From Planctomycetia bacterium (GTDB lineage Bacteria; Planctomycetota; Planctomycetia; Pirellulales; UBA1268), in the NCBI GenBank assembly GCA_026401075.1, contig JAPLNQ010000179.1:1-39887 (forward strand): a stretch of DNA of 39,887 nt, in the 5' to 3' direction. The translations under genes and the position numbers were made by a program. This document shows, in pieces, positions 1 to 39,887 of this stretch (the first letter of the stretch is position 1; every line of letters begins with the position of its first letter). Under the pieces are notes generated by a model that was not told where the DNA came from, made no database searches, and saw nothing but the letters and a program-made list of their open reading frames with translations.

Positions 1-1
1 A

Positions 2-850
2 CTGTTGGTCGTGATTGCGATCATCGGCACGCTGGTCGGCCTCCTGCTGCCCGCCGTGCAGTCCGCCCGCGAGGCGGCCCGCCGGGCCCAGTGCACCAAC
101 AACCTCAAGCAGACCGGTCTCGCGCTCCAGAATTATCACGAGGCTCGGCGGCAGCTGCCGGAAGGCTGGCTCGCCGACGGTACGGCGGGCGACGGCGATG
201 GCGACGAGGGCGTTGGCTGGGGCTGGGCATCGCGACTCTTGCCCTACGTCGAGGAAGACGCGACCTATAAAAGCATCGACATCAAGACCCCGATCGCCTC
301 CGCATCGTCAACGGTGCTCGGCAAGGTGATCCCGGGCTTCCGCTGCCCTTCCGATGGCGCTGCTGGCTCGCCAATGTTCAATATCGGCACCGAGGGAGGG
401 GCTTGCGACCACACGACTCCCGACGCCAATCCCTCGAGCCCCGCGGTCATGGTCGCAAGAACCAACTATGTCGGCATGTTCGGGACGAACGACGCCGAGG
501 TGGAAGCATTCAGCGGGAATGGGATGTTTTATGCCAATAGCAGGATGCCCTTCCGCCACGTTACCGACGGCTTGAGCAAGACGATCATGGTGGGAGAACG
601 CGATTCTGCCATGGGAGGCAGCCTCTGGATCGGGATGTTCGAAGGCAAGTGCGAGGCAATCGTCCGGGTCGTTGCCATCGGTGACCATCCGCCGAATGGT
701 GATCCAGCGGCGCGTCATTTCGAGGACCTGTCGAGCCGCCACGTTGCAGGCGCCAATGTCGTGTTCGCCGATGGCCACTGTGACTTCATCGCCGAATCGA
801 TTGCGACGAACGTCTATCAGGCCTTGTGCACGCGGAAAGGCGCAGACTGA
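2..850 (+). CDS. DUF1559 type IV pilin-like protein (5' end missing)
   Basis: The reading frame is open to the left window edge, so the true start and the first residues of the prepilin leader lie outside. The visible N-terminus (LLVVIAIIGTLVGLLLPAVQ followed by SAREAARR) is the hydrophobic type IV pilin/pseudopilin helix with the arginine-rich end typical of planctomycete DUF1559 (SBP_bac_10) proteins. The C-terminus has the family signature of a histidine-containing loop, then GANVVFADGHCDFI, and a final VYQALCTRKG. These proteins are abundant in planctomycetes and are thought to be pilin-like or secreted surface proteins; their exact job is unknown. The next gene is convergent and only 3 bases away. 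The family call is firm; the function is open. Confidence 0.93.
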   Translation: MLVVIAIIGTLVGLLLPAVQSAREAARRAQCTNNLKQTGLALQNYHEARRQLPEGWLADGTAGDGDGDEGVGWGWASRLLPYVEEDATYKSIDIKTPIASASSTVLGKVIPGFRCPSDGAAGSPMFNIGTEGGACDHTTPDANPSSPAVMVARTNYVGMFGTNDAEVEAFSGNGMFYANSRMPFRHVTDGLSKTIMVGERDSAMGGSLWIGMFEGKCEAIVRVVAIGDHPPNGDPAARHFEDLSSRHVAGANVVFADGHCDFIAESIATNVYQALCTRKGAD

Positions 851-853
851 CCG

Positions 854-3310
854 TCAGTCGAGGGCCACGTCGTCCACACGGTAGCCCTCGAGCGAGTCCC
901 GTGTGGCGATCACGATGAATCCCTGGTTGCCGTCGCGGTAGCCGCCGATTCCCACCAGCGGTGCGCCGTGGCGATAGCGGTCGACGACGCGGCCGTCGGC
1001 CCAGGCGACGGTCACTGATCCGTCGGGGGCGGCGATGAGCCACTGCCGCCGCGGCGTGCCGAGCAGATCGGCCCAGGCCACCGGCTCGATCGGGCCATCG
1101 CGGTGCACGCCGTCGGGTAGATCGAGTTCCCAGAACTGGTCAGGGAGCGGACCGAGTCCCACCGCCGTGTTCGTGCCCACGCTTGGGCTGGCCAGTCCCA
1201 GAAAGGCCCATCCTCCATTGGGTGCCACAGGCCCCGCGAAGAGTGACGCGACCGCAGGGCTCGCTGACCAATCCGGCTGCCTTCGGCCCTCCCCAGGCCC
1301 TTGCCCAGCCCCTTCCCCAGGCCTTGCCGCCGCGCCCCTGCCCTCCATCGTCACCGGAACGAGCCTGCCGTGGCCGTTCACGCAGACGAGCCCGCGGCTG
1401 CCCGCCTGATGCGGTGCATCCGGTACGACGTCGAGCACCGTGTCGAACGAACGTTCCCGCCACAGCCGGTGGCCTTCGAGGCTGGCGGCCTGCACGCCCA
1501 CGGTGCCGTAATAGCCAACGACGATTTCTGGTGCGCCATCGTCATTGAGGTCGACGAGTTGCGCGGTTCTGATTCCGGCGTGGGCTGGGCTCTCCCAGGC
1601 GGGATAGGAGGCGTGGAGCTTCCACGCCTCGTCAAACACAAAGACCTGCTGGCCGCCGCGGTTCCCGCCGAGCCACCAGCGAGTGCCGGCCGAATCAACG
1701 GCTGTCCGCAGGAAGCCGACGGCGGCATCGGCCGGCATATCGAGTTCGTGTCGGGCAAGTTCCCGGCCGCTTGGATCGAGCACAACGACGGTCCGCCAGC
1801 CGTCGAGGGCGACGATCCTGCCGGCGGAGGCATCGTCGAAGCAGACTACGTTTCCCGGCATGGCAACGCCCTCGGCCCGCCAGGCCCTGACGAGCTTGAA
1901 GCGATCCGGCTGCCGACGGGGTGCGATCTGCTGCGGAGGCATCCGCTCCACCGCACCACCCCCGGCGACCTTCTCAAGCAACTCGCGGTAGTCCCGGAGC
2001 CGGGTCTCGAAGCGATCGCGGAGCAGCGGCCCGGTGGGCGTGCCGGCCGCCACCGCGGCGAGGGTCGCGGAGAGATCGTTGGCCACCTGGTGGTCGTGGC
2101 CCAGGAGCACGTCGGCAACGGTGCCTGTGGGCGTGAGCACCACCACGGCGGGGAAGGTCGCGATCTCGAAGGCGGTCGCGGCGACGCTCCGCGGGTCTCG
2201 CAAGATGGTGCCTGCTCCACCCCACAGTGTGACTTTCTCGCGGAGTGCGTCGTCTGGCACATCGGTCTCGTCAACGCTCACGGTGAAGTGCTTGATCGGG
2301 ATCACGCGGGCAGCCGATCCACTGCCGGCCGCTCCGGTCGTGAACGCTTCCACCGTCCTGATCACCTGCGGCATCGACCGTCGGCAGGCGTCGCAGCCGG
2401 TGTGAAAAAACTCGAGTACGACCATCGACCCAGCGAGGCTCTCGCTCGACACGGTCGTGCCGTCGAGAGCGGCGAGCACGAACGGCGTAGCCGCCTTGCC
2501 GACCAGGGCACTTGGCGGCTGGGGCGTTGGTGGCGGCTCCAGCCGGTCCACACGGGATGCACCTGCGGGCACCTCGAATGCGAAGGCCTCCGACGGCACC
2601 GAGACCGGAAACGTCGCCTCCAGAAAATCGACCACGACCGAGAGCCCGCCGACCGGCCCGCCCTGCTGCGTGAGAAACTGCCCGTAGGCCGCGGTGGGCA
2701 GCGACATCCGCCGCAGCAGCTTTGACTTTCGGTCGATCCAGAGCACGAGCGGTCCATCGGGCTTAGGGATAGTCAGAACGGTGCAGGCATGGCCTTCGAT
2801 CTGTTCGGTGCCCGTCACACGCGGCTTGTCCACGGCGTCGGCGACGATCAGGTCGACGGTATCGTCGGCGAAGAGCAACGGCAGTTGCGTTGGGCAACCG
2901 GCATCACCCTCGGCCAGCGTCAGGCGGACCTGCTCGTCAGCGAAGAGCTGGTCGAGCGTGAGCGGGCTCTTCACGGGTTCGTCCAGCACCTGGCCCGGCA
3001 CGTTGCCCACCGCAGCGCGAAGCGATGTGCCATCGGCGGCGATCCGCGCGTCGTAGCATTCGATCCGCAGCCGGTCAGGCCGCTCAAAGGCCACGCGAAA
3101 CGGGATCGACTGATCCACCTCGGTCCCTTCGCGGGTGTAGCGGATGCGGACGCGGGCGTTGTCGGAGTATGCCTGTGCCTTGCGGTACGTGCGGCTCATC
3201 TCGTCGAGCAGGCTGCGGGGGTCGGCGTTGCAGCCGGTCAGCGACATCGTCGCGAGGAAAACAACAAGGGGGGCGAGACGCCGTGCCAGCGATGGAAGTG
3301 GGGTGTTCAT
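854..3310 (-). CDS. Lipoprotein with LolA-like, thioredoxin-like and beta-propeller regions
   Basis: 818 residues. The N-terminus has a basic stretch, a hydrophobic core and the lipobox SLTGC with lipidated Cys27, so the protein should be membrane-anchored on the cell surface or in the periplasm. Residues about 30-255 resemble the LolA/DUF2092-type lipoprotein-carrier fold (an RIRY..EG, FERPDRLRIE and LLRRMSLP pattern). Residues about 270-400 are thioredoxin/TlpA-like with a CDAC active site in FFHTGCDACRRSMP, where the usual Trp before the first Cys is Gly. From about 475 onward there are WD/FG-GAP-like segments such as DLNDDGAPEIVVGYYG, suggesting a beta-propeller. The same three-part order is common in planctomycete redoxin proteins. 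A role in extracytoplasmic thiol redox is an inference. It converges on the DUF1559 gene and diverges from the LarA-like gene. Confidence 0.85.
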   Translation of the reverse strand: MNTPLPSLARRLAPLVVFLATMSLTGCNADPRSLLDEMSRTYRKAQAYSDNARVRIRYTREGTEVDQSIPFRVAFERPDRLRIECYDARIAADGTSLRAAVGNVPGQVLDEPVKSPLTLDQLFADEQVRLTLAEGDAGCPTQLPLLFADDTVDLIVADAVDKPRVTGTEQIEGHACTVLTIPKPDGPLVLWIDRKSKLLRRMSLPTAAYGQFLTQQGGPVGGLSVVVDFLEATFPVSVPSEAFAFEVPAGASRVDRLEPPPTPQPPSALVGKAATPFVLAALDGTTVSSESLAGSMVVLEFFHTGCDACRRSMPQVIRTVEAFTTGAAGSGSAARVIPIKHFTVSVDETDVPDDALREKVTLWGGAGTILRDPRSVAATAFEIATFPAVVVLTPTGTVADVLLGHDHQVANDLSATLAAVAAGTPTGPLLRDRFETRLRDYRELLEKVAGGGAVERMPPQQIAPRRQPDRFKLVRAWRAEGVAMPGNVVCFDDASAGRIVALDGWRTVVVLDPSGRELARHELDMPADAAVGFLRTAVDSAGTRWWLGGNRGGQQVFVFDEAWKLHASYPAWESPAHAGIRTAQLVDLNDDGAPEIVVGYYGTVGVQAASLEGHRLWRERSFDTVLDVVPDAPHQAGSRGLVCVNGHGRLVPVTMEGRGAAARPGEGAGQGPGEGRRQPDWSASPAVASLFAGPVAPNGGWAFLGLASPSVGTNTAVGLGPLPDQFWELDLPDGVHRDGPIEPVAWADLLGTPRRQWLIAAPDGSVTVAWADGRVVDRYRHGAPLVGIGGYRDGNQGFIVIATRDSLEGYRVDDVALD

Positions 3311-3389
3311 TCGCCCATCATGGCCAAAACGTCGCTGTCACGGCCAGAGCACTCAGGACACTCGTCGGCAGGGTGTGCCAACGGGTAGC

Positions 3390-4634
3390 ATGAAGCGAAA
3401 GGATGTTCCGACGGTGAAATGCATTCCGCTCGATTACGGCGCCGACGAGCCGCTGCTGCTGGAGGTGAACGACGACGCGCTCGTGGCCGACTGCCGCGGG
3501 CCGGAGGGAGTGGCTGGCGAGGCCGCCCGGCAGCTGGTCACGGCAGCGTTCAGCTCGACCGAGTCTGGGCCGCCACTCGAGTCGCACGTGGTCCCGGGCG
3601 ACCGGGTCGCCATCGGGATAGCTGGTGATGTTTCCCAGGCGGCCGAGGTTGTGGCTGCGGTCGCCACGCGGCTGGTCGCGGCAGGGGTGGAACCGGCCGA
3701 CATCACCTTGCTGCGCGCGCCGCCGCTCGAGCCACTGGGCTGTGGCGTGCCTGAGCAGGCGGAGGACGTGCCCGCGATCGGTGCCGCGACGGCGTTCGAT
3801 CCGGCTGACGAGCCGCAGACCTCCTATATGGCCGCGGATGAGGCGGGCAGGCCAATCCATCTGGCGCGGGCGCTGGTCGACGCCGACGTCGTCGTGAGCA
3901 TCGGCCAATGGGGATGGGATGCCGCGTTTGGCGGCCGCTCGCTCGAGGGCGAACTCTGGCCCACGTTCTCACGGCGGTCCTGCCGAGAGGAGATCGTGCG
4001 GTCTCTGACAAGACGCGGTCGACGGGCGCTCGACGCCTGGATGGTCAGCAACCACGAGGCGACCTGGCAACTCGGCGTCTGTGCGAACCTGCGGCTCGTC
4101 GCCGGCCGGGCTGACACGCTCGCCGCGGCGGCGTTTGGGCTGTCTGATGCCGCGGCCCGTCAGGCGCGGAAGCTGGCTGCGGGCTGGAGGCCCGGGGTGC
4201 GGGCGGCGGCGATGCTCACGATCGCATCGCTTTCGAATCCTCGGGGCGGGACGGCCATGCTCCTGCGGGCCGTGGCGGCCGCGGCGCGTGTGACGCATCC
4301 CACGGGCACCGTCTGCGTTGTGAGCCGGATGGCAGAGCGGCCCGGCGTGATCTTCTCTCGGTGGCGGGAGGGAGCACCACTCGACGCGCTCGTCCGGGAG
4401 GCGGTGGGCACTGGCGACAAGGTACTCATCGCCGATGCGTTTCAGACCCGGTTCTTCGCCCGGGCCCTCGGTGAACGGCGGCTCGTGCTTCTCTCCGACC
4501 TGGATGAGGCAACAGTCGAGGAACTTGAGCTTGGCTTTGCCGCGACGCCGGAGGTGGTGGAGCGTCTCGCTCACCGCTCCGACAGCGTCACCGTGCTTCA
4601 CGAGGCCGACCGGATGCTGCCGCGACTGGCGTAG
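3390..4634 (+). CDS. LarA/DUF2088-like protein, probably not a lactate racemase
   Basis: 414 residues from ATG 3390. A GTG at 3414 with AAAGGA about 11 bases upstream is an equally good start and would trim eight residues. The N-terminal half matches the DUF2088 (nickel-pincer lactate racemase LarA N-domain) pattern: a VPGDRVAIGIAGD strand-turn, then a helix and GVEPADITLLRA. In LarA a GYSGGAK-type loop supplies the lysine that binds the pincer cofactor and a histidine lies ten residues before it. Here the equivalent stretch near residue 180 reads WDAAFGGRSLEG, with neither lysine nor histidine in place. It is therefore a divergent paralogue of unknown reaction. It diverges from the lipoprotein gene and converges on the signal peptidase gene 10 bases away. 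Confidence 0.78.
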   Translation: MKRKDVPTVKCIPLDYGADEPLLLEVNDDALVADCRGPEGVAGEAARQLVTAAFSSTESGPPLESHVVPGDRVAIGIAGDVSQAAEVVAAVATRLVAAGVEPADITLLRAPPLEPLGCGVPEQAEDVPAIGAATAFDPADEPQTSYMAADEAGRPIHLARALVDADVVVSIGQWGWDAAFGGRSLEGELWPTFSRRSCREEIVRSLTRRGRRALDAWMVSNHEATWQLGVCANLRLVAGRADTLAAAAFGLSDAAARQARKLAAGWRPGVRAAAMLTIASLSNPRGGTAMLLRAVAAAARVTHPTGTVCVVSRMAERPGVIFSRWREGAPLDALVREAVGTGDKVLIADAFQTRFFARALGERRLVLLSDLDEATVEELELGFAATPEVVERLAHRSDSVTVLHEADRMLPRLA

Positions 4635-4644
4635 GGGATTCCGC

Positions 4645-5670
4645 TCAGTCCAACGGCTGCGCACGGTTGCAAAAAACACTGCGGCCGAGCGGCCCCCAGT
4701 GCCGGGAATCACGACTTCCTGAAGGAAAATCCCCGAGCACAAAGAAGGCGTGGGATCCAAGTCGCCACTCCACCAGGCCATCGGCTGCCGGGCGATGGAG
4801 GATGTCGCGCCACACGGCCATCTGTTCGATCATGGCGTCGGCATCGCCGCAGCTCATCGGGCTGCCAGCCGAGGTGAGGCCGAGACCAAGGCTTGGTGGA
4901 GTTTCATCGGCGTCGCTGGTGACGTTGTCCGGCCAAGGGCGAATAACGTCCCAGGCCATAGGTGCCAGCGGCGGCAGGCAGAAACGAGCATGTTCCTGCC
5001 GAGCGTCGGCATCTGCGATCGGCCACACCACGCCGACCACGTGGCCGTCGAGCCGGCCGGCGACCACGGCGTAGCGGCCGCTCGCTTTGAGTCGCCACGG
5101 CACGACGAACCCACCGACGCGGGCCAGCACACGCACGGCCGCATGGTCAGCTAGCGACTCAGGGAGGCGAACCACCGCCGCCAGCCCGACGTCGCGCACG
5201 GGGAAGAGCATGCGCCGCTCCTCGGGGGCGAATGCTGCATCGTCGAGCACGCTCGACAGTGAGACGGATCTCTGCCACCGGCTACCGGCCGCCTCATCGG
5301 AGGCCGTGACGATCGTCGCCTCGGGCACGGCCGATGCCACCTCGGCGAGGAGAGACGGCGGCGTGAGAACCGTCTGGCCACCGATCGTCAGATCGCCTCC
5401 CTGGATCGAGATCGTTTCTCCGGGCAGCCCGACGACACGCTTGATGGCGGGCGAGCCATCGGGCGACGTGAGAATCCAGCGTTCATGCCGCCGTGGCTGC
5501 CGCAGCCGGTCGAGCGACGGAAACCAGCTGGTGGTGACGACATCGCCCGGCCGCAGCCCGGGCGCCATCGACAGGCCATCGACCTCATACCGGCTTGGCG
5601 GCGCCAACACCGCCAAGCCGCACAGAATCACCACGACGGACGCCACGACGCAGGTCGCGACTCGATTCAT
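4645..5670 (-). CDS. lepB: Signal peptidase I (S26 family) with a long insertion
   Basis: 341 residues from ATG 5670. Its start codon overlaps the stop of the upstream Gfo/Idh/MocA gene in an ATGA, so the two are probably translationally coupled. One N-terminal membrane helix (residues about 4-23) is followed by the catalytic Ser34 in [13 protein letters not shown] and the catalytic Lys77 in [12 protein letters not shown]. The last conserved box is [17 protein letters not shown] near the C-terminus, where typical enzymes read GDN..NS.DSR. Between the lysine box and this last box lie some 220 residues, much more than in standard enzymes. The insertion contains a strand-rich stretch ([19 protein letters not shown]). 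It would cleave signal peptides on the outer face of the cytoplasmic membrane. A specialised substrate range is possible but unproven. Confidence 0.85.
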
Positions 5671-6803
5671 TCCACGGTGACCCACTGGTGACTCTTGGCA
5701 CTCGCCAGGACCGCGTCGCAGACCTTCTGGGTCTCGAGTGCGTCTCGGAACGTGGGATGCGCCGGCTGCTTTTTCGCGTAGGCCTCGAGGAAGTCGGCCA
5801 CCTGGTGAACGAAGCTGTGCTCGTAGCCGATTGCGAGGCCTGGCACCCACCACTTGTCCATGTAGGGGTGATCGCTGTCGGTCACATGAATGCTCTTCCA
5901 GCCCCGCATCGGGCCCTCGTCCTTGTAATCAAACACCTGCAGCCGGTGAAGATCATGGAGATCCCACTTCAGGCTCATGTTCTCGCCGTTGATCTCGAAG
6001 GTGTAGAGCGCCTTGTGGCCGCGGGCATACCGTGTGCTTTCGAAGAGGCCGAGCGATCCATTCTTGAAGTGGCAGAGGAAGGAGCAGGCATCGTCGATTC
6101 CCACCTTTTCGACCTTGCCCGTGAGCTGGTGCGTTCGCTCCTTCACGAACGTCTCCGTCATCGCGGTGACATCATTCACTGAGCCATTGAGCCAGATCGC
6201 CGTGTCGATGCAGTGGGCGAGCAGGTCGCCCGTCACGCCGGAGCCGGCGGCGGCGGCGTCGAGCCGCCAGAGCGCCGCGCCCCCCTGCGGGAGGTCGGCG
6301 TTGATCGTCCAGTCCTGGAGAAAATTGGCCCTGTAGTGGAAGATCCGGCCGAGCTTGCCACTGTCGATGATGTTCTTCGCGAAGGTAACGGCCGGGATGC
6401 GGCGGTAGTTGTACCAGACCATGTTCGGCACGCCGGCCTTCTCGACGGCGGCGCACATCTTCTCACCCTCGGCCACGTCCATCGACAGCGGCTTCTCGCA
6501 GAGGATCGCCTTGCCATGCTTGGCCGCCTCGATGGCGATCTCGGCATGAAGGTTGTTGGGCGTGCAGATGTCGACGGCGTCGATGTCATCGGCGGCGACG
6601 AGCTTCCGCCAGTCGGTCTCGACCCGCTTGTAGCCCCAGCGGTCGGCGAAGGCTTTTGCCTTCTCTGGGTCGCGGGCGGCGACAGCCTGCAGCACGGGCA
6701 AGTATTCCAGGTCGAAGAAATCCTTGACGCGGTTGTAGCCGTTGGAGTGGGCGCGGCCCATGAAGCCGTAGCCGATCATGCCGATGCGGAGGGGTTTTGC
6801 CAT
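5667..6803 (-). CDS. Gfo/Idh/MocA family oxidoreductase (cytoplasmic)
   Basis: 378 residues. The Rossmann NAD(P)-binding motif is IGYGFMG (G11, G13, G16), and the family lysine motif is EKP at residues 103-105. The C-terminal substrate domain has [18 protein letters not shown] with the conserved histidine. There is no signal peptide, unlike the paralogue at 20220. Members oxidise or reduce hydroxyl groups of sugars, inositols or their derivatives with NAD(P). It sits in a minus-strand run with a sugar-phosphate isomerase/epimerase and a cupin, which points to sugar or polyol catabolism. Its stop overlaps the start of the signal peptidase gene by four bases. The substrate cannot be told from sequence. 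Confidence 0.94.
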
Positions 6804-6890
6804 GGTGTGGTTACCTCGTGGAAAGCGGGTGAACGTCGAAATGAGAAAGACAGTGTGAATCTGGAACGGTTTGTCGCCGGGCCGGCAGAA

Positions 6891-7038
6891 GTCTCGTCGC
6901 GGAGGCCGCGGAACCCGCGCGGCCTATGCTCCTCGAGCTTCCGCCGATCCCGTCGCCTCGCTACCCCAAGAGCGGAAGCGACGGGATAGGCTTGCGTCCA
7001 TGGAAGCCCGGAGCGTCAGCGATGGGATAGGCTTGCGT
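6891..7038. repeat. Structured intergenic repeat region, copy A of a 48-bp element
   Basis: The 6804-7051 gap between two minus-strand genes has no credible gene. At 6891-6938 lies a 48-bp element that recurs at 8157-8204 with 46 of 48 identical bases. Its core contains an 8-bp hairpin (AGGCCGCG, 7-base loop, CGCGGCCT). Next, ATCCCGTCGC at 6947-6956 pairs with GCGACGGGAT at 6978-6987. A 21-bp segment is then directly repeated at 6977-6997 and 7018-7038 with one mismatch (core GGGATAGGCTTGCGT). The pattern looks like a family of interspersed hairpin repeats rather than a single terminator. Function unknown. Confidence 0.75.
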
Positions 7039-7051
7039 GGGATGGCACGGT

Positions 7052-8089
<1,038 letters not shown>

Positions 8090-8140
8090 CGGTTGGTTCC
8101 TGGGATGGGGCGTGGTTGAAGGGCTGTTGGGTACTGCGCC

Positions 8141-8220
8141 GCCGGGCCTGGCGGCTGTCTCCTCGCGGAGGCCGCGGAACCCGCGCGGCCTATGCTCGTC
8201 GAGCGGCCGCCAGGCCCGGC
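8141..8220. repeat. Copy B of the 48-bp hairpin element inside a 15-bp inverted repeat
   Basis: In the 169-base gap upstream of the isomerase gene, 8157-8204 is a near-identical copy (46/48) of 6891-6938, including the AGGCCGCG/CGCGGCCT hairpin. It is enclosed by a perfect 15-bp inverted repeat, GCCGGGCCTGGCGGC at 8141-8155 and its complement at 8206-8220. Copy A does not have these flanks. The layout, a core hairpin inside an outer stem, could form a long cruciform or act as a bidirectional transcription barrier. There is no poly-T tract, so a classical intrinsic terminator is not supported. Confidence 0.78.
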
Positions 8221-8258
8221 TACGGTTGCCGGTATAGCGGCCGGAGGGCTCGTGTTGC

Positions 8259-9494
8259 CTAGCGCTTCTTTCCGTGTTTGGGGAGGTCGGCGTGGACGTC
8301 GGGGCGGCCGGTGTTTTCCACCGTGTAGCCCGCGGCGGCGGCGTCGGCCGAGATAAAGAGCTCGTCGCTGGTCATCTGGCCGAAGCGGATAAGCGTCGGG
8401 GTGGCGACGTCGTGCACGCCGACCTTCCCTTCGCCCTGCACTGTGATCCAGCCGCTGGCGCCAGCGTCCTTCACCGTGATCTTCGCGCTCGGCTCGAGCG
8501 TGAGTTCCTTGGCGCTGAAGAGTTGCCGGCCATCGACATGGCCGTAGACGATCCAGCGGTCGGTGGCACCGGGAACGCTTCGCTTTTCATCGACGAGCGG
8601 TCGAAGAAAATTGCTCTCCTTGTAGTGGGTGTCGATGTTTTTCTCCCAGTCGAGCTGACCGATGATGAAGTCGAGATCGTGGTGCTTCTCCTTCGGCATG
8701 TCCTTGACGAGCAGGCTCCAAGGCACCGCCCGTCCCTCGACGAGCGACTGGAACATTGCGAACACGTCGCTGCCCCACTGCGGCTCGTAGGTGAGAAGCG
8801 AGCCCGGCGCGTGGAGGACGCCCGGCGGGATCAGCCAGCCGGTGCCACGCTCGAGCCGGTAGGCCTTGGCGAGGTCGATGATACCGTTGTCGCCACGGTT
8901 CCAGTTCTCCAGGCACTTCCGCACGTCGTCTTTCGTGGTGCCCGGCTCCAGCCCCATGAACGTGTAGGGAAAGTGGTTGTCGCAGTTGTTGTATTGCGGC
9001 GGGAAGTAGTAGCTCTCCGGTTTGCCTTCCTGTCCGACGAGCTTGGCATCCTCGAACGACTGGTGCATGTGATGGGGGATCGGCCCCATGTTGTCGAAGA
9101 ACTTCGAATAGACGGGCCACTTCTTGTAGCGGTCCCAGATCGCCTTACCGACGAGCTTCGCGGCCCCCTCGCTGACGGCGTCGCGTAGGAGGAACCGCTC
9201 ACCGTCGAACACGCACCACGATAGGCCCTCGTCGGGCACGCGGCCTTCGTTGGCAGCCTCGGTCGTGCTGGCAAACCAGCGCTCGTCGATGCCGCCACGG
9301 TCGAGACCGTAGGAGTAGTAGTCGTCGGGGGGGAGGCGGACCCGCTTGCCGGGATGGAGGAAGCTCCGCGGCACCCAGGTGGGCGACAGTCGGAGGATGC
9401 CCTTGCCGGCGGTGAGCGCCCGATCGAGCGCGGAGCCGACATTCTTCGACTCGGGAAGCTTGGCGGAGGTGCGGGAAGCGGTGGCGGTGGCCAT
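8259..9494 (-). CDS. Cupin protein related to class I mannose-6-phosphate isomerase
   Basis: 411 residues from ATG 9494, chosen because AGGGG lies about 7 bases upstream; the frame is open for 28 more codons without a similar site. The metal-site region reads [17 protein letters not shown] near residue 140 and GKPESYYF near 158, resembling the QxH...GKPE signature of type I phosphomannose isomerases. A second cupin-like stretch, [14 protein letters not shown], follows near residue 225. The C-terminal 100 residues are strand-rich, another likely cupin barrel. The protein should bind a divalent metal and act on a sugar or sugar phosphate. It is upstream of a sugar isomerase/epimerase and a Gfo/Idh/MocA dehydrogenase. 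True phosphomannose isomerase activity is uncertain. Confidence 0.8.
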
Positions 9495-9534
9495 GGAAAA
9501 CCCCTGTCGTGGACACGCGGAACTTGAGAAAGCA

Positions 9535-9562
9535 AGTTGTACGAGTCCAGTTGTACGAATCC
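9535..9562. promoter_or_regulatory. Tandem 14-bp repeat upstream of the cupin gene
   Basis: AGTTGTACGAGTCC and AGTTGTACGAATCC stand head to tail with one mismatch, about 41-68 bases upstream of the cupin start on the minus strand. Evenly spaced direct repeats this close to a start are typical of activator or repressor sites, but no matching regulator is in the window. The rest of the 9495-9687 gap shows no gene and no clear -10/-35 pair. Confidence 0.35.
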
Positions 9563-9687
9563 AGGGAAAGGCCCGCAAGCAGCGGCGGTGGGTCGTGGCG
9601 GCGGGAATCGGCTATGCGTACGACCGATTTCGGTCAGCCAGCAGGTGATGCGCCGCTCGACGTCGGTGCGGAACGCCGTGGCATACC

Positions 9688-11052
9688 CTATTCGAGGAGT
9701 CCAGGCAGCCTGCCGGTGCTGTCGCCGAGTTGCTCGACCGACACGTCCATGCGGTCGAGCAGCGACAGCCAGAGATTGCTCAGCGGCGTCTCCGTCGGGA
9801 ACGTGAGGTGGCGGCCGGTCGTGATCGTGCCGCAGCCGCCGCCTGCGAGCAGGATCGGCAGATCCTCGTGGTTGTGTTTGTTGCCGTCGTGGATGCCGCT
9901 GCCGTAGACGATCATCGCGTGGTCGAGCAGCGTGCCATCCTCCTCCGGCACCGCGTCGAGCCGCTGGAGCAGGTGGGCGACGTGGCCGGCGTGGAACAGG
10001 TTGATACTCCGGATCTTCGCCTGCTTCTCCGGGTTGCCGCCGTGGTGCGAGAGGTCGTGATGCCCTTCCGGCACCCCGATGAATGGATACGGCTTGTTGC
10101 TCCCTTCGTTGGCCAGCACGAATGTCGCGACGCGGGTCACGTCGGCCTGGAAGGCCAGCACCAGGAGATCGCACATCAAGCGGATGTGTTCGGCGTAATC
10201 GCCCGGAATGCCCGCGGGCGGTGCCATGGCGGGCAGCTCCACCGGGGGCAGCGCCGCGGCTCGTTCGATCCGCTGTTCGATGTCACGGACCGACGTGAAA
10301 TACTCGTCGAGCTTCCGTCGGTCGCCCGCCGCCAGCCGTCGCTCCAGGCCACGGGAGTCCTCCCGCACGAAATCGAGGATGCTGCTGCGGCGGGCGGCGC
10401 GGGCCGCGGCGGCCGGGTCGCCGTCACCGAACAGCCGGTCGAAGACCACCTTCGGGTTGACCTCCTTCGGCAACGGCTGCGTGGGCGACCGCCACGACAT
10501 CGTCGAGGAGTAGACGCAGCTGTAGCCGGAGTCACAGTTGCCGGCCATCGCGCCTTTGTCGGCGCCGATCTCCAGAGAGGGGAGCCGTGTCTCGCTGCCA
10601 GCCATCGCGGCCGCGATCTGGTCGACGGAAGTGCCGCTGCGGATGCTCGTGCCGTCAGTCTTCCTGGGGTGCACGCCGGTGAGAAACGCCGCCATCGCCC
10701 GGGCATGGTCGCCGCCGCCATCGCCATGAGCCCGGGCCTTGTCGGCCGCCAGCCCCGAGAGCACCGTGAGCTTTTGCTTCAGTCCCGCCAACGGCTGCAT
10801 GATCGACGCCAGTTCGAAGTCGTGGCCTTCCCCGCAAGGCGTCCAGTCGGCCATGTGCTGTCCATTGGGCGCGTAGAGAAACGCAACCCGGTTGGGCGGC
10901 GCGGACTGGGAGTCGGGCGCGGCCCGCGACTCGGCGGCCGCGGCCCGTGTCGTGAGCCTTCCCATCGCCTCCAGCCAGGGAAGCGGCAGGGCGACGCCGA
11001 GGCCCCGGAGCAGGGTGCGGCGCGAGAGCTGCCTGACAGCGACGTTCATCAT
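9688..11052 (-). CDS. DUF1552 family protein with Tat signal
   Basis: 454 residues from ATG 11052, preceded by GAGGT about 6 bases upstream; a second ATG follows immediately at 11049. The N-terminus LSRRTLLRGLGVALPLPWLEAMG is a twin-arginine signal, and the rest fits DUF1552: RVAFLYAPNGQHMADWTP, LSGLAADKARAHGDGGGDHARAMAAFLTG, a DIEQRIERAA helix and a final DHAMIVYGSGIHDGNKHNHEDLPILLAGGG. These proteins are exported folded and are almost always next to a DUF1592-type cytochrome-like gene in planctomycetes. Here that partner is immediately upstream with a 25-base gap. DUF1552 is related to DUF1501 and the alkaline-phosphatase-like fold. Function unknown. Confidence 0.93.
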   Translation of the reverse strand: MMNVAVRQLSRRTLLRGLGVALPLPWLEAMGRLTTRAAAAESRAAPDSQSAPPNRVAFLYAPNGQHMADWTPCGEGHDFELASIMQPLAGLKQKLTVLSGLAADKARAHGDGGGDHARAMAAFLTGVHPRKTDGTSIRSGTSVDQIAAAMAGSETRLPSLEIGADKGAMAGNCDSGYSCVYSSTMSWRSPTQPLPKEVNPKVVFDRLFGDGDPAAAARAARRSSILDFVREDSRGLERRLAAGDRRKLDEYFTSVRDIEQRIERAAALPPVELPAMAPPAGIPGDYAEHIRLMCDLLVLAFQADVTRVATFVLANEGSNKPYPFIGVPEGHHDLSHHGGNPEKQAKIRSINLFHAGHVAHLLQRLDAVPEEDGTLLDHAMIVYGSGIHDGNKHNHEDLPILLAGGGCGTITTGRHLTFPTETPLSNLWLSLLDRMDVSVEQLGDSTGRLPGLLE

Positions 11053-11077
11053 GAGAGACCTCGTTCGATGGTGTGAG

Positions 11078-13591
11078 TTATTCCACGGTGCCGCCACCGC
11101 GACGCTGCCGGAAGGCGTCGCTGGTGACGATCCCGGCCACGAGGGCCGATACCTTGTAATCCTGTGATTCGAGGCGGTCGACGATCCGCTCGATCGTCGA
11201 CCGGTCGGCCGGTTCGAGGCCCCGGCCGAGCGCGAAGATCATCATCTTTTCGGTCAGGCACCGGCAGAACTCCCGTTTCTTCGCCAGCAGCACGTCCTTC
11301 AACCCCGCGGGGCCGGAGAAGGATGTGCCATTGGGGAACGTCCCTTCGGCGTCGATATCGAAAGTGCCATCCTTTGTGCGGAATGCTCCCACCGCATCGT
11401 AGTTTTCCAGGGCGAATCCGATCGCATCCATCCGGGCATGGCAGCCGGCGCAGGCAGCGTTCCTGCGATGCACCTCCATCCGCTCCCGGAGTGAAGCTGT
11501 CGTTGACACCCCTTCGTTCTCCTCCAGTTCGGGAACGTTGGGTGGTGGTGGCGGTGGCGGCTCGCCGAGCAGTTGCTCCAGCACCCAGCGGCCACGCTTG
11601 ACGGGCGACGTGCGTGTGGGATTCGAGGTGGCAGTGAGGATGCCCGCCTGCGAGAGCAGGCCGCCACGCGTGCGGTCGCCGGTCGTCACGCGGCGGAAGT
11701 CCTTCCCCTTGCCCCCAGCCTTGCGGTAGGCGTCCTCCAGGCCGTAGTGCTTTGCCAGCGGCGCGTTGACGAACGTGGAATCCGCATCGATCAGTTCCAG
11801 CACACTGCGATCCTCGTGAAACACGCCTCCCACGAAGAGCTCGGTCTCCTGGAGCATGGCGGTTCGCAGGTCGTTGTTGAACGTGGGAAAGAGTTCGCCG
11901 TCGGGCGAGATGAACTCGATTCGCTTGAGTTGGAGCCACTGCATGGCGAAGCTGGTCACGAGCGTGCCGGCACGGGGATCGGCGAGCATGCGCCGGACCT
12001 GGGCATCGAGGTTCTCGGACAACTGCCCGCGGTCTGCCAGGTTGAGCAGTTCGTTGTCGGGCATCGTGCTCCAGAGAAAATAGGCGAGCCGCGAGGCGAG
12101 CTGGAATTCGTCGAGCGACTGCACGCCCTCGGCATCCGGCCGGTCGTCGGATTCGACATGAAAGAGAAATTTTGGCGAGCAAAGGGCCGCCTGCATGGCG
12201 AACTGCACACCTGCGTGCCAATCGCGGCCGGCTTTCACGGCTTTGTCCATGAGCGCGACGTGACGGTCGAGTTCACCCGGCTCGAGACGGCGGCGAAACG
12301 CCCGCCTGAGGAACCGCCCGAGCACCTCCCGTGTCTGGTCTTCCTGAGACCCAGTGGCCGCACATGCCAGCAGTCGCTTCTGCGTCGCTGGCCGGGAATC
12401 GAGCGGACCGGTGAGGTCCAGGCCTTCCACGAACACTGTCGTGGCCGGAGCGTCCGGGGGTTCCTTGTCGCCCGAGGTTTCCTCGCCAGTCGTGGCTTCC
12501 GTGTTTTCCGTGGCCGGTTTCTCGATGGCGATCAGCACTCTGTCGCGTCCCGGCAGCGGCGGCACGCGAACCGTGAACTCGTTTGCCGTCTGCTTCGAGG
12601 TGCCGGTGACGACGAACGACCCGAGGATTCGCGCCGTGCGGAGCACGGCGCCAGACAGCCGGGCCAGATCTTCTTGCGCGGCGGGCTGTGGCAGGTCCTT
12701 GCCGCTGACGAGGAGCGTCACGCGAACAGGCTGCGGCGTGTCGGCCGCGGCGTAGACCTTCGTGCGCAGCTCATACTCGCCGTCGGCTTCCCATTCGAAC
12801 GGGGCATTGATCGGTCCGAGTTCGATCGCGCCTTCTCCGTCAGTGGACATCCGACGAAACCCTGCGACGATCAGCCGTTTAACGTCCGGGCTGGCTGGCT
12901 CGGTGTACTGCGCCTGCCGGCGACGCTTGACCACCGGCGGAGGCGTAGTGGGAATGGCCCGCTCCATCACCGCCTCGGCCGCATCAAGATACCGCTCCAT
13001 CAACAGCGGTGAGACCGTGAGCACGTCGCCGATCGTGTCGAAGCCATGGCCGATTTCATCGCTCGGAAAATCGGTCGTCGGGTCGAAGTCGACCCCCACG
13101 AGGTCCCGGATCGTGTTGCGGTATTCCAACCGGTTGAGCCGTCGCATCGTGACCCTGCCGGGATCGGCGGGGGCGCGCAAGTCGGCCTCGGCGTAGCGCT
13201 GCCGCATGCCTGCCACGAAGGACGCCGCCGCCGCCGCCTCGGGCCGCGGCTGATCCTGCGGAGGCATCTCGCCCGTCTCGACCCGGCGCACGGCCGTTTC
13301 CCAGACCTTTCGCTGCGCGAGCAGGCTGGCATCGTCGGCCGGCCATGAGAGCGTGACATCGCCTTCGGGCTTGCTGTCGCCGTGGCAGTCGGCGCAGTGG
13401 CGGGCGAGGAACTCATGCATGCCTGCCGCGATAGCGTCGTCATCGCCGGCTTGGACTGGCCGCAGGCCGGCTGTGGGGTCGACAAAGACGGTGGCCACCA
13501 AGAGCCACGGTACCGCCATGTGGAAGCCGCGGCGACATGCACCGTGGGCGACGGTCGAGGTGCAACCAAGCTGTCGCGGATGGCGGTTCAT
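11078..13591 (-). CDS. DUF1592-type planctomycete cytochrome-like protein (DUF1587/1592/1588/1585)
   Basis: 837 residues from ATG 13591, supported by AGGA about 5 bases upstream. An in-frame Met25 before a hydrophobic run could instead start a more standard signal peptide. After export the protein begins with a cytochrome-c-like CADCH heme site (residues 66-70). It then has the DUF1587 segment (MRRLNRLEYRNTIRDLVGVDF), a strand-rich carbohydrate-binding-like central part, DUF1592/DUF1588 (FLWSTMPDNELLNLAD, MFHEDRS-like and HYGLEDAYR regions), a second CAGCH motif in NAACAGCHARMDAIGFALEN, and a DUF1585 tail. It is the usual operon partner of DUF1552, which follows. These pairs are suspected to take part in extracytoplasmic oxidation of complex carbon; no member is well characterised to my knowledge. 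Confidence 0.92.
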   Translation of the reverse strand: MNRHPRQLGCTSTVAHGACRRGFHMAVPWLLVATVFVDPTAGLRPVQAGDDDAIAAGMHEFLARHCADCHGDSKPEGDVTLSWPADDASLLAQRKVWETAVRRVETGEMPPQDQPRPEAAAAASFVAGMRQRYAEADLRAPADPGRVTMRRLNRLEYRNTIRDLVGVDFDPTTDFPSDEIGHGFDTIGDVLTVSPLLMERYLDAAEAVMERAIPTTPPPVVKRRRQAQYTEPASPDVKRLIVAGFRRMSTDGEGAIELGPINAPFEWEADGEYELRTKVYAAADTPQPVRVTLLVSGKDLPQPAAQEDLARLSGAVLRTARILGSFVVTGTSKQTANEFTVRVPPLPGRDRVLIAIEKPATENTEATTGEETSGDKEPPDAPATTVFVEGLDLTGPLDSRPATQKRLLACAATGSQEDQTREVLGRFLRRAFRRRLEPGELDRHVALMDKAVKAGRDWHAGVQFAMQAALCSPKFLFHVESDDRPDAEGVQSLDEFQLASRLAYFLWSTMPDNELLNLADRGQLSENLDAQVRRMLADPRAGTLVTSFAMQWLQLKRIEFISPDGELFPTFNNDLRTAMLQETELFVGGVFHEDRSVLELIDADSTFVNAPLAKHYGLEDAYRKAGGKGKDFRRVTTGDRTRGGLLSQAGILTATSNPTRTSPVKRGRWVLEQLLGEPPPPPPPNVPELEENEGVSTTASLRERMEVHRRNAACAGCHARMDAIGFALENYDAVGAFRTKDGTFDIDAEGTFPNGTSFSGPAGLKDVLLAKKREFCRCLTEKMMIFALGRGLEPADRSTIERIVDRLESQDYKVSALVAGIVTSDAFRQRRGGGTVE

Positions 13592-13700
13592 CGGCTTCCT
13601 GCTGCCAGGGGCAGATAAAGAGACTACCATCCCGACGAAAGCCTGTGACGGGAGTCATTTTCCCGGTTAAAAAAAAGCCCCGTCCAAGGACCATGCTTCC

Positions 13701-14153
13701 ATGCCACAACACTTCTTCCAGATCACGAACACGGTCGCCCTTTTGGCGTGGATCGGGCTCGTGCTGTTTCCTGGCCGACGGGTCGTGTCGCATCTGCTCT
13801 GTGCGACCGTGATCCCTGGCCTGCTGGCCGTGTGCTATGCCGGCGTGATCGGCTGGAAGCTTGCCTCGAACGGCCCGCCGCCCGGCGACGTGATGACGAT
13901 CGACGGCCTCCGCGCCGTCTTCGCCGACGACTGGGTCTTCGCCGCCGCGTGGACCCACTATCTCGTCTTCGACATGGTTGTCGGCGCCTGGATTGCGCGG
14001 CCCCCCCCCCGCCTCGGCATCCCCTGGCCGCTCCGCACGATCGCGCTTGTGCTCACGTTCCTCTCAGGCCCGGTCGGGTTTCTGTTGCACCTGGTGACGC
14101 GGTTTGTGCTGCGGCGGGCAGTCGCCACCGATGGCGATGCAGTCACCCCATGA
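13701..14153 (+). CDS. ABA4-like (DUF4281) integral membrane protein
   Basis: 150 residues with about four membrane helices (residues about 5-25, 32-52, 75-98 and 108-135). The stretch DDWVFAAAWTHYLVFDMVVGAWI matches the conserved core of the DUF4281/ABA4-like family, whose plant members act in neoxanthin synthesis; bacterial members are of unknown role. The start has AAGGA about 11 bases upstream. It diverges from the DUF1592 gene across a 109-base gap that holds an A-rich tract near 13671. Its last 11 bases overlap the convergent DUF72 gene. Confidence 0.82.
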   Translation: MPQHFFQITNTVALLAWIGLVLFPGRRVVSHLLCATVIPGLLAVCYAGVIGWKLASNGPPPGDVMTIDGLRAVFADDWVFAAAWTHYLVFDMVVGAWIARPPPRLGIPWPLRTIALVLTFLSGPVGFLLHLVTRFVLRRAVATDGDAVTP

Positions 14154-15126
14154 TCTGCTCCGCCAGTCGTTGCACGGAGAGCGGGGCGGAACCCTCGGCC
14201 TTGTTGTTGACCGTGATGAAGACGTCGCGGTCGGCCAAGGCCGCCGCGCGGGCCAATCGCGCCAGGGCCGCGCGGCTTGGCAGGTCCTCCTCCATCAGGC
14301 GGTTGAACGGAAAATAATCGGCCTTCGCATCCTCGTAGCCACGGCCGGCATGGAGATTCCAGCGGGCCACGAGCGGCTGGCGTGCGGCCGGCTGCGCGAG
14401 TCGGAATACCTCGGCCTGCTCATCCACGGGGGGCATCCGTGCGTGCACGGCGAGGCATGGCACGGCGCCGGCATCCTCGAGCGACCGCGCGAATGCCTCG
14501 CAGACGAGCTGCGGATCGCGGACCTCGACGGCGTAGAGCGGCCCGCGTGGCAGCACGGTCATGAAGGCCGCGATTCGCGCCGCGAGTTTTGGCACGTCGG
14601 ACAGGAGCCTCCGGCCGAGCGGCGGAAACTGAAAGATGAGCGGACCGGCGTTGGAGCCGAGTCCGTCGACAGCCGGCCGGATGAACGTTGCGGCTGCCGT
14701 GGTGGCATCGAGGAAGAGCGGATTGTCGCGGGCCGCCTCGCCCGAGCCTGGTTTGCGCACGACCGGATCGGTGATCGCGGCGGGCGCCTTCACGACGAAC
14801 CGGAAGTGGGCGGGCACGCTCGCGGCGTAGCGGGCGAATTCCTCGCGCGTAAGCGGCGCGTAGAACGTGCGGTCGAGGCTGACTGTTCGGAAGAGCGGGT
14901 GCGCCGCATAGGCGGCGAGCCCGTGCCGTGCGAGTGTCTGTTCATTAGCCGGATTGCCGTTGCGGGCGGCGTAGACGAGCCCCGTCCAGCCGGGAAAGGA
15001 CCAGCTCGACGTGCCCAGATGAACGCGTGGGGAGAGCATCTCGCCCAGGATCTTCACGGCCGGGTCCACCGCAGCGGGATCGATCGCGTCGGCATCGGCG
15101 AAGAGAGATAGTTGTTCGTGCGTCAT
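14143..15126 (-). CDS. DUF72 domain protein
   Basis: 327 residues from ATG 15126. The sequence VHLGTSSWSFPGWTGLVY followed by a TVSLDRTFYAPLTREEFARYAASVPAHFRFVVKAP run is the DUF72 (YecE-like) TIM-barrel signature. Later family segments are GPLIFQFPPLG and LYAVEVRDPQLV. The N-terminal 35 residues precede the usual domain start and are probably a family extension. DUF72 proteins are widespread and uncharacterised. It overlaps the ABA4-like gene tail-to-tail and diverges from the large oxidase gene, sharing a 117-base promoter region. Confidence 0.93.
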   Translation of the reverse strand: MTHEQLSLFADADAIDPAAVDPAVKILGEMLSPRVHLGTSSWSFPGWTGLVYAARNGNPANEQTLARHGLAAYAAHPLFRTVSLDRTFYAPLTREEFARYAASVPAHFRFVVKAPAAITDPVVRKPGSGEAARDNPLFLDATTAAATFIRPAVDGLGSNAGPLIFQFPPLGRRLLSDVPKLAARIAAFMTVLPRGPLYAVEVRDPQLVCEAFARSLEDAGAVPCLAVHARMPPVDEQAEVFRLAQPAARQPLVARWNLHAGRGYEDAKADYFPFNRLMEEDLPSRAALARLARAAALADRDVFITVNNKAEGSAPLSVQRLAEQIMG

Positions 15127-15243
15127 GCAATGGCTGGAAAAGCAGGCGGCAAGAAACGTAAAAGTTTGTTCCCGGTGCGAGACCCTATCATGATGGACGT
15201 GGCATGGCATCGCAGGACAGGTCGATCAGGTGCATGGGAGCGT

Positions 15244-18200
15244 ATGAATCCGGCAACTTCAACACCGCCGTTCGCGACTCTCGCGGCCCGTCTCGAGGGC
15301 GATCTGCTCGTCGACGACCTCACGCGGACGATCTACTCGACCGACGCGTCGGAGTATCAGGAACGGCCGCTGGCGGTGGCGCTCCCCAGGACGGAGGCCG
15401 ACGTCCGCGAACTCGTGCGGTTTGCCGCCGCGGAACGCATCGGCCTGATTCCCCGCGCCGCCGGCACGTCGTTGGCCGGGCAGGTGGTGGGCAGCGGGAT
15501 CGTCGTCGATGCCGGCCGCCACCTGAATCGGATCGTGGCGGTCGACGTCGATCGCCACACCGTCCGCGTGCAGCCGGGCGTGGTCCGCAACGCGCTCAAC
15601 CAGCATCTCGCGCCGCTTGGGCTGTTCTTTGGCCCCGAAACCTCGACCGCGGCCTGGGCGATGATCGGCGGCATGGTCGGCAACAACTCCTGCGGCTCAA
15701 ACTCCATCGCATACGGCTCGACCCGCGACCACCTGATCCGCGTGAGAGGGTTTCTTGCCGATGGCTCGGAGGTGACGTTCGGCCCGCTCTCTGCGGAAGA
15801 GTTCGCGGAGAAGGTCGCGGGGCCCGACTCGCTCGAGACGCGGATCTACCGCGAGATCCATGATCTGCTCGGCAATCCTGCCAACCGCCGGCTCGTCCGC
15901 GATTCCTATCCGCGACCCGAGGTCACTCGCCGCAACACCGGCTACGCCCTCGATGCCCTCATGGACGCCTCCTGTTTCGATCAGATCTTCGACAGCCGGG
16001 GCGAGCGGCCTTTTAATTTCTGTCGGCTGCTGGCCGGCTCCGAAGGGACGCTGTTCTTCGGCGTGGAATATGAACTGAGCCTCATCCCGCTGCCGCCGCC
16101 GGGCGCGCTCCTCGTGGTGCACTGCGCGACTGTGGACGAGGCCCTGCGGGCCACGCTCGTCGCGATGCGGCATCGCCACAAGCCGGATACGTCACGGATG
16201 CCGGCGTGTCTGGATTCAGTAGATGCATGCGTGCTCACGGCCTGCGAACGGATCGACAAGAAGATCCTCGACTGCACGAAGGACAACGCCGAACAGTCCC
16301 GCAACCGTTCGTTCGTGGTGGGCGATCCCGGCGCGATCCTCGTTGTGGAGGTGAAACACGCCGACCGCGAGGCCGTGGCCGCGAAGCTCGGCGTGATCGA
16401 GGGTGAACTCCGTGCCGCGGGCCTCGGCTACGCCTACCCCGTGCTCGTTGGTGGTGACGGCGACAAGGTCTGGGAGCTGCGCCGGGCCGGCCAGGGGCTC
16501 GTGAACAACGTGCCGGGCGACGCCAAGCCGCGGGAGATCGTCGAAGACACGGCCGTGGCCGTCGAGGATCTGCCGGCCTACATCGCCGAGTTCGACCGGC
16601 TGCTCGCCGAGAAATATGGCATCGAATGCATCCACTACGCCCACGCCGGCGCGGGTGAACTGCATCTCCGGCCGCTCTTCGACCTCCGCACGCCCGCGGG
16701 GCTCGCGATGTTTCGCGATGTGGCCACCGACGTGGCGGCGCTTGTGAAGCAATACCGCGGGAGCCTGAGTGGCGAGCACGGCGATGGCCGGCTCCGCGGC
16801 GAATTCATCCGCACGATGGTGGGCGACGAGTGCTTCCAGTTGCTCGTGCAGGTGAAGCGGCTGTTCGACCCGCAGGGGATTTTCAATCCAGGTAAGATCA
16901 TCGACACGCCGCCAATGGATACGTCGCTACGAATCATTCCCGGCGAGTCAGAGCCGCACCATGACACGGTGTTTCGCTTTGCCGACACCGGCGGCGTGCT
17001 TCGCGCGGCGGAGAAGTGCACGGGCGTGGGGCAGTGCCGCAAGACGGCCGTGATGGGGGGGACAATGTGCCCCAGCTACATGGCGACGCGGGACGAACAG
17101 CACACCACGCGGGCGCGGGCCAACGTGCTGCGGCAGGCCCTCTCCTCGACCCGCGAGGCGGCCAACCCCTGGGTCCAGCCCGAGATCGCCGACGTGATGG
17201 ATCTCTGCCTCTCCTGCAAGGCCTGCAAGAGCGAGTGCCCATCCAACGTCGACATGGCCCGGCTGAAGGCCGAGTGGCAGCAGCATCTGCACGACGTGCG
17301 TGGCGTGCCGCTGCGGAGCCGGTTGATCGCCGGTTCGGCCGCCGCGATGCGGTGGGCGAGCCTCGCGCCGTGGGCCTACAACTTCGCCGTATCGGCGCCG
17401 GGCGTGTCTCAGCTCGTCAAACGGTTCATGGGCTTCGCAACGGCCCGGTCGCTGCCGCCCCTGCATCGCACGACGCTCACGGCGTGGCTCAGACGCCGGG
17501 AGCAAAAGGGAGATGTGCAGCAAACACGTGGCGGCAAGTTTTCAACTTGCCGAATCCGGCCCCGAGCCCAACAAGATGAAATCTTGTCGCCACGTTCGGA
17601 AGCCCAACAAGATGAAATCTTGTCGCCACGTTCGGAAGCCCGACAAGATGAAATCTCGTCGCACGATTCGTCAGCCCCCAGAAACGGCCGCGTGCACCTG
17701 TTCGTGGACGAGTTCACCGACACGCTCGACATGCCGCTGGGCATGAAGGCCGTGGAACTGCTCGAAGCCCTCGGCTACGAGGTGGTGGTTCCGCGGCACG
17801 TCGATAGCGGCCGGGCCCAGCTCTCGAAGGGGCTCGTGCGGGAGGCCCGCGACCTCGCCACACGCAACGTCGAACTGCTCGCCGATATCATCACCGACGA
17901 CGCACCGCTTGTCGGCATCGAGCCCTCGGCGATCCTTGGCTTTCGCGACGAGTATCCCGACCTCGTGCCGGAGCGGCTCGCCGCGGCCGCGAAGCGGCTG
18001 GCATCGCGCACGTTCCTTATCGATGAGTTTGTGGCGCGGGAGGCGGCCGGCGGCCGGATCACGGCTGAGTCATTCACAGACCAGCCGCGCCGGATCAAGC
18101 TGCACGGCCACTGCCATCAGAAAGCGATCGCGTCGCTCGCTCCCACGGTGCAGTCGCTCTCCCTGCCGCGGAACTTTTCGGTCGAGACGATTCCCAGCGG

Positions 18201-18414
18201 CTGCTGCGGCATGGCCGGGTCGTTCGGCTACGAGCGGGAGCACTTCGAGCTGTCGATGCAGATCGGCGAACTCGTCCTCTTTCCTGCCGTCCGCGGTGCG
18301 GCCGACGACGTGCTCATCGCCGCGCCAGGCACGAGCTGCCGCCATCAGATCAAGGACGGCACCGGCCGCACGGCCCTGCATCCGGTCGAGATCCTGCACG
18401 CGGCGCTTGTTTGA
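15244..18414 (+). CDS. FAD-linked oxidase / Fe-S / CCG-domain fusion (GlcD- or YdiJ-like dehydrogenase)
   Basis: 1,056 residues from ATG 15244; GGGAG lies only 3 bases upstream, so an in-frame ATG at 15190 is an alternative. The FAD-binding domain shows PRAAGTSLAGQVVGSGIVVD and IGGMVGNNSCGSNSIAYGST, and the FAD-oxidase C-terminal domain ends with HYAHAGAGELHLRPLFD and LSGEHGDGRLRGEF. A ferredoxin-like region follows with KCTGVGQCRK and CLSCKACKSECP (residues about 590-665). The C-terminal part is a GlpC/CCG domain with SGCCGMAGSFGY near residue 985. Its first half reads DSGRAQLSKG where CCGR is usual, so one cysteine set is missing. The order matches single-chain D-2-hydroxyacid (D-lactate/glycolate-type) dehydrogenases. 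A tandem repeat interrupts the linker at residues 776-811. Confidence 0.93.
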   Translation: MNPATSTPPFATLAARLEGDLLVDDLTRTIYSTDASEYQERPLAVALPRTEADVRELVRFAAAERIGLIPRAAGTSLAGQVVGSGIVVDAGRHLNRIVAVDVDRHTVRVQPGVVRNALNQHLAPLGLFFGPETSTAAWAMIGGMVGNNSCGSNSIAYGSTRDHLIRVRGFLADGSEVTFGPLSAEEFAEKVAGPDSLETRIYREIHDLLGNPANRRLVRDSYPRPEVTRRNTGYALDALMDASCFDQIFDSRGERPFNFCRLLAGSEGTLFFGVEYELSLIPLPPPGALLVVHCATVDEALRATLVAMRHRHKPDTSRMPACLDSVDACVLTACERIDKKILDCTKDNAEQSRNRSFVVGDPGAILVVEVKHADREAVAAKLGVIEGELRAAGLGYAYPVLVGGDGDKVWELRRAGQGLVNNVPGDAKPREIVEDTAVAVEDLPAYIAEFDRLLAEKYGIECIHYAHAGAGELHLRPLFDLRTPAGLAMFRDVATDVAALVKQYRGSLSGEHGDGRLRGEFIRTMVGDECFQLLVQVKRLFDPQGIFNPGKIIDTPPMDTSLRIIPGESEPHHDTVFRFADTGGVLRAAEKCTGVGQCRKTAVMGGTMCPSYMATRDEQHTTRARANVLRQALSSTREAANPWVQPEIADVMDLCLSCKACKSECPSNVDMARLKAEWQQHLHDVRGVPLRSRLIAGSAAAMRWASLAPWAYNFAVSAPGVSQLVKRFMGFATARSLPPLHRTTLTAWLRRREQKGDVQQTRGGKFSTCRIRPRAQQDEILSPRSEAQQDEILSPRSEARQDEISSHDSSAPRNGRVHLFVDEFTDTLDMPLGMKAVELLEALGYEVVVPRHVDSGRAQLSKGLVREARDLATRNVELLADIITDDAPLVGIEPSAILGFRDEYPDLVPERLAAAAKRLASRTFLIDEFVAREAAGGRITAESFTDQPRRIKLHGHCHQKAIASLAPTVQSLSLPRNFSVETIPSGCCGMAGSFGYEREHFELSMQIGELVLFPAVRGAADDVLIAAPGTSCRHQIKDGTGRTALHPVEILHAALV
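17532..17676. repeat. Hairpin plus three 36-bp tandem repeats inside the oxidase gene
   Basis: Three consecutive 36-bp units lie at 17569-17604, 17605-17640 and 17641-17676. The first two are identical and the third is diverged. Each contains a palindrome, ACAAGAT-GAA-ATCTTGT. Just upstream, 17532-17552 is a perfect 9-bp stem, CGGCAAGTT and AACTTGCCG, with a TTC loop. Because 36 is a multiple of three the host frame stays open, and each unit encodes 12 residues (QQDEILSPRSEA in units one and two). The element sits in the linker between the ferredoxin/helical part and the CCG domain. Both hairpin types look like intergenic repeats that have entered a gene. Confidence 0.85.
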
Positions 18415-18433
18415 GCCAGGGCTGTGGTCGCCG

Positions 18434-18667
18434 TCAGGCTGCCGCCGACGCGTCGATCGGTTCGATTGCGGTGACGTGCAGGAGCGAGACGGTGCGGTGC
18501 CGCGATGGGATGCCGTTTCGCTCGGCGAGACCGATCACAATCTCCGTCCGCGTCAGAAAGGCCATCTCAGGGTGCCGGACTTCATACGCTTCGCCGTCCG
18601 ATGTCTTCACAATAAAGGGCTGGAAGGGCCGCTTCTGCAACCACTCGCGAAGGCTTTCAGCTGTCAT
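18434..18667 (-). CDS. Small conserved hypothetical protein
   Basis: 77 residues. The layout MTAESLREWLQKRPFQPFIV, then SDGEAYEVRHPEMAFL and a hydrophobic strand ending in HVTAIEP, matches a small protein type that I have seen repeatedly in planctomycete genomes. It looks like a compact beta-rich domain with an N-terminal helix. Function unknown. It converges on the oxidase gene with a 19-base gap. A candidate promoter lies upstream at 18691-18720. Confidence 0.75.
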   Translation of the reverse strand: MTAESLREWLQKRPFQPFIVKTSDGEAYEVRHPEMAFLTRTEIVIGLAERNGIPSRHRTVSLLHVTAIEPIDASAAA

Positions 18668-18690
18668 GAGTGAACTCTAAAGGTAGCGTT

Positions 18691-18720
18691 TGTATAAAAC
18701 AGGGTTTGTACTGATGTACA
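18691..18720 (-). promoter_or_regulatory. Candidate promoter and small palindrome for the 77-residue protein
   Basis: On the minus strand TGTACA (18715-18720) and TATACA (18691-18696) are separated by 18 bases and end about 24 bases before the start of the small gene. The region is clearly AT-rich against its surroundings. The -35 part is embedded in an inverted repeat, TGTAC-TGAT-GTACA at 18707-18720, which could be an operator. This rests on pattern only. Confidence 0.4.
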
Positions 18721-18777
18721 CTCATGCTATCGGTCCGGTCCAAGCGTGTCAACCGTCCCTCGAGCGACCCGCCTCGG

Positions 18778-20079
18778 TCACGGAGTCCCGATGCAGACGA
18801 GCTTCTCCTGCCGCATGTCGCCCGTGCCGGTGACGACCCGCATGAGGATGCGATCGCCGCAGATCGCGGGCGTCGCCCAGGCCTCGTCGCCGAGCTTATT
18901 CACGGCGAGCGACTCGAACCGCTCGGGGCTGGCCCGGAACACGTGGGTCTCACCCGCCTCGCTCGCGGCATAGATCCTGTCGCCCAGCAGCACGGCCGAC
19001 GCGCTGAAATTGCCGCCGAGCCGGTGCTTCCATCGCTCCTTGCCGGTGGCGGAATCCCAGCAGACGGCGATGCCGGCATCGAGCACGCCGTAGAGGTGGC
19101 CGTCGCGGACGATCATCGACGGCACGTACTCCCGTTCGCCGTTCTCCCAGTCGATCGTGGCTGAGCCGTCGGCTCGCACGGCCGAGACGTGGTTCTTCGG
19201 ATAGCCGCCCGACGTAAACACGCGCTCGCCGTCGGTGACCGGCGTGGTGACACATTCGGTGGTCGCCCCCTCACGCTCCCAGAGCGTGTCGCCGGTGGTT
19301 GGGTCGTAGCTGATCACCTTGTCGCAGCCGGTGAGGATCAACTGATCTCGGCCGAAGAGCCGGAAGATGATCGGCGACGAATAGTTGGGGAACGGCGGCC
19401 GCGGCTTCTTCCAGACGACGTTTCCCGTGCTGCGATCGAGGGCGGCGACGGCCCCGCCCCCCTTGTGGTCGGCCGCCACGAGCACCGTGTCTTTATAGAG
19501 GAAGGGCGACGCACCGTAGCCCTGATGAATCAGATACTTGCAGAGCATCGTCTGCCAGAGTTGCTCGCCGGCGAGCGACAGGGCGGTGATGACCACGGCT
19601 CCAGACGTGGGAAACGCCACGAACAGCCGCTCGCCATCGCAGGCGACGGAACTCGACGCGCCGGTCGAACGCGCGTTCTTCCGCATAGCACCGGTGGCGT
19701 GCACCTGTTTTGTCCAGACGAGCCGGCCGCTGGCCCGCTCGTACGCATAGACCGACTGGCTGCCGACGGCTTCGTCGCAACTGGTGAGGTAGACGCGGTC
19801 GCCGACGACCGTGGGGGAACTCGAGCCACGTCCGGGCACATCGACCGACCAGATCACGTTTTCTGTGTCGGACCAGGTGAGCGGCACCGTCTGCGATGCG
19901 GCCGCGTGGCCGTCGTGTGCGGGCCCGCGCCACGACGGCCAGTCGCGGGCGGAAATTCGCGAAAAGGCCCCATCGGCGGGATCGGCTGCCGCGGAATTTT
20001 CCGACGCGGTAAAAGGATGGAGGGCGGAGGCGACCGCGACCACCGCGCGCCACGACCGCGTGAGCGTGCGCCGAGCCAT
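18778..20079 (-). CDS. PQQ-binding-like beta-propeller protein (secreted)
   Basis: 433 residues from ATG 20079. The N-terminus MARRTLTRSWRAVVAVASAL and an alanine-rich stretch to about residue 35 look like a signal peptide. The mature part opens with DWPSWRGPAHDGHA, the usual start of planctomycete PQQ-like outer proteins. It then shows repeated propeller blades: NVIWSVDVPGRGSSSPTVVGDRVYL, ASGRLVWTKQV, STGNVVWKKPRPPFPNYSSP, TTGDTLWEREG and ATGKERWKHRLGGNFSASAVLLGDRIYAA. The blades resemble quinoprotein dehydrogenases, but many planctomycete members lack quinone ligands, so enzymatic activity is not certain. The gene diverges from the secreted Gfo/Idh/MocA gene across a 140-base gap. Confidence 0.92.
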   Translation of the reverse strand: MARRTLTRSWRAVVAVASALHPFTASENSAAADPADGAFSRISARDWPSWRGPAHDGHAAASQTVPLTWSDTENVIWSVDVPGRGSSSPTVVGDRVYLTSCDEAVGSQSVYAYERASGRLVWTKQVHATGAMRKNARSTGASSSVACDGERLFVAFPTSGAVVITALSLAGEQLWQTMLCKYLIHQGYGASPFLYKDTVLVAADHKGGGAVAALDRSTGNVVWKKPRPPFPNYSSPIIFRLFGRDQLILTGCDKVISYDPTTGDTLWEREGATTECVTTPVTDGERVFTSGGYPKNHVSAVRADGSATIDWENGEREYVPSMIVRDGHLYGVLDAGIAVCWDSATGKERWKHRLGGNFSASAVLLGDRIYAASEAGETHVFRASPERFESLAVNKLGDEAWATPAICGDRILMRVVTGTGDMRQEKLVCIGTP

Positions 20080-20182
20080 GAATGGTACGAATGTCACGAG
20101 AGTCTCCTGCGTGTGGTGACCATCGGGTTGTCCTGCATGCCGGGAACGGCACTTGCGGCCGGCCCCCGCTGGCACCATAGTG

Positions 20183-20203
20183 TTGACGGGAAACAGACGT
20201 CAA
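20183..20203 (+). promoter_or_regulatory. Inverted repeat upstream of the secreted oxidoreductase
   Basis: TTGACG and CGTCAA form a 6-bp inverted repeat with a 9-base spacer, ending 16 bases before the ATG at 20220. The left arm also resembles a -35 hexamer, but no matching -10 fits before the start codon. It could be an operator or a leader hairpin; the evidence is weak. Confidence 0.25.
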
Positions 20204-20219
20204 ACCAGGAGCAACGACC

Positions 20220-21572
20220 ATGGCCAATCGCACTCGCGCGACACGGAGAGGTTTTCTTGGAACTTCCGCTGCCGGGGCTGCGGCGGCCGCCACGACCGGC
20301 ATGGTGCCGTACATCCCCTCGACGGCGACCGCCTTCGCGAACCAGGAGGCCAACGACCGGCCCCGGATCGCCTGCATTGGAACCGGCTCGATGGGCCTGG
20401 GCGACGCGGTTCAGCACGGACAGTTCGGCGACATCCTCGCCGTCTGTGACGTCGACAAGGATCGGGCCGAGCGGGCGAAGTACGACGTGCGGATCGGCAA
20501 GGGCAAGGCCGATGCCTACGGCGACTACCGCAAGGTGCTCGAGCGGAAGGACATCGACGTCGTCAGCATCGTCACCACCGACCCGTGGCACGTGAAGATC
20601 GCGATCGAGGCCCTGCAGGCGGGCAAGCACGTCTTCTGCCAGAAGCCGCTTTCGCTCACGCTCGAAGAGAACCAGCTCGCCTGGGCTGCGGCTGAAAAAT
20701 TTCCGAAGCTCCAGTTCTTCATCGGCACGCAGCAGCGGGCTCAGAAAGACCAGTTCTGCCGCGCCGTGAACATCGTCCACAAGGGCCTGCTCGGCGAGAT
20801 CCAGAAGGTGACGGCCAGCATCGGCTCGAGCCCGGTCGGCGGACCCTTCGCGATCGAGAACGTTCCCGGCGGCCTCGACTGGGACATGTGGCTCGGCCAG
20901 GCACCCAAGGTGCCCTTCCGCAACCGTCGCTGCCACTACGAGTTCCGCTGGTGGTACGAATATTCGGGTGGCAAGTTCACCGACTGGGGTGCGCACCATG
21001 TCGACATCGCGCAGTGGGCGCTGAAGGAAGACGTCAAGGGCAAGGGACCGATCGAGATCAACGGCGTCGATGCCCGCCACCCGGTGCCGTTCAAGGATGG
21101 CTATCCGACCGTCGACGACGAATACAACACGGCCTACGACTTTTCCGTTCCCTGCAAGTTTGCCAGTGGCGTGGAGCTGATCGTGACCAGCCGCGGCGAT
21201 AACGGGATTCTCTTCGAGGGCACGAAGGGGCGGCTCTTCGTGAATCGCAGCAAGATCACCGGCACGCCGATCGAGGAGGGCTGGGACAAGGACGCCTTCG
21301 GCGACGACGACTTGAAGGCGCTCTACAAGGGCAAGCCCTTCGAGGGGCACAAGCAGAACTTCTACCGCTGTATCCGCGAGGGCGGCCTGCCGGTGTCTGA
21401 CGTCTATAGCCACATCATCGCGATGAACACCTGCCACCTGGCGGCGATCGCAGCCCGGCTCGGTCGGACGATCAAGTGGGATCCCGCCGCGGAAAAGATC
21501 GTCGGCGACGATCAGGCGGCGGCGTTTGCCTCCCGCAAGCCCCGCGAAGGCTACGAAATCCCGCGGGTGTGA
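20220..21572 (+). CDS. Gfo/Idh/MocA oxidoreductase with Tat signal (exported)
   Basis: 450 residues; AGGAG lies about 8 bases before the ATG. The N-terminus TRATRRGFLGTSAAGAAAAA carries the twin-arginine motif (R9-R10), so the folded, cofactor-loaded protein should be exported. The Rossmann motif is IGTGSMG (G54, G56, G59). The usual EKP is QKP near residue 140. The substrate domain has GGKFTDWGAHHVDIAQW and the C-terminal VSDVYSHIIAMNTCHLAAIA, typical of the large planctomycete Tat-exported subgroup that is often linked to glycan processing. It is only distantly related to the cytoplasmic paralogue at 5667. The next gene converges 5 bases downstream. Substrate unknown. Confidence 0.95.
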   Translation: MANRTRATRRGFLGTSAAGAAAAATTGMVPYIPSTATAFANQEANDRPRIACIGTGSMGLGDAVQHGQFGDILAVCDVDKDRAERAKYDVRIGKGKADAYGDYRKVLERKDIDVVSIVTTDPWHVKIAIEALQAGKHVFCQKPLSLTLEENQLAWAAAEKFPKLQFFIGTQQRAQKDQFCRAVNIVHKGLLGEIQKVTASIGSSPVGGPFAIENVPGGLDWDMWLGQAPKVPFRNRRCHYEFRWWYEYSGGKFTDWGAHHVDIAQWALKEDVKGKGPIEINGVDARHPVPFKDGYPTVDDEYNTAYDFSVPCKFASGVELIVTSRGDNGILFEGTKGRLFVNRSKITGTPIEEGWDKDAFGDDDLKALYKGKPFEGHKQNFYRCIREGGLPVSDVYSHIIAMNTCHLAAIAARLGRTIKWDPAAEKIVGDDQAAAFASRKPREGYEIPRV

Positions 21573-21577
21573 GCCTG

Positions 21578-23587
21578 CTAGTCTGCGAGCCCGCGTCGGA
21601 TCGCGTCGGGAGGAATGCCGAGTGCCGTGGCCACTGCTGCGGCCACGGTCGCCGGATCGCCCGGAGGCTCGACCGCGATCACGGTGCGGCCGCTTCGGGC
21701 TGCGATGTCGGCGGTGGCGGCGTCGGCATCGACGAGCACGATCGTGCCGGCGGTGATGAGGGTATTGACGAGGGCCTCGATGACTGCGAGCGGCGACACG
21801 CCGACCGCCACGTCGGCACGCGACACCTCGGCCGCCCGAAGTCTGTCGATCACGAGCACGTCGCAAAGGTCGTATGGAAAGCCCCTGGCGGCGAGCGACC
21901 GCCAGTCAAGTTCGCAGACGGCGGCGTCAATGTCGGGCGAGACGAGCAGATCCCGTGCGGCATCGGCGGTGACGTTCGGCTCTGCGGAACATTGCCAGCC
22001 AGCCAGCCACTTGCCCGTTCCGCAGGTGAGCCCGGGCGTTCTGCCTGCTGCCAGCAGGATCCGCTCCAGAATCCTCGCGGTGAGCGTGGCCGAGGCGGGT
22101 GCGCCGATGCCATGGTCCGCCGCCTGCCCTGATCCAAGGATCGCCGCGATCGGGATCCGGCCGGGGGCGCTCGTTGTGAAAAGCAGATCCACGATCGCCT
22201 CGCCGACCGGCTGGCCGGGCCCCTGGGAAGGGCGTGCATGAATCATCAACTGGGGCCCTGCATTGACCTCGCAGACCGCCGCACCCTGCTCGCGTGGCGA
22301 GCGGTCGATGTCACGAGCAACCAGATCGATCCCGGCGATGTCGAGGCCGACGGCCCGCGCCGCCCGCACGGCGATCGCGGCGATCTCGGGATGCACGCTG
22401 GCCGTCACGTCGAGGCCATGCGTGCCGATCTGCTTCACAAGCACACGGCGGCCATCTGCCGGAACGGTCTCCGGCGTTACGCCCTCCTGGTCGAGTTGTG
22501 CCAGCACGGTGGCATCGAGATCGACCGTTTTGTTCGGCATCGCCGCGGAGCGACCGCGACGCGGATCGGAGTTGATTTGGAGATCGATCAGTTCGGCGAT
22601 CGTCGCGCGGCCGTCGCCGGTCACGTAGATGTGCTCCCCCTTCGCGCAGGCCACCATCCGGTCGCCAACCACCAAGAGGCGGTGTTCAACGCCGGGTACG
22701 AACTGCTCGACGACGACGGTCTGCTCCCGCCGTCCTTCACTGGAAGCCACGGGAAAAGCGCGTTCGATCTCCTCGCGGCAGGAGAGGTTCAAGAACACGC
22801 CCCGTCCGTGGTTCCCGTCGGCCGGCTTGACGACGACGGGCATGCCGACTGCCTGCGCGGTTTCCCAGGCCTCGGCGGCCGACGAGACGACACGGCCAAG
22901 GGGCACCGGTACGCCTGCCGCCGCGAGCACGTCCTTCGTCAGTTGCTTATCGACCGCGATGCCCTCGGCGATCGACGACGTGCGATCGGTCACCGCGGTC
23001 CAGATACGGCGTTGGCGGATGCCCTGGCCGAACTGCACCATGCTCTCCCGGCCGATCCGCCGCCAGGGAATGCCGCGGGCTGCTGCGGCACGGACGATCA
23101 GCATCGTGCCCGGGCCGACGCAGACGTCGTCGGCGAGATCCGTGAGGCGATCGATGGCGGGCATGAGATCAGGCGGGTCCCCCGCGAGTTCGTCATCCAG
23201 GATCGCGGCAGCCTCGCGAAGGCAAGCCTCCGCGAGCACCGGGTCGTGGGCTTCGAGGACGATCCGAAACAATCCGGGCTCGCCCGCAGGCATCACCCGC
23301 AGGAATGCAGTCACCGGCGGGCGTGCCTGCGACTGGAGTGCCAGCGCAACCTGACCGAGCAGCAATGGCCAGTCGGTGCGGAGGTCTTCCCGGACTGACG
23401 GGTCAGTCGGGGCGAACACCCCGAAAAGTTCGCGCCGCTGCGGCAGCGCGGCGTCGATCCGCGCCAGCGCCGCGGCAATCGCCGCCACCGGGGCGGCCGC
23501 TCCCAGCCGAACGGTCGCATCGTAGATTTCCGCCTCCCGTGCCCAGACGTTTGGCGCCAACACATGCCGGCCTACGCAGATTTCCAT
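21578..23587 (-). CDS. Cyanophycin synthetase-like protein, CphA2-type (inactive Mur half)
   Basis: 669 residues, clearly shorter than the roughly 870 of typical CphA1. After a CphA-like N-terminal domain, the ATP-grasp region carries KQLTKDVLAAAGVPVPLGRVV near residue 214, the nucleotide-binding MPVVVKPADGNHGRGVFLNL near 248, and the metal-binding CEVNAGPQLMIH near 440. The C-terminal half keeps Mur-ligase landmarks (RIPIAAILGSG near 478; DIDAAVCELDWRSLAARGFPYDLCDVLVI). Where CphA1 has the P-loop GTNGKTT, this protein has GSGQAADHG, so the second ATP site should be dead. As I recall, cyanobacterial CphA2, which joins beta-Asp-Arg dipeptides, shows the same shortening and loss. The protein could make or remodel an Asp/Arg-type polymer. 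No cyanophycinase or CphA1 is adjacent. Confidence 0.8.
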   Translation of the reverse strand: MEICVGRHVLAPNVWAREAEIYDATVRLGAAAPVAAIAAALARIDAALPQRRELFGVFAPTDPSVREDLRTDWPLLLGQVALALQSQARPPVTAFLRVMPAGEPGLFRIVLEAHDPVLAEACLREAAAILDDELAGDPPDLMPAIDRLTDLADDVCVGPGTMLIVRAAAARGIPWRRIGRESMVQFGQGIRQRRIWTAVTDRTSSIAEGIAVDKQLTKDVLAAAGVPVPLGRVVSSAAEAWETAQAVGMPVVVKPADGNHGRGVFLNLSCREEIERAFPVASSEGRREQTVVVEQFVPGVEHRLLVVGDRMVACAKGEHIYVTGDGRATIAELIDLQINSDPRRGRSAAMPNKTVDLDATVLAQLDQEGVTPETVPADGRRVLVKQIGTHGLDVTASVHPEIAAIAVRAARAVGLDIAGIDLVARDIDRSPREQGAAVCEVNAGPQLMIHARPSQGPGQPVGEAIVDLLFTTSAPGRIPIAAILGSGQAADHGIGAPASATLTARILERILLAAGRTPGLTCGTGKWLAGWQCSAEPNVTADAARDLLVSPDIDAAVCELDWRSLAARGFPYDLCDVLVIDRLRAAEVSRADVAVGVSPLAVIEALVNTLITAGTIVLVDADAATADIAARSGRTVIAVEPPGDPATVAAAVATALGIPPDAIRRGLAD

Positions 23588-23649
23588 GCCACCCGCCCGT
23601 TTTTGTACCGCGTGTTGCCGTTCTGCCCAAGACTGTCCCGTCCTGAAAC

Positions 23650-23670
23650 CGAAGGTATAATAGAATATTA
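23650..23670 (+). promoter_or_regulatory. AT-rich candidate promoter of the PSCyt1/DUF1501 operon
   Basis: A perfect TATAAT at 23656-23661 lies in an AT-rich island (with a short ATAAT/ATTAT inverted repeat) in otherwise GC-rich DNA, about 98 bases upstream of the first PSCyt1 start. No good -35 is present at the right spacing. The same island could equally serve the divergent CphA-like gene. Candidate only. Confidence 0.35.
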
Positions 23671-23758
23671 TGAAGGCAGGACGCCATCCGGATCCGCGTC
23701 AGGCAGGTGCTGGTGCACCTCTGGCGGCGAAGCGGGTGTTTTCCAAGGGAGTGATCCT

Positions 23759-26296
23759 ATGGTGCACAGCTTTGCGGGCCGGTGCGGCCCTGTGGCAATG
23801 GCCGCGGCGGCGTATCTGTGGGCCGCGTCGGCCGCGTCGGCGGCGCCGGTATCTTTTAGTCGCGACATCCGGCCGATCCTTTCCGACAACTGCTTCTCCT
23901 GCCACGGCCCCGATGCCGGCCATCGGCAGGCCGACCTACGGCTGGATGTCCGGGGCGACGCCGTGACGGCCGGTGCGATCGTGCCCGGCAAGCCTGCCGA
24001 AAGCACGCTCGTGTCGCGGATCAACGCGACCGACTCAGACGAACTGATGCCGCCTCCGGAGTCGCACAAGAAGCTCGACGCGAAGCAGAAGGAACTGCTC
24101 ACGCAGTGGATCTCGCAGGGGGCGGAATATCGGAAGCACTGGGCCTACGAGCAGCCAGTCAAGGTCGCTGTGCCCGCCGGCACCACTGCCGTGGATCATC
24201 TCGTGCGGAAGCGTCTGGCCGCGGTCGGCCTCGCACCGTCGCCCGAGGCCGATCGGCGAACGCTCATCCGCCGGCTGTCACTCGACCTGCTCGGCCTGCC
24301 GCCCACTCCCGACGAGGTTGCGGCATTCGTCGCCGACACACGTCCGGATGCATACGTATTCCTGGTAGACCGCCTGCTTGCCAGCCCGCACTACGGCGAG
24401 CAGATGGCGATCGGCTGGCTCGATGTCGTCCGCTTCGCCGACACGATTGGCTACCACAGCGACACCCCGCGAAATGTCTGGCCCTACCGCGACTGGGTGA
24501 TCAGGAGCTTCAACGACAACCAGCCCTTTGACCAGTTCACGATCCATCAAGTGGCCGGCGACCTCGTGCCCGATGCGAATCAGGAGACCCGCGTTGGCTC
24601 GGGGTTCAACCGGCTCCTGCTCACGACCGAGGAAGGGGGCGCCCAGGCCAAGGACTACGAGGCGCGGATGCTCACCGACCGCGTTCGCGCGATCGGTGCC
24701 GCCTGGCTCGGCCAGACAACCGGCTGCGCGCAGTGCCACGACCACAAGTTCGACCCGTTCAAGACCCGCGATTTCTACGCGCTCGGCGCCTTCTTCGCCG
24801 ACATCAAGGAGCCAATCATCGGCCATCCGGAGGATGGGATGATCGTCGGCACGCCGGAGGAAAAGGAGCGGCTGGCGGAGCTCGACGCTGCCCTCGCCGA
24901 GGCGAAGAAAAAATTCGACGCGATCGTGCCCCAGCTCGATACGGCGCAGCAGCAGTGGGAGGCCGACATCGTCGCCTACAGCGTGACGCTTCCCGAGCTG
25001 GCCGCCGATGCAAAGGCGACCGACGCCGAGAAGAACGTTGCCAAGCAGGTGGCGGCCAGCCTCGCCAAGGAGCCGGCCAAGCGTGATGGGAACGACAAGA
25101 ACAGGCTGCGCGACTATTTTCGCGCGAAGGCCACCAAGCTGTTCCAGGCGGAGCGGGATAGCCTGGCGACGGCCGAGAAGCAGCGCAAGGAGTTCTACGA
25201 CCCGCTGGTGAAGTGCCTCGTCAGCGTCCACGCCGACACGCCTCGGACCGTCCGCATCCTGCCCCGCGGCAACTGGATGGACGAGACGGGCGAAGTGGTG
25301 AAGCCGGCGCTCCCGGCCTACCTGCCGCAGCCCGCGATCGAAGGCCGCGAGCCGAACCGGCTCGACCTCGCCCAGTGGCTCGTCTCGCGGGACAACCCGC
25401 TCACCGCCCGGGTCGTGATGAACCGGCTCTGGAGGCAGTTCTTCGGGACGGGGCTTTCCAAGGTGCTCGATGATCTGGGCGCCCAGGGTGAGCCGCCTGT
25501 CAATCCGGAACTGCTCGACTGGCTGGCCTGCGAGTTCATGGATTCCAAGTGGAACATGAAGCACATGGTTCGCACGATCGTCACGAGCGACGCCTACAAG
25601 CAGACCTCCGTCGCCACGCCTCAGCTGGTGGCCGCCGACCCCTACAACCGCGAGCTGGCACGGCAGTCAACATTCCGCGTCGATGCCGAGTGCGTGCGTG
25701 ACGCGGCGCTCTCCATCTCGGGCCTGCTCGTCCGCACGATCGGCGGCCCAAGCGTGAAGCCCTACCAGCCTGACGGCTACTGGGAGAATCTCAATTTTCC
25801 GGTGCGGACCTACCCGAACGACACGGGCGAGAAGCAGTATCGCCGTGGTCTCTACACCTGGTGGCAGAGGTCGTTTCTCCACCCGAGCATGCTCGCCTTC
25901 GACGCGCCGAGCCGTGAGGAATGCTGTGCCGAACGAAACCGCTCCAACATCCCCCAGCAGGCGCTCGTGCTCCTGAACGACCCCAGCTATGTCGAGGCGG
26001 CGCGGAGCCTGGCGGCCCGGATTCTCAAGGAATGCAACGGGTCCCCGGAGGAACGCATGGCATGGGCCTGGCGTCAGGTGCTGCAAAGGCTGCCTCGCGT
26101 GGAGGAGATGGAGACAGTGATGCCGCTCGTGCGGACGCACATCGAACACTACAAGGCCGACCCTGCCGCCGCAGAGTCGCTGCTCAAGACCGGCCTGACG
26201 GCCGTGCCGCCCGACGTCGACAAGTCGGAACTGGCCGCCTGGACCCACGTGGCCCGCGTGCTCTTGAATCTCCACGAAACAATCACGAGGCCATGA
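23759..26296 (+). CDS. PSCyt1/DUF1549/DUF1553 protein, first copy
   Basis: 845 residues from ATG 23759, with AAGGGAG about 9 bases upstream. A signal peptide (residues 1-29, ending ASAA) is followed by a cytochrome-like heme site CFSCH (45-49) in the PSCyt1 domain. DUF1549 starts near residue 145 (RKRLAAVGLAPSPEADRRTL) and holds a second CxxCH in CAQCHDHKFDP near 324. A lysine- and glutamate-rich helical stretch of about 150 residues follows, then DUF1553 (LDLAQWLVSRDNPLTARVVMNRLW). It is exported and probably redox-active or heme-binding; the reaction is unknown. The stop overlaps the next start in ATGA, indicating translational coupling to DUF1501. Confidence 0.94.
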   Translation: MVHSFAGRCGPVAMAAAAYLWAASAASAAPVSFSRDIRPILSDNCFSCHGPDAGHRQADLRLDVRGDAVTAGAIVPGKPAESTLVSRINATDSDELMPPPESHKKLDAKQKELLTQWISQGAEYRKHWAYEQPVKVAVPAGTTAVDHLVRKRLAAVGLAPSPEADRRTLIRRLSLDLLGLPPTPDEVAAFVADTRPDAYVFLVDRLLASPHYGEQMAIGWLDVVRFADTIGYHSDTPRNVWPYRDWVIRSFNDNQPFDQFTIHQVAGDLVPDANQETRVGSGFNRLLLTTEEGGAQAKDYEARMLTDRVRAIGAAWLGQTTGCAQCHDHKFDPFKTRDFYALGAFFADIKEPIIGHPEDGMIVGTPEEKERLAELDAALAEAKKKFDAIVPQLDTAQQQWEADIVAYSVTLPELAADAKATDAEKNVAKQVAASLAKEPAKRDGNDKNRLRDYFRAKATKLFQAERDSLATAEKQRKEFYDPLVKCLVSVHADTPRTVRILPRGNWMDETGEVVKPALPAYLPQPAIEGREPNRLDLAQWLVSRDNPLTARVVMNRLWRQFFGTGLSKVLDDLGAQGEPPVNPELLDWLACEFMDSKWNMKHMVRTIVTSDAYKQTSVATPQLVAADPYNRELARQSTFRVDAECVRDAALSISGLLVRTIGGPSVKPYQPDGYWENLNFPVRTYPNDTGEKQYRRGLYTWWQRSFLHPSMLAFDAPSREECCAERNRSNIPQQALVLLNDPSYVEAARSLAARILKECNGSPEERMAWAWRQVLQRLPRVEEMETVMPLVRTHIEHYKADPAAAESLLKTGLTAVPPDVDKSELAAWTHVARVLLNLHETITRP

Positions 26297-27735
26297 CCAT
26301 GAATGTCATCAATGGCATGACGATGCAGCAGCACAATTGGATCGCTCGGCGGGCCTTTCTCGGGCAGACTGCTCAGGGCGTGGGGGCCGTGGCGCTCGCA
26401 TCGCTCTCCTCATCACGGTTGCTCGAGGCCGCGCCGCTCCGCGGAGTGCTGGAAAAGCCGCCGCTGCCGCAGCAGGCGAAGCGGGTGATCTGGCTGAGCA
26501 TGGCTGGCGGGCCGTCGCACCTGGAGACCTTCGACCACAAGCCGAAGCTGGCGGAGCTCGACGGCAAGCCGATGCCCGAGAGCATGACGAAGGGGCAGCA
26601 GCTCGCGCAGTTGCAGGGGCAGAAGCTGATCTGTTTCGGCCCGCAGCATCCCTTTTCGAAGATGGGACCAAGCGGCACCGAAATCTGCTCGCTCTTTCCC
26701 CACATCGGCTCGGTGCTCGGCGACATCTGCCTGATCCGTTCGATGACCACCGACGCCATCAACCACGACCCGGCCCACATGTTCATGAACACCGGGTCGC
26801 AGATCGCGGGCCGGCCGAGCATGGGGGCGTGGGTGACTTATGGACTGGGGAGCGACGCCGCCGACCTGCCTGGCTTCGTGGTGCTCACGTCGCTCGGCAA
26901 GGGTGGCCAGAACCAGCCGATCGCTGCCCGGCAGTGGTCGAGCGGATTCCTGCCGAGCCGGTATCAGGGTGTGCAGATGCGGAGCAAGGGGGATCCCGTG
27001 CTCTATCTGGGCAACCCTGCCGGCGTCACGCGGGAGCGGCAGGGGGCCGACATCGCCGCGATCAACGCCATCAACGCGCAGCACGACGCGCTGACGGGCG
27101 ACCCCGAGATCGCCGCGCGGATCGCCCAGTATGAAATGGCCTTTGCGATGCAGGCGAGCGTGCCGGAGCTGATGGACACGAAGAACGAGAGTGCCAAGAC
27201 GCTCGAACTCTACGGCTGCCAGCCGGGCGATGGTTCGTTCGCCTCGAACTGCCTGCTCGCGCGGCGGCTGGCCGAGCGCGGCGTGCGGTTCATCCAGCTC
27301 TATCACAAGGACTGGGACCATCACGGCGGTGTGAAGGATGGCGTCAGGCTCAAGGCGGAGGAGATCGACCGGGCATGCATGGCCCTGATCACCGATCTCA
27401 AGGATCGCGGCATGCTCGACAGCACGATCGTCGTCTGGGCAGGCGAGTTTGGGCGGACGCCGATGTCGCAGGGTGGCAGCGGCCGCGACCACCACAACAA
27501 GGCGATGAGCGTCTGGATGGCCGGTGGCGGGATAAAGGGCGGGCTCGTCTACGGAGCCAGCGACGAGCTGGGCTATGCGGCGGTGGAAAACGTCTGCACG
27601 GTCCACGACCTCCATGCCACGATGCTGCACCAGCTCGGCATCCAGCACGACGCATTCAGCGTGAAGTTTCAGGGTCTCGACGCCAAGCTCACCGGCGTCG
27701 AGGGAGCCAATGTTCTGAAGGACATTCTCGCATGA
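26293..27735 (+). CDS. DUF1501 protein with Tat-like signal, first copy
   Basis: 480 residues from ATG 26293, which overlaps the previous stop in ATGA; a further in-frame ATG at 26299 is possible. The N-terminus has an IARRAFLGQTAQGVGAVALA twin-arginine-like signal. The body follows the DUF1501 (alkaline-phosphatase-like) pattern: KRVIWLSMAGGPSHLETFDHKPKL, INHDPAHMFMNTGS, ASNCLLARRLAERGVRFIQL, and the metal-site-like VVWAGEFGRTPMSQGGSGRDHHNKA. The C-terminus is DVHGEVV-like in family members but GANVLKDILA here. The paired PSCyt1 and DUF1501 are co-exported in planctomycetes and presumably act together. It is coupled by a second ATGA to the following PSCyt1 copy. Confidence 0.95.
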   Translation: MTMNVINGMTMQQHNWIARRAFLGQTAQGVGAVALASLSSSRLLEAAPLRGVLEKPPLPQQAKRVIWLSMAGGPSHLETFDHKPKLAELDGKPMPESMTKGQQLAQLQGQKLICFGPQHPFSKMGPSGTEICSLFPHIGSVLGDICLIRSMTTDAINHDPAHMFMNTGSQIAGRPSMGAWVTYGLGSDAADLPGFVVLTSLGKGGQNQPIAARQWSSGFLPSRYQGVQMRSKGDPVLYLGNPAGVTRERQGADIAAINAINAQHDALTGDPEIAARIAQYEMAFAMQASVPELMDTKNESAKTLELYGCQPGDGSFASNCLLARRLAERGVRFIQLYHKDWDHHGGVKDGVRLKAEEIDRACMALITDLKDRGMLDSTIVVWAGEFGRTPMSQGGSGRDHHNKAMSVWMAGGGIKGGLVYGASDELGYAAVENVCTVHDLHATMLHQLGIQHDAFSVKFQGLDAKLTGVEGANVLKDILA

Positions 27736-30128
27736 GCCGCACGTTCTCGCTGCTGTTGTGCATCACGGTCGCACTGGCCGGACTCATCGCGGCACGCCCC
27801 TTGGCGGCCGCCGATCCATCCCCGTCTTTCACCCGCGACATCAAGGGGGTCCTGTCGAACCGCTGCGTGCGGTGCCACGGTCCAGACGCGGAGTCGCGGC
27901 ACGGCGGCGGCGACGAAGGCCTGCGGCTCGATACGTTCGCGGGGGCTACGGCCGATCTGGGCGGCCATGCCGCGATCGTGCCGGGCAAGCCGGACGAGAG
28001 TGAGATCATGAAGCGGATCACCTCCGACGATCCCGACCTCATGATGCCGCCGCCCGATGCGGGCGAACGACTGCCGGCGAAGCAGGTGGAAATCTTGAAA
28101 CGCTGGATCGCAGCGGGCGCCACCTACGAGCCGCACTGGGCGTATGTCACGCCGAAGAGGCCGGCGTTGCCGGCGGTGAAGGACGCCGCCTGGCCGAAGA
28201 ACGACGTCGACCGTTTCATCCTGGCGCGGCTCGAGGCGGAAGGGCTTGCCCCGCAGCCGGAGGCCGACCGGGCGACGCTCGCCCGCCGGCTCGCGCTCGA
28301 CCTGACAGGCCTGCCGCTGTCGCCCGAAGAGATCGATGCGTTCGTGGCCGACCGCGGTCCCGATGCGGTGGAAAAACTGGTCGACCGGCTGCTGGCCCAC
28401 GATGGCTACGGTGAGCACATGGCCCGGCAGTGGCTCGATCTGGCCCGCTATGCCGACAGTGCCGGCTACGCCGACGACCCGCCGCGGACGCTCTGGGGCT
28501 GGCGGGACTGGGTGGTCCGCGCGTTCGATGCCAACATGCCGTTCGACGAGTTCACGCTCCGCCAGATCGCTGGCGACCTCCTGCCGAATGCGACGCTCGA
28601 CGACAAGGTGGCCACCGGTTTCCATCGCAACACGCTCACCAATAGCGAGGGAGGCACGATCGACGAGGAGTTTCGGACGGTGGCGATCGTCGATCGGGTC
28701 AACACCACGATGAGCACCTGGATGGGCACGACGATCGCGTGCTGCCAGTGCCACGACCATAAATATGACCCGCTTTCGCAGCAGGAATATTTTGGCCTCT
28801 ACGCGGTCCTCAACAACACGGCCGACGAGGACCGAAAGGACGAGACCCCCTTCGTGCGGATTCCTTGGGAGCCGATCGATGCGCGACGGGCGGCGATCGA
28901 GCAGGAGATCGCGGAAATCGAACGCCAGATCCCGCCGCCCGCCAAGGGCGTCACCGAGCCGCCGGAGTTTCGACCGGCCCGCGACCTCGTCAACGGACTG
29001 CGGAAGAAGCTCGATGACCAGAAGCTTGCCACCGTGCCGGTGCTCCAGGAGCTTGCGGGCGACAAGCGACGAGTCACGAAGCTGCAGCATCGCGGCAACT
29101 GGCAGGATCTGGGGCCCGTGGTCGCCGAGGGCGTGCCAGCCGTCTTTCCGCCGCCGGACGTGGCCGAGGGAGGCCGTTTGGACCGCATGCTGCTGGCCAA
29201 GTGGCTCGTGGACTCGCGGAATCCGCTCACGGCCCGTGTGGTTGCCAACCGGTTCTGGGAGCGGCTTTTCGGCATCGGTATCGTCTCAACCAGCGAGGAG
29301 TTTGGCAGCCAGGGGGATTTGCCGAGCCATCCGGAACTGCTTGATTGGCTGGCATGCGAACTGGTCGATCGCGATTGGAATCTGAAGGCGATCATTCGAC
29401 TGATGGTTACGAGCACAGCCTATCGGCAAACCTCCCGGGCTACCCCTGAACTCGTCGCGCGTGACCCGGAGAACAGGCTCGTGGCGTGCGGACCCCGGGT
29501 GCGGCTGTCGGCGGAGGTGATCCGCGATCAGACGCTCGCCGCGGCGGGGCTGCTCTCGCGGAAGAAGGGGGGGCCGAGCGTGCATCCCCCGCAGCCCAAT
29601 GTCGGCTTGAGCGCGGCGTTTGGGGGCGGCATCGACTGGAAGACGAGCGACGGCGAGGACCGTTACCGCCGCGCACTCTACACGACCTGGCGGCGGAGCA
29701 ATCCCTATCCCTCAATGGCGACGTTTGACGCGCCGAGTCGCGAGGTCTGCACGGTCCGCCGGCCGCGGACGAATACGCCGCTCCAGGCGCTCGTCACGCT
29801 CAACGACCCCGTCTACGTCGAGGCGGCGCAGGCACTGGCCCGGCGCATGGTGCGTGAAGGGGGTTCGACGGACCCCGAGCGGGCCGGGCGTGGCTTCCGA
29901 CTCGTGCTCGCCCGGCAGCCCAGTGCCGCCGAGATTGACCGGCTCGTCAGGCTGCACGACGACGCTCTGGCGGGCTTTCGGAACGATCCCGACGACGCGA
30001 AGAAGATGGCGACCGATCCGCTCGGCCCCGTGCCGGCCGACCTGACGATCGGGATTGACGATCTCGCCGCCTGGACGGTCGTCGCGAACGTCATTTTGAA
30101 TCTCGACGAAACCTTCATGTGCCCGTGA
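27732..30128 (+). CDS. PSCyt1/DUF1549/DUF1553 protein, second copy
   Basis: 798 residues from ATG 27732, whose start overlaps the preceding stop in ATGA. The signal peptide is residues 1-26 (LLLCITVALAGLIAARPLAAA). The heme motif CVRCH is at 45-49, exactly where the first copy has its own. DUF1549 begins near 155 and contains CCQCHDHKYDP near residue 338. DUF1553 begins with RLDRMLLAKWLVDSRNPLTARVVANRFW. The middle helical linker is shorter than in the first copy (about 100 residues). The two copies are clear but distant paralogues, so the unit duplication is old or the two were assembled separately. The fourth gene of the operon follows 14 bases downstream. Confidence 0.94.
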   Translation: MSRTFSLLLCITVALAGLIAARPLAAADPSPSFTRDIKGVLSNRCVRCHGPDAESRHGGGDEGLRLDTFAGATADLGGHAAIVPGKPDESEIMKRITSDDPDLMMPPPDAGERLPAKQVEILKRWIAAGATYEPHWAYVTPKRPALPAVKDAAWPKNDVDRFILARLEAEGLAPQPEADRATLARRLALDLTGLPLSPEEIDAFVADRGPDAVEKLVDRLLAHDGYGEHMARQWLDLARYADSAGYADDPPRTLWGWRDWVVRAFDANMPFDEFTLRQIAGDLLPNATLDDKVATGFHRNTLTNSEGGTIDEEFRTVAIVDRVNTTMSTWMGTTIACCQCHDHKYDPLSQQEYFGLYAVLNNTADEDRKDETPFVRIPWEPIDARRAAIEQEIAEIERQIPPPAKGVTEPPEFRPARDLVNGLRKKLDDQKLATVPVLQELAGDKRRVTKLQHRGNWQDLGPVVAEGVPAVFPPPDVAEGGRLDRMLLAKWLVDSRNPLTARVVANRFWERLFGIGIVSTSEEFGSQGDLPSHPELLDWLACELVDRDWNLKAIIRLMVTSTAYRQTSRATPELVARDPENRLVACGPRVRLSAEVIRDQTLAAAGLLSRKKGGPSVHPPQPNVGLSAAFGGGIDWKTSDGEDRYRRALYTTWRRSNPYPSMATFDAPSREVCTVRRPRTNTPLQALVTLNDPVYVEAAQALARRMVREGGSTDPERAGRGFRLVLARQPSAAEIDRLVRLHDDALAGFRNDPDDAKKMATDPLGPVPADLTIGIDDLAAWTVVANVILNLDETFMCP

Positions 30129-30142
30129 CGGGAGAGCGATTC

Positions 30143-31591
30143 ATGGATCCGATTTTCGAACACAAGCTGCTGGCAACCCGTCGGCATTTGCTCGGCAGCA
30201 TGGCTGGCGGCATCGGTGCGATGGCGATGCAGGATCTGCTGGGTGCCGGCACAGCGACGTCTGCGATCGCGACCGATCCGATGGCTGCGAAACAGCCGCC
30301 GCTGCCCGCCAAGGCGAAGCGGATGATCGTGATCCACCTGACCGGCTCGCCACCGCACCTCGATCTCTATGACCACAAGCCGGAACTCGTGAAGCACAGC
30401 GGCGAGGATTGCCCCGCCGAGGCGATTGCAGGCAAGAAGTTCGCCTTCACCAGTGGCACGCCGAAGCTGCTCGGCACGCCGCGGCAATGGGTGCGGTGTG
30501 GCGAGAGCGGCATGGAGTTGTCCGACGCGATCCCAAACCTGCACCGCGTGGCCGATAAGCTCTGCCTCGTGAAGAGCATGTTCACCGACCAGTTCAACCA
30601 CGCGCCAGCGGAGTTGATGGTCTACACGGGGAGCCCGCGGGCAGGCCGGCCGAGCCTCGGCAGTTGGGCGACCTACGGCCTCGGCAGCGAGAATGCCAAC
30701 CTGCCAGGGTTCGTGGTGATGATCTCGTCGGGAGTGCAGCCCAACGGTGGTACGAGCAGCTTTGGCTCGGGGTTTCTGCCGAGCGTCTACCAGGGCGTGC
30801 AGTGCCGTTCGAAGGGCGACCCGGTGCTCTATGTCTCGGATCCGCCGGGCATGGACCGGGCGTTGCGGCGTGCAAGCCTCGACGCCCTCAGGGACCTGAA
30901 CGAACTGCAGGCCCGGGAACTCGGTAATCCCGAAACCGTCACACGGATCGCGCAGTATGAACTCGCCTTCCGGATGCAGGCCAGCGTGCCTGAGGTGATG
31001 GACATCTCCCGAGAGCCGCAGGAGGTGCTCGATGCCTACGGTGCAAAACCAGGGAGCTCGAGCCTCGCTAACAACTGTCTGCTGGCCCGTCGTCTCGTCG
31101 AGGAGGGGGTGCGGTTTGTGCACCTCTTCGACTGGGGCTGGGATTTCCATGGCACCGGGCCACAGGAGGACATCCGTGACGGTCTCACCAAGAAGGCCGC
31201 GACGTTCGACAAGCCCGCGGCGGCACTCATCGAGGACCTCGAACAACGGGGGCTGCTCGAGGATACGCTCGTGCTCTGCACAGGTGAGTTTGGCCGCACG
31301 CCGTTTCGTGAGGGCCGCACGGCCGGTGGCGGCATCCTGGGCCGCGACCAGTATCCCGACGGTTATCCCGTCTGGATGGCTGGTGGCTGCGTGAAGCCGG
31401 AATACGTGCATGGAGCCAGCGACGACCTCGGCTTCAAGGCGGCCCGCGACCAGGTGCACATCCACGATCTGCAGGCGACCATCCTGCACCTGCTCGGCTT
31501 CGATCACACGAAGCTGACCTACCGCTTCCAGGGCCGCGACTTCAGGCTCACGGATGTGCACGGCAACGTGGTCAAGGGCATACTTGCCTGA
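30143..31591 (+). CDS. DUF1501 protein with Tat-like signal, second copy
   Basis: 482 residues from ATG 30143, chosen because GGAGAG lies 6 bases upstream; GTG codons at 30119 and 30125 would overlap the previous gene and are less likely. The twin-arginine-like signal is LATRRHLLGSMAGGIGAMAM. DUF1501 landmarks are KRMIVIHLTGSPPHLDLYDHKPEL, FNHAPAELMVYTGSPRAGRPSLGSW, ANNCLLARRLVEEGVRFVHLFDWGWDFHG and VLCTGEFGRTPFREG. The C-terminus is LTDVHGNVVKGILA. An 11-codon copy of this tail, with only synonymous changes, is found 126 bases downstream. It is the last gene of the four-gene operon and is followed by a hairpin cluster. Confidence 0.95.
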   Translation: MDPIFEHKLLATRRHLLGSMAGGIGAMAMQDLLGAGTATSAIATDPMAAKQPPLPAKAKRMIVIHLTGSPPHLDLYDHKPELVKHSGEDCPAEAIAGKKFAFTSGTPKLLGTPRQWVRCGESGMELSDAIPNLHRVADKLCLVKSMFTDQFNHAPAELMVYTGSPRAGRPSLGSWATYGLGSENANLPGFVVMISSGVQPNGGTSSFGSGFLPSVYQGVQCRSKGDPVLYVSDPPGMDRALRRASLDALRDLNELQARELGNPETVTRIAQYELAFRMQASVPEVMDISREPQEVLDAYGAKPGSSSLANNCLLARRLVEEGVRFVHLFDWGWDFHGTGPQEDIRDGLTKKAATFDKPAAALIEDLEQRGLLEDTLVLCTGEFGRTPFREGRTAGGGILGRDQYPDGYPVWMAGGCVKPEYVHGASDDLGFKAARDQVHIHDLQATILHLLGFDHTKLTYRFQGRDFRLTDVHGNVVKGILA

Positions 31592-31593
31592 TT

Positions 31594-31669
31594 GCCGGGC
31601 CGGACGCCCGGCGGCGTACCAGCGACCTGCGGTCGCCAAGCAAAAGGCGGCAGGATGCCGCGGTTTTGC
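31594..31669. terminator. Cluster of three hairpins after the DUF1501 operon
   Basis: Three stems follow the stop codon directly. GCCGGGC-CGGAC-GCCCGGC is at 31594-31612, and GCGACC-TGC-GGTCGC is at 31622-31636. A longer stem at 31640-31669 has GCAAAA pairing with TTTTGC around an inner GCGGCA/TGCCGC. They lie between convergent genes and could end transcription in both directions, but no poly-T run follows. They may equally be interspersed repeat DNA. Confidence 0.5.
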
Positions 31670-31675
31670 GTGTAG

Positions 31676-31717
31676 ACAGCCGTGCACGGCAATGTGGTCA
31701 AGGGAATCCTCGCCTGA
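31676..31717 (+). pseudogene. Remnant 3' tail of a DUF1501 gene
   Basis: This stretch encodes TAVHGNVVKGILA and a stop. The last 11 residues equal the end of the DUF1501 protein finishing at 31591. The 33 coding bases differ at four positions, all third codon positions and all synonymous. The 11 bases after each stop (TTGCCGGGCCG) are identical. The codon before the remnant is TAG in this frame, so no gene is attached. It looks like the leftover of a further DUF1501 copy after deletion. Confidence 0.7.
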
Positions 31718-31751
31718 TTGCCGGGCCGCGGTCAGGCAGCGACGCTCGTGT

Positions 31752-34700
31752 TCATGACGGCCGGCCATAGAGGCCGAAGGCCTGCGTCGGTAGCAGGGCC
31801 TGCGTCGGCTTCAGCTTCTGACTGGTCGCAGCCGGCTGGCCCCATGACTGATCGACAACGCCCTCCCAGTAGACGCCCGCATGGAACGGGATGTTGCCGT
31901 TGTAGACCGTGTTCCACGGACCGCCGGTGGCCACCTGCGCAGGATCCGCGTACGACGACATCAACGCGTAGGGCAGATCGGCTGAATAAAAAGGCTTCGT
32001 GTCCGTGGTGATGACGCCCGTGAAGGTCGAGTTGTACTGCTGGCCGAAAAATCCATCGATCAGCTTGTTCTCATAGGCCAACGACAGGAAGTTCCATTCA
32101 CCGCCGGACGGCGGGGCCGGATCCGTGGGAAGGGCCTTCAGACCCAGCGACGCCAGGTAGGGCGTCGATCCGGTGCCCTTGATGATGTGATCGGAACTGT
32201 AGAGCCCCTGCTGTGCAGGCGTATCGTCGCCGAGCGTCTTGAACAGGCTGCTCGACGGCACCGGGTAGATCGGGAACGCATCGCCGAGCACCTGCCTGCC
32301 CGCCCACATGACCGCTAGAACTCCAGCATAGACTTCGTCAGTCGGCGCATTACCGGGGAGGAATTCGAAATCCTGAGCCCAGAACACATACCCGCCCTTG
32401 GCCGTCGGCTTGGCCTCGGCAGGACTGGGAAACTCGTCCTTCGACGAGAGGCCTGGGTTCGTCAGCACGTTCGAGAGGATGCTCTGCGCCAACGCGAGTT
32501 TGTCGGCTTCGGCCACCGGCGTCGTCGAAGTGAACAGATCCTTGATCAGCGGCCAGATGTTGTAGCCGATGGCTTTGGAGTTATTTTTCAGCGACACCGA
32601 CTCGCCCACGATTCGGCCATTTGTCGTGAGCGTGCCCCTCGCCGTGGCCGAGAATTCACCAATCATACCGTAGCCCGCCGGCACATGAGTGGTCTGGGTC
32701 GTATCGTCTAAGAAATAGATGAGCGAATTGTCGTCCGGTGCCGCGATCGACACCCAGACCTGTGACGAGACCGCCGAGGCCTTCTGGCCATCCCAGGCGT
32801 TGACGGTGAACGCCGCCGTTGCGCCGACGGCATTCTGCGGCGCGATCCAGCGGAGTTTTTGTCCGGCGGCGACGATTCGGGCGGCGAGAGGCGTGTGTGC
32901 TCCGATGGCGGCCCATGCCTTGCCATTCCACTTCTCGACCTTGCCCGCGGTCACGCCATCGACGATGAACGCGATCCGCTTCGAATCGACGTCAGCCGCG
33001 GCGGTCGCCGACTTGAGCATCGTCTGGTTGATCACGAACGGCTTATTTTTGGCCGCACCGATCACGATGGAGGCAGCGTTTTGCATAGGCGCGTCGTTCA
33101 CCGCCTGGATGAGGATCCTGCTTACGACTCCGCTCTGCAACTGCCCATCCGAGGCCGTCACGGTGAGCGCCCGCGGTGAGGTGTTGTCCAAAGCGGATGT
33201 GTACTGGATGTTGCCCGGCTGCCGAACGTAGAAGTTCAGGTCGGCCGGCGCTCCCCGAAGGGTCAAACTGGTGGCCGTGCCGCCCACTGCGACCAGCGGC
33301 GTTCCGATTGCGGCCAGCGTCCCGTCGGCCACGGCGAGCGTGACCGTGAGGAGCGACGAGTCGATGTCGGTGAAGGCAGCGGGAGCGGCGGGCCAGACGA
33401 GGCTGCTGGCGACGTCCTCGGTGACCCGGAACACCGCCGGTGCCCAGACCTTGGGGGCGTCGTTCACGGCGGTGACATCGATCGTGCTGGTGGCGGTCGA
33501 CGATTGCCGGAATGTGCCGTACGACTCGCTGAGGGTGATCGTGAGCGGCCGACTGTGGATGTTGTTAGCCGCCGCCGTGTAGGAGATCCGCCCCGGCACG
33601 GCCGTGAAGTAGTTGTTGAGCGCCGTGAGCGACCCGGTGAACGTCCTCGCGGTGGCCGGTCCGGCAACGGTGACGCCAGCCCCGCTCCGTGCGGCGATGA
33701 CGCCGTCATGAACCCGCAGCGTGACCGTCATCGTCTTGGCAACCGACGAATCGGTGTCGGTGAACGGCACTCCGGAGAAGAGCAGCGGCGTCCGGGTGTC
33801 TTCGACGACGGGGAACGTCGCCGGCACGGAGATCTGCGGCGGTGCCGGCAGTTCGAAGACGTCGGCCACGTTCACCGTGACCAGCTTTTCGGCCGAGAGC
33901 GCGGGCGTGCCGCCGTCGGTCGCCATCACGATGAATTGATACGTCTTCTTGGCCTCGTAGTTGGCCGAGGCGAGCAGGCGGACTTCCCCGGTGCGTGGGT
34001 TGATCGCGACGCTCGCGGCATCGCCGGTGCCCGGCTTGATGCTGAACGTCACGTCCCGGTCAGCGACAGTGGCGCCGATGTCGGTGGCGTCGACCGTGTA
34101 AATCACCGTGCCCGTGGGGGCGTTCTCAGAGACGGACCCCGTGAGGCCGCTCACGAGCACAGGAGCGGCGTTCGTATCGGCCCAGCGGTTGGCATTTTGC
34201 TTGACTAGCCACTCGACCGGCAGGAAGGCGGCGTCGTAGATCTGGAATGTCACATCTTTCGCAGTCATGCTCCCGGCGGGAGCGGCCGCCGCGATGATCT
34301 TTGCTGCGGAATTGAGGAATGTGACGAAGTTCTCGTAGCTCAGGCTCGACAGTCCCGCAAAGGTGCCGCCGAGGGTGTTCGGCACGCTCAGGTTCGCGTC
34401 GCTTTGATACCTGGAATCGAGGCTGGTTCGGGCGGGGCCCGTGAAGTTGCCGCTGGCGTCAAATGTGTTCGAACGGTTGAGCGACTCGATTGAAAACGTG
34501 GCGATCGCCTGCTGCGCTGTCTTTGTGCCGTCGGTCGAGTTCGTCGTATTGAAATCATTCCATTGCAGCGGCCAGTAGAAGGCCTCTTTCAGCTTCGGCA
34601 GGGCCACGTCCTGATAGAGCGGATCGTTGAACATCGCCGCCAGGAGCTCAGGACTGTCCTTGTAGAAGTCGTAGACCGTGTTGAGGGCAGCCGGGCTGAT

Positions 34701-37700
34701 CTCCTTAAGGTCGCCCAGCGTGGCCGTGGCCGTGGCCCGGGTGCCGTAGCCAATCTTGATCATCGGCGGAGATGTCGTTGAGTAGCCGTAGCCGGCGAAT
34801 GTGATGGCGATGCCAGACACGGTGCCATCGAACAACACGGTCGCGGAAGCCCCACTGCCGCTGTCGTCCGCTGCCGCTGTGAACGCAAGCGTTGGTGCGG
34901 ATGCATACCCCGACCCGTAGTTGGTGACCGTCACCGCCACAACCTGGCCCGCCTGTGAGCCTGTTCCGAGAACGGCGATGCCCATCGCCTGCGTGCCGCC
35001 GGGGCCTGGCTTGCCGAAAGCGACCGTAGGGGCCGTCTTGTAGTTGGCACCGCCACTCACGGTGATCTGCAACCCCATCATCGCCAGACCCGTGGCAGTT
35101 TTGCCCCCGGTCGGTGCAGGATCAAACGTCACGAGAGGCGCGGACGCGTATTTCTCACCCGCAGCCGTCATCGTGATGCCGGTGACCTGGCCCGGGCCAT
35201 AGCCATTGGAGATCTGCCAGTTGTAGGCGTTGGCCCCGCCCTGGATCGATGAGCCTTGCACCGTGATCGTCGGCAGCGATGAGGCACTGAACTTCGACGC
35301 GAGCGCCGGCAGGGCCTGGACGGTGGCCGTCTGGTTGCCGGCCCCCGCCTCCGGCGGCGAGATGGTGAAGGTCGGGACGGTGGCGTAGCCGACGCCCGGA
35401 TAGGTGAACCCGATTCCCGTGACGATGTATCCCGTGGAGGCATTGCTATTTTGCGGGTTTTTGGGGTCGGTCGGCCCGGTGATCACGTACGCCTGAGCCG
35501 CCGTGCCTCCGCCTGCGATGAACGTGCTTGCGTCAGGGGCAGAGAGCGACACCGTGGGGAAGTTGCTGAGATACGCCTTCGCCGTCGCGGCTTTGCCGCC
35601 CGTCGGGGCGGGAATGGTGACGTTCGCCCCATCGTCGACATTCGCGTAGCCCTGACCGGGATCGGTCACCGTGATCCCCGTCGCATACCCGTTCGAGTCG
35701 ACATTCAGCAGGCCCTTAGCCGTCCTTTTAGTGCCCTGTGTCGCCGCAGGCTCCGGGAACGTGACGGGGTAAACCATCTTGTTGTCGTAACCTGCGCCCG
35801 GGTCGCCGAGCACGGCGCCGGCACTGTAGCCGAAGCCCGACTCGATGACCGTGAGCGAACTCCTGCCCGTGTCGTCTACCGGAAACGAGCCGGCGGCGTT
35901 GATCGCTGGCACGTAGGCGCCGTTGTAGTTCGGATTCACGCCGTTGTTGTTAGGGCCACCGCTCAGCTTCTGGATCGTGGTGGGATCGTCGTTGAGCATG
36001 TAATAGGGACTGTTCTTCCCCGTGTCGTAATGGTCGCCGAGGACTGTGACCACGATCTGCGCGATCTGCGACTGGCTGGCGTTCACCGGGGCGTGCAGGG
36101 CCGGCGTTTTGACGAGAGACTGCCGAGCCTTCGGGTATTCGCCCACGACCGGGCTAAAGTGGTAGGTTTCATCCACCGTCGTATCGAACGTCACCTCCAG
36201 GCCGCCCGGCCCTGCCAGAGGGCCTGACGCAGTCGCGTACCCGCTTGACGGCTGCGGTGTTACAGTGATGGTGGGCAGCGCGGAGGCGCTGTAACCACTG
36301 CCTGGTGTGAGGATATCGACGCTCCCGACACGATCCCCGATCATATTGACGCGGAGCGTTGGGCCGATTCCGCCTTGTGGCTTGTAGATCGAGATTGTTG
36401 GAGCGCTGGTGTAACCCGAGCCCCCGCTGGTGATGGGCAGCGTTTTTCCCAAGATCCCACCGGTGGTGGGATCCAGCGGCAGGGGTCCGAACGTCACGGC
36501 TGTGCTGGGCGTGTAGGCGTATCCCGTTCCGGGGTCGAGGATGGTGAGCCCGGCGATGCCTCCGAGATACGACGTGTTGCTCTGGGGGATGACCGTCACG
36601 AATCCCGTGGCCTGCGTGCCGGGCCCCTGCGGCGCGGGGAACTTGGCCTGCGGGTAGCCGTCCTCGGGCAGCAGGAGCACCAGCGGACTGGCCGGCGTGC
36701 CGAGGGTTGCCGGCAGATTGATGGTGGGCTCGTGTGTGTAGCCTTCACCCGGATCGGTGATGGTGATGCTGGTGATCGCACCACTGCCGTCGACCGCGTC
36801 GATGTATCCGACTGCGGGGCGGGTGGGTTGAGGGTCGCCCACCTTTGGTGTGAACGACACGTTCAGGTTGTCTTTGGTGCCTTTTGAGTAGCCGCTGCCT
36901 CCAGCCCCCGCCGTCGCCGGGATCCAGACGCCTGTGCTGTATCCCGAACCGATGCCGTTGCCAAAGAAGCCACCGAAGCCGTTGCCCAGCGCCGTCTGGT
37001 CTATGCTGCCCGTTCCCATGATGGCATAGCCCTGCGCGGCGGTGCCGATTAGCTTGCCGTTGCCATCGCGCGGCTGATTGAACGTGACCGTGGGCGTGGA
37101 CGCGAAGGTGTTGCCGGTGGCGGGCGGATTGAGGATCGGCGTGGCCACATAATTGATCGTGGCGGTGCCGTCGGGGGCGATCGCCGAACCTGGGCCCGGC
37201 ATGTAGTGGTTTTCGCCGAACCAGTAGTTCTCCGTGTAGGCGACCATTGGGCCCGGGCTGTATGCGAGCCACGAGGTTTGTGCGTACTTGATGATGCCGA
37301 ACTGGTACGGCAGTGCATTGCCGGTGGACCAGGTGGTCGGGTCGATCGCCTGCACGTCGGTAAAGACGACGTTGGGCACGCCGTTGCTGACCGTGTGCGG
37401 CAACGCCGTCCAGAGCCATTTCGCGTAGCCGTAGCCGGCGACCGGCCAGCCATTCACCGCTTGCGTCGTTGGATTCCAGGACCAATCGTGGCCCGGCGTG
37501 ACTGGCAGATTAAGCGGGTGATACGGGTCTTTCGGCGCGGCCGGCCCTTCAGCGAAGCCGTAGTAGGTGTCGGTCTCGAAGGCTCCGGCGCCTTCTCCAT
37601 CGGCCTCATAGTGCGTGAAGAATTTCGTGCCACCCTTGAGCAGCTGCTTGACATTGATGGCGTTCACCAGTTGGAACGACTGGTACATGTTGTTCGGTGC

Positions 37701-38537
37701 CGGACTGGTCGGCAGTCCATCCGTTGTTAACGTGTTTCCCGCGAAATTCGGGTTCGGGGGTGGGGCATTGCTCGGCGTGTCTTTGCTCGGCGTGCCGTCA
37801 TAGAGGTGCCACGGATTGGCGACATCGAGGTAGGCGATCACACCGGCCTCCACGCCGGAGGGGAGCTGGTCGAGGAAGTCGGTCACGACCCACGGCACAC
37901 CATCCGTGCTGAATGAGGGGTCCAGATAGTCGTAGAAGTGTTTGTTGTCAGTGTTGTAGTCGCCGATGTTGATGTAGGCGACGCTGGCTCCGCTGTTGGT
38001 GATGAAATTGATGTAATCGGTGGCCCAGTTTTGGAACGTGCCCCTGTTGGAGAGGTCAACGTTCAACGTCGCACCAGCGCCCGAGCCGCCGACGCCGCTG
38101 ATCGTGACGCTGGCGGTGCCTGTGTAGCCGGTGCCGTGGGCATCGACAGAGATGCTGACGACCTTGCCCGCGTCGGGGCCAGTGCCCAGAACGGCAGTGG
38201 CGGATGCCCCTGAGCCTGCGCCGTTGGCGTTGATCGACACCGTCGGCACACTTGTGTAGCCGGAGCCTCCGGCGGTGACCGTGATGCTCGTGACGGGGCC
38301 GCTCGTCGCCACGAACGAGATGTCCTGACCGAAGTGCGACACTTCAATCTTGGGGATGAGCGCCACCGGAGAAGCTTCCGCCGCCGCGTTCGACAGCGGG
38401 ACGATGCCTTGTCCATACTGCGAGGATTGGCCCGTGAGCGCGTGTCGCTTCTCGAGCAGTTCGAAGAGGGATGTGCGGCGGGGTGCGGCTCGCCGCAGGC
38501 TGGTCTTCGAGCGGGGCGAGTGCTTCTTCGATTTCAT
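31752..38537 (-). CDS. Giant repeat protein with LEPR-XLL-like N-terminus and cadherin-like domain
   Basis: 2,261 residues. The N-terminus is basic and then reads RRTSLFELLEKRHALTG, resembling the planctomycete LEPR-XLL export/anchor signature; there is no classical hydrophobic signal. Residues about 60-155 hold two glycine-rich repeats (GGSGYTSVPTVSI type). Residues about 160-455 are a globular, aromatic-rich domain with strands such as VAYINIGDYN, AGVIAYLDV and KFFTHYEADGEGAG. From about 456 to 1280 there are roughly fourteen more G-x-GY repeats, probably a beta-solenoid or beta-sandwich array. About 1280-1455 is a mixed region, 1455-1560 a cadherin-like domain (VSENAPTGTVIYTVDATD), and 1565-1930 Ig-like domains with VNDAP linkers. 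Residues 1936-2261 form a second aromatic-rich domain. Probably a surface or matrix protein; the globular domains are not recognised. Confidence 0.85.
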   Translation of the reverse strand: MKSKKHSPRSKTSLRRAAPRRTSLFELLEKRHALTGQSSQYGQGIVPLSNAAAEASPVALIPKIEVSHFGQDISFVATSGPVTSITVTAGGSGYTSVPTVSINANGAGSGASATAVLGTGPDAGKVVSISVDAHGTGYTGTASVTISGVGGSGAGATLNVDLSNRGTFQNWATDYINFITNSGASVAYINIGDYNTDNKHFYDYLDPSFSTDGVPWVVTDFLDQLPSGVEAGVIAYLDVANPWHLYDGTPSKDTPSNAPPPNPNFAGNTLTTDGLPTSPAPNNMYQSFQLVNAINVKQLLKGGTKFFTHYEADGEGAGAFETDTYYGFAEGPAAPKDPYHPLNLPVTPGHDWSWNPTTQAVNGWPVAGYGYAKWLWTALPHTVSNGVPNVVFTDVQAIDPTTWSTGNALPYQFGIIKYAQTSWLAYSPGPMVAYTENYWFGENHYMPGPGSAIAPDGTATINYVATPILNPPATGNTFASTPTVTFNQPRDGNGKLIGTAAQGYAIMGTGSIDQTALGNGFGGFFGNGIGSGYSTGVWIPATAGAGGSGYSKGTKDNLNVSFTPKVGDPQPTRPAVGYIDAVDGSGAITSITITDPGEGYTHEPTINLPATLGTPASPLVLLLPEDGYPQAKFPAPQGPGTQATGFVTVIPQSNTSYLGGIAGLTILDPGTGYAYTPSTAVTFGPLPLDPTTGGILGKTLPITSGGSGYTSAPTISIYKPQGGIGPTLRVNMIGDRVGSVDILTPGSGYSASALPTITVTPQPSSGYATASGPLAGPGGLEVTFDTTVDETYHFSPVVGEYPKARQSLVKTPALHAPVNASQSQIAQIVVTVLGDHYDTGKNSPYYMLNDDPTTIQKLSGGPNNNGVNPNYNGAYVPAINAAGSFPVDDTGRSSLTVIESGFGYSAGAVLGDPGAGYDNKMVYPVTFPEPAATQGTKRTAKGLLNVDSNGYATGITVTDPGQGYANVDDGANVTIPAPTGGKAATAKAYLSNFPTVSLSAPDASTFIAGGGTAAQAYVITGPTDPKNPQNSNASTGYIVTGIGFTYPGVGYATVPTFTISPPEAGAGNQTATVQALPALASKFSASSLPTITVQGSSIQGGANAYNWQISNGYGPGQVTGITMTAAGEKYASAPLVTFDPAPTGGKTATGLAMMGLQITVSGGANYKTAPTVAFGKPGPGGTQAMGIAVLGTGSQAGQVVAVTVTNYGSGYASAPTLAFTAAADDSGSGASATVLFDGTVSGIAITFAGYGYSTTSPPMIKIGYGTRATATATLGDLKEISPAALNTVYDFYKDSPELLAAMFNDPLYQDVALPKLKEAFYWPLQWNDFNTTNSTDGTKTAQQAIATFSIESLNRSNTFDASGNFTGPARTSLDSRYQSDANLSVPNTLGGTFAGLSSLSYENFVTFLNSAAKIIAAAAPAGSMTAKDVTFQIYDAAFLPVEWLVKQNANRWADTNAAPVLVSGLTGSVSENAPTGTVIYTVDATDIGATVADRDVTFSIKPGTGDAASVAINPRTGEVRLLASANYEAKKTYQFIVMATDGGTPALSAEKLVTVNVADVFELPAPPQISVPATFPVVEDTRTPLLFSGVPFTDTDSSVAKTMTVTLRVHDGVIAARSGAGVTVAGPATARTFTGSLTALNNYFTAVPGRISYTAAANNIHSRPLTITLSESYGTFRQSSTATSTIDVTAVNDAPKVWAPAVFRVTEDVASSLVWPAAPAAFTDIDSSLLTVTLAVADGTLAAIGTPLVAVGGTATSLTLRGAPADLNFYVRQPGNIQYTSALDNTSPRALTVTASDGQLQSGVVSRILIQAVNDAPMQNAASIVIGAAKNKPFVINQTMLKSATAAADVDSKRIAFIVDGVTAGKVEKWNGKAWAAIGAHTPLAARIVAAGQKLRWIAPQNAVGATAAFTVNAWDGQKASAVSSQVWVSIAAPDDNSLIYFLDDTTQTTHVPAGYGMIGEFSATARGTLTTNGRIVGESVSLKNNSKAIGYNIWPLIKDLFTSTTPVAEADKLALAQSILSNVLTNPGLSSKDEFPSPAEAKPTAKGGYVFWAQDFEFLPGNAPTDEVYAGVLAVMWAGRQVLGDAFPIYPVPSSSLFKTLGDDTPAQQGLYSSDHIIKGTGSTPYLASLGLKALPTDPAPPSGGEWNFLSLAYENKLIDGFFGQQYNSTFTGVITTDTKPFYSADLPYALMSSYADPAQVATGGPWNTVYNGNIPFHAGVYWEGVVDQSWGQPAATSQKLKPTQALLPTQAFGLYGRPS

Positions 38538-38613
38538 GGCAAGGACTTTCTAAAGGCGAGTTCTTGACCGCTGACGAGCGACGAAGACCGGAGGAGTTGA
38601 CGGAGCTCAGAAA

Positions 38614-38630
38614 GTTTTCACGGTGAAAAC
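38614..38630. promoter_or_regulatory. 17-bp palindrome upstream of the giant protein gene
   Basis: GTTTTCAC-G-GTGAAAAC is a perfect 8-bp inverted repeat around one base, about 77-93 bases before the giant gene start. Its symmetry, odd-base centre and AT-rich arms in GC-rich DNA fit a dimeric regulator site. The rest of the 288-base gap (38538-38825) shows no gene and no convincing promoter pair. Confidence 0.45.
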
Positions 38631-38825
38631 CCCGACACGACAGACTAACCCACGTTTCGCCCTGCTCCTAAAAGATTAAATGCCGGGAAAACGACTTGAG
38701 GAAAGGACATGCTGCCCTGAGCGACAGGCTCCAGATGGGCTCGCCGGGCACGGATCGCCGCCGTGGGACAGTCTGACGTGACGGCGGCCTGCGCCGGCGA
38801 GTGCGTCGGCCACGGGGCGACAGCC

Positions 38826-39488
38826 TCACGTGGCGATGAACTTCCGCTCCAGGTTGCCGAGCACTTTCGAGATCGGCAGGGGATCGGCGCCAGGAACCCG
38901 CTTGGCGGCCTCCACGCAGCGGCGCAGGTCGGCCACCATCTCGCGGATGTCGGAATCGCGAAAGAACGACTGCACCCAGAGCACGGCCACCCGCCGCTCA
39001 CCCGCAGTCACCGGCAACACCTCGTGGATCACCGTCGTCGGATAGGCATAGGCCCAGCCGGCAGCGAGCTTAGTCGACTGTCTCTCCGCGCCGGAGTGAT
39101 GGAGGCACAACTCGCCGCCTGCATAGCTCTCCGGCGGCGACAGGAAGATCGTCATCGAGATATCCTGCCGGATCGGAGGCATGCCGCTCATCACCGCATC
39201 GACGTGCGGGCCATACCCGTCGCCGACGCCATACTTCGAATAGATCGGCTGGGAATACCCGCTCGGCGAGAGCGCTTCGCGAAAGAGCCCGCTGCGGCGG
39301 AGCGCTGTTTCGAGGATCGCATCGAGCGACCCGATTCGGGGCCCGCGTCGCGACACCTGCCTGTTTGCCTTGACCTCGACTGCCATCCCCCGCGCGGTGG
39401 TGCGGCCGTCGTCATACTCCGCGACATCCATCAGCGCGTTGATCTCTGCGAGTTCGGCGGGGAGCAGGAGGTCTGGCAGCGTGAGCAT
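38826..39488 (-). CDS. piuC: Fe(II)/2-oxoglutarate dioxygenase, PiuC/YbiX (PKHD-type) family
   Basis: 220 residues from ATG 39488, supported by AAAGGA 5 bases upstream; the open frame continues upstream without a comparable site. The iron ligands are H95 and D97 in YGPHVDAVM and H155 in TTVIHEVLPV, and the 2-oxoglutarate-binding arginine is in TAGERRVAVLWVQSF (R165 or R166). DISMTIFLSPPESYAGGEL is the family core. Length and C-terminal helices fit the PKHD-type hydroxylase YbiX/PiuC, which is linked to iron-siderophore receptors in proteobacteria. No TonB-dependent receptor is seen nearby, so the substrate here is open. It diverges from the photolyase gene across 157 bases. Confidence 0.93.
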   Translation of the reverse strand: MLTLPDLLLPAELAEINALMDVAEYDDGRTTARGMAVEVKANRQVSRRGPRIGSLDAILETALRRSGLFREALSPSGYSQPIYSKYGVGDGYGPHVDAVMSGMPPIRQDISMTIFLSPPESYAGGELCLHHSGAERQSTKLAAGWAYAYPTTVIHEVLPVTAGERRVAVLWVQSFFRDSDIREMVADLRRCVEAAKRVPGADPLPISKVLGNLERKFIAT

Positions 39489-39645
39489 CGATGTCCTTTT
39501 TCGGTGGCTGAGGAACGGAGGCGGGCAGGGCGATAGAGGACTCGACTGTCGGGCTGATTGAAAAAGGGTACCATCACGGCCAGTGGCACGGGCTTCCGGC
39601 ACGTGGAAGCGCCGAAACGTTCGCAACGAGCCCTCTGGAAAAACG

Positions 39646-39887
39646 ATGGCCCCCGTCACGCTCGTCTGGTTTCGTCATGATCTGCGGCTGGATGACAATC
39701 CAGCCCTGGCCGCCGCCGCCGCACGTGGTGCGGTCGTGCCGGTATTCATCTGGGCTCCCGAGGAGGAGGCGCCCTGGGAGCCGGGGACGGCCTCGCGGTG
39801 GTGGCTGCATCAGTCGCTTGAGAAACTCGCCGCCACGCTCGAGAGGCTGGGCACGCCACTGGTGATCCGTCGTGGGCCGTCTCTGGA
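39646..39887 (+). CDS. phr: Deoxyribodipyrimidine photolyase, N-terminal part (runs off the window)
   Basis: The frame is open from ATG 39646 to the right window edge (80 codons). The sequence begins MAPVTLVWFRHDLRLDDNPAL, the hallmark start of the photolyase/cryptochrome alpha/beta domain. It continues GAVVPVFIWAPEEEAPWEPGTASRWWLHQSLEKLAATLERLGTPLVIRRG, where the SRWWLHQSL segment is also conserved. It would repair UV-induced pyrimidine dimers with FAD and an antenna chromophore. The catalytic FAD-binding half is outside the window, so the subclass and whether the gene is intact cannot be judged. Confidence 0.93.
   Translation, partial: MAPVTLVWFRHDLRLDDNPALAAAAARGAVVPVFIWAPEEEAPWEPGTASRWWLHQSLEKLAATLERLGTPLVIRRGPSL

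Follow-up and report, generated by a model that had tools for sequence, protein, structure and literature searches.

The giant protein of 2,261 residues encoded in the analysed stretch of 39,887 nucleotides (the window) is a secreted-type, modular protein that combines a conserved unit split by repeats, a cadherin/Ig stalk and a mobile C-terminal domain, and its gene is co-inherited without exception, within the bacterial family searched, with an upstream gene for a PKHD-type dioxygenase. We read this pairing as a module of surface protein and hydroxylase. The explanation as a whole, in which a split-domain surface giant carries enzyme-like heads on a stalk and is paired with a cytoplasmic dioxygenase that it needs, is given a probability of about 0.5.

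The giant gene is an uninterrupted open reading frame of 2,261 codons, read from 38537 to 31752. The frame reported in the first-pass annotation is thus real, with the correction that it lies on the minus strand, since translation of the plus strand over the same interval is full of stops. The neighbouring genes in the window are of planctomycete type and encode PSCyt1/PSCyt2/PSD1, DUF1501 and DUF1552 proteins. The features discussed below are as follows.

38826–39488, minus strand: PiuC/YbiX-type (PKHD-type) Fe(II)/2OG dioxygenase of 220 aa, co-directional with the giant gene and 288 bases upstream of it
31752–38537, minus strand: gene of the giant surface protein (2,261 aa, cysteine-free), with homologues in L010, L011, L012, L046 and L047
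38430–38471, minus strand: motif FELLEKRHALTG, within residues 23–36, resembling by eye the 'planctomycete extracellular' N-terminal motif (LEPR type)
38313–38357, minus strand: residues 61–75, first conserved element of the split unit in the alignment, IPKIEVSHFGQDISF
38058–38306, minus strand: residues 78–160, insertion site 1, two G-x-GY repeats matching PHROG virion-protein profiles, absent from L010 and L046
37164–38057, minus strand: residues 161–458, N half of the split unit, with an invariant D-G-E-G and predicted acidic strand ends
34716–37163, minus strand: residues 459–1274, main insertion, G-x-GY repeats with linkers, ~816 residues in all
34173–34715, minus strand: residues 1275–1455, C half of the split unit ('middle segment')
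33867–34139, minus strand: residues 1467–1557, cadherin domain (PF00028, E 6.8e-13; PDB cadherins, E down to 1.3e-15)
33093–33860, minus strand: residues 1560–1815, tandem-95/cadherin-like Ig repeats (NF012211 and Cadherin_4, E 1.1e-4, both below cut-off)
32739–33092, minus strand: residues 1816–1933, Ig-like 'VEKW...LRW' spacer common to C-domain genes of other genomes, with no Pfam match
31755–32738, minus strand: residues 1934–2261, C-terminal domain, a mobile module with an invariant QDxE

The N-terminal motif has counterparts in the relatives (FELLEPRHAL, ETLEPRLAL and FERLEERLAM), and the equivalent motif of L060 matched PF07595 with an E value of 0.006, which is below threshold, while hmmscan of the first 60 residues of the giant protein itself gave no match, PF07595 included. 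The protein resembles the planctomycete giant surface proteins (LEPR, PF07595) in this LEPR-like motif, in its cadherin, Ig and FG-GAP-like modules, in size and in patchy occurrence, and differs from them in having two uncatalogued globular domain families, one of which is interrupted by phage-type G-x-GY repeats. The cadherin domain (49.3 bits against a cut-off of 28.8) is the sole Pfam family above cut-off in the protein.

Sequence and profile searches of the N, middle and C segments against Pfam, NCBIfam and PDB returned no significant match, which bears out the earlier description of two globular domains of no assigned family. Weak matches to triosephosphate isomerase, pyrimidine nucleoside phosphorylase and SSL14 (E 0.01–0.25) were taken as chance, and neither the N+middle domain nor the C domain matched a glycoside hydrolase (GH) family by sequence or profile. 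At the sensitivity used, neither domain had a relative on viral contigs or plasmids. All three segments are conserved across independent genomes at roughly 40–73% identity, and therefore they are most likely real folded domains; as judged from their sequences, the N+middle domain and the C domain are protein families not yet listed. The heads are also as rich in aromatic residues as had been described, F, W and Y together making up 14.4% of the N part, 12.4% of the middle and 11.9% of the C part, against 8.1% of the repeats and 6.3% of the cadherin/Ig stalk.

The G-x-GY motif occurs 15 times in the protein compared with 1.2 times expected after shuffling (maximum 6 in 1,000 shuffles). Against PHROG, the units hit profiles for head closure, baseplate wedge and tail fibre, all of them virion proteins, at E values down to 5.7e-28, and tblastn located G-x-GY-like stretches in cyanophage tail-fibre-like proteins; PDB sequences gave no significant match to the repeats. 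Residues 76–160 and 480–1270 have these repeats in common with the phage virion proteins of PHROG 460, 19630, 701, 5342 and 2885. Compared with the G-x-GY regions of cyanophages and other phages (PHROG 460, 19630, 5342 and others), whose profiles the units match, the repeats of the window interrupt a domain of a bacterial surface protein and not a virion protein.

Residues ~61–458 and 1275–1455 constitute one conserved unit in two blocks, with G-x-GY arrays at variable sites between its segments. Each of the five genes that are long enough (window, L010, L011, L012 and L046) contained both the N half and the middle segment, in an unchanged order. Within the family, 6 of 72 genomes, including that of the window, held a relative of the N segment, and the segment was absent from 293 other genomes sampled across the phylum. 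At site 1, G-x-GY units are present in the window, L012 and L047, whereas L010 and L046 read straight through, L010 with the sequence IEVSHFGQDIAFADEHGQPDKAKFTAWAEDYISF; in both of the latter a strand-like (K/Q)I(E/Q)VSHFGQDI is directly joined to a helix-like AWA(E/Q)DY. This read-through is the strongest evidence that the repeats entered a pre-existing domain. Moreover, L012 carries extra G-x-GY units inside the middle segment. The N half and the middle segment most likely belong to a single domain as its two halves, and the two blocks would then fold together. The first-pass annotation had suggested a single fold split by an insertion; such a split is supported, but it would join the N half to the middle segment and not to the C-terminal domain. 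Similarly, the ~1,480 residues that it placed between the two heads do contain G-x-GY repeats and a cadherin domain, but a third conserved segment, residues 1275–1455, lies inside them and belongs with the first head.

A third uncatalogued domain of ~300 aa (LVLWHEGYK...GVDVENF) occurs uninterrupted in the C-domain genes of G006, G016, G081, G090 and G091. Several genomes have it downstream of the C domain, in most cases preceded by the VEKW spacer, and its alignment (A5, with rows from L015, L016, L018, L019 and L017) had no match in Pfam or PDB. Local profile comparison of A5 with the joined N+middle halves gave weak matches at collinear positions, whose summed score was reached by 0 of 200 column shuffles and whose best score was reached by 3 of 200, and a further local profile test gave p values of 0.014 and 0.022. 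A global-mode hhalign run of the same pair aligned the ends alone, and was discarded as uninformative. On these profiles, common descent of the third domain and the joined halves is suggestive only.

The C domain is a separate mobile module that is found in different proteins across genomes. It is present in 8 of the 72 family genomes, and a sample of 297 genomes of the order added none to these eight; a phylum sample of 343 genomes held no copy beyond the query genome itself. A collection scan restricted to a few exact peptide patterns found the domain in three actinobacterial MAGs (L007–L009, two of them Mycobacteriaceae), at the C-terminus of PGRS-like glycine-rich secreted proteins, and samples of 301 Mycobacteriaceae and of 346 genomes of their phylum again held none beyond the query genome. 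These three copies are 65–72% identical to that of the window, which is 72% identical to one of them, 61% identical to the nearest planctomycete copy (L014) and 39–51% identical to the rest. In the C-domain tree the actinobacterial rows branch from among the planctomycete ones with moderate support (84/84, 86/92), suggesting a transfer between phyla, from planctomycetes to actinobacteria. The three MAG proteins are like PGRS-type Mycobacteriaceae proteins in that the C domain follows glycine-rich G-G-N-G-type repeats, and they differ from the giant protein in being without G-x-GY repeats, cadherin domain and adjacent dioxygenase. The QDxE, W and G residues that are invariant in the alignment of relatives suggest a putative active site. 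The C-domain protein in L020 (G031) is of a secreted kind: judged by eye, it carries a hydrophobic signal at its N-terminus and a PEP-CTERM-like stretch behind the domain, and a sulfatase-like sequence comes next in the same open frame. For split-domain genes the C domain is an optional extra, other such genes ending in FG-GAP-like repeats (G005), in Ig-like repeats (G070) or in cadherin and a VEKW domain (G016).

Two other arrangements of these segments have to be weighed. That the N and middle segments are separate domains, kept together by chance and without a split fold, seems rather unlikely to us: they do lie ~800 residues apart, have no confident structure and resemble the intact third domain only weakly, yet pairing and order are identical in every complete gene (5/5), and the region has demonstrably taken up repeats at further sites. 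The earlier proposal of one fold made up of the N- and C-terminal domains and interrupted by the ~1,480 residues between them is very improbable, and so is a duplicated pair. The two domains share an aromatic flavour and acidic strand ends, but a profile–profile comparison assigned them a probability of 0.2% and other comparisons were likewise empty, and the two differ in relatives and in phyletic distribution, the C domain occurring without N in L007–L009 and L016–L020 and N+middle without C in L010, L012 and L046. We rejected both readings on these null profile comparisons and on the independent occurrence of the two domains, and we retain the reading in which the first head consists of the N half and the middle segment.

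The upstream dioxygenase matched PF13640 (E 6.3e-12) and NF003974 (159.4 bits, above the cut-off of 143), and its PDB matches included 3dkq (E 2.4e-30) and PiuC 9qn0, with PiuC and Sbal_3634 as the named proteins. A search of the 72 family genomes at E 1e-15 found it in G000, G005, G016, G032, G070 and G080 only, which is the identical set to the carriers of the N domain (6/72). The copies are those at 38826–39488 of the window (minus strand) and in L012, L046, L047, L010 and L060, and an HxD...H iron-binding triad (GPHVD, GAHID or GPHTD, with VHEV or IHEV) is present in 6/6. If the genes were scattered independently, identical sets of six carriers would arise with a chance of 1/C(72,6) = 6e-9, a figure that is optimistic because of shared ancestry and physical linkage. 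The co-occurrence spans five genera, with divergence down to about 45–55% identity, and in all five loci that are visible (window, G005, G016, G070 and G080) the dioxygenase lies directly upstream of the split-domain gene and in the same direction. G032 differs: the gene after the dioxygenase there encodes another LEPR-type protein (L060, 3111–4970), which has an uncatalogued N-terminal domain with the motif GITIDSEFF and FN3 repeats and is truncated where its contig ends, and the start of the split-domain gene lies at the end of another contig. The 288 bases between the dioxygenase and the giant gene could accommodate a separate promoter for the latter. A 2OG-oxygenase match (27% identity) upstream of the G016 C-domain gene was rejected as it lies in a PQQ/BamB-like frame, and C-domain genes are thus not linked to the dioxygenase.

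For the fold of the two heads, strand–helix units were counted by eye, six in the N half and two in the middle half, and the sum of the two halves would match the count of a TIM barrel. Acidic motifs are invariant in the N domain (D-G-E), the C domain (QDxE) and the third domain (DVE), with a predicted position at strand ends. The AF2 model of the C domain, from a four-row alignment, is of low confidence (pLDDT 45.5, pTM 0.55), as is the model of the N part from the window sequence alone (pLDDT 34.7), and the Foldseek list obtained with the former was dominated by TIM barrels, with a best E value of 0.11 that is not significant. A TIM-barrel enzyme fold is plausible for both domains. The earlier comparison with TIM-barrel hydrolases agrees with the strand/helix pattern, the D-x-E/D-G-E motifs and the TIM-rich Foldseek list, but both models are too poor to decide on it.

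Against the proposed role of these heads stands a purely structural adhesin, in which the conserved domains would bind without catalysing, as lectin-like or protein-binding heads, and the repeats together with the cadherin and Ig domains would form an attachment stalk. Cadherin and tandem-95 domains, G-x-GY repeats that are otherwise found in virion structural proteins, the accessory and patchy distribution typical of surface adhesins, and the lack of any match to an enzyme family all agree with it; we regard it as possible but doubtful, because the aromatic-rich segments, the invariant D-x-E/D-G-E and the alternating strand–helix pattern look more like alpha/beta enzymes, and because it leaves the strict pairing with the dioxygenase unexplained. 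The pairing itself could have arisen if the dioxygenase were a hitch-hiker on a horizontally moving segment, functionally unlinked to the giant protein. Both genes are accessory and patchy, adjacency is not seen in G032, and relatives are ranked differently by the identities of the two genes, which means that dioxygenase and split-domain gene may not have evolved in lockstep, although support in the dioxygenase tree is low. However, the exact 6/6 co-occurrence over five genera at such divergence, together with identical order and orientation in 5/5 visible loci, makes an unlinked passenger unlikely. Most probably, the giant protein processes ligands at the cell surface by means of two independent enzyme-like heads on a cadherin/Ig stalk, in functional coupling with a cytoplasmic hydroxylase. 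Of this, we consider the domain layout and the gene pairing established, and we infer the fold, the catalysis and the direction in which the coupling works.

A precedent is found in Proteobacteria, where the cytoplasmic dioxygenase CciO is strictly required by its neighbour CciT, an outer-membrane iron receptor, the substrate of CciO being unknown (PMC12004947); PiuC/YbiX-type enzymes of that phylum partner TonB-dependent iron receptors by a mechanism that is undefined (PMC12004947). Planctomycetes are not mentioned in that paper (PMC12004947). The present pair resembles CciT–CciO, PiuA–PiuC and Fiu–YbiX in that the gene of a PKHD-type dioxygenase is inherited along with that of a partner exported to the surface (PMC12004947). 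The difference is in the partner, which there is a TonB-dependent outer-membrane iron receptor and here a giant modular surface protein with no iron link shown. None of the adjacent partners of the dioxygenase is a TonB-dependent receptor gene, the place being taken by the giant surface protein in five loci and by the other LEPR-type protein in G032. By analogy, the dioxygenase would act in the cytoplasm and would be needed for the work of the surface protein, as CciO is for CciT; it would either hydroxylate the surface protein prior to export or process the ligand of that protein. Both heads may process ligands as TIM-barrel-like (hydrolase-type) domains carried outward by the stalk, and loops of the first barrel may bear the G-x-GY arrays as extended, projecting arms. 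A bolder generalization, which we hold with little confidence, is that PKHD-type dioxygenases hydroxylate their co-inherited exported partners or the ligand of those partners, the partner here being the giant protein and its barrel a scaffold for loop-inserted phage-type arrays.

A cytoplasmic dioxygenase family linked to siderophore-antibiotic resistance is paired here with an exported protein of a wholly different kind, and in the genomes searched the two co-occur perfectly; comparing the partners of PKHD-type dioxygenases could show what the enzyme modifies. Moreover, phage-virion-type repeats lie at variable sites of a conserved bacterial surface domain whose before-and-after states are readable, and the split domain is a case of growth into a giant protein through insertion between conserved segments.
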